Assembly (NCBI GenBank): GCA_944327135.1
Contig: CALVGQ010000004.1
Location: 1 to 49,873 of the forward strand
DNA: 49,873 nucleotides
Direction: 5' to 3'
Source of the DNA: an uncultured Erysipelotrichaceae bacterium
GTDB taxonomy: Bacteria; Bacillota_I; Bacilli_A; Erysipelotrichales; Erysipelotrichaceae
Part shown: positions 1 to 49,873 of the stretch, one piece after another
How positions within the stretch are numbered: the first letter of the stretch is position 1
Layout: the number at the start of each line of letters is the position of its first letter
Made by a program: the position numbers and the translations under genes
Notes under the pieces: model-generated
What the model was told of the DNA's origin: nothing
Databases searched by the model: none
What the model saw: the letters and a program-made list of their open reading frames with translations, nothing else

Positions 1-1
1 A

Positions 2-1315
2 TGTGCAAAAAGTAATTCGCTTAAAAATACTGCTGAGCCAACTGAATCCCCGCAAAGCAGTCCGATCCTGCCAGCTCCAGAGACGATGACACCTACGACA
101 ACTCCAGATGAGCTTCCTTCTGCCACGTTGTTTCCAACCTATCAGCCAATTACCGTGGTCACGCAAGCTCCTACTCCTACACATTCCCCTGCTGAGCCTG
201 ATGCATCGCCAACGCCATCCATTAATCACGCGCCGGTTTTGAATCTCAGTTCCTTAGGGACATTAAGTTTTAAGCTTAAAGAGTCAGGAGTCAACGCTCA
301 AGGTGTCATTTCCGGAAACATGAGCTTTACGGCCCGGATCATCGGCACGGATGCAGATGGGGATAAAATCACCTATTCGCTGACTGCTGCCGCAGGCGGA
401 ACTGCCGTAAAAACGCTGGAAACCCATGCAGCCACGATCACCATGGACGTGCTGGGCAATCTGACCTATACGCTTAAAGAGTCGATTCATGCCTTAAGTG
501 AAAATGAATCGTTCGTAGACTTTTTTATGGTCCGTGTAACAGATGCTCAAGGTGTCTATGCAGAAGCCCAGCTGACAGTCAATATCGAAGGAACCAACAG
601 TGCTCCGAGCTTGCAGGTAGATTCTGTCGAAACATCGCTGACTCTTCCCAATGATACTGCTCAGCCTCGAGCTGCTCAGGGTAAGATTCAAGTCACTGAT
701 CCAGATCACGATGCTCATACGCAAAGCAGCTGGAAAACAGAAAATTATACTTATATTAATGAAAACGGAGGATTCCGAATTGATCACAGTGATTGGAGCT
801 TCTCTCTGGATGCCAACGGCAACTACAGTTTTCAGCTGTATGCTTCAGCCCAGCCCAATACCACAGTGATCATTCCGATAAACTATGAGGACGAGCATGG
901 CGCTCAGGCTGAGACCGTCCTGACCTTTCATCTTCTTGACAATGCGGCCCCAACGCTCGATTCACTAGAAAAAGTCTATGAAACCGAAAAAAAAGAAGGA
1001 ATAGTGTCCCTGATCCAGGATTCAATCCAGGCAACAGACCCCGAAAATGACCCGCTGACTTATCAAATTGAAGGTGCACCAAGCGGTACTGCAGGGACGT
1101 TGACTCTAAATTCTGATGGGTCCTTCTCATATCTGGTCCATTCCTCTTTGACCTCGGGAAACTATAAAGATGAATTCATGATCCTTATCAGTGATGGACG
1201 ATCCACCGTCAAGAAAAAGCTGATTTTTCTTGTTCATGTTTTGGATCAGGAAGATTCAGAATCCACCAACGATTCACCCAATGATCTTGCTTCTGCACCA
1301 ATTGAAAATGAATGA
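2..1315 (+). CDS. Surface protein with cadherin/VCBS-like repeats (5' end missing)
   Basis: The reading frame is open to the left edge, so the N-terminus is missing; about 437 residues are visible. The first visible codon encodes Cys followed by AKSNS. This could be a lipobox cysteine, which is a guess because the signal peptide lies outside the window. A Pro/Thr/Ser-rich linker follows (roughly residues 10-75), then about three Ig-like repeats with cadherin/VCBS hallmarks: IIGTDADGDKITYSL, VTDAQGVYAEAQLTVN, IQATDPENDPLTYQI, and the DANGNYSF/NSDGSFSY strand motif. Such repeats form extended stalks in adhesins and other exported proteins. The end is acidic and has no LPXTG motif or membrane anchor, consistent with N-terminal lipid anchoring. 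A strong terminator follows. The exact ligand or role cannot be read from this part. Confidence 0.75.
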   Translation, partial: CAKSNSLKNTAEPTESPQSSPILPAPETMTPTTTPDELPSATLFPTYQPITVVTQAPTPTHSPAEPDASPTPSINHAPVLNLSSLGTLSFKLKESGVNAQGVISGNMSFTARIIGTDADGDKITYSLTAAAGGTAVKTLETHAATITMDVLGNLTYTLKESIHALSENESFVDFFMVRVTDAQGVYAEAQLTVNIEGTNSAPSLQVDSVETSLTLPNDTAQPRAAQGKIQVTDPDHDAHTQSSWKTENYTYINENGGFRIDHSDWSFSLDANGNYSFQLYASAQPNTTVIIPINYEDEHGAQAETVLTFHLLDNAAPTLDSLEKVYETEKKEGIVSLIQDSIQATDPENDPLTYQIEGAPSGTAGTLTLNSDGSFSYLVHSSLTSGNYKDEFMILISDGRSTVKKKLIFLVHVLDQEDSESTNDSPNDLASAPIENE

Positions 1316-1323
1316 CCGGATCA

Positions 1324-1356
1324 ATAAAAAAACTTCTTTAAAAGAAGTTTTTTTAT
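1324..1356. terminator. Bidirectional intrinsic terminator
   Basis: A-run, stem ACTTCTT/AAGAAGT and T-run form a near-symmetrical hairpin. It serves the repeat protein on the plus strand and the symporter on the minus strand. Confidence 0.85.
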
Positions 1357-1372
1357 TGTGACTTTCAATTTC

Positions 1373-2716
1373 TTAATCTTTTGATTTATACCTTTCCAGA
1401 TCCAATGTTTTCTCTGCTTTGGCAACCAGCACACAAGTAGCCGCATCTCCAACAACATTCAAGGAAGTCACTAGCATTTCAATTGGCCGATTAATCGCTA
1501 AAATCAAACTGTATGCCAAAATTGCAGCATCATTGGTATATCCCATTCCAGTCAAAATCGTAAACAAAATGACAGCTCCTGCCCCTGGAGCCGCTGGAGT
1601 GCCCACTGAAGTAATCAATGCAAGGATTCCAATTAATATTACCTGACTCCAAGTAATCGGATAGCCCGCTCCAGAAGCAACAAAAATGGTCGCAATCACC
1701 TGCATGATTGCCGTTCCATCCATGTTAACGGTCATTCCAAGTGGAAGAACGAAAGAAGTCACCTCTTCACTCACTCCTAGCTCTTCTACGCAAACCTTAC
1801 GATTTAATGGCAAGGTTGCTGCGCTGGAAGAGGTGGAGAATCCGAACAAAGCCACTTTTGCAATTTTACGAACAAAAGGAAGAGGGTCGATTCCACCCAG
1901 CAAACGAAGAAACAGCGCATAGCCCAATCCAAGAAAAACAAGCAAGGCTGCCACCGCAGTCAAGACATAAGCCAGTGCAGGAAGCAGATGATCGATGCCA
2001 TAAATCGCAAAGGTTCGTGTCAGCAGAATAAAAATTGCCACCGGCCCAAAGTGATGAATCACATAACTCAGACAAACGGTAATGATCTCATTGATTTCCT
2101 GCAGAAGTGTTTTAAAGACCGTGATTCGTCCATGCAAGGCATTGATTCCCAGACCAACCGCAATGGCCAGCACGACCACTGCCAAAACCTGTCCATTACT
2201 AGAAAATGCTTCAGTCATGTTTGTCGGAACAGCCTGCAGCAAAATCATTAATGGATTGCTTCCAAAAGTCTGAGAAGCCAAAGGAATATCAATGACTGCT
2301 ACTTTTCCAAAAGCGCCAGAAGAAGCGACTAAAGTTCCCACTCCGCCGGCAAAAATAAGAGCGGTTATTGAAGTCAGCAGAAAAATTCCTAATGTTCTTG
2401 ATGAAATCCTTCCGAGCTTTGCAGGTTCCGTGATATGACAAATCGCCAGCGTAATCGAGGTAAAGACCATCGGAACGATAATGACCTGCAATGCATTGAT
2501 AAAGAGCTGTCCAAGCAGATAAAAAATACCGATTGCGTTTTCTGCATCAGATTGAGTAATGTCCTGGAAAAGCAGATTATTAATCCAATTCCACCCTGCT
2601 TCATTCCCTGAAGCAATCAATCTTTCCCGCAAAAGAAGAAATGCCGTGCCTGCCGTTAACCCCAGCAGCATGGCTATTGCCATCTTCTTCGCTAATGAAT
2701 TTCCTTTATTTCCCAT
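1373..2716 (-). CDS. Dicarboxylate/amino acid:cation symporter (DAACS family)
   Basis: A 447-residue polytopic membrane protein of the GltP/GltT/SstT family, which imports glutamate, aspartate or C4-dicarboxylates with H+ or Na+. Family hallmarks are visible: a serine-rich reentrant hairpin (FGFSTSSSAATLPL), the NMDGTA motif (MTVNMDGTAIMQV), and the second hairpin region GTPAAPGAGAVI. A membrane-proximal NRPIEMLVTSLNVVGDA segment lies near the C-terminus, as in the family. The start has an AGGAAAGG ribosome-binding site about 10 bases upstream. The gene has its own promoter and a leader with a PyrR-type binding loop and terminator. That suggests pyrimidine-responsive expression and points to aspartate, the carbamoyl-aspartate precursor, as substrate (inference). 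It shares a terminator with the convergent repeat protein. Confidence 0.93.
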   Translation of the reverse strand: MGNKGNSLAKKMAIAMLLGLTAGTAFLLLRERLIASGNEAGWNWINNLLFQDITQSDAENAIGIFYLLGQLFINALQVIIVPMVFTSITLAICHITEPAKLGRISSRTLGIFLLTSITALIFAGGVGTLVASSGAFGKVAVIDIPLASQTFGSNPLMILLQAVPTNMTEAFSSNGQVLAVVVLAIAVGLGINALHGRITVFKTLLQEINEIITVCLSYVIHHFGPVAIFILLTRTFAIYGIDHLLPALAYVLTAVAALLVFLGLGYALFLRLLGGIDPLPFVRKIAKVALFGFSTSSSAATLPLNRKVCVEELGVSEEVTSFVLPLGMTVNMDGTAIMQVIATIFVASGAGYPITWSQVILIGILALITSVGTPAAPGAGAVILFTILTGMGYTNDAAILAYSLILAINRPIEMLVTSLNVVGDAATCVLVAKAEKTLDLERYKSKD

Positions 2717-2733
2717 TCAACTCATCCTTTCCT

Positions 2734-2820
2734 AAAAAAACTCCGGTTCCTTATGGTTCCGGAGTTCAGGACAAAAACAAGCATATTTCTCCTTGACTGC
2801 CTCACGGGACACTCTTAAAG
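2734..2820 (-). promoter_or_regulatory. PyrR-type attenuator leader of the symporter
   Basis: In the minus-strand leader RNA, positions 2811-2798 read UGUC-CCGUGA-GGCA. This is a 4-bp stem closing a CNGNGA hexaloop followed by GUCAAGG, which matches the known PyrR-binding element of pyr operon leaders. About 30 bases later an AACUCCGG/CCGGAGUU hairpin with seven U (2734-2766) forms a terminator that ends about 18 bases before the start codon. The arrangement is that of transcription attenuation: with UMP-PyrR bound, termination should be favoured. PyrR itself is encoded at 18208-18723. Confidence 0.78.
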
Positions 2821-2834
2821 GATTAACCTCAACC

Positions 2835-2863
2835 AGTATACTCATTCTTTGATTTTCTGTCAA
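2835..2863 (-). promoter_or_regulatory. Sigma-A promoter of the symporter
   Basis: On the minus strand, -35 TTGACA (2858-2863), 17-base spacer, -10 TATACT (2835-2840). Transcription would start just upstream of the PyrR element. Confidence 0.85.
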
Positions 2864-2871
2864 TCATCTTC

Positions 2872-3810
2872 TTATTTTTTAGGCTTATAAAAAGCCCGAT
2901 TTTCCAGCGGGAAAAGCCTTGCCGTAAACTGTCCTGGTTCTACAGAGGATAACGCCATCGAAAGAGTATTCAATCGCGCATCCAGATTATCAATCAGATA
3001 CAATACTTCCGCCTCCATGATCAACGGCAGCACTGGGGAACCAAATTCCATCTTTCCATGATGAGATAAAATCATATGCCGCAGCAGCGTAATCTCTTCG
3101 CTATCCTGATATCCCATCTCTTTTGCCAGTTCATACAGCTTGGCTTGCATGATTGAAATATGACCAAGCAATTTTCCCTCTAACGTATATTCTGTAGCGA
3201 CAGCACCAGAAAGCTCAGTAATTTTACCCAAATCATGAATCAATACGCCACTGATCAAAAGATCACGATTTAAAAAAGGATAGCATCGGCACAGTTCATT
3301 AGCAATATCCAGCATCCCTGCAACATGCATCGCCAGTCCGCCAATAAAACTGTGATGATTTTTAGAGGCAGCAGGATAATCAAAAAACTCATTCTGATAT
3401 TCCGTAAACAATTTTACCAAAACTGACCGCCAGATTGGATTTTCGATCGAGCCAATCGCATCATGGATCTTTGATTTCAACAGCTCCAGCGGAATCGGAG
3501 CACTGCTGACAAAATCACGCAGATCGACAGTTTCCTGATCCACTGACCTCATCTCTCCGATTCGAAGCTGTAAGGCATTGCGATATTTCAAAACATCATA
3601 GCGAAATTCATAAATCCTTCCGCTTTCAGCCTGATTCAGTACCTCCTGCCGAACGTCCCACATTTTGGCTTCAATCGATCCGGAGCGATCCTGTAAGGTC
3701 ATTGACAGATAAGGAGCACCGTTGCTGGTCACTCCCTTGACCAGCTGATTTACCAAAAGCAGTCCCTGACCACTGTCCCCATCCTTAAAATCCTTAATTT
3801 CTTTATTCAT
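2872..3810 (-). CDS. yhaM: YhaM-like 3'-5' exonuclease (OB-fold plus HD domain)
   Basis: A 312-residue cytoplasmic protein with the two-domain layout of YhaM. The N-terminal OB-fold nucleic-acid-binding domain covers roughly residues 10-100 (LLVNQLVKGVTSNGAPYLSM, DRSGSIEAKMWD). The HD phosphohydrolase domain contains KNHHSFIGGLAMHVAGM and GVLIHDLGKITEL, whose His and Asp residues bind metal. YhaM degrades RNA, and some DNA, from the 3' end with Mn2+ or Co2+. I chose the ATG at 3810 because it has a GGAGTGGGAAG Shine-Dalgarno sequence. It overlaps the upstream glycosyltransferase-RecX stop by 8 bases, so the two genes are translationally coupled. Pairing an exonuclease with a RecX-containing protein may reflect shared nucleic-acid functions, but that is speculative. 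Confidence 0.88.
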   Translation of the reverse strand: MNKEIKDFKDGDSGQGLLLVNQLVKGVTSNGAPYLSMTLQDRSGSIEAKMWDVRQEVLNQAESGRIYEFRYDVLKYRNALQLRIGEMRSVDQETVDLRDFVSSAPIPLELLKSKIHDAIGSIENPIWRSVLVKLFTEYQNEFFDYPAASKNHHSFIGGLAMHVAGMLDIANELCRCYPFLNRDLLISGVLIHDLGKITELSGAVATEYTLEGKLLGHISIMQAKLYELAKEMGYQDSEEITLLRHMILSHHGKMEFGSPVLPLIMEAEVLYLIDNLDARLNTLSMALSSVEPGQFTARLFPLENRAFYKPKK

Positions 3811-5791
3811 CTTCCCACTCCATTTCACTCAATACCAGATAAATGTCTTCCAGATTAAATCCCTGTGCTGAACAATATCGAAAGACCAGATTACGCAGTT
3901 TAACCCCTTCATATTGATTTCCATATCTTTTTTTCGCCTTAGCGGCCGTCTTACGCAGGACATCGAGTTCCTCGGTTTCCTCCTGCAAAAAGTTCAAATG
4001 TTGCATTGCTGCTTCGATTCGATCACTGGAAAACCCGCGATTAAATAGCTTCTGATAAATCAGCTGCTTCTTTTTCCGGACGGATTTTTCATGAATCGAG
4101 CGCTGAAACTTTTCTGCCGCTTCAATCGCATGATTCAGCTCTGACTCATCATCCTTCATTGTCTCCATGACCGAGTCAATCATCTCTACCGGAATTCCCT
4201 TTTTCTTTAAAACTTTAAAAATTTTATGCTCACCCTGCAGCAGCGATTGCATTCCGGCAATAGCATTCCGGGTATATTTCAAATCATCTACATATCCTTT
4301 TTCTTCCAGTTTTTCAATGATGCGGTTGATTGACGCAATGTTCAGATCTGTCTGCTGTGTCAGATAATCATACATTTCCTTGCGAGTACGATCTTTTGCG
4401 GCGAGCTTTCGCAGACAGCCTTGATATCCGCGAACCTCATTTTCTTCCTCCTGAAGACGAGTCACCTGCTGATGAGTCAGCCGACTTCCATTGCGAATAT
4501 TTTCATCAAGATAGGTATCCAGGCTGACCAGTATCTGAATTTGTTCCTGATTGTTTTCCAGCGTAACTTCAGCATATTCGTTCTTTGCCTTGATCGCTGT
4601 TACCTCATAGTAATCCTTAAACGATCGAATGGCTCGTTCATACATTGTGATCACTCGCTGATAGAAAAGTCGGCTGTCATAGGGGCCCACCTGTTCAATG
4701 CTGTTCTGACGCATCGCTTCTCGATCCGCTTGATCAAGTTTTAAATAGGCTTCCAGCTGAAGGGCAAATTCTTCCGGCGTCCTTGATAGATATCCTGTTT
4801 TTCCCGGAATGACCAAGTCCTTTAAAACCTCGTCTGGTCGGGCAAAGACCGGCAATCCGCTGGCTAACGCTTCAATAAATGTCATTCCCTGGGTCTCGGT
4901 CAAAGAAGCCGAAACAAATGCCTCTGCCGCATGATAATAGGCAGGAATCTGCTCTGATGGTTTTTTCCCAGCAAATACGACATAATCCTGCAGCTGCAAA
5001 TCTGTGCAAAGCTCTTGCAATTCTTCCATTTGCGGCCCATCGCCAATAATCAACAGACGTGCCGGGATCCGATCGGTCTTAATTCGTAAAAATCCACGGA
5101 TCGGATAATCGATGCTTTTTTCCTGAGCAATCCGGCCCACAAAAACAATTAAAGCTTCATCAGGACGAACACCAGCCTCTGCACGGATTGCAGCAATCCG
5201 CTCGGGATCCGTATTTTTTCGATCGAATCGTTCCAGATCAATTCCTGTTGGAATCACATTGATCGGCGTTTTGATTCCATATCCCAAAAGCATTTCTTTG
5301 GTCTTCTCACTGGGCGCAATCATCTCGACGCATGTTGTTCCATACAGCTTGCTGAGATTGGCCACTGCCTTTTTTGCTAACTTATCAACCGATTTGGAAT
5401 GAATCGGATTAACATAATGCGTATAGTCCTCATACGTTGTATGATAAGTCGAAACCAAAGGAATATTCAGCTTTCGAGCAACCAACCGAGCGAAAATTCC
5501 TACGCCGAATTCCGTATGGGCATGGATCAGATCCAACTTCATTGCCTCAATTTCCGTCATTGCTGAAAAATGAATCGGACTAGTCAGCACATAGCCATAC
5601 AGCTGCTTCAGTTCTACACCTGGAAGACGCAGAACATGTCCTTGATATTCTGTTTCAAACAAACTGTTTCCAGTCGTAACTACAAAAACCTCATGGCCAT
5701 TTTTTTCTAGCTCCTTTTGCAGCAAAACAATCGAAGAAACAACACCGTTAATTTCTGGTGAATAAGTGTCGGTAAATAATCCTATTCGCAT
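3803..5791 (-). CDS. Diacylglycerol glucosyltransferase (GT4) fused to a RecX domain
   Basis: A 662-residue protein made of two normally unrelated parts. Residues about 1-385 are a GT4 glycosyltransferase like the glucosyl-diacylglycerol synthases of streptococci and lactobacilli (start MRIGLFTDTYSPEINGVVSS, HAHTEFGVG, PTGIDLERF, GRIAQEKS, and the nucleotide-sugar region TETQGMTFIEALASGLPV). Residues about 430-640 match RecX, the RecA modulator: basic helical repeats with EEKGYVDDLKYTRNA and FNRGFSSDRIEAAM. The two parts are joined in one uninterrupted frame. I chose the ATG at 5791 because AGGAGG lies just upstream; an earlier ATG has no such site. recA is about 36 kb away in this window. 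The glycosyltransferase half fits the operon. What the RecX half does when tied to a membrane-lipid enzyme is unknown. Confidence 0.9.
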   Translation of the reverse strand: MRIGLFTDTYSPEINGVVSSIVLLQKELEKNGHEVFVVTTGNSLFETEYQGHVLRLPGVELKQLYGYVLTSPIHFSAMTEIEAMKLDLIHAHTEFGVGIFARLVARKLNIPLVSTYHTTYEDYTHYVNPIHSKSVDKLAKKAVANLSKLYGTTCVEMIAPSEKTKEMLLGYGIKTPINVIPTGIDLERFDRKNTDPERIAAIRAEAGVRPDEALIVFVGRIAQEKSIDYPIRGFLRIKTDRIPARLLIIGDGPQMEELQELCTDLQLQDYVVFAGKKPSEQIPAYYHAAEAFVSASLTETQGMTFIEALASGLPVFARPDEVLKDLVIPGKTGYLSRTPEEFALQLEAYLKLDQADREAMRQNSIEQVGPYDSRLFYQRVITMYERAIRSFKDYYEVTAIKAKNEYAEVTLENNQEQIQILVSLDTYLDENIRNGSRLTHQQVTRLQEEENEVRGYQGCLRKLAAKDRTRKEMYDYLTQQTDLNIASINRIIEKLEEKGYVDDLKYTRNAIAGMQSLLQGEHKIFKVLKKKGIPVEMIDSVMETMKDDESELNHAIEAAEKFQRSIHEKSVRKKKQLIYQKLFNRGFSSDRIEAAMQHLNFLQEETEELDVLRKTAAKAKKRYGNQYEGVKLRNLVFRYCSAQGFNLEDIYLVLSEMEWEDE

Positions 5792-5804
5792 AATCCCGTC
5801 CTCC

Positions 5805-6845
5805 TCATACGGCCGATTTTTCTTTATGTCCTGCAACCAGCTTAAAGATAATAAAAACGATGCCTCCCAGCAGCATAATCAAATAGTACGATGCAAAACG
5901 CCATAAAATCATACAGCTGGTTGCCCGGATCTGTCCAAATAAATTAGAAAACATCAAGACAAAAGTCGCCTCTGTTCCCCCACTAGCTCCAGGAATCGGG
6001 ATAAAAGCATTGATCATACTGACAAAGGAAGCCAAGGCCACAATATCCAGCAGCATGGAAAGCGAAACCGGAATCTCGAGTGCCAATGCACAAAAAAATG
6101 GAATGCAGTAATACAATAAAAGACGAACCAGATTTAAAGCGATACAGGTCAAAATCAGCGGTCGATGAGTACTCAAACGCTTGGTCTCATGGCCGAAACG
6201 TTCTAACTGCATATTAAGATTATGAATCGTCTTTTCTTTGTCTTTGATCAAATGAAGCTTTACTCCCAGATGAATTCCGCTGGTCGTTAGCCATCTGTAA
6301 AGAAATGGAAAACGTGCAACCACCCATAATCCAACAATAACCAGACTGTTTATAAAAAAACCAACCAAGACCAGAATAAATAAACTTGAAAAATGAGAAT
6401 AAAAATACCCAAAACGAAGAATCAGAAGCAGTAAGACCAAGCCTACCATCGTAGCCTGATACAAAATAAAATCCATCCACAAGATTCCAGCAGACTCACT
6501 AATCGGAATTCCTTGTTTTCGAAAGACATAGACCTGGGCAAACTGACCACCTGAAGCACTCGGAGTCACACCGTGGAAAAAAGAAGCAACCATGGCATTG
6601 ATCAGTCCGCTGCCAAAATGATAATCCGGCTTGTTCATTTTTGCCAATACGGTCAATATAATCCCAATTACCGCTTGATAAGCCACTGCAATGGCAACAA
6701 TAAAGAAAATCCATCCTACCTTGGCATGCAAAAGAATCGTACTGACTTCTTGAAAGTTGTCTTTTAGCATCAGCCAGAGCACAAAACAGGTAAATCCCAA
6801 AATCAAAAAGATATTCAATGCAGTATTTTTCAATATTTTTTTCAT
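5805..6845 (-). CDS. Flippase-like integral membrane protein (LPG synthase TM domain family)
   Basis: A 346-residue protein with about eight hydrophobic segments, of the family that includes the flippase half of MprF and the UPF0104/YbhN proteins. Family motifs seen are FFHGVTPSASGGQFAQVY near residue 90-107 and FIPIPGASGGTEATFVLMF near residue 285. The soluble lysyl-transferase half of MprF is absent, so lysine transfer to phosphatidylglycerol is not expected. It lies between two GT4 glycosyltransferases with a 15-base gap to the preceding gene. The likely role, by inference, is movement or handling of the glycolipids, or of lipoteichoic-acid anchor precursors, made by its neighbours. Confidence 0.85.
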   Translation of the reverse strand: MKKILKNTALNIFLILGFTCFVLWLMLKDNFQEVSTILLHAKVGWIFFIVAIAVAYQAVIGIILTVLAKMNKPDYHFGSGLINAMVASFFHGVTPSASGGQFAQVYVFRKQGIPISESAGILWMDFILYQATMVGLVLLLLILRFGYFYSHFSSLFILVLVGFFINSLVIVGLWVVARFPFLYRWLTTSGIHLGVKLHLIKDKEKTIHNLNMQLERFGHETKRLSTHRPLILTCIALNLVRLLLYYCIPFFCALALEIPVSLSMLLDIVALASFVSMINAFIPIPGASGGTEATFVLMFSNLFGQIRATSCMILWRFASYYLIMLLGGIVFIIFKLVAGHKEKSAV

Positions 6846-6860
6846 GCAAATCCACTTTCT

Positions 6861-7892
6861 TCATCTTACCGAAGGTCTTGATCCGACCGTGCTTAAGACC
6901 GTTTCATAAGCTTCTTTAAGCTGTTCTCCAACATTGCGGATACTGCGCTCTTCCGCCGTTTTTCTTCCTTCCTCTGAAACATCCGGAAGGTGTTTTTCCA
7001 CGACTCCCCGGACTAAACGAACAAAATCTGAAACTGAGCTGCCTTTATAACAATTCACTTGATCCTGCATCCACGGTGAAAACGCTCCAATATCCCGCAA
7101 AACGCAATTTTGTCGAGATGCCAAAGCTTCCAGTACCACAATTCCCTCTGTTTCTTCATAACTTGGAAAGAAAAAACAATCGGCCCCAGCATAGGCTCCT
7201 TCAATAATTGGCCCCTTTACATAGCCTGGAAAAGTCACGTTGCGCGGATGCTCCTCGATCACATCCCGAACATTTTTCGGGATGCTCATCAGCGGTGTAT
7301 GACCGAACCAAATAAATTTATAATCCGGCAAATGCCGAGCCACATCCACAAAGTCTAAAATACCCTTCCGTTCAAAATATAAACCGACTCCCAAAACAAC
7401 CTTATCTTTTGCCGAAAGGCTGAAATAACGGTGATAGGCCTTGTCTTTTTCTTCATCGTATCCAAAACGCTCCAAATCGATTCCATTGGAAATGGCCCGG
7501 ATTGGCAAAGTAATCCCATATCCCTCCAACAGCTTTTTACTATATGGCGTCGGTGTTAGGATCATATCGGCCATCGTATAAAGGCTGACAATATGTTTTT
7601 TAAACATCGGAGCCATCTGATTTGACAACACAAAAGAATTGCGAAAATCCTCTTCCGTAGAATGTGCATGATAAATAACCGGTTTCCCCTCACGGCGTGC
7701 TTTATTAATCATCGATGCACTGTTCAATCCAATTGTATTAATATGCAGCAAATCATAATCATCCAGCGGATCCGTAGTCCATTCTACATGAACGGCATCC
7801 AAGGCCGCTTGCTGATGCTTCAAGGCTCTCCCTATCCCCGATGTTGAAATTACTTTCTCCCCCTCAAAATAGAGTAAGACTTTCAAAATCAT
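6861..7892 (-). CDS. GT4 glycosyltransferase, probable diglycosyl-diacylglycerol synthase
   Basis: A 343-residue GT4-family enzyme, shorter than usual GT4 proteins, resembling the second (processive or disaccharide-forming) glycosyltransferases of Firmicute glycolipid synthesis. The N-terminus MILKVLLYFEGEK and the segment SGIGRALKHQQAAL are typical. The segment YHAHSTEEDFRNSF, the PIRAISNGIDLERF loop and the EETEGIVVLEALASRQ nucleotide-binding helix are visible. It is the first gene of a four-gene operon with a clear promoter. Two starts are possible (GTG 7895, ATG 7892), and I prefer the ATG. By analogy with the streptococcal pair, the fused enzyme downstream makes the monoglycosyl lipid and this one extends it. 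The sugar is not deducible. Confidence 0.85.
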   Translation of the reverse strand: MILKVLLYFEGEKVISTSGIGRALKHQQAALDAVHVEWTTDPLDDYDLLHINTIGLNSASMINKARREGKPVIYHAHSTEEDFRNSFVLSNQMAPMFKKHIVSLYTMADMILTPTPYSKKLLEGYGITLPIRAISNGIDLERFGYDEEKDKAYHRYFSLSAKDKVVLGVGLYFERKGILDFVDVARHLPDYKFIWFGHTPLMSIPKNVRDVIEEHPRNVTFPGYVKGPIIEGAYAGADCFFFPSYEETEGIVVLEALASRQNCVLRDIGAFSPWMQDQVNCYKGSSVSDFVRLVRGVVEKHLPDVSEEGRKTAEERSIRNVGEQLKEAYETVLSTVGSRPSVR

Positions 7893-7912
7893 CACCGACT
7901 TTCCCTTTTATA

Positions 7913-7941
7913 AGTATACCGTTATTTACCGTCCACGGCAA
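7913..7941 (-). promoter_or_regulatory. Promoter of the glycolipid operon
   Basis: Minus strand -35 TTGCCG (7936-7941), 17-base spacer, -10 TATACT (7913-7918), about 20 bases before the first start codon. The rest of the 7942-8042 gap shows nothing else clear. Confidence 0.7.
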
Positions 7942-8042
7942 GACACGCAGTTCGAATTCTTCCGCTTTATCTTGTGAAAAATTCGTGAAAATTATCTAAA
8001 TTTTCCAATGTCTCTTCAATTTAAAAATCCTGCCCTCTTTCA

Positions 8043-8068
8043 AAAGAAAAGTCCGCTCTTGGGACTTT
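8043..8068 (-). terminator. Terminator after the LacI-family regulator
   Basis: Minus-strand AAAAGTCC/GGACTTTT stem with a CAAGAGC loop, followed by CTTTT, directly after the stop codon. Confidence 0.75.
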
Positions 8069-8069
8069 T

Positions 8070-9071
8070 TCAACGTGTCGATTCACGAAAATGAATCGTA
8101 CACTTTAAGATTTGATTCGGTGCCTCTTCGTTTCTTCCTTCAATCGCATCCAAAAGAATCCGACATGCATGCTTTCCTTCTGTATCGGCAGGCTGATGAA
8201 TAGCTGATACCGTTGGTGAAGAAAATCCCGTCCACTCCTGATTATCAAAACCAATCAGACCAATCTGATGAGGTATTTTTTCACGAAATGGCTGGAGTGC
8301 CAAATAAACTTTTGGCAAGGCCCAACAATTCACAACAAAAAGACAAGTAGGAACCATGGGATCCAGTCTTTCTTGGAATGCTGCTGTTAATTCTTCAGCT
8401 TCAGTGTTTTCAGAAAGAATCACAACTTCACAAGGGCGATTTAAGCGCCGCAGTTCATCAAGAAAACCACCAGTTCGTTCCATTCTAGTAGACAATATTC
8501 CCGGTTCTGCAGTGAGTAAAAGGAACTTCTCATATCCAGCAGCGCTCAAAAGCTCTGCAGCTTCTCGAACCGCTTCATCATTGTTGGTCTTGACCCACAT
8601 TCCGCGGGGGGTTCGGGATTGAGAATCAATCGATACAACCGGTTTGGCAGCAGACTGGATCTTTTTTTCAATCTTTTCAAATTCCATAGTTGGCTGAACG
8701 ATAAATCCATCCACGCCCATCTGCATCATTCGCTCCACCGCTTGCGCTTCTCGCTCCACATCATAACCGCTGCTGCTGATCATCAGCTGATAACCAGCCT
8801 GAACTGCTATGGTTTCAATTCCTTTCACAAGCTGATTCGCAAACGAATTGGTAATATCTCCAATGATCACACCAATCAATCGACTATGCTTGGCACTGAG
8901 CGAACGAGCTAAGGCACTTGGACGATAACCTGTCTGTTCAATCACTTCTTGAATCCGCTGGGCAGTCTCTCGCGACATTTTTTCAGTTTTTCCATTTAAA
9001 TAAAAGGAAACGGTCGTTTTTGAGGTTCCTGAAATACGGGCAATTTCCTTGATGGTTATTTTCTCACTCAT
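8070..9071 (-). CDS. LacI-family repressor of the unsaturated-uronate locus
   Basis: A 333-residue LacI/GalR regulator. The N-terminal helix-turn-helix and hinge are typical (ITIKEIARISGTSKTTVSFY, then YRPSALARSLSAKHSRLIGV). The periplasmic-binding-protein-like effector domain runs from about residue 60 to the end (VDGFIVQPT, LIGFDNQEWTGFSSPTVSAI). It follows the GH88 hydrolase gene by 37 bases, with an AGGAGG ribosome-binding site, and so is probably transcribed from the same promoter. That would make it subject to its own control. The palindromes AAACCGGTTT in the divergent promoter region are its natural candidate operators (inference). The effector is likely a keto-deoxy-gluconate-type intermediate, as for KdgR proteins. 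Confidence 0.9.
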   Translation of the reverse strand: MSEKITIKEIARISGTSKTTVSFYLNGKTEKMSRETAQRIQEVIEQTGYRPSALARSLSAKHSRLIGVIIGDITNSFANQLVKGIETIAVQAGYQLMISSSGYDVEREAQAVERMMQMGVDGFIVQPTMEFEKIEKKIQSAAKPVVSIDSQSRTPRGMWVKTNNDEAVREAAELLSAAGYEKFLLLTAEPGILSTRMERTGGFLDELRRLNRPCEVVILSENTEAEELTAAFQERLDPMVPTCLFVVNCWALPKVYLALQPFREKIPHQIGLIGFDNQEWTGFSSPTVSAIHQPADTEGKHACRILLDAIEGRNEEAPNQILKCTIHFRESTR

Positions 9072-9108
9072 GTGACCTTCCTCCTGTTGGCCTGTGAAGC
9101 GGCAACGA

Positions 9109-10305
9109 TTACCAATATGGACTCCAAGACCGGCTCATGCGGACCAATGCCTCTAAAAAGAAATAATCACCCCATAGATTGCCCTCATCAACTCCCTTTT
9201 TGCTATGCCAGGAATACACGCCATGATAAAGCAGCGGAGCTCCTGGTTTAGGATTTTCACTAGTATAGCTTTGAATTAAGGAATGCAGCATGGCATGCGC
9301 CGCATGGCGAAAGATTTCCTTATCTGGATCTGTCTCTGGCAGCACCGCGTTCATCTCCAAAAGCCCGCAGCAGGCAATCGCTGCAGCACTGGAATCTCGC
9401 GGCTGACTGGCATCCCTCACAAAAATCAAATCCCAGCAGCAGATCCAATCCTGCGGCAATCGGTTCAAGAAATAATGAGTCATCCCTCGATACAACGGAA
9501 TCAGATCCGAATCATGTAAATATCGATAGTTTAGTGGTAAACCAGCAATTCCCCAAGCCTGACCACGTGCCCATGAAGAATCGTCGCAATACCCCTGATG
9601 AGTCACACCGCGAATCGGCTCCCCCGTATTGGGATCCATAAAAAAGGTATGGAAGGCACTTGCATCATCCCGGATGACATAGCGGATTGCAGTAGCCAGA
9701 TGGCGTTGTGCAATCTCTTTGTATCTTGTCTTGCCGGTCGTTTCTGCAGCCCAATACAAAAGCGGAAGATTCAACAAGCAGTCAATAATAAAGCGATAAT
9801 GTTCAGGACGGCCAAATTCCCCCCATGCCTGAATAAATTGACCTTTTTCTTGAAACCGGCTTAAGAGCTGGTCTGCGGCCATCAAAGCCGCCTCTTTCGC
9901 TTGACGATTGCCAATCAGCTTCCAAGCGGCAACACAGGAAGGGGTATATAAGAAACCCAGATCATGGTGATCGACCAAGATCCGGTGCGAAATCCGGTGA
10001 TAAAAGCTTTCACAGTTACGCTCTGCTAATTCTCGATATTTCATCTCATGTGTCAGTTCATAAGCCAGCCAAAGCATACCGGTCCAGAAACCTTCGGTCC
10101 ATTCTTTGTTTTCTGTGATCGGATAGATCAGATTCTCAGTAGCGCTAAAAGGAAATTGTTCATTGAAATAGGCCATATTCAGATCAAGCTGGCGTAACGC
10201 CTGAACAATTGCCTCTTCAATTTCGCTTTGAGTAAGTAAGGGAAGACTTAAAAGTTCTTGTCTTCGTGCAAGGGGTTCTATATGAATCATTTTTTTATAG
10301 GTCAT
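9109..10305 (-). CDS. ugl: Unsaturated glucuronyl hydrolase (GH88)
   Basis: A 398-residue (alpha/alpha)6-barrel hydrolase of family GH88. It hydrates and splits the 4,5-unsaturated uronic acid left at the non-reducing end when polysaccharide lyases cut hyaluronan, chondroitin or similar glycans. The two acidic positions known from the Bacillus enzyme appear in VDHHDLGFLY (about residue 112) and FIIDCLLNLPLLYW (about residue 174). Other conserved parts are THQGYCDDSSWARGQAWG, RDSSAAAIACCGLL and the C-terminal EGNLWGDYFFLEAL. No signal peptide is present, so it acts in the cytosol on imported disaccharides. It has an AAGGAGA site before ATG 10305 and a near-perfect promoter. No lyase or importer gene is in the window. 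Confidence 0.92.
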   Translation of the reverse strand: MTYKKMIHIEPLARRQELLSLPLLTQSEIEEAIVQALRQLDLNMAYFNEQFPFSATENLIYPITENKEWTEGFWTGMLWLAYELTHEMKYRELAERNCESFYHRISHRILVDHHDLGFLYTPSCVAAWKLIGNRQAKEAALMAADQLLSRFQEKGQFIQAWGEFGRPEHYRFIIDCLLNLPLLYWAAETTGKTRYKEIAQRHLATAIRYVIRDDASAFHTFFMDPNTGEPIRGVTHQGYCDDSSWARGQAWGIAGLPLNYRYLHDSDLIPLYRGMTHYFLNRLPQDWICCWDLIFVRDASQPRDSSAAAIACCGLLEMNAVLPETDPDKEIFRHAAHAMLHSLIQSYTSENPKPGAPLLYHGVYSWHSKKGVDEGNLWGDYFFLEALVRMSRSWSPYW

Positions 10306-10321
10306 AATCGTCTCCTTTTAG

Positions 10322-10333
10322 TAAACCGGTTTA
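10322..10333. promoter_or_regulatory. Operator palindrome (LacI-type)
   Basis: Perfect 12-base palindrome TAAACCGGTTTA between the GH88 promoter and its start codon, placed to block transcription. Its core recurs at 10453-10462. The divergent LacI-family repressor is the candidate ligand. Confidence 0.75.
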
Positions 10334-10345
10334 TTTTATAAAAAT

Positions 10346-10374
10346 ATTATATTCATTCACTTTTGATCTGTCAA
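10346..10374 (-). promoter_or_regulatory. Promoter of GH88-lacI operon
   Basis: Minus strand -35 TTGACA (10369-10374), 17-base spacer, -10 TATAAT (10346-10351): both hexamers are consensus. Confidence 0.88.
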
Positions 10375-10392
10375 CGGAAGTTTTTATTCAGA

Positions 10393-10406
10393 AGAAAGCG
10401 GTTTCT
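10393..10406. promoter_or_regulatory. Additional LacI/CcpA-like operator
   Basis: AGAAAGCGGTTTCT is a nearly symmetrical site with a central CG. It is close to the cre consensus WGWAARCGYTWWMA, with two mismatches, and also resembles the AAACCGGTTT sites. It lies between the two divergent promoters, so it could bind CcpA or the local repressor. Confidence 0.5.
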
Positions 10407-10446
10407 TTTGTTAGAATTCATTCGTTTTCTAGCAAAAAAAAGAGTA

Positions 10447-10475
10447 TTGACAAAACCGGTTTACTTCGTTATCCT
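10447..10475 (+). promoter_or_regulatory. Promoter of the aldolase operon with embedded operator
   Basis: Plus strand -35 TTGACA (10447-10452), 17-base spacer, -10 TATCCT (10470-10475). The spacer contains AAACCGGTTT (10453-10462), the same core as the operator on the other arm, so a bound repressor would occlude RNA polymerase. Confidence 0.82.
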
Positions 10476-10513
10476 GAATTCGGATAGATTTTATCCTGGA
10501 AAGGATCCTATGA

Positions 10514-11494
10514 ATGAACGCTATTTTTGAACGTCTTGCCAATATTGGAATCATTCCGGTCATCAAAATTCCGGAAGCTCAAGATGCTGTTCCGCTAGCC
10601 AAAGCACTGCTGCAAGGCGGAATTGACTGTGCGGAAATCACTTTCCGCAATGAACATGCCCCTGCCGCCCTTGCCGCTATCCATCAGGCGCTTCCTGAAA
10701 TGCTCATTGGTGCAGGAACCGTGCTGACGATCGAACAGGCTCAAGCCGCTCGCGACGCTGGAGCTCAATTTATCGTTACTCCTGGATTCAACCGGCAAGT
10801 GGCTAGTTGGTGCCTTGAGCACCAGATCCCGATTCTATGCGGCGTCAGCACTGCTTTTGAAATTGAACAGGCCCTGGAACTCGGCTTAACGACCTTAAAA
10901 TTTTTCCCGGCGCAGTCCAGCGGCGGAGTTCAAAAAATCAAGGACTTATCTGCGCCTTATCCGATGGTCCATTTCATCCCAACCGGAGGCATCGGCTTGA
11001 ATCATCTTCAGGATTATCTCAGTCTGCCCTGTGTTGCAGCAGTAGGAGGCAGCTTCATGATTCCTCAGGAAGCCTTAGAGCAAAAAGATTGGAAGCAGAT
11101 TGAGATCTCCGCACAGGAAGCTGTTGCAGCGATGTTGGACTACCGGCTGATTCATCTGGGAGTGAATCATGATCACAAAGAAGAAGCCCAGAAAACTGCT
11201 GATCTTCTTTGTTCGCTTTTTCATTTTCACCGTTATGATAAGCCTAAAAGTACGTTTGCCTCAGTCGGGTTTGAGCTGATGCACCAAAAAGGTCCTGGAA
11301 AAAATGGCCATATCGGCATTTATACTCCTTTTCCAGACAAAGCACTCTATCACCTTAAAAAGCTAGGAATCCAGCCTCTCCCTGAAACCATTACCTACAA
11401 CAAGATCAGTCATCGAATCAATTTTGTATATCTGGATATGGAACTGTCTGGATTTGCGATTCATCTGATCAATCCCGATATCAAGATGAAATAA
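10514..11494 (+). CDS. eda: KDPG/KHG aldolase fused to a VOC-like C-terminal domain
   Basis: A 326-residue protein. Residues about 1-205 are a class I 2-keto-3-deoxy-6-phosphogluconate aldolase: GIIPVIKI, the catalytic Glu in CAEITFRN, IGAGTVLT, and the Schiff-base lysine in TTLKFFPAQSSGG, then PTGGIG. It splits KDPG into pyruvate and glyceraldehyde 3-phosphate at the end of uronate breakdown. Residues about 213-326 form a second domain (RLIHLGVNH, HIGIYTPFPDKALYHLKKLG, INFVYLDMELSGFAIHLI) with the look of a glyoxalase/VOC fold. Single-domain aldolases are about 205-215 residues. The ATG at 10514 follows an AAGGA site; the ATG four bases earlier is out of frame. It is the first gene of the plus-strand arm. 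The VOC part might act on a pathway intermediate, which is unproven. Confidence 0.88.
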   Translation: MNAIFERLANIGIIPVIKIPEAQDAVPLAKALLQGGIDCAEITFRNEHAPAALAAIHQALPEMLIGAGTVLTIEQAQAARDAGAQFIVTPGFNRQVASWCLEHQIPILCGVSTAFEIEQALELGLTTLKFFPAQSSGGVQKIKDLSAPYPMVHFIPTGGIGLNHLQDYLSLPCVAAVGGSFMIPQEALEQKDWKQIEISAQEAVAAMLDYRLIHLGVNHDHKEEAQKTADLLCSLFHFHRYDKPKSTFASVGFELMHQKGPGKNGHIGIYTPFPDKALYHLKKLGIQPLPETITYNKISHRINFVYLDMELSGFAIHLINPDIKMK

Positions 11495-11509
11495 AAAGAG
11501 GATAAAACG

Positions 11510-12316
11510 ATGGAATTTACAATGAATCATTTCTCCCTGCAGGGGAAAATCGCTTTAATTACCGGCGCTTCTTACGGTATCGGATTTGCGATCGCCTGTG
11601 GATTCGCAAAGGCCGGAGCCACAATTGTCTTCAATGATCTCAACGAAGAGCTGGTTCAAAAGGGAATGCAGTCATATCAACAGGCTGGTATTTCCGTCCA
11701 TGGCTATGTTTGTGATGTTACAGATGAAGCCGCTGTCCAGGCGCTTGTTGAAAAAATTGAACAGGACGTTGGAACAATCGATATTTTGGTCAACAATGCC
11801 GGAATTATCCGACGGACCCCGATGCTAGAAATGAGCGCCGCTGACTTTCGAAAAGTCATTGATGTGGATCTCAATGCTCCATTTATTGTCAGCAAAGCAG
11901 TCCTCCCCTCCATGATCAAGAAAGGTCATGGAAAGATCATCAACATCTGTTCCATGATGTCTGAGCTGGGACGAGAAACCGTCAGCGCTTATGCAGCTGC
12001 GAAGGGCGGATTAAAAATGCTGACACGGAACATTTGCAGCGAATATGGAAAATATAACATTCAATGCAATGGAATTGGACCTGGTTACATTGAAACCCCG
12101 CAAACCGCCCCGCTGCGGCAGCTTCAGGAAGATGGCAGCCGTCATCCTTTTGATCAATTCATTCTTGCTAAAACGCCAGCCGAACGATGGGGAACCACTG
12201 ATGATCTAGTGGGTCCTGCTGTCTTTTTAGCCAGTGATGCCAGCAATTTTGTCAACGGACATGTACTGTATGTTGATGGCGGAATCTTAGCATACATTGG
12301 AAAACAACCAGAATAA
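11510..12316 (+). CDS. kduD: SDR oxidoreductase, KduD/DhuD-type 2-keto-3-deoxygluconate dehydrogenase
   Basis: A 268-residue classical short-chain dehydrogenase. It has the cofactor motif TGASYGIGFAIA (near residue 19), NNAG in VNNAGIIRR, catalytic Ser (NICSMMSELG), the YxxxK pair in SAYAAAKGGLKML, and the end segment NGHVLYVDGG. Position and similarity to gluconate 5-dehydrogenase/KduD proteins suggest interconversion of 2,5-diketo-3-deoxygluconate and 2-keto-3-deoxygluconate with NAD(P)H. Its neighbours on each side carry out adjacent steps. The ribosome-binding site is AGAGGA, and the gap to the aldolase gene is 15 bases. A gluconate 5-dehydrogenase activity is the main alternative. Confidence 0.88.
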   Translation: MEFTMNHFSLQGKIALITGASYGIGFAIACGFAKAGATIVFNDLNEELVQKGMQSYQQAGISVHGYVCDVTDEAAVQALVEKIEQDVGTIDILVNNAGIIRRTPMLEMSAADFRKVIDVDLNAPFIVSKAVLPSMIKKGHGKIINICSMMSELGRETVSAYAAAKGGLKMLTRNICSEYGKYNIQCNGIGPGYIETPQTAPLRQLQEDGSRHPFDQFILAKTPAERWGTTDDLVGPAVFLASDASNFVNGHVLYVDGGILAYIGKQPE

Positions 12317-12328
12317 AGGAGAAAAAGG

Positions 12329-12973
12329 ATGAAAATTGCATTAATCAATGAAAATTCACAGGCAGCAAAGAACTCTCAAATTTATTTTGAGCTCTGTTCT
12401 GTCGCTCAAAAATTTCATCATCAAGTCGATAATTATGGCATGTTTTCTGCTGAAGATGAACATCAATTAACTTATGTTCAGATTGGATTGCTGGCCTCTT
12501 TGCTGTTATCAACACAAGCCGCAGATTTTGTTGTTACCGGCTGCGGTACAGGCCAGGGAGCAATGCTGGCTTGCAACAGTTTTCCAAATGTTCTTTGCGG
12601 TCACATTACAGATGCTGTGGATGCCTATTTGTTCTCTCAGGTCAACGCTGGCAATGCTATCGCCATTCCCTATGCCCAGAATTATGGATGGGGTGCTGAA
12701 ATCAATCTGCGTTACTTGTTTGAAAAGTTGTTTTCTGAACCGATTGGCGGAGGCTATCCTAAAGAAAGGGCGATTCCGGAACAAACCAACAAACGAATTT
12801 TAGATTCAGTAAAAAAGATTACACACCGACCGCTGCTTGAAATCCTTCAGCAATTGGATCCTCAGTTTCTAAGATCAACTCTTGATTACCCTGTCTTTTA
12901 TGATTTATTTTTCAAAAACAGCAACGACGAAGAAATCAATGCCTGGCTCAAAAGCTTTCTGAAGATACAATAA
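12329..12973 (+). CDS. RpiB/LacAB-family sugar isomerase (DhuI-like)
   Basis: A 214-residue protein with the N-terminal RpiB-type sugar-phosphate isomerase fold (MKIALINENSQAAKNS, VTGCGTGQGAMLACNSFPNV, NAGNAIAIPY) and a C-terminal extension beyond the usual 145-150 residues. RpiB-like proteins of about this length beside kduD are described in streptococci and lactobacilli as DhuI. DhuI isomerises 4-deoxy-L-threo-5-hexosulose uronate released by the GH88 enzyme, replacing KduI. The genomic setting here is the same, so I assign that role by context. It has an AAGGAGAA site, a 12-base gap to kduD, and is last in the operon before a terminator. A KDG kinase, needed between KduD and the aldolase, is not in the window. 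Confidence 0.82.
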   Translation: MKIALINENSQAAKNSQIYFELCSVAQKFHHQVDNYGMFSAEDEHQLTYVQIGLLASLLLSTQAADFVVTGCGTGQGAMLACNSFPNVLCGHITDAVDAYLFSQVNAGNAIAIPYAQNYGWGAEINLRYLFEKLFSEPIGGGYPKERAIPEQTNKRILDSVKKITHRPLLEILQQLDPQFLRSTLDYPVFYDLFFKNSNDEEINAWLKSFLKIQ

Positions 12974-13003
12974 AAAAAGTTTCCTTTTTAGGAAACTTTT
13001 TTT
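12973..13003. terminator. Bidirectional terminator
   Basis: A7, stem AGTTTCC/GGAAACT, T7: serves the uronate operon (+) and the oxidoreductase gene (-). Confidence 0.88.
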
Positions 13004-13005
13004 AA

Positions 13006-16000
13006 TTAATAATCCTTGGACAGCTTAACTAATCGGTTATAACGCTTCTGAGCATCTTTCTTGGTCTTTTCAAACATCTCATAAGCAGTTTCACCCTTCA
13101 GTTTTGGAAGCTGATTGTAACGAGTTTCAGACATGATGAAGTCCTGGAACTTATCCCAATCCGGCTCTTTGCTGTCGATCGTCAGTGGCTGTTCCTTCCG
13201 TGGATCGAAACGATACAGCGTTACATAGCCGCATTCCACCGCTTTGGCCTGAGTTCTTTGATGATTTGCAAGACCGCCTTTAATACCATGCTCAGCACAT
13301 GGGCTATAAGCGATGATCAAAGATGGTCCATCATAGCTTTCTGCTTCTTTGAAAGCATTCAGCGTCTGCTGTTTATTCGCACCCATAGAAACCTGAGCGA
13401 CATAAACATGACCATAGGCCATCGCGATCTGTCCGAGATCTTTCTTCGCAGTGGTCTTACCACCCGCAGCAAACTTCGCAATCGAAGCCGCCTGAGAAGA
13501 TTTGGAAGACTGACCGCCCGTGTTGGAATAAACTTCTGTATCAAGTACCAGAACGTTTACATTCAGGTTATTGGCAATGACATGATCCAATCCACCGTAT
13601 CCGATATCATAAGCCCATCCGTCTCCACCAACGATCCAGATCGACTTGCTGACCAGATCACGCTCATAATCCAACAGTTCTTTTACTGCTTCATTGGAGC
13701 TGGCCTTTACAGCCGCGATGACTTCATCCTTGCAAGCCCGCTGAGCATCCCGGTCGCCATTGGCAGCCAGATATTTTTCAAAGGCTTCTTTGCAGTCCCC
13801 ATCCAAATTCTTTTCCATGATTTCCAGAATTCGAGCTTCCTTGTAATTCTGAGCCAGTGCCATACCGTATCCATACTCAGCATTGTCTTCAAACAAGCTG
13901 TTCGCCCAAGCAACACCATTGCCCTCTTTATCGTTCACAAATGGAGTCGAAGGAGTTGAAGAACAGTAAATCATCGAACAACCGGTTGCATTGGCGACCA
14001 TCATATCTTTACCAAATAACTGGGAAACCAGTTTGTAATACGGAGTCTCACCACATCCTGGGCAAGCGCCAGAAACTTCGAAATAAGGCATCAGGAACTG
14101 GGAACCCTTCACAGTATTGGTTGGGAAGTACTGGGTCTTGTATTCTGTCTCCTTGAACAGGTAATCTGCCAACGGTTCCTGATCCAGTTTGTTGTTGATA
14201 TCAACCATCTGCAATGCTTTGTTGCCGCCCTTACCCGGACATTCAACCACGCACAATCCACAGCCGACACAGTTAGCTGGGCTGACCTGAATCCGATATT
14301 TCAGATTTTCTACTCCCTTGCCCATGGCCGGAATCGTCTTGAATTCCATTGGGGCATTCGCAATTTCTTCATCGGTCAACAGGAACGGACGGATGGTTGC
14401 ATGCGGACAAACATAAGAACAGAAGCCACACTGGATACAGTTATCTGGATTCCAGGTTGGAACCTGAACCGCAATCGTTCTCTTTTCTTTAAAAGAAACA
14501 TTGTTATGGATCGAACCGTCCAGAATGCCATATTTGGTGAAATTGGAAACCGGCAAATCATAACCATCCAGTGAGTTAATTGCCATAACATGATTGTCAA
14601 AATATTCATCTCCGGTTGATACACGGCTGTTATCAAACGGAAGTTCAGCCCATTCCGGTTTTACAGGAATCTCAACCAATCCAGCTTTTCCGCTGTCGAT
14701 GGCTTTATAGTTCAGCTGAACGATTTCTTCACCCTTCTTGGAATAGGACTTCTTTGCCATATATTTCATCAGCTCTACCGCTTTGTCATATGGCATGATC
14801 TGCTCATTCAAAGCAAAGAAGGCTGACTGCAGAATCGTGTTGGTACGCCGTCCCATACCAATTTCCTGAGCAATCTGAGTTGCATCAATGATATAGAACT
14901 TTGCATTCTTTTTCGCCAGACCAGCCAGCAGACGATTTGGCAAATGCTTTTCCAGCTCTTCAGCCGGGAAGGTTGTATTCAGCAGGAAGGTTCCACCTTT
15001 TTTCAAGCAGCTGGTCATATCGTATTTGAAGACATAAGCATCCAAGCTGCAGGAAACAAAGTCTGCATTGTTGATGTAATAGGTCGAACGAATCGGAGAT
15101 TTTCCAAACCGCAGATGCGAACGGGTCACACCGCCAGCTTTCTTGGAATCATATTGGAAATAGGCCTGAGCATATTGATCTGTATTATCTCCAATGATCT
15201 TGATCGAGGATTTGTTGGCAGAAACCGTACCATCCGAGCCTAATCCAAAGAACAAGCAGGAGGTATAATCGCCATCAATCGTAAATTCCGGATCCACCGG
15301 CAGGCTCAGATGAGTCACATCATCATTAACCCCAATCGTAAATTCATCCTTCGGAGCCTCTTTAGCCAATTCGTCGTAAACCGCTTTGATCTGGTTTGGA
15401 GCAGTATCCCGTGAACCCATACCATAGCGTCCGCCGATAATCGTCAGATCCTTGCGATCTTTCAGGGCATGCAGCACATCCAGATACAATGGCTCCCGGG
15501 TTCCCATTTCCTTGGAACGATCCAATACGGCGATCTTCTTTACAGAAGCCGGCAGCACCGCCGTCAAATACTTCACGGAGAAAGGGCGATACAGATGCAC
15601 CTTGATCAAACCAACTTTTTCTCCTTTAGCCATCAGCGCGTCGATTGTTTCTTTGATAGTTTCAGTTACTGAACCCATCGCAACAATCACACGTTCTGCA
15701 TCCGGAGCACCATAGTACGTAAACGGAGCATAATCGCGACCAGTATGTTCACTGATCTTTTTCATATAATCGGCAACAATATCCGCCACCGCTTCATAAT
15801 GCTTGTTTTGTGCTTCGCGTCCTGGGAAGAAAATATCATCATTTTCAGCACCGCCACGAGTTACCGGGTTGGTATGCGGATTCAATGCATTGGCTTTAAA
15901 GCGTTCTACCGCTTCCATATCACAAAGGCTCTTCAAGAATTCCTGATCCATGACTTCAATTTTCTGAATTTCATGAGAAGTTCTGAAACCATCAAAGAAA

Positions 16001-16506
16001 TGAATAAATGGAACAGAAGCTTTGATTGCAGCCAGATGAGCAACTCCGCCCAAATCCATCGCTTCCTGAACCGAATGAGATGCCAGCATGCAGACTCCCG
16101 TCTGACGAGCCGCATAAACATCTTCGTGATCCCCGAAAATATTCAAAGCCCGGCCAGCAATCGCACGAGCTGCGACATGAATGACTCCCGGCAGCAGCTC
16201 TCCGGATAATTTGTAAAGATTTGGTACCATCAAAAGCAGACCCTGAGAAGCAGTAAACGTTGTTGCCAGCGCACCGCCCTGCAGCGCACCATGAATCGCT
16301 CCAGCAGCACCGCCCTCAGACTGCAGTTCCGCTACCTTAACGGTTGTTCCAAAAATATTCTTGCGTCCCTGTGTAGCCCAAGCATCCACCACTTCTGCCA
16401 TTGGGGAAGACGGTGTGATCGGATAGATTGCAGCGACTTCTGTAAACGCATACGCAGTATGAGCAGCAGCCGTGTTTCCATCCATTGACATGAATGTTTT
16501 AGACAT
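13006..16506 (-). CDS. nifJ: Pyruvate:ferredoxin (flavodoxin) oxidoreductase
   Basis: A 1166-residue single-chain enzyme, the usual length for homodimeric PFOR. It converts pyruvate and CoA to acetyl-CoA, CO2 and reduced ferredoxin in the cytosol. The order of domains is typical: N-terminal domain I with AAIYPITPSSPMAE; gamma domain; an insert with two 4Fe-4S clusters (CIQCGFCSYVCP and CVGCGLCVVECPG, about residues 690-760); CPGCGETPYYKL for the proximal cluster and TPP region; and the TPP-Mg motif GDGWAYDIGYGGLDHV with NTGGQ. The start has AGGAGG seven bases upstream, and TATAAT lies at 16536-16541 with only a weak -35. It is monocistronic between terminators. A small 2[4Fe-4S] ferredoxin that could take its electrons is at 39129-39305. 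Confidence 0.97.
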   Translation of the reverse strand: MSKTFMSMDGNTAAAHTAYAFTEVAAIYPITPSSPMAEVVDAWATQGRKNIFGTTVKVAELQSEGGAAGAIHGALQGGALATTFTASQGLLLMVPNLYKLSGELLPGVIHVAARAIAGRALNIFGDHEDVYAARQTGVCMLASHSVQEAMDLGGVAHLAAIKASVPFIHFFDGFRTSHEIQKIEVMDQEFLKSLCDMEAVERFKANALNPHTNPVTRGGAENDDIFFPGREAQNKHYEAVADIVADYMKKISEHTGRDYAPFTYYGAPDAERVIVAMGSVTETIKETIDALMAKGEKVGLIKVHLYRPFSVKYLTAVLPASVKKIAVLDRSKEMGTREPLYLDVLHALKDRKDLTIIGGRYGMGSRDTAPNQIKAVYDELAKEAPKDEFTIGVNDDVTHLSLPVDPEFTIDGDYTSCLFFGLGSDGTVSANKSSIKIIGDNTDQYAQAYFQYDSKKAGGVTRSHLRFGKSPIRSTYYINNADFVSCSLDAYVFKYDMTSCLKKGGTFLLNTTFPAEELEKHLPNRLLAGLAKKNAKFYIIDATQIAQEIGMGRRTNTILQSAFFALNEQIMPYDKAVELMKYMAKKSYSKKGEEIVQLNYKAIDSGKAGLVEIPVKPEWAELPFDNSRVSTGDEYFDNHVMAINSLDGYDLPVSNFTKYGILDGSIHNNVSFKEKRTIAVQVPTWNPDNCIQCGFCSYVCPHATIRPFLLTDEEIANAPMEFKTIPAMGKGVENLKYRIQVSPANCVGCGLCVVECPGKGGNKALQMVDINNKLDQEPLADYLFKETEYKTQYFPTNTVKGSQFLMPYFEVSGACPGCGETPYYKLVSQLFGKDMMVANATGCSMIYCSSTPSTPFVNDKEGNGVAWANSLFEDNAEYGYGMALAQNYKEARILEIMEKNLDGDCKEAFEKYLAANGDRDAQRACKDEVIAAVKASSNEAVKELLDYERDLVSKSIWIVGGDGWAYDIGYGGLDHVIANNLNVNVLVLDTEVYSNTGGQSSKSSQAASIAKFAAGGKTTAKKDLGQIAMAYGHVYVAQVSMGANKQQTLNAFKEAESYDGPSLIIAYSPCAEHGIKGGLANHQRTQAKAVECGYVTLYRFDPRKEQPLTIDSKEPDWDKFQDFIMSETRYNQLPKLKGETAYEMFEKTKKDAQKRYNRLVKLSKDY

Positions 16507-16666
16507 AATAACCTCCTGTTTTCACTAACGGTTTTATTATAAACCCTAAGCTGTGATTTTTAAAGGTTTTTAGCCAAGAAAAGTTCTTAAATCACCTTTA
16601 AAAAAACTTCCAGCAAGAAAAAGAAAGCTTTTTCTGACGAGAATGCTTTCCAGTTCTTTTTTCATC

Positions 16667-16687
16667 AAAAAAAGCGGTAAGACCGCT
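16667..16687 (-). terminator. Terminator of the MATE gene
   Basis: Minus-strand AGCGGT-CTT-ACCGCT stem-loop followed by seven T, just after the MATE stop codon. Confidence 0.88.
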
Positions 16688-16689
16688 CT

Positions 16690-18093
16690 TTAAACTTGAA
16701 TTCTCGTCCACGCAGCCTGTCGGAATCGCCAGGAACTGATGACGTTGCGGGTCAGCTGATCCATCAGCAAAGCGACCCATGCGCCTACCAAACCAAATCC
16801 CATCGGATGACACAGCAGCCAGGCCAAGCCCGGCCGAACAATTGAGACGCTGATGAGCATCAGCATTGCTACAAACTTCACATCACCAGCTCCGCGCAAG
16901 CTTCCAATAACAATGACCTGCGGAATCTGAAACAGCACCGTAACCGACAAAATCATCATTGGAATGCTTCCAGCCGCAATGACCTCCGCTTCATTTGTAA
17001 ACATTCCCATCAGCGGGACACGGAACAAGGTAATAAAAAGCGAAACCACTACGGCCATGGTCATTCCCAATCGCTGAGAAACCTTTCCATGGATCATCGC
17101 CATATCCGGCCGCCGGCGGCCTAAGCTTTGCCCAACCAAAGAGGTATTCGCAATCGATAAACCATCCCCAAATGAGAATGAAATACTCATCATCTGCATG
17201 CAAACCTGATGTGCCGCAAAGGCTACAGTCCCCAGCCCAGCCACGGCTTTGGAATACATCAGAAAGCCGAAACGCATGAATATTTGTTCTACTAAGGCAC
17301 TGCTGGAAATATTCGTCAAATCGCGCAGGGCCTGCTGATCGAACCCTTGAAAATGGCTGAAGCTCAAATACAAGAATTCATCTTTTCGCGTCACCGAATA
17401 AGTGGCGATCAGAAAAGAAATGAAATTTCCCAGTGCTGTGGCAATGGCGGCTCCGGCAACCCCCAATTTAGGAAAGAAAAACAGTCCATTGATCAGCAAA
17501 GCATTGAAAACAAGGTTAACTGCATTGGCTGCAATGTTCGTAATCATCGATATTTTCGTATTGCCGGCCCCGCGCTGGGCGGCAGTCATGGTTAAGCCGA
17601 CACAATAAAAGAAATTGCCGACCATGATAATTCGGAAATATACAACGGCCAAATCCAGAAATTCGTCATTTGCTCCGGCAAACTGCAAAAACTGTGTTGC
17701 AAAAAGACCGCCCAGGCAGGATAAGCAAAAACTCAAAATTACGCTCATCAGGACCGCCTGCCGTAAATAATTGTTGGCACTGTCCCGGCGCTGTTCCCCT
17801 TTTCTTCGTGAAACCAACACAGTCACTCCGGTATTTAATGCCAAAATCGTCGCCAGAATAATAAACTTCGGCTGAGTCGTAATTCCTACCGCCGAAATCG
17901 CTGCGGACCCCAGACTTCCTACCATCATCATATCAATGGCCCCGATCAGTGCAATCAAAACGCTTTCTACGGCACTCGGCCAGGCAATATCGAAGGTTTT
18001 TCGATAAATTTCGCGATTGGATGGAATTTCCCCCACAATTTCTTCCGGTTTGATCATGGATTGCCAGCGAAAAAGCTGCAAAATTTTTTTCAT
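16690..18093 (-). CDS. MATE-family multidrug/toxin efflux transporter
   Basis: A 467-residue membrane protein with about twelve hydrophobic segments in two related halves, as in NorM/DinF-like MATE antiporters. These exchange cationic or organic compounds for Na+ or H+. Visible family features are WPSAVESVLIALIGAIDMMM near the N-terminus, AISAVGITTQPKFIILA, RGAGNTKISMITNIAANAVN at the end of the first half, GTVAFAAHQVCMQMM, and RGAGDVKFVAMLM in the second half. I place the start at the ATG at 18093, which has AGGGGGAG upstream; the reading frame extends further upstream but without such a site. It stands alone between terminators, and its substrate cannot be deduced. Confidence 0.92.
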   Translation of the reverse strand: MKKILQLFRWQSMIKPEEIVGEIPSNREIYRKTFDIAWPSAVESVLIALIGAIDMMMVGSLGSAAISAVGITTQPKFIILATILALNTGVTVLVSRRKGEQRRDSANNYLRQAVLMSVILSFCLSCLGGLFATQFLQFAGANDEFLDLAVVYFRIIMVGNFFYCVGLTMTAAQRGAGNTKISMITNIAANAVNLVFNALLINGLFFFPKLGVAGAAIATALGNFISFLIATYSVTRKDEFLYLSFSHFQGFDQQALRDLTNISSSALVEQIFMRFGFLMYSKAVAGLGTVAFAAHQVCMQMMSISFSFGDGLSIANTSLVGQSLGRRRPDMAMIHGKVSQRLGMTMAVVVSLFITLFRVPLMGMFTNEAEVIAAGSIPMMILSVTVLFQIPQVIVIGSLRGAGDVKFVAMLMLISVSIVRPGLAWLLCHPMGFGLVGAWVALLMDQLTRNVISSWRFRQAAWTRIQV

Positions 18094-18184
18094 GTTGCTC
18101 CCCCTAAAATAAACAGACGCCATTATATCATATTTTTTATCTTTCGACCCTGCTTTCTTTTTCAAACTCTGGAAATACTTCATC

Positions 18185-18209
18185 AAAAAAAGAGCAGGCG
18201 CTCTTTTTT
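18185..18209 (-). terminator. Terminator of pyrR
   Basis: Minus-strand AAAAAGAGC-GCCT-GCTCTTTTT hairpin beginning at the pyrR stop codon. Confidence 0.88.
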
Positions 18210-18723
18210 AACCGCAAAGATAGACCCCATCCCGGCCATCCAGTTCTTGTACCTTGACCTGGATATCTTCTTCCTCCGAGGTAGGAACGTTTTTCCCAAC
18301 ATAATCAGCGCGGATCGGTAATTCGCGATGTCCGCGGTCAATCAAGACCGCCAGATGAATTTCCCGGGCCCGGCCATAGTCCATGATCCCATCCATAGCG
18401 GCCCGAACTGTTCTTCCTTTATAAAGCACATCATCTACCAAAACGATCACTTTATCCTTCACATCGATTCCCAATGGCGGAATCGGTTCTTTACCGCTTG
18501 TTTCGATATCATCCCGCCAATATCGGATATCCATCGCACAGCAGGGAATTTCACAGTCTTCAAACTGGCTGATCATGGCAGCCATCCGGCGTGCCAGCAT
18601 CTCTCCGCGGGTCTTGATCCCTACCAAAACCAAGTTTTCGACTCCTTTATTTTTTTCTACGATTTCATGGGCAATGCGTACCAACGAGCGACGCATCCCA
18701 TCTTTATCCATAATTTCCTTCAT
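18208..18723 (-). CDS. pyrR: PyrR: pyr attenuation regulator / uracil phosphoribosyltransferase
   Basis: A 171-residue protein of the phosphoribosyltransferase fold with the PRPP-binding motif VIVLVDDVLYKGRTVRAAMD at about residues 91-110. The N-terminal GIKTRGEMLARR and C-terminal RADYVGKNVPTS segments are standard for PyrR. PyrR binds a conserved RNA loop in pyr mRNAs when UMP or UTP is high and favours termination. It also converts uracil plus PRPP to UMP. It has a GAGGTG site before ATG 18723. It is not followed by pyr biosynthesis genes here, and I see no PyrR loop in its own leader. A matching loop does precede the symporter at 1373-2716. A possible promoter is TTGATT-N17-TAAAGT upstream. 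Confidence 0.95.
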   Translation of the reverse strand: MKEIMDKDGMRRSLVRIAHEIVEKNKGVENLVLVGIKTRGEMLARRMAAMISQFEDCEIPCCAMDIRYWRDDIETSGKEPIPPLGIDVKDKVIVLVDDVLYKGRTVRAAMDGIMDYGRAREIHLAVLIDRGHRELPIRADYVGKNVPTSEEEDIQVKVQELDGRDGVYLCG

Positions 18724-18829
18724 TTTTTCACCTCTGATGACACTATCACTTTATCAAAATCTTGAACTGGAATCAACCTCTGACTTTTCCCTTCTTCTTT
18801 TTCTATAAAAAGCATGCTATAATAGGGCC

Positions 18830-19150
18830 ATGATGAGTTTGTTAAATGATTTTTTTAATTTGATTTATCAGGGCGGATGGCTGTTGCTGGTGCTGACTGC
18901 CGGAGGTCTGCTATTAATGTTAGGCGTTTTTCTTCAAACGCTTTTTCGCTTAGCCGTCACAACCCAGAAAAGCTTGCATCCCTTTTTCAATACGGTCCAG
19001 CAGCTAGATACGACAGCTCAAAAAATTGAAACCATCAAGCAATCGATCGAACCGGCTGTTCGACGAATAAAAACATTGAAAAAATACGGGCATGGGCTGA
19101 GCATGCTTTTCGGTTTCTTTTTTCTAAAAAGAAGGCGGCAGCCATCATAA
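18830..19150 (+). CDS. Small single-span membrane protein, unrecognised
   Basis: A 106-residue protein with one long hydrophobic segment (about residues 14-40, GGWLLLVLTAGGLLLMLGVF), an amphipathic helical stretch of about 50 residues resembling a coiled coil, a second hydrophobic patch (HGLSMLFGFFFL) and a basic end KRRRQPS. I do not recognise a family; it loosely resembles DUF948-type membrane proteins. There is no good ribosome-binding site. An extended -10 (TGCTATAAT, hexamer 18818-18823) lies so close to the start that the mRNA would begin near the ATG, suggesting a leaderless message or a start at the second ATG (18833). It is divergent from pyrR and overlaps the convergent dapH stop by 6 bases. 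Confidence 0.6.
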   Translation: MMSLLNDFFNLIYQGGWLLLVLTAGGLLLMLGVFLQTLFRLAVTTQKSLHPFFNTVQQLDTTAQKIETIKQSIEPAVRRIKTLKKYGHGLSMLFGFFFLKRRRQPS

Positions 19151-19816
19151 CTTTCGCAAAGCTTCCATCAGCTGAGTCTTAGACTCAGTTTTTTTATCCT
19201 TCATTTTGATCATCTTTGCCGGACATCCCGCAACAACGCTCTCCGCTGCAACATCTTCAATCACCACCGCTCCCGCTGCAACAATCGCTCCATGGCCGAC
19301 ACGAACACCTTCCAGAATGATCGCGCCAGCTCCAACCAATACCTCATCCTCGATTACAACTTCTTTTGCGCTAGGCGGTTCCAAAACTCCAGCCAGCACG
19401 GCATTAGCCCCAATATGACAGCGTTTTCCCACCTGTGCCCGGGCTCCAATGACGGCCCCCATATCAATCATCGTTTTTTCTCCGATAAAGCAGCCCACAT
19501 TCAAGATCGCTCCCATCATGATGACCGCATTGTCCTCAATCGTTACATGATCCCGAATCAGGGCTCCATACTCCACTCGCGCATTCAAGGTTTCAATATT
19601 CAGCAGATCCATGGCACTATTGCGCGCTAAGCAAAAAAGCGTGACATTTTCCAATTCCTCGAGCTGATCCTGAAGACGATTCAAAATCTGATTTTGAGAT
19701 CCAAAAATAATCTGGTTATAACTGCCCGGAATCGGTTTTCTGCTTTGTACCAAAGCAATCAGCGGGGTCTTTTTTTCCGCCTGACAAATCATTTCTATCA
19801 GCTGTTCACTGTTCAA
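19145..19816 (-). CDS. dapH: Tetrahydrodipicolinate N-acetyltransferase
   Basis: A 223-residue protein of the DapH/DapD type that acetylates tetrahydrodipicolinate in the acetylase branch of lysine/diaminopimelate synthesis. The N-terminal domain (NSEQLIEMICQAEKKTPL) is typical of DapH. The C-terminal half is a left-handed beta helix of hexapeptide repeats (AVIMMGAILNVGCFIGEKTM, IGANAVLAGVLEPPSA, VGAGAIILEGVRVGHGAIVA). I place the start at the TTG at 19816, where the protein aligns with family N-termini and AAGGAG lies 9 bases upstream; no ATG or GTG fits. It overlaps the dapF stop by 11 bases, so translation is probably coupled. Confidence 0.92.
   Translation of the reverse strand: MNSEQLIEMICQAEKKTPLIALVQSRKPIPGSYNQIIFGSQNQILNRLQDQLEELENVTLFCLARNSAMDLLNIETLNARVEYGALIRDHVTIEDNAVIMMGAILNVGCFIGEKTMIDMGAVIGARAQVGKRCHIGANAVLAGVLEPPSAKEVVIEDEVLVGAGAIILEGVRVGHGAIVAAGAVVIEDVAAESVVAGCPAKMIKMKDKKTESKTQLMEALRKL
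19172..19195 (+). terminator. Plus-strand terminator inside the dapH coding end
   Basis: CTGAGTC-TTA-GACTCAG stem-loop with seven T on the plus strand. It would end transcripts of the small membrane protein gene and lies within the last codons of dapH. Confidence 0.82.
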
Positions 19817-20507
19817 TATCGATCTCTCCTTCAAACACAAATTGGGCATGCCCTTCCATCCAGACTCCTGTCTTTTGAACGGTGCAGAAAACGGCTTCGT
19901 GTTCAAAAAAAACAAACACCTCTGGATCAATCCATCCTTCTTCCCATGCCGCAAAAACACTGGCGCATGCTCCGGTTCCACATGCCTGGGTCCATCCAAC
20001 ACCACGCTCCCAGGTCGTTACCCGAATTCTTTTGCGATTAATAATCTCGACAAAGTCCATATTGACTGCCTGGGGGGATTGCGGGGAGTCATCAGGCTGA
20101 ACAGGCGTGCAGAAAAAAACCTGATGCTTTACGCCTGCGACCTGGAAAAGCTGTTTTGAAAGTGTTTGAACCGGAAGAAAAAAACCGCAGGAAAAAGGAT
20201 TGCTTCCTGTCTGGCTGACTTCGATCACACCGCTGTCGGTCACGATCTTCTGACAGCGTTCTGCTATTTTCAGCTTTCGTGATATCAGCATGAAACAGCG
20301 CAGACCATTGCCGCACATCGCGGCGGAAGATCCATCAGCATTGAGGACCTCCATCCGCAGCGGATCAGTCTTTACGATCAGGATTCCATCCGCTCCAATC
20401 CCCCGGTGCCGATCTGTCAAACGAGGAATCAGGGAACGTTTTGGACGACAAGACAGCACGATAAAATCATTGCCACAGCTGTGGACTTTCCAGAACTTTG
20501 TTTTCAT
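19806..20507 (-). CDS. dapF: Diaminopimelate epimerase (short form)
   Basis: A 233-residue enzyme interconverting LL- and meso-diaminopimelate in lysine and peptidoglycan precursor synthesis. Both catalytic cysteines are in their motifs (AAMCGNGLRC and QACGTGACAS), and the substrate loops HSCGNDF, VNMDFVEI and WERGVGW are present. It is about 40 residues shorter than the usual 270-285, and the shortening lies in the middle. There the usual GNPH motif reads GVKH, so one substrate-contacting Asn appears replaced. The active-site set is otherwise intact, so I treat it as functional. The ribosome-binding site is weak. It is followed by dapH with overlap, forming a two-gene lysine/DAP unit. Confidence 0.88.
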   Translation of the reverse strand: MKTKFWKVHSCGNDFIVLSCRPKRSLIPRLTDRHRGIGADGILIVKTDPLRMEVLNADGSSAAMCGNGLRCFMLISRKLKIAERCQKIVTDSGVIEVSQTGSNPFSCGFFLPVQTLSKQLFQVAGVKHQVFFCTPVQPDDSPQSPQAVNMDFVEIINRKRIRVTTWERGVGWTQACGTGACASVFAAWEEGWIDPEVFVFFEHEAVFCTVQKTGVWMEGHAQFVFEGEIDIEQ

Positions 20508-20524
20508 AGTTCAGCTTATGCCCG

Positions 20525-20558
20525 AAAAAAAACAACATGCTTGGTCATGTTGTTTTTT
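20525..20558 (-). terminator. Terminator of the GntR/ABC operon
   Basis: Minus-strand AAACAACATG-ACCAAG-CATGTTGTTT hairpin with a long T-run, just after the permease frame ends. Confidence 0.88.
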
Positions 20559-21188
20559 AAAATTCTTTTTTTGAATAATAATGCAAGGATACCTGATAAG
20601 AAATTCCCACGATCAAGATCAGCAGGACAAGAAAACTGGCTTCGATTGCAATGGCATTTTGTTTCAGGAACATCGTCAGCTCCGTTAACGGAACAATTTT
20701 CACGATCGCCAGCAGCAGCACAAACCCGATCAAAAAGAAGGAAATATAGGCATAGCGACCTTTTTCTGCTCCAAATCGTATCACGATAGGAATCAGCAAA
20801 GCATAAATGGCCAGAAACAAGCCGCTGGAAACAGACACACTAAGGAACATTGGCAGCCATTCCTGATTTCCCTGAAATCCTCCGAAAATCCATGCAATGA
20901 TCCAAGAAATCAAAAGCGATGCAAAAAAAGAAGGAGCACAAATACATACTTTCCTTGTACCAGTGTTTTTCGATCCAAAGGCATAGTCAAGGCATAGCTG
21001 TCCCAGTGATAGTATTCATCATAACTAAAACTGCTGATAGCCAGCATCATCAGCACCATCGGAATATAAGTATAAACAAAATCAGACATTTCGTTCCATC
21101 CCGAAAAAGCCACAATCACCAAAAGAATAAACAGACCATTTCGCAATCCAATAAGAGAATAAAATTCCTTCAAAAGCAATCCTTTCAT
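20557..21188 (-). pseudogene. ABC-2-type permease, split by a frameshift
   Basis: Two frames together make one ABC-2 permease of about 210 residues (ABC2_membrane_5-like). The first part (MKGLLLKEFYSLIGLRNG to LVQGKYVFVLLLF) ends prematurely after position 20910. The second part (ASLLISWIIAWIFGG to the end) continues in the next frame. The break lies in a run of seven T on the coding strand (20923-20929). One more T would restore a single protein with the expected six membrane segments. The run also fits a T TTT TTG slippery heptamer, so programmed -1 frameshifting or phase variation is possible, as is a sequencing undercall. It is the partner of the upstream ATPase, whose gene is also broken. 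Confidence 0.8.
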
Positions 21189-22044
21189 GCGGTTTTCTCT
21201 CCTTTCACTATCAGCAGCATTACTTCTTCCAAACTGCAGCGGTCCAACAGCAATTCAGGATGTGCTTGCTGAAACGCAGAAAGATCTCGAACAAGAACAT
21301 CCACGCTGTATTGATTGCGCCGCCAGCACAGATATTCGCTGGCAGACAGTTTTTTCAAATCGTTCTCATCACAGCGAACAATGCCATAATCCTCGCATAG
21401 CGCCGAATAAGATTCATAGAGGACAATCTCCCCATCCTTCATCAGGGCAATATAATCGGCAAATTGTTCCAAGTCGCTGGTAATGTGTGAAGAAATCAAA
21501 ATGGAATGCGTTTCATCCTGAATAAATTCGCGAAATAATTCCAGAATCTCAGAACGAACAATGGGATCCAATCCACTGGTCGGTTCATCCAGAATCAATA
21601 AACGCGCATGATGGCTTAAAGCACACGCAATGGCCAGTTTCATCCGCATGCCTTTAGAAAAGTTTTTAATCGCCTTGTTATAAGGCAGTTTGAATCGATG
21701 ACAATAATGTTCAAACATCGTCTGATCCCATCGAGAATAAAAACAGCGCATGATCTTTTGGATATTTTCAATTTTCAAGGTTTCCGGAAAAAAACTGCCT
21801 TCCAAAACGGTACCGATCTGTTCCTTTATTTCTTTCTCATCAGCAAGCAGTTCTTTACCCAGAATGCTGATTTCTCCTTGATCCCGCTGGACCGTATTCA
21901 GCAGCAATTTGATCAACGTCGTTTTTCCTGCACCATTTTCTCCGATCAATCCCACTACCGCGCCTTGCGGTACATTTAAATTAATCGACTTCAAACAAAA
22001 TCCTGGGTATTTTTTCCTAAATTTTTGATTTCGATCGCATTCAT
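21185..22044 (-). pseudogene. ABC transporter ATPase, frameshifted near its start
   Basis: Most of the frame encodes a clean ABC ATPase: Walker A GENGAGKTTLIK, signature NFSKGMRMKLAIA, Walker B LLILDEPTSGLDP, and the switch His in LISSHITSDLEQ. The natural start is the ATG at 22044, which overlaps the GntR stop as ATGA and gives MNAIEIKNLGKN before running into a stop. A single extra A in the run at 22010-22015 would give GKKYPGFCLKSINL and join it to the rest. Translation from the internal TTG at 21994 would lack the first beta strand. This is the second homopolymer frameshift in the same operon. If repaired, it would pair with the ABC-2 permease in an export system like YtrB. Confidence 0.8.
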
Positions 22045-22424
22045 GCCATCTTTTCCTCCTCCCATAACGTACTCAGCATCGTCCATAAATCTTCCTTTTC
22101 CAATGCGCATTTTTGCGCCTCCGTGATGGCCTGAAACAAGGCGGCCTCAATTTTGCGCAGTCGTTCCTCCCGAAGATAATCTTTGTTTTTTTCAGCAACA
22201 AAGCAGCCTTTGGCTGGCACCGTCACAATCAATCCCTCTTTTTCCAATTCCTCATAAGCCCGTTTTGTCGTAATCACGCTGATTCGAAGATCCCTGGCTA
22301 AGGAGCGAATAGAAGGAAGCAGGCTTCCCCCTTCCAATTCTCCAGACAAGATCTTTTCTTTCAACTGATCAACGATCTGTTCATAAATGGGGCTAGGATT
22401 CCGATTACTGATAATTAGTTTCAT
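22041..22424 (-). CDS. GntR-family regulator (YtrA subfamily)
   Basis: A 127-residue regulator with a winged helix-turn-helix at about residues 1-75 (NPSPIYEQIVDQLKEKILSG, LPSIRSLARDLRIS, TTKRAYEELEKEGLIVTVPA) and only a short C-terminal helical tail. These are the marks of the YtrA subfamily, which usually represses an ABC transporter in its own operon. The start overlaps no other gene and has a GAGGTGAG site. A palindrome CTGTATATATACAG sits over its transcription start region and is the expected operator. The ABC genes follow with a 4-base ATGA overlap. Confidence 0.92.
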   Translation of the reverse strand: MKLIISNRNPSPIYEQIVDQLKEKILSGELEGGSLLPSIRSLARDLRISVITTKRAYEELEKEGLIVTVPAKGCFVAEKNKDYLREERLRKIEAALFQAITEAQKCALEKEDLWTMLSTLWEEEKMA

Positions 22425-22433
22425 AGCTCACCT

Positions 22434-22474
22434 CTGTATATATACAGTATATACAGATAGGCACGGAATGTCAA
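22434..22474 (-). promoter_or_regulatory. Promoter and GntR operator
   Basis: Minus strand -35 TTGACA (22469-22474), 17 bases, -10 TATACT (22446-22451). The perfect 14-base palindrome CTGTATATATACAG (22434-22447) overlaps the -10 and start point, with a second TATATACAG half-site next to it. This is the form expected for a YtrA-type repressor site. Confidence 0.85.
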
Positions 22475-22508
22475 CGCCTAGTCACGAAAAAAGCTGCCTT
22501 ATTGGCAG

Positions 22509-23447
22509 CTATAAAGTGACCTTATTTCGATATTCCACCATTTCCGATTCGTTGGCATAAATATAGTGTCCAGGAAGAACCTCCTGCCAACTCCGCGGAT
22601 CCGTCTTGGAATCTTCTTCCATTCCAGAATAGATCAGCAGCTTTTTATTCTTTTCAATCTGCGGATCCGGCATAGGGACCGCCGAAAGCAAAGACTGGGT
22701 ATAAGGATGCAGTGGATTTTTAAACAGCTCCTGCGTGGAGGCCATTTCAACAATACGTCCCTTGTGAATGACCGCAATGCGATCTGAGATATACCGAACA
22801 ACTGACAGGTCGTGGGCAATAAATAAGATGGTCAGTCCGGTTTCCCGCTGAAATTTTTTAAGTAAATTCAATACCTGAGCTCGAATAGAAACATCCAGAG
22901 CTGAAATCGGTTCATCGGCAATCAGCAGCTTTGGTTCCATCACCATCGCCCGGGCAATGCCAATCCGCTGGCGCTGACCGCCGGAAAACTCATGAGGATA
23001 ACGGGAGGCATGTTCTTCCAGCAGCCCCACGCTTTTCAGGGCATCCACCACTTTCTGATGGCGCTCGGCATCACTGTGATACATGTGAAAATTGCTCAGG
23101 CCTTCTGATACGATGTAGTCAATCGTGGCCCGTTCATTAAGAGAAGCCGCTGGATCCTGAAAAACCATCTGAATGTTCCGGATTACCCAACGGTCGGTTT
23201 CCTTATCCAGCTTGCCGTTGATTTTTTTCCCTTTATACAGGATTTCTCCTTTGCTGGTCGGATTGATGCGAAGAATCGCCCGTCCGATTGTTGTCTTTCC
23301 TGAACCAGATTCTCCTACCAGTGAAAAGGTCTCGCCTTCATAAAGATCAAAATTGGCATCCTGGACCGCCACAAATTCTTTCTTCCCATTTTTAAACGTG
23401 ACTTCAAGATTTTTTACTTCAAGGATTTTTTCTTTATTCTCCGCCAT
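22509..23447 (-). CDS. oppF: Oligopeptide ABC transporter ATPase OppF
   Basis: A 312-residue ABC ATPase of the OppF/DppF type, which with OppD powers peptide import. Walker [14 protein letters not shown] (about residues 42-54), signature [16 protein letters not shown], Walker [15 protein letters not shown] and the C-terminal oligopeptide-transporter extension ([20 protein letters not shown]) are all present. It overlaps the oppD stop by 14 bases, with an AGGAGG site. It is the last gene of oppABCDF. Confidence 0.95.
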
Positions 23448-24504
23448 AATATCCTCCTTCCGGACGAATCATCTGCAGAATACGTTCATGCAGGTTGCGA
23501 ATTGCTTTCGGCGGTTCCACTTTAGGAGCGCGCGGATCCAGCAGCCATGTTTTCGCAAAATGCGTTTCGCTGATCTGAAACATTGGCGGTTCTTCTTCAA
23601 AATCAATTTTCATCGCATAAGGATTGCGTGGTGCAAACGCATCTCCTTGAATAACGTCAAACAAACTCGGAGGGGTCCCTGGGATCGCATAAAGATCCTC
23701 TCCCTTGATTCCCAGCTGCGGCAAAGAAGATAAAAGGCCCCAGGTATACGGATGACGCGGATCGTAAAAAATTTCTTCAACCGTGCCATATTCGACGATT
23801 TGTCCGGCATACATGACCGCTACTTTATCTGCCACATTCGCTACCACACCCAGATCATGCGTGATATAGACAGTCGTGAAACCATATTCCTGAGATAAAT
23901 CCTTGATCAGCTGGACGATCTGTGCCTGGATGGTGACATCTAGAGCCGTCGTTGGCTCATCACAAATCAGAATTTTCGGACGGCAGGCCAAGGCAATCGC
24001 AATAACGATACGCTGCCGCATTCCTCCAGAATACATAAAAGGATATTCGTCATAGCGCTCTGCAGCATTGGCAATGCCGACCCGCTCCATTAGTTCCACT
24101 GCCATTTTTTTGGCTTCTTCTTTGGACTTTCCCTGATGCTTGATGATGACCTCAGAAATCTGGCTGCCAATCGTCTTGACCGGATTCAATGAAGTCATAG
24201 GATCCTGAAAAACCGTCGCAATCTTTTTACCGCGAATTTTTTCCCATCCTTGGTCATTTTTAATTTTTAAAAGGTCTTCCCCTTCAAACAGGATTTCCCC
24301 ATGGGTCACCTTGCCGTTGGTATCCAGCATCCCTGTAAACGTTTTAGTGAAGACCGATTTCCCCGACCCTGACTCACCGACAATGGCAATGGTTTCATCT
24401 TCAAGCAGATCCAGCGAAACCCGGCGGATGGCCGTCAACACCCGGCTTCTGACCTGAAATTGTACCTCCACCTCTTTAGCTGATAATAATACTTTCTTTT
24501 CCAT
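23434..24504 (-). CDS. oppD: Oligopeptide ABC transporter ATPase OppD
   Basis: A 356-residue ABC ATPase. Walker A is [12 protein letters not shown], the signature is [15 protein letters not shown], Walker B is [14 protein letters not shown], and the C-terminal oligopeptide_HPY region is [18 protein letters not shown] chose the ATG at 24504 because AGGAGT lies 6 bases upstream. The segment between Walker A and the signature matches OppD proteins. It pairs with OppF and sits 10 bases after oppC. Confidence 0.94.
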
Positions 24505-24514
24505 GATCTTACTC

Positions 24515-25450
24515 CTATTGCATGTGTGTCTTCGGGTCACTGGCATCTGCCATGGTCTGCCCCACGATATACAGCGATACAGAAATCAGGGCACTGATGG
24601 CAACCGGAATCCAAAATAAATACCCTGCCGACTGCATGTATTGCGAATATTCCTGGATCATCTTTCCCAGCGTCTGATCGGTCTGCCCTACTCCTACTCC
24701 CAAATAAGACAGGAAGACTTCATAGGAAATAAAACTTGGAACATCCCGTGAGATCATCGTTACAATGACCGAGATCAAATAAGGCAGCACGTTATGCAGA
24801 ATGATTTTAGACGTTGGCGTTCCCAGGCAGCGGGAAGCCAGATTATATTCGCGGTCTCGAATGATCATGACCTGAACACGAATAAAATACGCCGTTCCCA
24901 GCCAGGAAGTACAGGAAAGCGCAAAAATCAGCTGTGGTATTCCAGAGCCCAGGACATACACCAAGACCATCACAATCAAAACAAACGGAATATTGGCAAC
25001 GATGTTGTAGACTTCAAGCATCACCGTATCCATTTTCCGCGAATAGCCCCAGAACGCGCCGACGATCACCCCCAAGACTGTCGTAATCATAGCCGCCGCA
25101 AAGGAAATCAACAAAGAATTACGAGTCCCCAGCCAAACCGCATCAAACAGTTCTCGGCCAATGTTATCCGTTCCAAACCAATGAGCAGCACTCGGACGCA
25201 GAAAATGTGTCGAAAAATCATTGATTGTTGGAACATTCAGCGGATCGTATCCGCTAATCATCGGCTGAAGAATGGAAAGCACTACGATCAGCCCTGAAAT
25301 GATGAGCATGAGAATAGCTGGCTTGCTGCTGAAAAAGCGACGAAAGACGCTTTTCCAATAAGAATACTGCGGAGCTGCAATGTGTTCGCTTTCTTCCTGA
25401 TGAAGAGTGACAAACTGAAAACGAGGATCCATTTTTTTCTTTTCTTCCAT
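24515..25450 (-). CDS. oppC: Oligopeptide ABC transporter permease OppC
   Basis: A 311-residue inner-membrane permease with an N-terminal cytoplasmic tail and about six membrane segments. The DppC-type binding-protein-dependent transport fold is seen in AHWFGTDNIGRELFDAVWLG, and the EAA loop region is ASRCLGTPTSKIILHNVLPY. The ATG overlaps the oppB stop (TGATG). It forms the membrane channel with OppB. Confidence 0.94.
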   Translation of the reverse strand: MEEKKKMDPRFQFVTLHQEESEHIAAPQYSYWKSVFRRFFSSKPAILMLIISGLIVVLSILQPMISGYDPLNVPTINDFSTHFLRPSAAHWFGTDNIGRELFDAVWLGTRNSLLISFAAAMITTVLGVIVGAFWGYSRKMDTVMLEVYNIVANIPFVLIVMVLVYVLGSGIPQLIFALSCTSWLGTAYFIRVQVMIIRDREYNLASRCLGTPTSKIILHNVLPYLISVIVTMISRDVPSFISYEVFLSYLGVGVGQTDQTLGKMIQEYSQYMQSAGYLFWIPVAISALISVSLYIVGQTMADASDPKTHMQ

Positions 25451-26931
25451 CAGCGAGAACCTCCTTTGCTTGACAACTTGATCCGCGGATCAATTTTTGT
25501 AATCAAAAGATCGCCAATCAAAAGCGCAAAAACGGACAAAGCTGTAAAAATAAACGTCAGTGTAATAACCATCGAAATATTGTTGGCCTTGATCGCATCC
25601 GGCAGCATTTTGCCCATTCCAGGAATCGAAAATACCGATTCTGTAATCACAGAACCGCTGATACACAAAATGATCGAGCTTGGAATTCCCTGAACAATAG
25701 GAATGATCGCATTGCGTAAAATATGACGATTAAAAATCTCTTTTTGACTCAGTCCTTTAGCCTTAGCAAATTTTACATAATCCGAGTTCGACTGATCCAC
25801 CATATACCGCCGTGTCCAGATCATCAAGCTGGCCGTGCTCAAAAGAGCCAGCACAATGACCGGCATCACGTAAGAGCGCAGATCCGTAAAACCATACTGT
25901 GGAAACTTATCGGGCAATCCCAATGCATAGCCAATCTGTCGGGCAAAGAAAATAAAAGCCAAGGACGGAACGGCAATCATAAAGTTAATGTAGACCGTTC
26001 CCAGTTTATCCGGCCACTGATCCTTCTTTCTTGCCATATAAATTCCTGCCGGGATGGAAATCAAATAGGCCAGCAACAATCCCAGTCCTCCGATAATATA
26101 AGACATGTTGATCATGGAAGGACTCTTGTAATTATTGGCACAGTTCGCATAATTGGAATTGAATTTATTCTGATCCAGATGATCAATCGTGGCAGAAGGT
26201 TTGTATTGACAGGCATGCAGATTCATGGCCGTTGTCCCCGTCTGTCCTGTTTCATACACAACTTCCCGGGTATCCAGTTCTCCCTGACCACTGCTGATGA
26301 CATCCCAGGTATCCAATCCAGAATACGTCGGATAGCTGATTCCAAAATTCAGCGTAATCCAGTTTTGATGAATAAAGGGAAATGAACTGTCGAAATAGAC
26401 CAGATATTGATAGTTGCATCCGCTGCATTGAATGGCAGGGACTCCATTGTAATCCTTTTCGATGTAAATTTTTCGTTCCAGATCAGGATTATCATCATCG
26501 ATCACTTGATTCGGGCTATCTATTTGGATAAAATTTGCAAAAAAGTTCAGGACCAGCTCATGCGGCAGATAACTGCGCGTTGCATACAACAACCCATTTG
26601 TAAATTCTTCAAAGACATAGCCTTTTTTTTCATATTCAGCTTTCAGTTCTTGGGAAGCTGCAGAACCTGCTTCCATACAGCGATCATAGTCTTCGCTCAG
26701 CCGACAAAGATCCTGCTGCTGAACAAAGTCCAGGTAACCGAGATCCTCCAGCTTGGTATTTTTATAAACTGCGATTTCATCCGGTTTTCCAGCCAGCTTG
26801 ATCAGGATGCTGTCATTTTTAAATACCTTGGATTGCGGAATCATTAAATAAACCATCAAGATTACGATCGAAACAACCGCCATGACGGAAAGAACCGATC
26901 GGATAACCCGTCCCAGTATGTACTGCTTCAT
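25450..26931 (-). CDS. oppB: Oligopeptide ABC transporter permease OppB with large external insert
   Basis: A 493-residue permease where ordinary OppB proteins are about 305-320. The first membrane helix (about residues 8-30) is followed by about 250 residues of hydrophilic sequence before the second helix (MSYIIGGLGLLLAYLISIPAG). The rest is standard, with KAKGLSQKEIFNRHILRNA as the EAA loop and SGSVITESVFSIPGMGKM near the end. The inserted part lies outside the membrane and carries several cysteines (DLCRLSEDYDRC, CSGC, NANC-like spacing), suggesting a folded domain that may touch the large OppA. A hairpin separates it from oppA. Confidence 0.93.
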   Translation of the reverse strand: MKQYILGRVIRSVLSVMAVVSIVILMVYLMIPQSKVFKNDSILIKLAGKPDEIAVYKNTKLEDLGYLDFVQQQDLCRLSEDYDRCMEAGSAASQELKAEYEKKGYVFEEFTNGLLYATRSYLPHELVLNFFANFIQIDSPNQVIDDDNPDLERKIYIEKDYNGVPAIQCSGCNYQYLVYFDSSFPFIHQNWITLNFGISYPTYSGLDTWDVISSGQGELDTREVVYETGQTGTTAMNLHACQYKPSATIDHLDQNKFNSNYANCANNYKSPSMINMSYIIGGLGLLLAYLISIPAGIYMARKKDQWPDKLGTVYINFMIAVPSLAFIFFARQIGYALGLPDKFPQYGFTDLRSYVMPVIVLALLSTASLMIWTRRYMVDQSNSDYVKFAKAKGLSQKEIFNRHILRNAIIPIVQGIPSSIILCISGSVITESVFSIPGMGKMLPDAIKANNISMVITLTFIFTALSVFALLIGDLLITKIDPRIKLSSKGGSR

Positions 26932-26960
26932 TGTTTCACCATACTTTCTAATTAGTAAAA

Positions 26961-26988
26961 TTAAGGGATTGATTGCTCAATCCCTTAA
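26961..26988 (-). terminator. Intercistronic hairpin between oppA and oppB
   Basis: Minus-strand TTAAGGGATTG/CAATCCCTTAA stem with an AGCAAT loop followed by a weak U-tract (TTTTAC). It probably gives partial termination or stabilises the oppA mRNA, so more OppA is made than OppBCDF. Confidence 0.65.
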
Positions 26989-27012
26989 TCTTCACCATTC
27001 TATTGGAAAAGC

Positions 27013-28965
27013 TTATTCGCCCTTTTCCCACGCCGCTTTCGCCGCATTGTACTGTTCTACAGTAACGATATCATTTTGCAATTCCATATACTTGTAGCTG
27101 TAATCATAACAGATTCCATAGACACCGTAAGGGGCAGTGAATGGAACAATCTTAGAAACAAGCATCCCGCGCAGCTGCATCTGCTGAGGCAAATAAATTC
27201 CTTCGGCAACCAGATATGCATCCGCCTGAGCATAGGCTTCATAACGGGCATCCAGATCGTCTTTGATCGCATCGGCAGCATCGATCAATTCCTGATAGTG
27301 CAGCAAGCCAGACTGCTCAAAGGCCGCATCGTCTTCGGCATTAGTACCATAAGGATACAAACCAATCGTGTGCAGATAAGAACCATTATAGATATCAAAA
27401 ACATCACAGAAGCTCTTTGGATCTCCATAATCCGGACCCCATCCACTGAAAGTATTGATATCATAATCAGCCATGGCCGGATCTTCATTATAGAAGCAGG
27501 TGTTATACACATCATCGCTGGATTCCATCTGCAGCGCAATCAAAATCTGTCCGTTCGTATTGGTTTCAATACTGTTCTTCATGGAGTTGCCGCGGTTGAC
27601 ATAAATTGGAGAATCATCGCTGATGACCTGAACATCCAGGGTAACCGGGAACTGAATACCATCGGCTTTGGCTTTTTCAATATATTCCAAAGCCAGCTCA
27701 GGATTATAGAACGCGTCAATACCATCGTCCAGATTAGTATCGGTTCCAGTCAGCTCCTGATAATATTTGGTTACCAGCTGGCCATAAGTCGTTCCATCGC
27801 TCTTTGTTACAATCGTCGGGACATTATTCATATTCCGCATCATCGAGATCGAAACATCTTCTGAAGCGGACTGCTTTAAATAATCCAGACGGCCATAAGC
27901 ATGCAAAAGAGCCAGTCGGAAATTCTTATTCAGGATCGCATTTCTGGTATTTTCTTTTTCAGCATCCGTCGTGTGCGCCGTATCTTCATAGATCTTCCGG
28001 TTAAAATTGAAATTGATTCCGAAAGAAGAACTGTTCGGCATGGTCGGATAAGCATTGTCTTTATATTTTTCAACATAGCTGTCATAATCTTCCCAAACCG
28101 GTGACAGAGAAGCAGAGGCATACACTCCTGCCTCAAACTGCTTGATGTTGCTGTAAACATCAGAACCATCATCATAGAACAGGTTTACTTCGGTGATGTG
28201 AACATTATCCAGATCCCAGTAATTTTCATTGGCCTTCATTGAAATCTTGGATTTGGCATCCATCGTTGTCAGGATAAATGGCCCGTTATACAGGATCGAA
28301 TCCGCTTTAGGGGTACCAAACTCACAGCTGTTTTTATCCGGAGATCCTAACGCACATCCTGCTCCTTTGGAATTCAAGAAATCTTCATTAATTGGATAAA
28401 GGATCGAATACAAGCTCATCGTATGAAAATACGGAGTAGAGCCTGTCAGCGTATATTCTAACGTATAATCATCCAGTGCTTTGACACCGACTTCTTCCCA
28501 CTCTGCTGTTCCATTGACATAGGCATCCAAATTTACAATCGTGTCCTGAACCAGATTCAGCGTGTTGCTGCTGAAATCCGCAGCATGATGAAGACCTGTA
28601 ACAAAGTCCTGAGCTTTGACTTCTGCATAAACCTCACCGGTTGCGGTAACCCAATTTACGCCCTGGCGAAGATGGAATGTCCAAACCGTTGCATCTTCAT
28701 TGGATTCATAGCTTTCTGCGATCGACGGAACAATGTTTCCATAACGGTCATTTTCCAAAAGTCCATCCAGAAAATTGTTGAATACCTGAGAATCGGTTGC
28801 TTTGTCGGTCACCAGATAATCCATGTTGTCAACATCTGTTTGGTAAAAGTTGTTGTAGACAGTTGGTGCTTCTGATCCGTTGCCTGCATTTCCTTCATTG
28901 CTGGAGCATCCGGCAATACCCAAGATCATAGCAGCGCATAAAAACGCTTTGAGTAATTTCTTCAT
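27013..28965 (-). CDS. oppA: Oligopeptide-binding lipoprotein OppA
   Basis: A 650-residue extracytoplasmic solute-binding protein (SBP_bac_5 family). The N-terminus is a lipoprotein signal with lipobox (LLKAFLCAAMILGIAGCSSN), so it should be anchored outside the membrane. Typical segments are FNNFLDGLLENDRYGNIVPS, SYESNEDATVWTFHLRQGVN and YNGPFILTTMDAKSKISMKA. It has a GGAGGG site, and a consensus promoter sits 37 bases upstream. It is larger than most OppA proteins, matching the enlarged OppB. It delivers peptides to OppBC, and peptide nutrition or peptide sensing are both possible. Confidence 0.95.
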   Translation of the reverse strand: MKKLLKAFLCAAMILGIAGCSSNEGNAGNGSEAPTVYNNFYQTDVDNMDYLVTDKATDSQVFNNFLDGLLENDRYGNIVPSIAESYESNEDATVWTFHLRQGVNWVTATGEVYAEVKAQDFVTGLHHAADFSSNTLNLVQDTIVNLDAYVNGTAEWEEVGVKALDDYTLEYTLTGSTPYFHTMSLYSILYPINEDFLNSKGAGCALGSPDKNSCEFGTPKADSILYNGPFILTTMDAKSKISMKANENYWDLDNVHITEVNLFYDDGSDVYSNIKQFEAGVYASASLSPVWEDYDSYVEKYKDNAYPTMPNSSSFGINFNFNRKIYEDTAHTTDAEKENTRNAILNKNFRLALLHAYGRLDYLKQSASEDVSISMMRNMNNVPTIVTKSDGTTYGQLVTKYYQELTGTDTNLDDGIDAFYNPELALEYIEKAKADGIQFPVTLDVQVISDDSPIYVNRGNSMKNSIETNTNGQILIALQMESSDDVYNTCFYNEDPAMADYDINTFSGWGPDYGDPKSFCDVFDIYNGSYLHTIGLYPYGTNAEDDAAFEQSGLLHYQELIDAADAIKDDLDARYEAYAQADAYLVAEGIYLPQQMQLRGMLVSKIVPFTAPYGVYGICYDYSYKYMELQNDIVTVEQYNAAKAAWEKGE

Positions 28966-29001
28966 ATTTCCCTCCGCATCATAACATTGATGACTTTTTC
29001 T

Positions 29002-29030
29002 ATTTTAATGCCGCTTTTTAACGATGTCAA
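29002..29030 (-). promoter_or_regulatory. Promoter of oppABCDF
   Basis: Minus strand -35 TTGACA (29025-29030), 17 bases, -10 TAAAAT (29002-29007). Confidence 0.82.
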
Positions 29031-29232
29031 TCAGTTTGAATACAAGAAATATTCTTTATAAGAGCTTTTTTTGATTCTTTTTGAAATCAAAATAGGAAAT
29101 CTATCGATTCTTTTATCTGTTGATTTTTTAAAATACTTTCCTTCATTTTCATAAGGAACCTCATCCATCAGGCTGTTTTTTTTGATTTCATCAAGGTCTT
29201 TTTACTGCTGATTTTTGCATTCATAAAGCAAT
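29031..29232. other. A+T-rich spacer between opp promoter and tRNA terminator
   Basis: About 200 bases with many T and A runs and no convincing reading frame, promoter or hairpin that I can support. It may hold binding sites for a nutritional regulator of opp, but no known consensus stands out. Confidence 0.5.
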
Positions 29233-29263
29233 AAAAAAACGAGCAAACATCAAATTTGCTCGC
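29233..29263 (-). terminator. Terminator of the tRNA operon
   Basis: Minus-strand CGAGCAAA-TTTGATG-TTTGCTCG hairpin followed by seven T. Confidence 0.9.
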
Positions 29264-29274
29264 TGTTTCTTCCA

Positions 29275-29348
29275 TGGCAGGGGTGGAGAGGATCGAACTC
29301 CCATCTGTGGTTTTGGAGACCATCATACTACCATTGTACTACACCCCT
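29275..29348 (-). tRNA. trnW: tRNA-Trp (CCA anticodon)
   Basis: A 74-base tRNA with encoded CCA. Acceptor stem AGGGGTG/CACCCCT, anticodon loop CTCCAAA giving CCA, T-loop GTTCGATCC. It is the second tRNA of a two-gene transcript. Confidence 0.95.
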
Positions 29349-29385
29349 AATAGAAGACTTGGAACTTTTCCAAGCTGCTTTTTTA

Positions 29386-29462
29386 TGGTGACTCGTACGG
29401 GATTTGAACCCGTGAATGACGCCGTGAAAGGGCGCTGTGTTAAGCCACTTCACCAACGAGCC
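29386..29462 (-). tRNA. trnE: tRNA-Glu (TTC anticodon)
   Basis: A 77-base tRNA with encoded CCA. Acceptor stem GGCTCGT/ACGAGTC has one G-U pair. The anticodon arm CGCCCTTTCACGGCG presents TTC, and the T-loop is GTTCAAATC. First tRNA of the pair. Confidence 0.94.
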
Positions 29463-29479
29463 AGCTTTGTTGCTTTAAA

Positions 29480-29508
29480 ATAATAGCATACCGTTTTTCG
29501 CATTTCAA
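29480..29508 (-). promoter_or_regulatory. Promoter of the tRNA pair
   Basis: Minus strand -35 TTGAAA (29503-29508), 17 bases, -10 TATTAT (29480-29485), about 18 bases before tRNA-Glu. Confidence 0.75.
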
Positions 29509-29584
29509 GCAAAAACAGCATTTTTTCTTTTTTCCTCTTTTCTTCCAGCTAATTCTTAAGAAAAATGAATTCGCTCGCAATTCA

Positions 29585-29613
29585 TTGTCAGTGTATTCTA
29601 AATTGTCTATAAT
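29585..29613 (+). promoter_or_regulatory. Promoter of phosphodiester-glycosidase module A
   Basis: Plus strand -35 TTGTCA (29585-29590), 17 bases, -10 TATAAT (29608-29613). Confidence 0.8.
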
Positions 29614-29636
29614 GAATGGGAAAAGAGGGAGAAGAG

Positions 29637-30620
29637 ATGATAAAAAAAACAAAACAGCGATCTGGGGTTTCCTGGATCCTAGTATTGCTTGCGGTCATTT
29701 TGATGATCGGTGGAACCACGCTTTATGTATTCTGGAAAAATGCCCAGTTATGCTACCATGGCCCCTATGTGGCTTATAGCCGTCAGGCCTTGGCCCAGCT
29801 TCCAGAATCCGGCTTAAAACGTACGCTGGCCGAACTGTTTTACAGTAGCGAAGAAATTGAACAAATTCAAACCGGAACGATCGAATACAGTCGGGAAACA
29901 GCAAGTGAGATCAATGAGGATGGAATCGAGATCCATCGTTTAAAAGGAACAACGTATCAGGGAGTCATGATGATTGTGCATAACCCAGAGGAGGTCATTG
30001 TCGCAACCAATCCGCATATGGATTCAGGTGAACCAGGATATACACTAGAAAAATACATCGCGATGAATGAGGGAATTGCGGGAATCAATGCCGGCGGATT
30101 CGAAGATGAAGATGGCAACGGAAATGGCGGTCAAGCCTACGGCATCGTCATTTCTGGCGGAGAACTGATCAGCGGCAGATTAAACGAGTATACGCCAGTC
30201 ATTGGGATCAACAGTGAAAACAAACTGGTGGTAGGAGACATGACTGCCCAACAGGCCTTAGATTGGGATATTCAGGAAGCAGTCACTTTTGGACCTGTTT
30301 TTATCAAAGATTTTGAAGTCGTATTTGACAGTGGACGCCATCCAGGACTCAATCCTCGAACGGTTATTGGTCAGCGGCCGGATGGAGCCATGCTGCTGCT
30401 TGTGCTGGATGGAAGACAACCGGTCAGCTTCGGCAGCACCTATCAGGACATCATTGACATCATGCTCGATTTTGGAGCCATGACCGCCGCCAATCTGGAC
30501 GGCGGCAACAGCACGGTCATGATCTATGACGAAGAAACTCTAAACAGCACCGTTTCCATTTATGGAGACCGCCGGCTGCCCACCGCTTTTTTGGTCAAGA
30601 AAGGAGCCGCTCATGAATAA
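29637..30620 (+). CDS. Membrane-anchored phosphodiester glycosidase domain protein (copy A)
   Basis: A 327-residue protein with one N-terminal membrane helix (about residues 11-33) and an external NAGPA/phosphodiester-glycosidase domain (PF09992-like) covering most of the rest. Family blocks visible are GIAGINAGGF, GNGGQAYGIVISGGELI, AVTFGPVFI, NPRTVIGQRPDGAML and AANLDGGNSTVM. Members remove sugars joined through a phosphodiester, so a cell-envelope glycan or teichoic-type polymer is a plausible substrate (inference). I prefer the ATG at 29637, with AGGGAG upstream, over the in-frame ATG at 29616, which lies within the -10 to start region. The next gene overlaps its stop by 8 bases. A clear paralog is encoded at 33634-34632. 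Confidence 0.88.
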   Translation: MIKKTKQRSGVSWILVLLAVILMIGGTTLYVFWKNAQLCYHGPYVAYSRQALAQLPESGLKRTLAELFYSSEEIEQIQTGTIEYSRETASEINEDGIEIHRLKGTTYQGVMMIVHNPEEVIVATNPHMDSGEPGYTLEKYIAMNEGIAGINAGGFEDEDGNGNGGQAYGIVISGGELISGRLNEYTPVIGINSENKLVVGDMTAQQALDWDIQEAVTFGPVFIKDFEVVFDSGRHPGLNPRTVIGQRPDGAMLLLVLDGRQPVSFGSTYQDIIDIMLDFGAMTAANLDGGNSTVMIYDEETLNSTVSIYGDRRLPTAFLVKKGAAHE

Positions 30621-31662
30621 AAAAAGCCATAAAATTCCCGCAGTTTTTGCTGCATTGATCCTCGGCGTTACGGCTATTGCTTGCCTGTTAGCAGCCATAC
30701 TGATTCCGGCAATGACCAGAAAATCTATTGAGACTCAGGAAGCGGCCCTTCCCGAATCGGCCATCAGTGCTTATTTGCAATCCCTTCAAAATCAAGATAT
30801 TGAAGAGCTTTACCAGACCTCTTTGCTGGTCAGTCCGCACTACAATACGCTGGAAGATTACCGCAGTCATTTGCAGGCGTTGTTTGAGCAAATTGATCTT
30901 GATCAGATCCAAATAGCGCCAGTTCAGCAAAAAGAGAACCAATGGGAATATGATCTTGTCAGCGATGGAAAATGGATCACAACATTAACATTGGCTCCAA
31001 TTAACGGACAATGGAAAGCGGCAACGAATTTTCAAGAGGGAACAGACTATCGCATTGAAGTTCCCGAAGGCATTTCTTTTACCGTCAATGGCTTTGCGAT
31101 CAGAGCAGAGGATTGCATTGAACAAGCCACAGCCGCCAGCAATTTTAGCGGATTAAACGATCTCTCTTCAGCTCCGGAAGTCGATCACTACCTGCTTTCC
31201 AATCTGCTCAGCGAACCTGAGCTCCAGTTTAATCAAAGCGACATCGGCTTTATTCAGGATGCGCTCAGCAATACTCTGTATGTTGGAAAAATCACTACCG
31301 ACAGTGAGCTGAAAGCTCGCTTTATCCAAGCGGCCAAAGCACTGGCTCAATATCCAACACGGGACGGAAGCCTTTCTGCCATCACTTCGATGACTGTTAC
31401 AGGAAGCGATTTTTACAATCGGATCAAAACCATGGATAATCAATGGTATGCGGCTCACAATTCGGCTGTCTTTAAAAACATGACCGTTCACCGTATGATC
31501 CAGCAGTCTGAAGATACCGTTCTTGGTAACATAAGCTTTGATTATACGATCAGCGCATCCAGTGCTTCTCGGACCTATCACTGCGGCTATCAGCTGACCC
31601 TGCTCCAAGTTGGATCCAGCTGGAAAATTGCAGGGATCGCCATTGATAATGAAATGAAATAA
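30613..31662 (+). CDS. Membrane-anchored partner protein, unrecognised family (copy A)
   Basis: A 349-residue protein with one N-terminal membrane helix (about residues 9-32) and an external region. I do not recognise the family. Its layout looks like an NTF2-like domain (SAYLQSLQNQDIEELYQTS), a short beta domain (RIEVPEGISFTVNGFAI) and a second NTF2-like domain ending GSSWKIAGIAIDNE. This recalls TcaA/YvbJ-type envelope proteins. The start at 30613 has AAAGGAG and overlaps the glycosidase stop by 8 bases. It is paralogous to the protein at 32571-33623 (shared QDAL/KDAL-YVGK, DGSL/DGSF, NISFDY/TVSFDY and IAIDNE/MAIANE blocks). The conserved pairing suggests the two proteins work together outside the cell. 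Confidence 0.75.
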   Translation: MNKKSHKIPAVFAALILGVTAIACLLAAILIPAMTRKSIETQEAALPESAISAYLQSLQNQDIEELYQTSLLVSPHYNTLEDYRSHLQALFEQIDLDQIQIAPVQQKENQWEYDLVSDGKWITTLTLAPINGQWKAATNFQEGTDYRIEVPEGISFTVNGFAIRAEDCIEQATAASNFSGLNDLSSAPEVDHYLLSNLLSEPELQFNQSDIGFIQDALSNTLYVGKITTDSELKARFIQAAKALAQYPTRDGSLSAITSMTVTGSDFYNRIKTMDNQWYAAHNSAVFKNMTVHRMIQQSEDTVLGNISFDYTISASSASRTYHCGYQLTLLQVGSSWKIAGIAIDNEMK

Positions 31663-31690
31663 AGCGGCAATCTTGTCGCTTTTCTTTTTT
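31660..31690 (+). terminator. Terminator of module A
   Basis: AAAGCGGCAA/TTGTCGCTTT hairpin (one G-T pair) followed by TTCTTTTTT. Confidence 0.8.
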
Positions 31691-31727
31691 AATCACGATA
31701 TAATAATGATAGAAATGAGGTTGAATT

Positions 31728-32519
31728 ATGGTTGATTATACAGAAGGTTCAGGAAAACAGTATCACATCGGTGTAGCCAAGGGAGAAGTTGGCCGCTACG
31801 TGCTTCTTCCCGGCGATCCCAAACGCTGTGCTAAAATTGCTGCTTATTTTGACAATCCAAAACTCATTGCCGATTCCCGCGAATATGTTACGTATACTGG
31901 AACGCTCGATAATGTTCCGGTCAGTGTCACCTCGACCGGAATTGGCGGTCCTTCCGCTTCGATTGCGATGGAAGAGCTGGTCGCTTGTGGAGCAGATACT
32001 TTTATCCGGATCGGAACTTGCGGAGGAATGGATCTGGAAGTCAAGGGCGGCGATGTCGTGATCGCTACCGGAGCGATCCGATTTGAAGGAACCACCAAAG
32101 AATATGCGCCTATCGAATTTCCAGCAGTCCCTGATTTTCGTCTTGTCAACCACTTGGTTCAGGCTGCTGAAAATCTAAATCAATCGTATCACACCGGCAT
32201 CGTCCAATGCAAAGACGCTTTTTACGGTCAGCACAAACCGGAGGAATTACCAAATCATGCAGAATTGCTGCGCAAATGGGACGCCTGGCTGCGGCTGGGC
32301 TGCAAAGCCTCAGAAATGGAATCAGCGGCCTTGTTTATTGTAGCCAGCTATCTGCGAGTACGCTGTGCCTCCTGCTTCTTGGTCATCGCCAATCAAGAAC
32401 GAGAGAAGAAAGGACTTCCTAACATCCAAGTTCATGATACAGATATTGCCATTAAAGTGGCCATCGAAGCCTTGCGGCTATGTATCCGACAGGATCAAAA
32501 ACAAAACCCATCAACGTAA
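31728..32519 (+). CDS. udp: Uridine phosphorylase
   Basis: A 263-residue nucleoside phosphorylase of the PNP_UDP_1 family. It splits uridine with phosphate into uracil and ribose 1-phosphate. The conserved segments align with the E. coli enzyme: [48 protein letters not shown] and the substrate-binding ASEMESAAL. The start has a GAGGTTG site and a TATAAT (31699-31704) lies 24 bases upstream. Uracil from this reaction could feed the UPRT activity of PyrR. It is flanked by two convergent copies of an envelope gene module with which it has no evident link. Confidence 0.93.
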
Positions 32520-32553
32520 AAAACTGAAATCATTAAACCGATTTCAGTTTTTT
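32518..32553. terminator. Bidirectional terminator between udp and module B
   Basis: AAAACTGAAATC/GATTTCAGTTTT stem flanked by A- and T-runs, at the udp stop codon. Confidence 0.88.
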
Positions 32554-32570
32554 CATTCCAATTCCCCACT

Positions 32571-33623
32571 TTATTCATTAGCAATCGCCATGGAAGTGAC
32601 CAGCCATTTTCCGCTAAATTCCATCAAAGAAAGCTGATACGTATTCTGATAAACATGCCGTTCTTCTTTGACATAAACGACATAATCAAAACTGACCGTT
32701 CCAATCATACCATCCTCTCCCAAATAAGCCAGATCGGTAAAGGTCCAGTTTTCAAAATCAACCCGATCATGCAGACTGAAGTACTGATTATTAAAGCTAG
32801 CAAGCGCATCGTATAAATCCGTATTGCGGTAAACACACTGCCGGACACTGGCGAAGCTGCCATCTTCGCTTGTCCATTTTGCATAATTCTCAGAAAAGGT
32901 CTGAAGAAGCTCCTGCGCTTCGTGCTGCTGTTGTGCTGACATCTTCTTTCCAACATAATAGGAATCTTTTAGCGCATCCTTCACGACCACAAAAGCTTCA
33001 TCGGAAGTCGTCACCACCGCCTCATCAATCAAATTATCAACATGATAACGGGCTGCCTGCGGGGCCAGATCTGGATCATCCAAGGAATCAAAAACTCCAA
33101 AATTCTTAACTTCAGTGGTTTTATAAGTATCATCGAGCGCGATCCCATTTACATAAAGCGGAACATCCTGATCGGTTTCAATATAAATATTCCGATTATC
33201 GATCCGTACCAAAACAGAATAATCTGTTACTCCATTATCGGCCTGACGAAGCATGAGCGTTCCAATTTTTTTCCCTTCATCCAGCATATCATAATAGGTA
33301 AAAATATGATCAGAGTAATACATCTCCCGAAAAGTCAACTGACTCAAGTCTCTCCATTCATAAGTCAGCTTCAGATACTCAATATAGGTTTCCCGCGGAT
33401 TGAACTGTGTTTCAACATAACTGCTCAACTCATAAATCCGATCATACTGTCGATTCTGAAGTAATGAAATATAATAATTCAATGCTCCGCTCTGGGTTGT
33501 TCGCTCATAATTTTCCAGTTTCTTATACAAATGCAGCCAGAAGCAGCAGGCAATCAGCATCAAGATTCCAAAGGCCTTTAAACAATTTTTATGAAACTGC
33601 TTCATTTCTTTCATGAAAACCAT
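32571..33623 (-). CDS. Membrane-anchored partner protein, unrecognised family (copy B)
   Basis: A 350-residue protein with an N-terminal membrane helix (about residues 13-32) and an external region of the same layout as copy A at 30613-31662. Segments include NYYISLLQNRQYDRIYELSS, a beta segment with VPLYVNGIALDDTY, KDALKDSYYVGKKMSAQQ, and the end FSGKWLVTSMAIANE. Sequence identity to copy A is moderate and strongest in the C-terminal half, so the duplication is old. The start has AGGAGG 7 bases upstream. It follows the glycosidase copy B by 10 bases, repeating the gene order of module A. Confidence 0.75.
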   Translation of the reverse strand: MVFMKEMKQFHKNCLKAFGILMLIACCFWLHLYKKLENYERTTQSGALNYYISLLQNRQYDRIYELSSYVETQFNPRETYIEYLKLTYEWRDLSQLTFREMYYSDHIFTYYDMLDEGKKIGTLMLRQADNGVTDYSVLVRIDNRNIYIETDQDVPLYVNGIALDDTYKTTEVKNFGVFDSLDDPDLAPQAARYHVDNLIDEAVVTTSDEAFVVVKDALKDSYYVGKKMSAQQQHEAQELLQTFSENYAKWTSEDGSFASVRQCVYRNTDLYDALASFNNQYFSLHDRVDFENWTFTDLAYLGEDGMIGTVSFDYVVYVKEERHVYQNTYQLSLMEFSGKWLVTSMAIANE

Positions 33624-33633
33624 AGGCAGCCTC

Positions 33634-34632
33634 CTATTTCACGATCCAGGCAGTCGGCACCCGCCGATCTCCCAGCATGGACACGACATGATTGATGATT
33701 TCTCCATCATATACCATGACCGTGCTGTTGCCGCCGTCCAGATTGGCCGCATTCATCGCTTCATATTCCTGCATGATCTGAATGCAGTCTTTATAGGTGG
33801 CCCCCAAACTGGTCGTTTGGCGGCCATCAATGGTCAGAAGCAATACGGCTCCATCAGCACGTTGACCGATGACTGTTCGCGGATTGACCCCGCCACTGGT
33901 TCCTGTAACTTCAATCGGAACAAAATTGACGATAAAAATCGGGCCAAACGTCACAGCATCTCGAATGCCATATTCTAAGGCTTCCTGTGCAGTCATCTTT
34001 CCAACCATCAATTTATTTTGTTCTGTAAATCCAACGACAGAGGTATAATCCTCCAGATTTCCGCTGACCAGTTTCCCGTCCTTGATAACAATGCCATACG
34101 CCTGACCGCCATTTCCCTGACCGCCGCTGTCCTGAAATCCGCCGGCATTGATTCCCGCAATTGCTCCTGCAGCCTGAATATAGTCTTCAACATAAAAGCC
34201 CGGCTCACTGCTGTCCAGATTCTCGGAAACCGCCAGTGAGATACGGGAAGGATCATAAACGATCATCAATTTTCCTTCATACGTCGATCCTTTGATATCA
34301 ATGATTTCGATCTTATCCTTCAAGGCCTCATCGATCTCAAATTCCGCATTCGGATCACTGACCAGATCCGTATCCGTAATGTTGTTCTGAGTCTGAATCG
34401 CCTCCAGTTCCTCCTTGCTGAAAAACAACCGCCAGAGATTGGTATTTTTAAACGTCATGGTTTCCATCATGGTACTGATCAACAGATTGCTAAAAGCAGC
34501 AGAAGGACCTTTTAGCACAAGATACAACGTCCCATAGAGGGTAATTGATAACGCAATTCCAAGTGTCAGTCCACCAACAGCCAGCTGATACAAGATTTTT
34601 CCTTTTGATTTCTTATCCCTTTTTTGAATCAT
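33634..34632 (-). CDS. Membrane-anchored phosphodiester glycosidase domain protein (copy B)
   Basis: A 332-residue paralog of copy A, with an N-terminal membrane helix (about residues 15-38) and the same NAGPA-like domain: AIAGINAGGFQDSGGQGNGG, AVTFGPIFIVNF, NPRTVIGQRADGAVL, AANLDGGNSTVM and the closing GDRRVPTAWIVK. It has a GAGGTGAAAC site at ATG 34632 and its own promoter, which overlaps the end of the glucosaminidase gene upstream. Proximity to a glucosaminidase supports a role in cell-wall or envelope-polymer processing (inference). Confidence 0.88.
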   Translation of the reverse strand: MIQKRDKKSKGKILYQLAVGGLTLGIALSITLYGTLYLVLKGPSAAFSNLLISTMMETMTFKNTNLWRLFFSKEELEAIQTQNNITDTDLVSDPNAEFEIDEALKDKIEIIDIKGSTYEGKLMIVYDPSRISLAVSENLDSSEPGFYVEDYIQAAGAIAGINAGGFQDSGGQGNGGQAYGIVIKDGKLVSGNLEDYTSVVGFTEQNKLMVGKMTAQEALEYGIRDAVTFGPIFIVNFVPIEVTGTSGGVNPRTVIGQRADGAVLLLTIDGRQTTSLGATYKDCIQIMQEYEAMNAANLDGGNSTVMVYDGEIINHVVSMLGDRRVPTAWIVK

Positions 34633-34653
34633 CGTTTCACCTCGTAGTTTTTT

Positions 34654-34683
34654 ATTATACTATATCCGTCTGTCTTTTTTCAA
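34654..34683 (-). promoter_or_regulatory. Promoter of module B
   Basis: Minus strand -35 TTGAAA (34678-34683), 18 bases, -10 TATAAT (34654-34659). The -35 lies within the last codons of the upstream glucosaminidase gene. Confidence 0.72.
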
Positions 34684-37428
34684 ACTTTCCTTTTTTCGAG
34701 CGATCCGATGTCGTTTCTTTTTTAAGCGTTGTTTCCAGCTTAAAACCAAAACAAGAAGGAAGGCTAAAATTCCTAAAATCGCCCAAGGCACCACGCTCAT
34801 AAAAGCAAACAGATCAAAACCATTGGTTTCAAAAGTACACGTTTCGTTAGGATTAAAACCCTCATAACGATTGGTAGAATTTCGTACTGTAATCAAATAA
34901 TCTCCCAAAACAGACGTTTTAAAAGTCAGCTGATCGACAGATTGCTGTGTCGCCAGTTTTACAACCTCGCCATCGATCCATTGCAAAACAGTCACAATTT
35001 GATTGGGCTGAACAGATTCCGGAAGATCCAGCGTCACCAAAATATAATCATTTAAAACCAATTCATCAAAATTGGATTTTCCATAAAGAGAAAAACTGCT
35101 GACTGGCTGAAACCCATTTCCCTCAGCGACTTTTTTCAATAAAGCTTCTTTATCTGCATCCACCGCTTCTTCAATGAACTGAATCCGCAGCGTTTCATGG
35201 AATAACGTGCTAAAGAAGTCCTCTTTTTGTAAGGATGTGGCATAGTAAAGCCCTGAAACCCCCAGATGAACTGCATTTTCCTGAATGATCACAGTCCGTT
35301 CTTCTTCAGCACGGGCAAAGATCTTATCCAAATCCCGCATTACCGCAAAGGTCATATAAGGAAACATGGCTTCTTCCATCTGTTTCTTCAGCGTCATCAA
35401 CCGCTGCTGATCTGTTTCATCCAGTTCTTCCTTATCCCTTAGATCACTGATGATCGTTTGAATTTCTTCTGTGATCTCTCGACGGATCGTATCCAATTCC
35501 ATGACCACTTCCATGGTATAGGTCGTTACCGCTCCTCCATATCGAACCGTCGCCGTCTGAGTTCCTGGCTGCTGGGGATCAATTCCTGAAATCATGGAGG
35601 TGGTCAGCGGGATGATTTCGGTCTGCTGATCAGCATAAAGGACTTCGACTTGACCGCCTTCCAGATTGATTCGATCGTTATATTCCAGCACCGTCGATGG
35701 AAGTGACAGCATCCGAATCGATTGAATCTCCCGGTATTGAGCATAATAGGTAATCTCCTTTAAGGCTGAAGAAGGCTCTTGATCCCATCCAAGAAAAACA
35801 GCATTCTCTTTTACCGGTGCTCCGCATTGAGGAATTTCTCCAACACCAACCTGAAAGACCCGAACCGATGAACCCTCTGAAAAGGTTCCTTCCTGAGCAT
35901 CAAAACGGATGGTCACCCACTCTTCTTCGTGGATTTTTTCCGGATTGATCAAAACAGAAATAGCAGACTTATCGATGTATCCAACATTCCGTTCAAAATC
36001 ATAAGTAAAATCGATCTCATTCCCTTCAATCGGGTATAAAGCCGGATCCAGCTGAATTTTATAAGTTGTCTCAAGCTCTTCTAAAACAACAAAGCTCTGA
36101 TCTGGATGGATACCACTCTCAAACAGAACAATTCCCGTTTCATCATAAATCGGGATACTGACCGGTTCCGTTTTGATGGCCAAGCATTGACTGTTCAAAT
36201 CAGGATAGCCCAGTGCTGCATCCAAGCGCGCATAATATTGGGCAGCCTTTTCTCCCCAATAAGGATCACTGGCATAGCTGACATTCATTCCGCTGGCCTT
36301 ATTGCCAAAATATCCGCCATGATATTGAAATTTATCAGGATTCAAATAACTTCCGGAAATATAATTCTTTGCATGACTGTAAATCGAATTGGCCACGCTG
36401 AGATAACGGGCTGCATGCTTCTCAACATCGCTGTCATAAGCCGCATGACCAAACAGGTTGTTTCGGGTAAAAGACAAAGAACTGCGGCCACTGGCACTTT
36501 CATTCATCGACAGGGAAAGCATCATCAACGCATTGGCCCCAAATAAATTCTGATATTCAAAGAAAGCAGCTTCATACCCAACCAGCTGCGATTGAGTTAA
36601 GGTATCATTTGCGGAATCTTTATCCTGATCGGAATAAGCCGTAATCGGACTGGTCGCCATTAGTGTTTCTTCGATATATGCTTGGATCGAAGCACTGTCT
36701 GCATTTGTTCTGGTCCGATGGGAAACATACTGATAATAATTATAATAAGGATTCAAAGCATTGACAGCATGCTCGCGGTGTCCCAATCGCACATCGTCAA
36801 CCATCTGCTGAAATTGAGTTTCTTCATAAAAATAATGACCATCATAACTCAAATAAATTTGATCGGACTGTAATTCTTTTGGAGCCGCAGTCAAAGTAAT
36901 CAAAGAAGCATACTTAGTCGAGGAAAGATCGCCTTTGATTTGATGAACCAGTTGGCCATCCAGCACGATGTAGCTGCTGAGCTGTGAAAGACTGGAAAGC
37001 GGAAGGATCGTCACCTGATCCAGGTCTGCCCAGCCTATTGCTCCGCTGATCATAAACTGAACTCGGCCTTTTTCCAAATCACTTTGCAGATACAAAGCAT
37101 CCGCCCCATAGCAGCCATTGACATAGCCGTTCTGTTGGGTCAGCACATTGGTAAATTCAAAGTTCGTATCACAAGCTCCAGATCCAATCGCAATGATCCC
37201 GTATTCCGTTTGAAGAATGCGCTCCTGCTGCAAAATGGCCAGCTCTTCATAGTTTTCAAGCTCTGCCTGATATACCTGTTGTGCTTCTGTCAAGGAAGAA
37301 TAATTTCCAAGAATCGTCTGAGTAATCAAATCCTTGACCTGATAGGCTTCTGTCTGCTGTGCCATCACAGGAATCCCAGAAAAAAATAACACCATCAAAA
37401 CAAAAATACTCACTATTCGTCTTTTCAT
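34660..37428 (-). CDS. Secreted/membrane-anchored glucosaminidase with Ig-like domain
   Basis: A 922-residue exported protein. It has a signal peptide (MKRRIVSIFVLMVL, cut likely after PVMA) and a long N-terminal region. A glucosaminidase domain (PF01832-like, about residues 275-395) has the expected catalytic Glu in LSLSMNESASGRSS and the NNLFGHAAYD segment; it would cleave peptidoglycan glycan strands. Next are a repeat-like beta region (VFLGWDQEPSSALKEITYYA), a bacterial Ig-like segment (LPSTVLEYNDRINLEGGQVE), an alpha-helical Glu-rich stretch, another beta domain, and a C-terminal membrane helix (PWAILGILAFLLVLVLSW) with a basic tail. The enzyme is therefore tethered to the membrane. The start has GGGGG about 13 bases upstream, a rather long spacing. 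Confidence 0.9.
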   Translation of the reverse strand: MKRRIVSIFVLMVLFFSGIPVMAQQTEAYQVKDLITQTILGNYSSLTEAQQVYQAELENYEELAILQQERILQTEYGIIAIGSGACDTNFEFTNVLTQQNGYVNGCYGADALYLQSDLEKGRVQFMISGAIGWADLDQVTILPLSSLSQLSSYIVLDGQLVHQIKGDLSSTKYASLITLTAAPKELQSDQIYLSYDGHYFYEETQFQQMVDDVRLGHREHAVNALNPYYNYYQYVSHRTRTNADSASIQAYIEETLMATSPITAYSDQDKDSANDTLTQSQLVGYEAAFFEYQNLFGANALMMLSLSMNESASGRSSLSFTRNNLFGHAAYDSDVEKHAARYLSVANSIYSHAKNYISGSYLNPDKFQYHGGYFGNKASGMNVSYASDPYWGEKAAQYYARLDAALGYPDLNSQCLAIKTEPVSIPIYDETGIVLFESGIHPDQSFVVLEELETTYKIQLDPALYPIEGNEIDFTYDFERNVGYIDKSAISVLINPEKIHEEEWVTIRFDAQEGTFSEGSSVRVFQVGVGEIPQCGAPVKENAVFLGWDQEPSSALKEITYYAQYREIQSIRMLSLPSTVLEYNDRINLEGGQVEVLYADQQTEIIPLTTSMISGIDPQQPGTQTATVRYGGAVTTYTMEVVMELDTIRREITEEIQTIISDLRDKEELDETDQQRLMTLKKQMEEAMFPYMTFAVMRDLDKIFARAEEERTVIIQENAVHLGVSGLYYATSLQKEDFFSTLFHETLRIQFIEEAVDADKEALLKKVAEGNGFQPVSSFSLYGKSNFDELVLNDYILVTLDLPESVQPNQIVTVLQWIDGEVVKLATQQSVDQLTFKTSVLGDYLITVRNSTNRYEGFNPNETCTFETNGFDLFAFMSVVPWAILGILAFLLVLVLSWKQRLKKKRHRIARKKESLKKDRRI

Positions 37429-37539
37429 TCAGGCATAGACCCCCTGGTCCTCTTTCCTCACTTTCTTTTTTATACATTTAAAATGTAACCATTCGCATAA
37501 TAAGCTCATTTTTATTATTGTAGCATTACTTGATCCAAT

Positions 37540-37572
37540 AAAAAATAAAAAGAAGCCAATTTTCAGGCTTCT
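37540..37572 (-). terminator. Terminator of miaB
   Basis: Minus-strand AGAAGCC-TGAAAATT-GGCTTCT hairpin with T-rich tail, overlapping the miaB stop codon. Confidence 0.85.
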
Positions 37573-39008
37573 TTCACCATTTTCCCATCCAATGTCCAAG
37601 ATTTGCACTGCGTGATTTCTACCGTTACAATATCCCCTGGATGTACATTCTCACCAGTAAAATTGACCAGCTTGTTCTCTTCGGTATAACCACTGAAAAC
37701 CTGTTCATTCTTTTTAGATGGCCCATCAACCAAAACTCGTACAATTTTGCCCAGATATTTCTGATTGTTCAAAAGCGAATAGGCATTGGTCTTTTTCATC
37801 AGACGCTGCAGACGTTCCTCTTTGATTGCCTGTGGAACGTTGTCCTCCATGCGTGCTGCCGGAGTTCCTTCCCGTGGACTGTAAATAAACGAATAGACAT
37901 TGTCAAACTGACAATAATCGACCAGATCCAGCGTGTCCTGAAACTGTTCTTCTGTTTCATTTGGAAAGCCCACGATAATGTCCGTTGAAAAAGCACAATT
38001 CGGAAGCTGAGCACGAATCAAATCATATACATGCTTGTATTGTTCCACTGTATAGCGCCGGCCCATGATCTTCAAAATCTCATTGTTGCCGGATTGTACT
38101 GGAAGATGAATAAACGGCATGATATTCGGATAACGGGCAATCACTTCGACCAAATTATCTGTAAAATCCCATGGATGGGAGGTCGTAAAGCGAATTCGAT
38201 CGATCCCGGTTTGCGCTACTGCCGCTAAAAGCTCGGGCAAGCCATAATTCTGGTCAAGATCTTTTCCGTACGCATTGACATTTTGTCCTAATAAAGTCAC
38301 CTCGCGGAAGCCTTGCTGTTTTAATTGAAGCACCTCGCTCAAAATATCTTCAGGAAGCCTGCTTCTTTCTTTTCCACGGGTATAAGGAACGATGCAATAA
38401 GTACAGAATTTATCGCAGCCATACATGATATTCACCCAAGCTTTGTGTTTTCCGAACCGGTGAACCGGAAGGTTTTCAATAACCTCTCCCTCTTTAGAAT
38501 AAACCTCAACGGTCTTTTCCTTGGCCACCATGGCCTGAAACAACAAAACCGGAAGACGATGAAGATTATGCGTTCCAAAAATCAGATCCACATGCGGATA
38601 TTTTTTCAGGATCGTTCTTACGATTTCTTCTTCCTGTGCCATACAGCCACAAATCCCGAACAAAAGATCGGGGTTGCTCTGACGCAGCTTTTTCAAAAGC
38701 CCCAGTTCCCCCAACACCTTATCCTCTGCATTCTTGCGAACAGCACACGTATTCAGCAGGATCAGATCGGCTTCTTCCTCGTAATTTGTCTGCTCAAATC
38801 CTAAGGCAAACAAGATCCCTGCAATCGTTTCTGAATCACGCTCATTGGCCTGACATCCATAGGTACGCAAATAAAACTTTCTTCCTGCTCCCAGATGGCG
38901 CGCCTGTGCTGGGATAGAAAAAAGACTATGTTCAATGGTCGCTTTTTCCCGCGTCCGAATCTGTGCTGCTTTTAAAGAAGGCAGGACGTATTTTTCTGTT
39001 TCTTTCAT
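37563..39008 (-). CDS. miaB: tRNA methylthiotransferase MiaB
   Basis: A 481-residue radical SAM enzyme that adds a methylthio group to i6A37 of tRNAs. The N-terminal UPF0004 domain has the three cluster cysteines (RTYGCQANERDSE, LLNTCAVRKNAED, FGICGCMAQEE). The radical SAM CX3CX2C motif is in YGCDKFCTYCIVPYTRGKER. The C-terminal TRAM-like domain follows (VRVLVDGPSKKNEQVFSG, GDIVTVEIT). The N-terminal extension of about 35 residues is usual in Bacillota. The start has a GGGAGC site. It is separated from the upstream ferredoxin by a terminator. Confidence 0.96.
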   Translation of the reverse strand: MKETEKYVLPSLKAAQIRTREKATIEHSLFSIPAQARHLGAGRKFYLRTYGCQANERDSETIAGILFALGFEQTNYEEEADLILLNTCAVRKNAEDKVLGELGLLKKLRQSNPDLLFGICGCMAQEEEIVRTILKKYPHVDLIFGTHNLHRLPVLLFQAMVAKEKTVEVYSKEGEVIENLPVHRFGKHKAWVNIMYGCDKFCTYCIVPYTRGKERSRLPEDILSEVLQLKQQGFREVTLLGQNVNAYGKDLDQNYGLPELLAAVAQTGIDRIRFTTSHPWDFTDNLVEVIARYPNIMPFIHLPVQSGNNEILKIMGRRYTVEQYKHVYDLIRAQLPNCAFSTDIIVGFPNETEEQFQDTLDLVDYCQFDNVYSFIYSPREGTPAARMEDNVPQAIKEERLQRLMKKTNAYSLLNNQKYLGKIVRVLVDGPSKKNEQVFSGYTEENKLVNFTGENVHPGDIVTVEITQCKSWTLDGKMVKEA

Positions 39009-39091
39009 TGTAGCTCCCTTCGTTTTCTTTCCAATAACCTATGGAAGTATAGCATTGTTTTCTGTTGAAATCAAATACACAAAAAAGCGAC

Positions 39092-39118
39092 AAAAAAACC
39101 GGGAATTCCCGGTTTTTT
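39092..39118 (-). terminator. Terminator of the small ferredoxin
   Basis: AAAAAACCGGGAATTCCCGG palindrome with flanking A and T runs; works on the minus strand and possibly both. Confidence 0.85.
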
Positions 39119-39128
39119 CATTTCAATT

Positions 39129-39305
39129 TTAGTTCTGGCTGATTGCGCTAACCGGGCAGGTTCCAACACAGGCACAGCAGTCAATGCATGTTCCTTCATC
39201 ACAGCCGGCTTTTCCATCATCCTGCAAGGTAATTGCTCCTGTCGGGCAAACTCCTGTGCAAGCGCCACATCCAATGCATGTATCCTTATCTACTTTAACT
39301 GGCAT
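39129..39305 (-). CDS. 2[4Fe-4S] ferredoxin
   Basis: A 58-residue clostridial-type ferredoxin. It has two cluster motifs, CIGCGACTGVCP (about residues 10-21) and CIDCCACVGTCP (about residues 40-51), so eight ligand cysteines plus one extra in the second motif. The start follows an AAGGAGG site with 8-base spacing. It is the likely electron acceptor for the pyruvate oxidoreductase at 13006-16506 and other low-potential enzymes. It stands alone between spoVS and miaB and has its own terminator. Confidence 0.95.
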   Translation of the reverse strand: MPVKVDKDTCIGCGACTGVCPTGAITLQDDGKAGCDEGTCIDCCACVGTCPVSAISQN

Positions 39306-39345
39306 GTTTCAAGCCTCCTTCTCACTGCAAATATTATAACCCATT

Positions 39346-39609
39346 TTAAAGCGTTTTTTCAACCACTATTTTTATCGCAGTGCGCAGGCTCCCATCAATT
39401 TCCACATCCATAAAAGACGGAATGCAGACGCAATGAATGCCAATGGGAGCCAAAAAGCCACGGGCAATAGCGATCGCTTTGATCGCCTGATTCAATGCCC
39501 CAGCTCCGACCGTATTGATTTCAATCCGCGGTGCTTCCTTGATCGCATTATAAATCGCTCCGGCAACGCTGCTTGGATTGGACTTGCTTGAAACTTTTAA
39601 AATTTCCAT
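39346..39609 (-). CDS. spoVS: Stage V sporulation protein S
   Basis: An 87-residue small alpha/beta (Alba-like) protein with the very conserved SpoVS sequence (MEILKVSSKSNPSSVAGAIY, VGAGALNQAIKAIAIARG). In Bacillus it affects spore coat assembly and septation, and it is also found in non-sporulating bacteria as a likely nucleic-acid-binding regulator. The order rny-ymdB-spoVS matches Bacillus. Its ribosome-binding site (GAAAGGGG) is one arm of a strong hairpin, suggesting control of translation. Sporulation of this organism cannot be concluded from this gene alone. Confidence 0.96.
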   Translation of the reverse strand: MEILKVSSKSNPSSVAGAIYNAIKEAPRIEINTVGAGALNQAIKAIAIARGFLAPIGIHCVCIPSFMDVEIDGSLRTAIKIVVEKTL

Positions 39610-39616
39610 AAAAATA

Positions 39617-39652
39617 CCCCTTTCACCATTAGCGTATGGTTCTTGAAAGGGG
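39617..39652 (-). promoter_or_regulatory. Hairpin masking the spoVS ribosome-binding site
   Basis: Minus-strand CCCCTTTC pairs with GAAAGGGG, and an inner ACCAT/ATGGT stem closes a six-base loop. The 3' arm is the spoVS Shine-Dalgarno sequence and is followed by TATTTTT. It could be a terminator, a partial attenuator or a translational switch. Confidence 0.7.
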
Positions 39653-39663
39653 TTTATGATTAA

Positions 39664-40434
39664 TTAAGGACGAATCTGGATTCGCTCGATCGCCTCGGCT
39701 CGCCAGGTGGTCTCATTCACCGTGATAACCACAGCACAAAAAACAGCAGGACCTTCTGCAATTGTGTAGCGGGTCGCCTCATGATAAACCATATGACGGA
39801 TCACTTCTTCTTTATCCCGGCCTAAAACACTGTCCCAAGCTCCGCACATTCCTGTGTCACTAATAAAACCGCATCCGTTGAGAATGCGCTCATCAGCAGT
39901 CTGAACATGCGTATGAGTGCCGCAGATCCCCACACATCGTTTCGCGAAAACATGCGCAAAAGTAATCTTCTCGCTGGTTGTTTCTCCATGCAGGTCCACA
40001 AAGTAAAGATCGGCCGGATTGTCTCTTAGAATCTCCTGCATACATTCAAAAGGATCCCGTTCAATGCGATCCATGAAAACCTGTCCGCACAGGTTCACAA
40101 CCGCCAAACGTTTGCCACAAACCGGAAGAACCAACACACTTTTTCCTTTATGAAGGGGGCTGAGATTCATCGGTCGAACCAGAATCTCCGCTTCATCAAT
40201 AAAATCAAGAAGCTCTCCTTTGGAAAAAGTATGATTGCCCATTGTGATGGCATCCACTTTCAGACTTTTGATCTGATGATAAATGCGGCGGGTAATTCCC
40301 TTCCCATGCGCCGCATTTTCTCCATTCACGATCGTACAATCAATGTTATATTGCTGTTGGATCTTAGGAAGCTGTTTTGCCAGCACTTCGCGGCCAGCCC
40401 GACCGACAAGATCGCCGACAAATAAAAGTTTCAT
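39664..40434 (-). CDS. ymdB: YmdB-family metallophosphoesterase
   Basis: A 256-residue cytoplasmic phosphodiesterase of the YmdB family (2',3'-cAMP phosphodiesterase in Bacillus, affecting multicellular behaviour). Metal ligands of the family are present: GDLVGRAGREVL, VNGENAAHGKGI, MGNHTFSKGE, DLHGETTSEK and GTHTHVQTADE. It follows the rny stop by one base, with a weak ribosome-binding site inside rny, so it is likely coupled to rny translation. Confidence 0.95.
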   Translation of the reverse strand: MKLLFVGDLVGRAGREVLAKQLPKIQQQYNIDCTIVNGENAAHGKGITRRIYHQIKSLKVDAITMGNHTFSKGELLDFIDEAEILVRPMNLSPLHKGKSVLVLPVCGKRLAVVNLCGQVFMDRIERDPFECMQEILRDNPADLYFVDLHGETTSEKITFAHVFAKRCVGICGTHTHVQTADERILNGCGFISDTGMCGAWDSVLGRDKEEVIRHMVYHEATRYTIAEGPAVFCAVVITVNETTWRAEAIERIQIRP

Positions 40435-40435
40435 T

Positions 40436-41992
40436 TTATTTTGCCAGCTCGCTGACCCGCGTTTCCCGAATCACGGTGACCTTAATTTGTCCCGGATAGG
40501 TTAATTCTGACTCGATCTTATCCCGAATCTCCCGTGCGATCTTATGACATGCCAGATCATCCACCTGCTCTGGAACCACCATGACCCGAATCTCCCGGCC
40601 TGCCTGAATGGCATAAGTCTTACTAACTCCTTGGAAATCATTGGCAATTTTCTCCAGCTGTTCCAAGCGATTAATGTAATTTTCAAAGCTTTCAAAACGG
40701 GCTCCAGGGCGCGCTGCGCTTAAAGCATCTGCTGCCGCAACAAGATTAGAGATCAGATGACTTGGTTCCACATCTCCATGATGAGACTGGATCGCATTGA
40801 TCACGATCGCATCTTCTCCATGTTTCTTTGCTACTTTGACACCCAATTCAATATGACTTCCATCCTGTTCAAAATCAATGGCTTTTCCAATATCATGCAG
40901 CAGCCCCGCCCGCTTAGCCAAAGACTGATTCAGTCCCAGCTCCGCGGCCATCATTCCCGCCAGCGCCGCCACCTCCATGCTATGATCCAGGCAGTTTTGC
41001 CCATAGCTATAGCGGTATTTCAGTCTTCCTAAAAGCTGAATCAATTCCTTATCAATTCTTCCGATTCCCAACTTGAAAACCGTTTCTTCCCCGGTCTTCA
41101 TCATCGTATCATTCAATTCTTTGGTAACCTTATTGACCACATCCTCGATTCTACCCGGCTGAATTCGTCCGTCACGAATCAATGCTTCCAAAGCCAGACG
41201 GGCAATTTCCCGACGAATCGGATCAAAACAGCTGATCGTAATCGCTTCCGGCGTGTCATCAATAATCAGATCGACTCCTGTTGCCTGTTCGATGGCTTTG
41301 ATGTTTCGACCTTCCCGGCCAATAATTCGTCCTTTCATTTCCTCTGAAGGCAATCCCACTACCGAAACGGTCCGCTCCTGCGTTTCCTCCTGAGCATATC
41401 GCTGAATAGCCAAGGCAATCACATTTCGTGCAGTCTCCGCGGCTTTGCTTTTAGCTTCTTCCTCTCGGTCTCGGATATAAGCGGTTACTTCTTTATCCAT
41501 TTTCTTTTCGACCGCTTCCATCAATTCTTTTTTGGCATCCGTTGCACTCATGGATGCTACACGTTCCAATTCGACGATTTGCACATCGATTTTTTGCTGC
41601 AATTCTGCTTCCATTTTTTCAAGCACAGATAGTTTTTCAGTAATTTTCTGATTCTTATGTTCGATTTGTTTTTCTTTTGCCGTCAAAGTTTCATCACGAA
41701 AATTCATCGTATCTTCACGACGCGATAATTTTGCTTCCAATTCCTGAATTTCCATTTTTCTCTCTTTGACTTCTTTTTCCGCTTCCAGTTTTAATTCATA
41801 AACTTGCGATTTTCCATCCAATACTGCCTGCCGGACAGTATTTTCTGCCTGGCGGTTCGCATCTTCCAAAACCATTGCCGCTTTCTGCTGGGCGCGGTTT
41901 AAACCGAGTTTGGATATTGCCAGCATGCCGACAACACCAATCAAAATACCACCTATACCGAACAAAATGGAAGAAATCATAGGGTTATTCAT
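40436..41992 (-). CDS. rny: Ribonuclease Y
   Basis: A 518-residue membrane-tethered endoribonuclease that starts mRNA decay. Layout: N-terminal membrane helix (about residues 5-25), a long coiled coil with Glu/Lys/Gln heptads, a KH domain (GRIIGREGRNIKAIEQATGV) and an HD domain (RAGLLHDIGKAIDFEQDGSH). Three ATG codons lie in a row. I choose the third (41992) because its spacing from GGAGG is about 7 bases; the longer form adds only two Met. The promoter spacer holds a perfect match to the catabolite-response element. Confidence 0.96.
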   Translation of the reverse strand: MNNPMISSILFGIGGILIGVVGMLAISKLGLNRAQQKAAMVLEDANRQAENTVRQAVLDGKSQVYELKLEAEKEVKERKMEIQELEAKLSRREDTMNFRDETLTAKEKQIEHKNQKITEKLSVLEKMEAELQQKIDVQIVELERVASMSATDAKKELMEAVEKKMDKEVTAYIRDREEEAKSKAAETARNVIALAIQRYAQEETQERTVSVVGLPSEEMKGRIIGREGRNIKAIEQATGVDLIIDDTPEAITISCFDPIRREIARLALEALIRDGRIQPGRIEDVVNKVTKELNDTMMKTGEETVFKLGIGRIDKELIQLLGRLKYRYSYGQNCLDHSMEVAALAGMMAAELGLNQSLAKRAGLLHDIGKAIDFEQDGSHIELGVKVAKKHGEDAIVINAIQSHHGDVEPSHLISNLVAAADALSAARPGARFESFENYINRLEQLEKIANDFQGVSKTYAIQAGREIRVMVVPEQVDDLACHKIAREIRDKIESELTYPGQIKVTVIRETRVSELAK

Positions 41993-42039
41993 CATCATTC
42001 CTCCATTTTCTATAACGATTGAGTATTTTACTCGTTTAT

Positions 42040-42068
42040 ATAATACAATTATTTAAGCGTTTTCACAA
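42040..42068 (-). promoter_or_regulatory. rny promoter with cre-like CcpA site
   Basis: Minus strand -35 TTGTGA (42063-42068), 17 bases, -10 TATTAT (42040-42045). The sequence TGAAAACGCTTAAA (42052-42065) fits all 14 positions of the cre consensus WGWAARCGYTWWMA and overlaps the -35 and spacer. Confidence 0.75.
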
Positions 42069-42117
42069 CCTTTTAACAAAATTCCTTTCTTTTTTCTTTC
42101 TTTTTTCTTAAAATAAA

Positions 42118-42150
42118 TGAAAAAAAATCAGCAGATCAATCCTGTTGATT
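42118..42150 (-). terminator. Terminator of recA
   Basis: Minus-strand AATCAACAG/CTGCTGATT stem (one mismatch) with GATTGAT loop and eight T, overlapping the recA stop codon. Confidence 0.78.
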
Positions 42151-43164
42151 AAACAATTTCTCTTTGATTTTCGCCGTGATTTCTGCATCCAGCTGCGGAT
42201 TGGCAATCAGCATCTGACGTACGCTGTCACGTCCCTGGCCAATTTTTTCACCATTATAAGAAAACCAGGCACCGCTTTTCTGAATGATATCCAAATCAAC
42301 GCCAAGGTTAATGACCTCTCCAATGTGACTGATTCCTTCACCATACATAATTTCAATCGGAGCCGTCTTAAACGGCGGAGCGACTTTGTTTTTGACCACT
42401 TTGACATTGACCTTGTTACCAACGATTTCTGAACCCACTTTGATAGCCTCGCCCTTACGGACATCCAAGCGAATCGTGGAGTAAAATTTTAAAGCACGGC
42501 CCCCCGGAGTAGTTTCCGGATTGCCAAACATGATGCCTACCTTTTCCCGCAGCTGATTGATAAAAATTGCCGTACATTCACTGCGGTTCATCACCCCAGC
42601 TAATTTACGCATGGCCTTGGACATCAGCCGCGCCTGAAGTCCAACCTGAGTATCTCCCATTTCTCCATCCAGCTCTGCCTGCGGGACCAAAGCAGCCACC
42701 GAATCAATCACGATGAGGTCAATCGCCCCACTGCGCACCAGAACTTCTGTAATTTCCAGCGCTTGTTCACCCGAATCCGGCTGAGACAAGATCAGCTCAT
42801 CAATGTTCACTCCCAAATTTTTAGCATACATCGGATCGATCGCATTCTCAGCATCAATAAACGCTGCCCTTCCTCCGGCTTTCTGACATTCCGCAATCGC
42901 ATGCAGAGCCAGCGTTGTTTTTCCTGATGATTCCGGACCGTAAATCTCACAAATCCTTCCTTTTGGGTAACCTCCAATGCCAAGCGCAAAATCGATGGCA
43001 ATGGATCCGGAACTGATCGCATCAATTTCTACTTTAGCACGGTCCCCCAGCTTCATTACTGAACCTTTTCCATATTGCTTTTCAATGGCCTTCAGAGCTT
43101 CCTGAAGCAAGGCATCTTTTTTGGAATCTTTTATTTCTTTCTCGTCTTTGGTTTTCTCGTTCAT
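42136..43164 (-). CDS. recA: Recombinase RecA
   Basis: A 342-residue RecA. Walker [16 protein letters not shown], Walker [13 protein letters not shown], the L1/L2 DNA-binding regions and the invariant [20 protein letters not shown] are present. It drives homologous recombination and SOS induction. I choose ATG 43164, with AGGAGG 8 bases upstream; the ATG three codons earlier directly abuts that site. It follows pgsA in the same direction. cinA, often between these genes, is absent. The RecX modulator is present only as a fusion at 3803-5791 within this window. Confidence 0.98.
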
Positions 43165-43214
43165 CGTAAGCATCCTCCTGCTCCTTATATTCTACGGGAA
43201 GCAATCCGTCCCTT

Positions 43215-43817
43215 TTATTTACTTTCGAAAATGTATTCCTTTAGCTGATTAAAATAAGAGACTCCGCTGGCAATACTGATAAAGGCCGTAAACCAAAGCA
43301 AAAGATCTGTCATTGGAATTCGGTACAATTCAAACGGAAGGTTATTCAAAAGAATCAGGACAATAGTGATCATTTGAAGCACCGTCTTCAGTTTTCCAAG
43401 AAAGCCTGCCGCTACAACGACCCCATTGCTCATTGCGATCAAACGACACCCGTCAACAATGGTATCCCGAGCAACCATCAGCAGTACCGGAACCACCGGG
43501 ACGATCCCCTGTGAGACAAACAAAATAAACATCGTATTTACCAGCATCTTGTCTGCGATGGGATCCGCAAATTTTCCAAAAGTCGTTACCAAATTGTATT
43601 TTCTAGCCAGATGTCCATCAACAAAATCCGTGATACTGGCCAGCGCAAAAATTGCCAAGACGATCACATTCAGCAACGAAAGCGAAACTCCCGTAACTCC
43701 ACCAAAATGAAACACCGGGACAAGAAGATCAAATTGCGCATATGGAAAGATCCAGACCAAAACCAAAACCGGAATCAGGCAGATTCGTGCCAAGGTCAGC
43801 TTATTAGGTAGATTCAT
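43215..43817 (-). CDS. pgsA: CDP-diacylglycerol-glycerol-3-phosphate 3-phosphatidyltransferase
   Basis: A 200-residue membrane enzyme making phosphatidylglycerol phosphate. The CDP-alcohol phosphotransferase motif DGX2ARX8GX3DX3D is seen in VDGHLARKYNLVTTFGKFAD and the following PIAD. About five hydrophobic segments are present. It starts 2 bases after the rodZ stop, with AAAGGGGAG inside the rodZ end, so rodZ-pgsA translation is coupled. Phosphatidylglycerol also feeds lipoteichoic-acid synthesis, as the glycolipid operon does. Confidence 0.96.
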   Translation of the reverse strand: MNLPNKLTLARICLIPVLVLVWIFPYAQFDLLVPVFHFGGVTGVSLSLLNVIVLAIFALASITDFVDGHLARKYNLVTTFGKFADPIADKMLVNTMFILFVSQGIVPVVPVLLMVARDTIVDGCRLIAMSNGVVVAAGFLGKLKTVLQMITIVLILLNNLPFELYRIPMTDLLLWFTAFISIASGVSYFNQLKEYIFESK

Positions 43818-43819
43818 CT

Positions 43820-44704
43820 TTACTCCCCTTTCAAAATGAAATGCAGCTGCTGACCGCGCACCAACTCCCGAACACGCTCATCCAGCACATATTCTTCATT
43901 GTTGATATAAATTTTATTATCTTTCAACACTCCAAAATGGACCGTGATATCCAGATCCTGCTCGGCATTATGAAGGATCTCCATCGTTTCTCCAGGCAAG
44001 TAGGTTTTGCTTGCGGGATTATCTGTGACCACTCCATTATAAGAAACACGCATCCAAGTCTCTCTTCCAAACTCAATTCGAATCGATATCTGGTCATTTT
44101 CATTCCAACCGCGCAGCTCATAATTAATTCCATCTGCTGTGGTGATCGAAAGCGGCTGACTATCCGGCGTAACCGGAATTTCCGTACTATCAGGAGTTTC
44201 TGAATTCAGTGGATTTTCACTTGGCAGAACATCCACAATCGGGGTTTCAGTCGGCTTTGACTGAAATAAGGAAGGTCCCAATTTCACCGCAAAAAGAACG
44301 ATTGCCCCCGCAATAAAAACAATAACCAGAATCAAAGAAATCAATGAGTAATCCAGTTTCCTTTTTTCCGGCTTCATCCGATCCCGAGAATCTTGGATCC
44401 GCTTATTAATTGTTTTCTGCTTTGCCTCACGGTCCTGAATCACTTTCAAAGACTGCGTCTCCATATATTCATCTAATTCATTTTCAAAAGCTTCACGAAT
44501 TTCTTCAAAATCAAGTTGAAGGGCCTGACAGTAAAAGCGAAGAAAATAACGAAGATAAGAAAGATCGTCTTTAAAAAAGTCCATATCGCCGTCTTCCAAT
44601 GCTTTAAGATAATGAGGCTGAATTTTAGTTCGGATACTCATTTCTTCTAAAGTAAAACCGAGTTCTTCGCGCCTTTTTTTTAATTTAGCTCCTAAATCTT
44701 TCAT
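43820..44704 (-). CDS. rodZ: RodZ-like cell-shape protein (HTH, TM, DUF4115)
   Basis: A 294-residue protein. It has an N-terminal cytoplasmic helix-turn-helix (LGAKLKKRREELGFTLEEMS, KIQPHYLKALEDGDMDFF), a basic linker, one membrane helix (ISLILVIVFIAGAIVLFAV, about residues 108-128), a Pro/Thr/Ser-rich spacer and an external DUF4115 beta domain (WMRVSYNGVV, GETMEILHNAE). RodZ links MreB to the wall-elongation machine; Bacillus YmfM is the equivalent at the same position before pgsA. I chose the ATG at 44704, preceded by GAGGTG; a GTG two codons earlier is less likely. Confidence 0.92.
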   Translation of the reverse strand: MKDLGAKLKKRREELGFTLEEMSIRTKIQPHYLKALEDGDMDFFKDDLSYLRYFLRFYCQALQLDFEEIREAFENELDEYMETQSLKVIQDREAKQKTINKRIQDSRDRMKPEKRKLDYSLISLILVIVFIAGAIVLFAVKLGPSLFQSKPTETPIVDVLPSENPLNSETPDSTEIPVTPDSQPLSITTADGINYELRGWNENDQISIRIEFGRETWMRVSYNGVVTDNPASKTYLPGETMEILHNAEQDLDITVHFGVLKDNKIYINNEEYVLDERVRELVRGQQLHFILKGE

Positions 44705-44731
44705 TCGCACACCTCAGATTGTATCGTTATT

Positions 44732-44760
44732 ATTATATCAATACCTGCTCGCTTTGTAAA
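44732..44760 (-). promoter_or_regulatory. Promoter of rodZ-pgsA-recA
   Basis: Minus strand -35 TTTACA (44755-44760), 17 bases, -10 TATAAT (44732-44737). Confidence 0.82.
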
Positions 44761-44762
44761 AC

Positions 44763-44846
44763 AAAAAAGAAGCTTACAACAATCCATACCGAACACCGCC
44801 TTGCAGACTTCTTCATGCAACAGATATCCCTACTGCCTCTAACTGC
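44763..44846 (-). ncRNA. Candidate small RNA between rnpB and rodZ
   Basis: On the minus strand a promoter-like TTGAAA (44875-44880), 16 bases, TATGCT (44853-44858) precedes about 84 bases with no reading frame, ending in a pairing AAGAAG..CTTCTT and a T-run (44763-44768). A perfect 10-base inverted repeat AGAAGCTTAC (44768-44777 and 44905-44914) could instead close a longer RNA of about 150 bases. It does not match tRNA, tmRNA, SRP RNA or RNase P. The assignment is tentative. Confidence 0.4.
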
Positions 44847-44881
44847 AGAAATAGCATACCACGAGGAGATTTTTTTTCAAG

Positions 44882-44908
44882 AAAAAATTACGCTTTTTCC
44901 CTGCGTAA
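44882..44908 (-). terminator. Second terminator after rnpB
   Basis: Minus-strand TTACGC-AGGGAAAAA-GCGTAA hairpin followed by six T, in tandem with the first terminator. Confidence 0.7.
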
Positions 44909-44921
44909 GCTTCTATTACAT

Positions 44922-44949
44922 AAAAAAGAAGACCCTCACGGATCTTCTG
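44922..44949 (-). terminator. First terminator after rnpB
   Basis: Minus-strand AGAAGATC/GGTCTTCT hairpin followed by six T, starting at the rnpB 3' end. Confidence 0.85.
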
Positions 44950-45312
44950 GAATTTTCACACTCTGTAAGCCATGTTCTGTCCCCTGATTCAGGGTGGCAA
45001 CCATTTATCTACATGCCTAATGACATGTCCCTGCATCCCTTCAATTTGTTCTGCAGGATTCCCCTACCAAATTTGGGTTTCTCGCTTGCGGGGTTTATCG
45101 CGTTCCACTCCGGCAGTTTCCCGCCGGACTCCGTCACTGTGACACTTTTACAGACATCCGCCTTAGCCTGAGGCCTTAGGCATTCTGCCAGCCGTCAGTT
45201 TCCTGCCTGGCCTTATGAATTAGGCCAGCACAAACACTACAATCATCGCAGATTGTGCGAGCATGGACTTTCCTCTGGACGAATCCAGCGGTTGCCCGAA
45301 TGTTAAAATCCC
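44949..45312 (-). ncRNA. rnpB: RNase P RNA, type B
   Basis: About 364 bases. The signature blocks are GAGGAAAGTCCATGCTCGCA near the 5' end, GACGGCTGGCAGAA-like and AACCCAAATTTGGTAGGGG in the middle, and ACAGAACATGGCTTACAGAG near the 3' end. The outer P1 helix is formed by GGGATTTT (45305-45312) and AAAATTCC (44949-44956), which I used to set the ends. Type B architecture is expected in Bacillota. The 5' arm overlaps the end of gpsB. The catalytic RNA trims tRNA 5' leaders. Confidence 0.95.
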
Positions 45313-45632
45313 TGTTTGTTCTTATAAACTTCCTGTTCCAGTCGGGATAATCTTTTCAAGATATCTACCTGTGAAGAATTCACCGTCTCAGCATCTTCCA
45401 TGGCTTTGGCACGTCCTTCCAATTCAATGATCTTTGCTTTCAAAGAAGCGATGGTCCGCTCCTGCGCCAGATACTGCTCATTCATCTCCGCAATCTTCTG
45501 TTCATACATCTGGTAGTCTTCAATCACCAGATCCAAGAGCCGATCTACCTCTGCAGGAGCATAGCCCTTGAAATCAACATGAAATTCTGTATCCAGAATT
45601 GTCTGGACATCCAAATTGCATCGGTTCTCCAT
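45303..45632 (-). CDS. gpsB: Cell-division protein GpsB (DivIVA-like)
   Basis: A 109-residue coiled-coil protein. The N-terminal membrane-interaction and DivIVA-like segment (ILDTEFHVDFKGYAPAEVDR, LLDLVIEDYQMYEQKIAEMN) is followed by a coiled coil and a C-terminal helix (VDILKRLSRLEQEVY), as in GpsB. It moves penicillin-binding proteins between side-wall and septum. The ATG at 45632 has AAGGTG upstream. The gpsB-rnpB order is the same as in Bacillus. The last codons overlap the RNase P RNA P1 strand by about 10 bases. A possible promoter is TTGCAT-N17-GAAAAT. Confidence 0.94.
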   Translation of the reverse strand: MENRCNLDVQTILDTEFHVDFKGYAPAEVDRLLDLVIEDYQMYEQKIAEMNEQYLAQERTIASLKAKIIELEGRAKAMEDAETVNSSQVDILKRLSRLEQEVYKNKQGF

Positions 45633-45705
45633 ACTGTACACCTTCCGTTCTGTATTATTTTCTCAAAATCAAAATCAAAATGCAAGCCATTCCGAAAATA
45701 ATTGC

Positions 45706-46878
45706 TCAAATTTGCTCCAAAGCACAAAAGTAACAGTCTATCAGTCTTTCACAATAACGATCCTGCAGCATCCGTCGGCAAAATTGTCCACGGCAAATTG
45801 GATAAATGCAGCAATGCATGCAACGCTCATCGGGTTCGTTTAAAAAAAATCGTTCAATCGTTTCGTGGGCAAGACGAAATGAACCGCCATTTTTTAATTT
45901 TCCAACCTGAATCGGAGGATTCAACGTACAACTGCAGCATTTTAAAATCTGTCCCTTTAAATCAACCATCAGGGAGTGCCTTCCCATTGAAAAACAGCTA
46001 ATCTTCTCAGCCAGAAAAAGTTTTTCCGAAAATGGTATACTACTTTTCTTTCTAACCCCAGTCATCCCCGGTAAAACATTCCGATCCCAAAAACATTCTG
46101 TGTTAAAGAGAATATTAAATCGATCATCAACTTGAAAAAGTTCATCCATCCATTTTTTTAGTAAATGTCTTTTCCTTTCCTCAAGATTGATTCGAAAAAA
46201 GCATTGAAATTTAAATGAACTATGATGAAGAAAATCAATTATTTTTTCCAAGTTTTCTTTTTCGTTTGGATCGGTCAGCTCCTGCTCAGTAAGCTGGATC
46301 TGAAATTCATTCACTTCTTTTTCAAGCAGCCTTTTTATCATAGAAACAGCCAAGGCTTTCCCAGGAATCATAACCCCTATTTTTAAATCCACTTGTTTCC
46401 GATTCATGGCCTTTTTTAACCATTCGATCTTCTGCATGCACCTTTCAGCAAAAGAAAGGGCCTCTTTTCCAGATATAGTTAATTCAATAGCTTTAACTCC
46501 ATACAAATACTCATATTTGTTTATGAACCGAAAAATATTTCGGCACATTTTCTCGCTTGAATACGCCCCATCCAAACTCGTTTCTACTGGATCCGTCAAA
46601 ATAACGACCCGCATTTTTTCAGGCTCTTTGTACAAACGCTGATTAGCCATCTGAACTTCAAGATGCCCCATTTCCTCTATTAGCATTCCTTTTTCTACCA
46701 TCTTCTTCATGATTAAGCTATTTTCATTAAAATGAAACCTTCTTCTTGAACTCATCACATCGATTTCATGCAATTCTTTCGAATCCACAATAGCAAGCAA
46801 TTCATCATTCAACGTATTATGCAACAAATACATCCCATTTCTTCTTGACAAATTACAGTATTCTGAAAATCTCAGCAT
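45706..46878 (-). CDS. SPASM-domain protein with degenerate radical SAM core
   Basis: A 390-residue protein laid out like radical SAM/SPASM peptide maturases. The N-terminus (MLRFSEYCNLSRRNGMYLLH, NTLNDELLAIVDS, KKMVEKGMLIEE) matches the leading region of such enzymes. The middle has a barrel-like pattern. The last 90 residues are a cysteine-rich SPASM-like region (LKCCSCTLNPP, ERCMHCCIYPICRGQFC, YCERLIDCYFC). The CX3CX2C motif that should follow the N-terminal region is missing: the place reads VVILTDPVETSLDG, and the usual GGEP reads ISGKEA. It probably binds Fe-S clusters but cannot do radical SAM chemistry. I chose the ATG at 46878 for its GGAGG. It follows the HTH-TPR regulator by 95 bases. 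Confidence 0.75.
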   Translation of the reverse strand: MLRFSEYCNLSRRNGMYLLHNTLNDELLAIVDSKELHEIDVMSSRRRFHFNENSLIMKKMVEKGMLIEEMGHLEVQMANQRLYKEPEKMRVVILTDPVETSLDGAYSSEKMCRNIFRFINKYEYLYGVKAIELTISGKEALSFAERCMQKIEWLKKAMNRKQVDLKIGVMIPGKALAVSMIKRLLEKEVNEFQIQLTEQELTDPNEKENLEKIIDFLHHSSFKFQCFFRINLEERKRHLLKKWMDELFQVDDRFNILFNTECFWDRNVLPGMTGVRKKSSIPFSEKLFLAEKISCFSMGRHSLMVDLKGQILKCCSCTLNPPIQVGKLKNGGSFRLAHETIERFFLNEPDERCMHCCIYPICRGQFCRRMLQDRYCERLIDCYFCALEQI

Positions 46879-46973
46879 CTTATCTACCTCCGAAATAAGT
46901 AACTGTAGCATATAAAAAAAGCAGAAAAAATAAAGGCCCAATATAAATTTAAAATCACAAAAAAATGGAAACT

Positions 46974-48212
46974 CTAATGCAGATTTTCCATTATTTCATA
47001 ATATCGAAAAGCTTCTTCATATTTTCCTTTTTCCTTCTTACAGTCAATCAGCTCTTGATATAAAAGTCTCATAATATCAATATCGTGCTGCTGAGAAGAA
47101 TGCGTAATATATTGAATTGTTTCTTCCAACGCCTTTTCTTGATTTTTCTTTTTAAGAAGGATATTTTCCGTCATTTTTAATAACCTATATTCCAAACAAC
47201 GTTTATTAAGTATTTCGCTCAATCCTTTCTCTACCCAACTTTTTGCTAACATCGGCTGTTTCAATTTATATAATGCAAATGACCTATGGAAATATAAAAT
47301 ATTATCTTTACGCCCGTAACTTATTGCTTTCTCAACATTTTCAATCACATTTTCATATTGCTTAGTCAATAAATAAATCCAAGAGAGATTTTGATAGTTT
47401 ACTGCAATAATAGGATGATTATCTAAAGTTTTTGCTGCAACAATTGCTTCTTTACAATACTGAATTCCGTTTGAATATTCTTTTAAATGAAAACAAACCA
47501 GCCCTTGATGAGATAAGCATTGAGCTGTTCTTACAAAATTATTCAAATCACTAAATAAATTTTTAGCCTTCATATTGTATACAAATGCTTCTAGATCTTT
47601 TCCTCTTTTTATCCCAATTATTCCTAAATGATAAAAAATCATAGAAAGATTTTCATTGTTATTCATTATCCGTAATGCCTCTTTAAGATAATGATAGGCT
47701 TCAGTCAAATTATCTGAATTCTTATAATATATTCCTAGATATAAATAATAAATCTGTTTTAATCGGCCCTCAAAATGGAAATCAATCTTTTTTAGAATCG
47801 ATCTGATAAACTCATCTTGTTCATTATCCTTATCAAATAAAACATTGTAAATAAATAAAAGTAAAATATATTGTGGGAATATTAAAGTATTCTCAATAGT
47901 AGCCTCTTCAGCATTTAAACATTTAAATATTCTTATTGCATCATTGTCTCTACAATAGAAACAATCTTGAACAAACTGATTGAATTTTTCAATAAATGAA
48001 TTTATATACTCCACATCATAGAAATAATTGACTCCTAATGAAGTTAAAATTTTATGATCCGTATCAGGATTGATGCTTAAAAAATTGACTTCATCCTCCA
48101 ATTTTGTCAAATACTGCACAGAAATTCCACATTGTTCACATACATCTTTCTTGGAAATTTCTTTATAAAGACGAATTGTTTTATAATATAAACCCTTTTC
48201 ATTCTTTTTCAT
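46974..48212 (-). CDS. HTH-TPR regulator, RRNPP-like
   Basis: A 412-residue protein. It has an N-terminal helix-turn-helix (KTIRLYKEISKKDVCEQCGI, SVQYLTKLEDEVN) and a long run of TPR-like helical repeats (YYLYLGIYYKNSDNLTEAYH, FYHLGIIGIKRGKDLEAF, QNLSWIYLLTKQYENVIENV). This is the layout of Rgg/PlcR/PrgX-type cytoplasmic receptors that bind imported signalling peptides. Without a structure I cannot exclude a non-peptide TPR regulator. It has a GGAGCAGGGG site. It lies between a gene for a secreted Cys-rich peptide and the SPASM-domain gene, in the same direction. An oligopeptide importer is also in this window. Codon use is more A+T-rich than in the housekeeping genes. Confidence 0.78.
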   Translation of the reverse strand: MKKNEKGLYYKTIRLYKEISKKDVCEQCGISVQYLTKLEDEVNFLSINPDTDHKILTSLGVNYFYDVEYINSFIEKFNQFVQDCFYCRDNDAIRIFKCLNAEEATIENTLIFPQYILLLFIYNVLFDKDNEQDEFIRSILKKIDFHFEGRLKQIYYLYLGIYYKNSDNLTEAYHYLKEALRIMNNNENLSMIFYHLGIIGIKRGKDLEAFVYNMKAKNLFSDLNNFVRTAQCLSHQGLVCFHLKEYSNGIQYCKEAIVAAKTLDNHPIIAVNYQNLSWIYLLTKQYENVIENVEKAISYGRKDNILYFHRSFALYKLKQPMLAKSWVEKGLSEILNKRCLEYRLLKMTENILLKKKNQEKALEETIQYITHSSQQHDIDIMRLLYQELIDCKKEKGKYEEAFRYYEIMENLH

Positions 48213-48255
48213 GCTACCCCTGCTCCATTTATTTCTTTTATCATATCATGTGAAT

Positions 48256-48290
48256 AAAAAAAAGGGGATATAAGTATAAAACTTAGATCC
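48256..48290 (-). terminator. Terminator after the Cys-rich peptide gene
   Basis: Minus-strand GGAT..AAGT-TTTAT-ACTT..ATCC imperfect hairpin followed by eight T. It separates the peptide from the regulator gene, so part of the transcription should stop here. Confidence 0.65.
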
Positions 48291-48297
48291 GACTTTT

Positions 48298-48489
48298 TTA
48301 ATCTTGGCAGAAAGCGCATCCGCCGCCATAAGTAACGATTCCACCACACTCTTCATCACATTCATGCGTGCAGCCTTCACCAGTAACTGGATCATAGCCA
48401 CATTCTTCGTCATGAACATGAGTGCATCCTGGAACGCCGCCTGCATTTAACATTGCAGCAATCATCACCATAATAGCCAATCTTTTCAT
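48298..48489 (-). CDS. Small exported Cys/His-rich peptide
   Basis: A 63-residue protein with a short basic start and hydrophobic segment (MKRLAIMVMIAAMLNAGG) ending VPGC, which may be a signal peptide or an atypical lipobox. The mature part of about 42 residues has seven Cys and several His, Asp and Glu: CTHVHDEECGYDP, CTHECDEECGG, then GGGCAFCQD. The CTHxHDExCGY unit resembles metal-binding-looking repeats in large surface proteins of gut clostridia, here as a stand-alone mini-protein. The start has AAGGAGG 7 bases upstream. Seven cysteines beside a SPASM protein recall Cys-rich peptide precursors of RiPP systems, but the spacing does not match one I know. Function unknown. Confidence 0.78.
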   Translation of the reverse strand: MKRLAIMVMIAAMLNAGGVPGCTHVHDEECGYDPVTGEGCTHECDEECGGIVTYGGGCAFCQD

Positions 48490-48511
48490 CTTTCTTTCCT
48501 CCTTACGGTGC

Positions 48512-48528
48512 ATATTCTAATTGAATAT
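48512..48528. promoter_or_regulatory. Inverted repeat before the Cys-rich peptide gene
   Basis: Perfect 6-5-6 inverted repeat ATATTC-TAATT-GAATAT about 20 bases upstream of the start codon, where it overlaps -10-like sequences (TAGAAT, TATATT on the minus strand). It is a candidate operator for the nearby HTH-TPR regulator. Confidence 0.45.
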
Positions 48529-48609
48529 AAAAAAGATTGAAGAGAAAATGTAAATTTAATTTTTTATAAAATTCATATTAAAAGCTTTAAAAAACTGTTA
48601 TTTTTTTTT

Positions 48610-49410
48610 TTAATCCACCTCAAAACTAAATCCAGAGCCCACTTCAACCACTGGTAACAATTGCAGCATCTGTGCCTTGGCTTTTAAAGAAACACAGTGA
48701 CACGGATAAAGAAATGACACTTTTTTTTGTTGCAAATAGCAAATTGTCGAAGTCAGTCTTTCCCCCGTTTCAAACAAATGAAAACCGCCAATTATAGCGT
48801 AAATATTCTGTTCATTAAAGACTTCACAAGCCACTTCAGAAATGTTGCATATTCCGCTGTGAGAGCAACCTGTCATGATAACGATACCATGGTTACACTT
48901 GACCGCAATCGCAGTATCATCCAGCATAAAGTCCGGTCGATCATTCATCATTCCAATAGAATATCGATTTTCAAATTTACATTTAGGGGGAATCTCACCA
49001 AGAAACAAAATATTTTTTACAATCGAAAGCGGTTTTTTCGAAAGATGAAGAACGGCCCCTTTTTGTTCTAGATCCTCAGCAGAGAAAGGGGAACCAATGT
49101 GGATTCCATTTTCTATCCTTTTTTCAAAAGCAGCAGGATGTGCATAAATATGAACTCCTTCCAAACCAAATTCTTTCTCAAAAGAAACCAGTCCACCTGT
49201 ATGATCATTGTGCCCATGAGAAAATACAATTTTTTTAATTTTTGAAAGATCGATCCCTATTTTTTCTGCATTGCGGATAAAGACATCCGAATAACCGCAA
49301 TCCAATAATATGGATTCTCCATCCGATTCGACATAAAGCGAAAAAGCGGGTTCACCAAGGTAATACTGGTCGATCAAGGTATGATTATCTGCTAAAACAA
49401 TACAACGCAT
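48610..49410 (-). CDS. MBL-fold metallo-hydrolase
   Basis: A 266-residue cytoplasmic metallo-beta-lactamase-fold protein. The metal-binding motif HxHxDH is in FSHGHNDHTGGLV (about residue 64), a later His is in GCSHSGICNI, and GGFHLF follows; IYPCHC-like LYPCHCVS gives the last ligand region. The pattern matches the subgroup annotated as 7,8-dihydropterin-6-methyl-4-(ribofuranosyl)-aminobenzene 5'-phosphate synthase-like hydrolases, mostly of unknown substrate. The ribosome-binding site is weak. It is upstream of, and codirectional with, the Cys-rich peptide, and may or may not belong to that system. Confidence 0.87.
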   Translation of the reverse strand: MRCIVLADNHTLIDQYYLGEPAFSLYVESDGESILLDCGYSDVFIRNAEKIGIDLSKIKKIVFSHGHNDHTGGLVSFEKEFGLEGVHIYAHPAAFEKRIENGIHIGSPFSAEDLEQKGAVLHLSKKPLSIVKNILFLGEIPPKCKFENRYSIGMMNDRPDFMLDDTAIAVKCNHGIVIMTGCSHSGICNISEVACEVFNEQNIYAIIGGFHLFETGERLTSTICYLQQKKVSFLYPCHCVSLKAKAQMLQLLPVVEVGSGFSFEVD

Positions 49411-49422
49411 TTTTTCTTTTTA

Positions 49423-49447
49423 AAGAGGATCCTTGCAGCATCCTCTT
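49423..49447. repeat. Hairpin upstream of the MBL-fold gene
   Basis: Eight-base stem AAGAGGAT/ATCCTCTT with a nine-base loop, ending 13 bases before the MBL start codon on the minus strand. No long T-run follows, so it is more likely a leader structure than a terminator. Confidence 0.5.
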
Positions 49448-49458
49448 CATTCCTTTCT

Positions 49459-49480
49459 AGACAGCCCTCTGTCTTTTTTT
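49459..49480 (+). terminator. Plus-strand terminator-like hairpin
   Basis: AGACAG-CCCT-CTGTCT followed by seven T. No plus-strand gene lies upstream, so it may stop antisense transcription from the 48-49 kb region. From 49481 to 49670 I see no gene or clear promoter. Confidence 0.6.
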
Positions 49481-49670
49481 ATCGAATTTCCTATCAAAAT
49501 CCTTTACACTCATTCTATCTTATTTTTTTATTTACGGCATCCAAAAGCAATTCTTTTTAATTCAAAAGTAGGATCAGCTATTTTCCAATACTGAGAAACA
49601 TGCTAAGATTAAAGCAACCTATCTAAATACTTTAATTTACAGTTTTTTCTTATTTTAGAAAAACTACCCT

Positions 49671-49699
49671 AATCTGATACAGCTTTATATTCAGATTAT
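49671..49699. repeat. Inverted repeat before the right-edge gene
   Basis: TAATCTGA and TCAGATTA, a perfect 8-base inverted repeat with a 13-base spacer, ends 8 bases before the ribosome-binding site at 49707-49712. It could be an operator or an RNA hairpin. Confidence 0.5.
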
Positions 49700-49718
49700 C
49701 CAAATCAAGGAGATTATG

Positions 49719-49873
49719 ATGAAAAAAATGAATTCTCTTTTTAAAAAGGGAAATTGGATCTTTGCCCTTTTCATCCTAGCGCTTGGCTGTTTCATTCTTT
49801 TTCAGCGCAGTGCTTCTACTCACGTTTTAGTTCAGCTCATTGGAATCATTTTGCTTCTTTACGGATTCTTTAT
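49719..49873 (+). CDS. Membrane protein, truncated by the window edge
   Basis: The first 51 residues are visible. A basic start (MKKMNSLFKKGN) is followed by a hydrophobic helix (WIFALFILALGCFILF), a short loop and a second helix (VLVQLIGIILLLYGFF). The spacing of two short helices resembles HdeD/DUF308-type proteins, but this is too little for a firm call. AAGGAG lies 6 bases before the second of two adjacent ATG codons, which I take as the start. Confidence 0.6.
   Translation, partial: MKKMNSLFKKGNWIFALFILALGCFILFQRSASTHVLVQLIGIILLLYGFF

Follow-up and report, generated by a model that had tools for sequence, protein, structure and literature searches.

A probable RRNPP-type peptide-receptor pair in Erysipelotrichaceae next to a degenerate radical SAM/SPASM gene

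Bacilli, streptococci, enterococci and some clostridia are the groups in which peptide quorum sensing of the RRNPP type has been elucidated. The mature peptides of these systems are linear, about 5-10 residues long and usually derived from the C-terminus of their precursors, and they are bound in the groove of a TPR domain. To our knowledge, the precursors of Phr, NprX, PapR and SHP are all devoid of the conserved Cys/His core that distinguishes the peptide described in this study. The Erysipelotrichia form a class of bacteria whose members are frequent in the gut of animals and humans. The RRNPP_detector study (PMC10075063), which predicts 21 novel candidate subfamilies, and a structural phylogeny of the RRNPPA family (PMC12700828) follow the same search logic as our own analysis, that of a receptor accompanied by a small secreted ORF. 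The main texts of both studies make no mention of Erysipelotrichia, and our literature search found no paper that would tie RRNPP systems to this class, although some of the receptors described below may already be among the survey candidates in the supplementary lists. A link between this type of signaling and peptide modification is known from streptococcal RaS-RiPP clusters, which are controlled by Rgg/SHP (PMC13361665, PMC8092268).

The locus investigated here shares with NprR-NprX and Rap-Phr a receptor that folds into a TPR superhelix, contains an HTH domain as in NprR and matches these proteins by profile and fold over nearly its full length, and it equally combines an adjoining secreted propeptide with an Opp operon as candidate importer. 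It differs from both systems in the location of the propeptide gene, which precedes the receptor gene and in most cases abuts or overlaps its start, and in the receptor itself, which is assigned to no named subfamily. The locus is part of the window, the whole stretch of 49,873 nucleotides that was analysed, where an earlier note had described four codirectional genes next to gpsB. These genes are real and located at the positions given in that note, with all of them residing on the minus strand. In the direction of reading, the MBL hydrolase comes first, then the peptide, the HTH-TPR protein and the SPASM protein, with gpsB and an RNase P RNA behind them. The features of relevance for this study are:

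48610..49410, minus strand: MBL-fold hydrolase (Pfam Lactamase_B, 1.4e-14)
48298..48489, minus strand: propeptide gene, 63 aa, an ORF with the RBS AAGGAGG at 48504-48498, encoding signal sequence, Cys/His core and C-terminal tail
48442..48489, minus strand: Sec-type signal sequence MKRLAIMVMIAAMLNA, predicted by a heuristic hydropathy test, without assigned cleavage point
48343..48426, minus strand: conserved Cys/His core CTHVHDEECGYDPVTGEGCTHECDEECG, from the alignment of 11 homologous propeptides
48301..48342, minus strand: C-terminal tail GIVTYGGGCAFCQD, candidate mature pheromone region, as suggested by the variable tails of homologues and by L105
46974..48212, minus strand: HTH-TPR receptor of the RRNPP type, 412 aa (TPR Pfam matches, NprR profile match, AF2 model, fold search)
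45706..46878, minus strand: degenerate radical SAM (pseudo-rSAM) protein with a SPASM domain, 390 aa (motif loss, SPASM cysteines kept); these positions refer to an ATG start, with a TTG start extending the gene to 46941
22509..28965, minus strand: oligopeptide permease operon oppFDCBA (ORFs; OppC over cut-off; OppF and OppA matches; SBP_bac_5)

Membership of the MBL hydrolase in the system was rejected, since none of the other fetched receptor loci contains a homologue near the receptor. A scan for consensus promoters returned no more matches than expected by chance.

The secreted peptide of 63 residues with seven cysteines, as proposed in the earlier note, is well supported by its ORF, a strong RBS and a signal sequence with a KR motif followed by a hydrophobic stretch, which was classified as Sec-type by the heuristic hydropathy rule used for all signal peptides in this study. 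Its tail contains two cysteines (CAFC), which is unusual for a linear pheromone. Its 12 homologues share a conserved core and all adjoin an HTH-TPR homologue, which illustrates that the peptide is not a chance ORF.

This association was found to be recurrent. With the peptide as the only query, we identified eight homologues in 6 of the 272 other genomes of the family (273 genomes were searched), every one of which is located directly upstream of an HTH-TPR homologue. Since the peptide search used no receptor information, the pairing constitutes an independent test. A profile search covering 395 genomes of the class revealed one further peptide in the same order in a different family, whose gene precedes that of a receptor homologue (E 2e-74) by about 15 bp. 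When counting L043, L045 and L108, the number of pairs with an HxHxxxCG motif amounts to 13 including the window. The distance from the peptide stop to the receptor start ranges from -20 to +15 bp in 12 of these pairs and is 85 bp in the window. As judged from sequence, the peptide and HTH-TPR genes are thus a true pair, and its recurrence at a dozen other places suggests that it probably represents a previously undescribed branch of RRNPP-type quorum sensing, found in Erysipelotrichaceae and belonging to a known family of communication systems. No peptide homologue was found in phages, plasmids and viral contigs and the system thus looks chromosomal.

The pairing extends beyond this precursor type. 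A secreted ORF (40-100 aa with an RBS, ending at most 30 bp from the start) is found just upstream of 22 of the 86 receptor homologues for which the available upstream sequence was long enough but only of 3 of 208 other large ORFs at the same loci (Fisher 2e-10, a p-value that is not exact because the sequences are mutually related), and two of the three positives among these controls are themselves peptide genes that adjoin receptors. This enrichment and the recurrence of the pair in two families support one of the options raised in the earlier note, in that the exported Cys-rich peptide is probably the signal of the receptor. In other receptor clades, this slot is occupied by different secreted precursors. 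Almost all of these contain cysteines; they include the types CVLEYNEDGT, CECHC and ACEALSN plus singles, and they cluster on the receptor tree. Within this tree, 59 of the 85 receptors are without a peptide of the recognised types, and for some of these receptors the signals may be short or lack a leader and so escape our rule. A wide occurrence of regulator and SPASM gene at places devoid of the peptide was not observed: the SPASM gene is not widespread, and a recognisable peptide accompanies some of the regulators but not others.

The described layout of a peptide receptor, with an N-terminal HTH and a C-terminal TPR superhelix in a protein of about 400 residues next to a gene for a small secreted propeptide (with the signal called by the hydropathy rule), is present in the window and was confirmed in our analysis. 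Whereas the TPRs are detected by Pfam, the HTH in the window receptor stays below threshold (HTH_3, E 0.17), but its relatives match the same family with values up to 1e-14. When 13 receptors were combined into a profile, it matched NprR with an E-value of 2e-16 over positions 66-411, and its matches to the Rap proteins RapH (2e-14), RapF, RapJ and Rap3T span most of the TPR region. The AlphaFold (AF2) model of the window receptor, based on an alignment of seven sequences (pLDDT 83.8), is all-helical, with N-terminal HTH helices preceding a TPR superhelix, and in a search of the PDB with this model, ranks 1-24 are all occupied by Rap or NprR structures. By sequence and fold, the protein is therefore a member of the RRNPP superfamily, which would presumably bind a peptide. 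It is 18-22% identical to receptors that are associated with the same type of peptide, and its closest relative (35%) is a paralogue encoded by the same genome, which is without a recognisable peptide.

In the propeptide, the most conserved part of the alignment of homologues is the core and not the tail. The alignment of 11 propeptides defines the core motif as C-x-H-x-H-x3-C-G...C, with the fuller form CTHVHxExCGxxGxxCTH, whereas the tails of homologues vary (LNDEHAPN, PLGDEHVPY, GIDHEKPGL, IGGRYGD and FGHFGD). The closely related L060 and L064 share an identical core, and the six residues by which they differ are confined to the signal sequence (three) and the last seven residues (three). 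In L105, which is the sister of a pair with a full precursor, the same slot holds an ORF of 28 residues that consists of a signal and a GYGSDL tail only. The variability of the tail, the distribution of changes in L060/L064 and the signal-plus-tail ORF of L105 all favour the C-terminal tail, which is thus probably the pheromone. Repeats of the same Cys/His motif are found in a 1461-residue surface protein of Acetivibrio ethanolgignens (L074), a match that was rejected as a pair, and the repetition of the motif in large surface proteins suggests that the core is an extracellular module.

We have observed a recurrent linkage of both genes, the kinship of the receptor to RRNPP proteins in sequence and fold, the secretory layout of the peptide and the presence of Opp, with the operon in the window being complete. 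The locus as a whole is in our view likely explained by a quorum-sensing pair of the RRNPP type, where the tail acts as signal, the core as an element of the propeptide, and where the SPASM gene is left over from a RiPP cluster. We infer that the working principle is the same as in described RRNPP systems, with the novelty residing in a precursor that contains a Cys/His core and that is encoded upstream of the receptor. In such a mechanism, the peptide would be exported by Sec and cleaved outside the cell to free a short piece of its variable C-terminal end, which would be re-imported by an oligopeptide permease, for which the Opp operon in the window could be a candidate. In the cytoplasm, the re-imported piece would bind to the TPR superhelix of the receptor, and the peptide-bound receptor would switch nearby promoters, that of its own operon first. 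The Cys/His core would not be part of the signal but might serve as a metal- or disulphide-stabilised module for processing or display. Its presence raises the question of why a pheromone precursor should contain a conserved module of this kind. As a speculative and rather improbable extension, the core might render the pheromone conditional, with extracellular zinc binding or the disulphide state gating the release of the tail. If true, the receptor would read cell density together with the state of the gut in terms of metals or redox conditions, which would constitute a new kind of input for the RRNPP family.

A pronounced difference between the window and the other pairs concerns the SPASM gene. 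The earlier note had proposed a SPASM protein with a maturase-like N-terminus. The SPASM assignment finds weak support in matches to TIGR04085 (E 0.002) and TIGR04280 (3e-4), and the C-terminal SPASM cysteines are retained, but the radical SAM cysteine motif is absent. When compared to radical SAM maturases, the position of CxxxCxxC reads VETSLDGA and the GGEP motif reads GKEA, and the protein can thus not perform radical SAM catalysis as it is known. The protein shares the SPASM region and likely a partial barrel with Clo7bot- and geopeptide-type maturases (TIGR04334, TIGR04280) and with pseudo-rSAM proteins (TIGR04347), but it lacks CxxxCxxC and GGEP and scores far below the cut-offs of these families. 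A comparison of profiles with three rSAM enzymes, in which the GGEP region was aligned, was weak (probability 1.3%, E 0.039), and a model from the single sequence, which is of poor quality (pLDDT 45), contains a partial beta/alpha barrel, with the rSAM enzymes Elp3, 5why, ChlB, EpeE and HemN among its best matches in the fold search, a relationship that we consider suggestive. A full-length homologue was found in none of 315 other genomes of the order, and there is thus no sign of selection over time on this gene; collections of genomes and viral contigs contain no homologues beyond the SPASM domain itself, and none is present at the other 12 HxHxxxCG pairs. The SPASM gene is therefore no part of the conserved pair, and its proposed role as conserved partner or competent maturase of the peptide is not supported. 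Two other rSAM/SPASM genes in the same genome by eye resemble anaerobic sulfatase maturases, and there is hence no obvious partner maturase, nor is there a separate precursor ORF or ABC gene between the receptor, the SPASM gene and gpsB.

The broader idea of a relation between RRNPP receptors and SPASM proteins found support at four other receptor loci with intact radical SAM genes. In L172, a secreted peptide and a receptor are accompanied by a Clo7bot-like enzyme (E 4e-85), a Cys-rich ORF of 52 residues as candidate precursor and ABC genes. L182 contains an AlbA-like enzyme and two ABC exporters, and both loci share the gene order of the window. In L165 and L166, which also contain ABC exporters, the receptor is divergent from a short secreted peptide whose gene overlaps a PapB/SCIFF-like rSAM gene by 26 bp. 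L172 and L182 resemble the Rgg/SHP-controlled RaS-RiPP clusters in the placement of an RRNPP-type regulator and a pheromone beside a radical SAM/SPASM maturase. The window differs from these clusters in its degenerate rSAM protein, in the lack of a precursor and an exporter, and in a receptor that best matches Rap/NprR instead of Rgg. Given the shared gene order with loci containing intact enzymes and the analogy to the streptococcal clusters (PMC13361665, PMC8092268), the window would be explained most economically by a RiPP cluster that was controlled by a pheromone and has since decayed. Its SPASM gene would thus plausibly be an output gene in decay and most likely a remnant of the type of cluster that has stayed intact beside related receptors. 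That RRNPP-type receptors are found in gut bacteria beside RiPP clusters with radical SAM enzymes may also offer a clue to the switch that controls these clusters.

The same features could be accounted for in other ways. If the peptide were instead a RiPP precursor modified by the SPASM protein, with the HTH-TPR protein merely regulating the cluster, its seven cysteines and its vicinity to the SPASM gene would be readily explained, and the overlap of a secreted peptide with an intact rSAM gene beside the receptors in L165 and L166 provides a precedent. However, a protein without CxxxCxxC and GGEP, which is absent at all 12 other HxHxxxCG peptides found, in combination with a precursor that carries a Sec signal sequence in place of a typical RiPP leader and that lacks an exporter, renders this scenario very unlikely. 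The retained SPASM cysteines and the open frame of 390 codons would also be compatible with a pseudo-rSAM/SPASM protein, a category named in NCBIfam (TIGR04347), that acts as a live non-catalytic partner and whose N-terminal region and SPASM clusters bind peptide or receptor and tune the signal. Since none of the 315 other genomes from this order contains a homologue and no other pair carries the gene, we regard such a role as quite unlikely.

Since it is the core and not the tail that is most conserved, the core could also be the active product, such as a secreted metal-binding or redox-active peptide, in line with the repeats of its motif in large surface proteins, in which case the HTH-TPR protein would sense something else. 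This view, which we consider unlikely, is at odds with the peptide re-import that underlies the function of the nearest structural kin of the receptor, with unrelated precursors in the same architecture of other clades and with L105, which has kept only signal and tail. Finally, the linkage might be a functionally uncoupled relic of the common descent from a single mobile operon, and the AT-richness of the window genes, with a GC content of 27.4% for the receptor gene compared to 44% for the remaining window, does suggest transfer. A relic of this kind is highly improbable in light of receptors that are only 18-22% identical to the one in the window and have yet kept the pairing and the translational overlap, and of the different precursors that fill the same slot.

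The quorum-sensing pair that we favour is found in Dielma fastidiosa, Traorella massiliensis and an uncultured Traorella among its named carriers. Receptor homologues are present in 51 of the 273 genomes of the family, often with several per genome, and in conjunction with the several types of precursors they thus offer ready-made pairs for a direct test.

The receptor homologue at L172 (G021:C39) lies within a complete-looking RiPP cluster:

L172:5678-8746, genes for a secreted peptide, the HTH-TPR receptor, a Clo7bot-like radical SAM enzyme, a 52-residue Cys-rich ORF (GNCSCTRNSGTVTNCTKNASCLGYMIC), an ABC ATPase and a permease

At L182 (G065:C116, 2543-8638), a single operon encodes a secreted peptide, an HTH-TPR receptor and a radical SAM enzyme resembling AlbA, together with two ABC exporters. 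Two loci show a short secreted peptide gene divergent from the HTH-TPR gene:

L165:5218-9510 (G088:C16)
L166:7629-12317 (G112:C1)

The peptides share the pattern KPCE[IV]HHxxDLCWM...YG[ND]E, and a PapB/SCIFF-like radical SAM gene, whose copy at L165 is truncated (343 aa), is overlapped by this peptide gene; ABC exporters follow.

Two more families of secreted, Cys-containing precursors are encoded upstream of HTH-TPR genes:

ACEALSNDEQVCSINKDGECEC, at L138, L145, L154 and L163
CECHCEDCTVEECECPCH, at L128 and L135

The motif CxHxHDExCGY of the propeptide core is repeated several times in a 1461-residue secreted protein of Acetivibrio ethanolgignens (L074:3674-8056); the propeptide carrying it has no Pfam match.

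A paralogue of the window receptor with 35% identity (L066:6982-8250, G000:C25) has a RecD2-like helicase on one side and a permease-like gene on the other; no recognisable peptide is found at this locus, and the protein is possibly an orphan receptor.

Downstream of several pairs of peptide and receptor genes, small secreted proteins are encoded, in which an I-x-P-[YF]-A-like motif follows the signal region and which may constitute outputs of the system:

L041:6906-7340
L060:1929-2642
L064:9860-10201

The window itself contains a complete oligopeptide permease operon, the natural candidate for the importer, and, immediately after gpsB, an RNase P RNA of class B that matches RF00011 with E 1e-89:

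22509-28965, oligopeptide permease operon
44961-45303, minus strand, RNase P RNA
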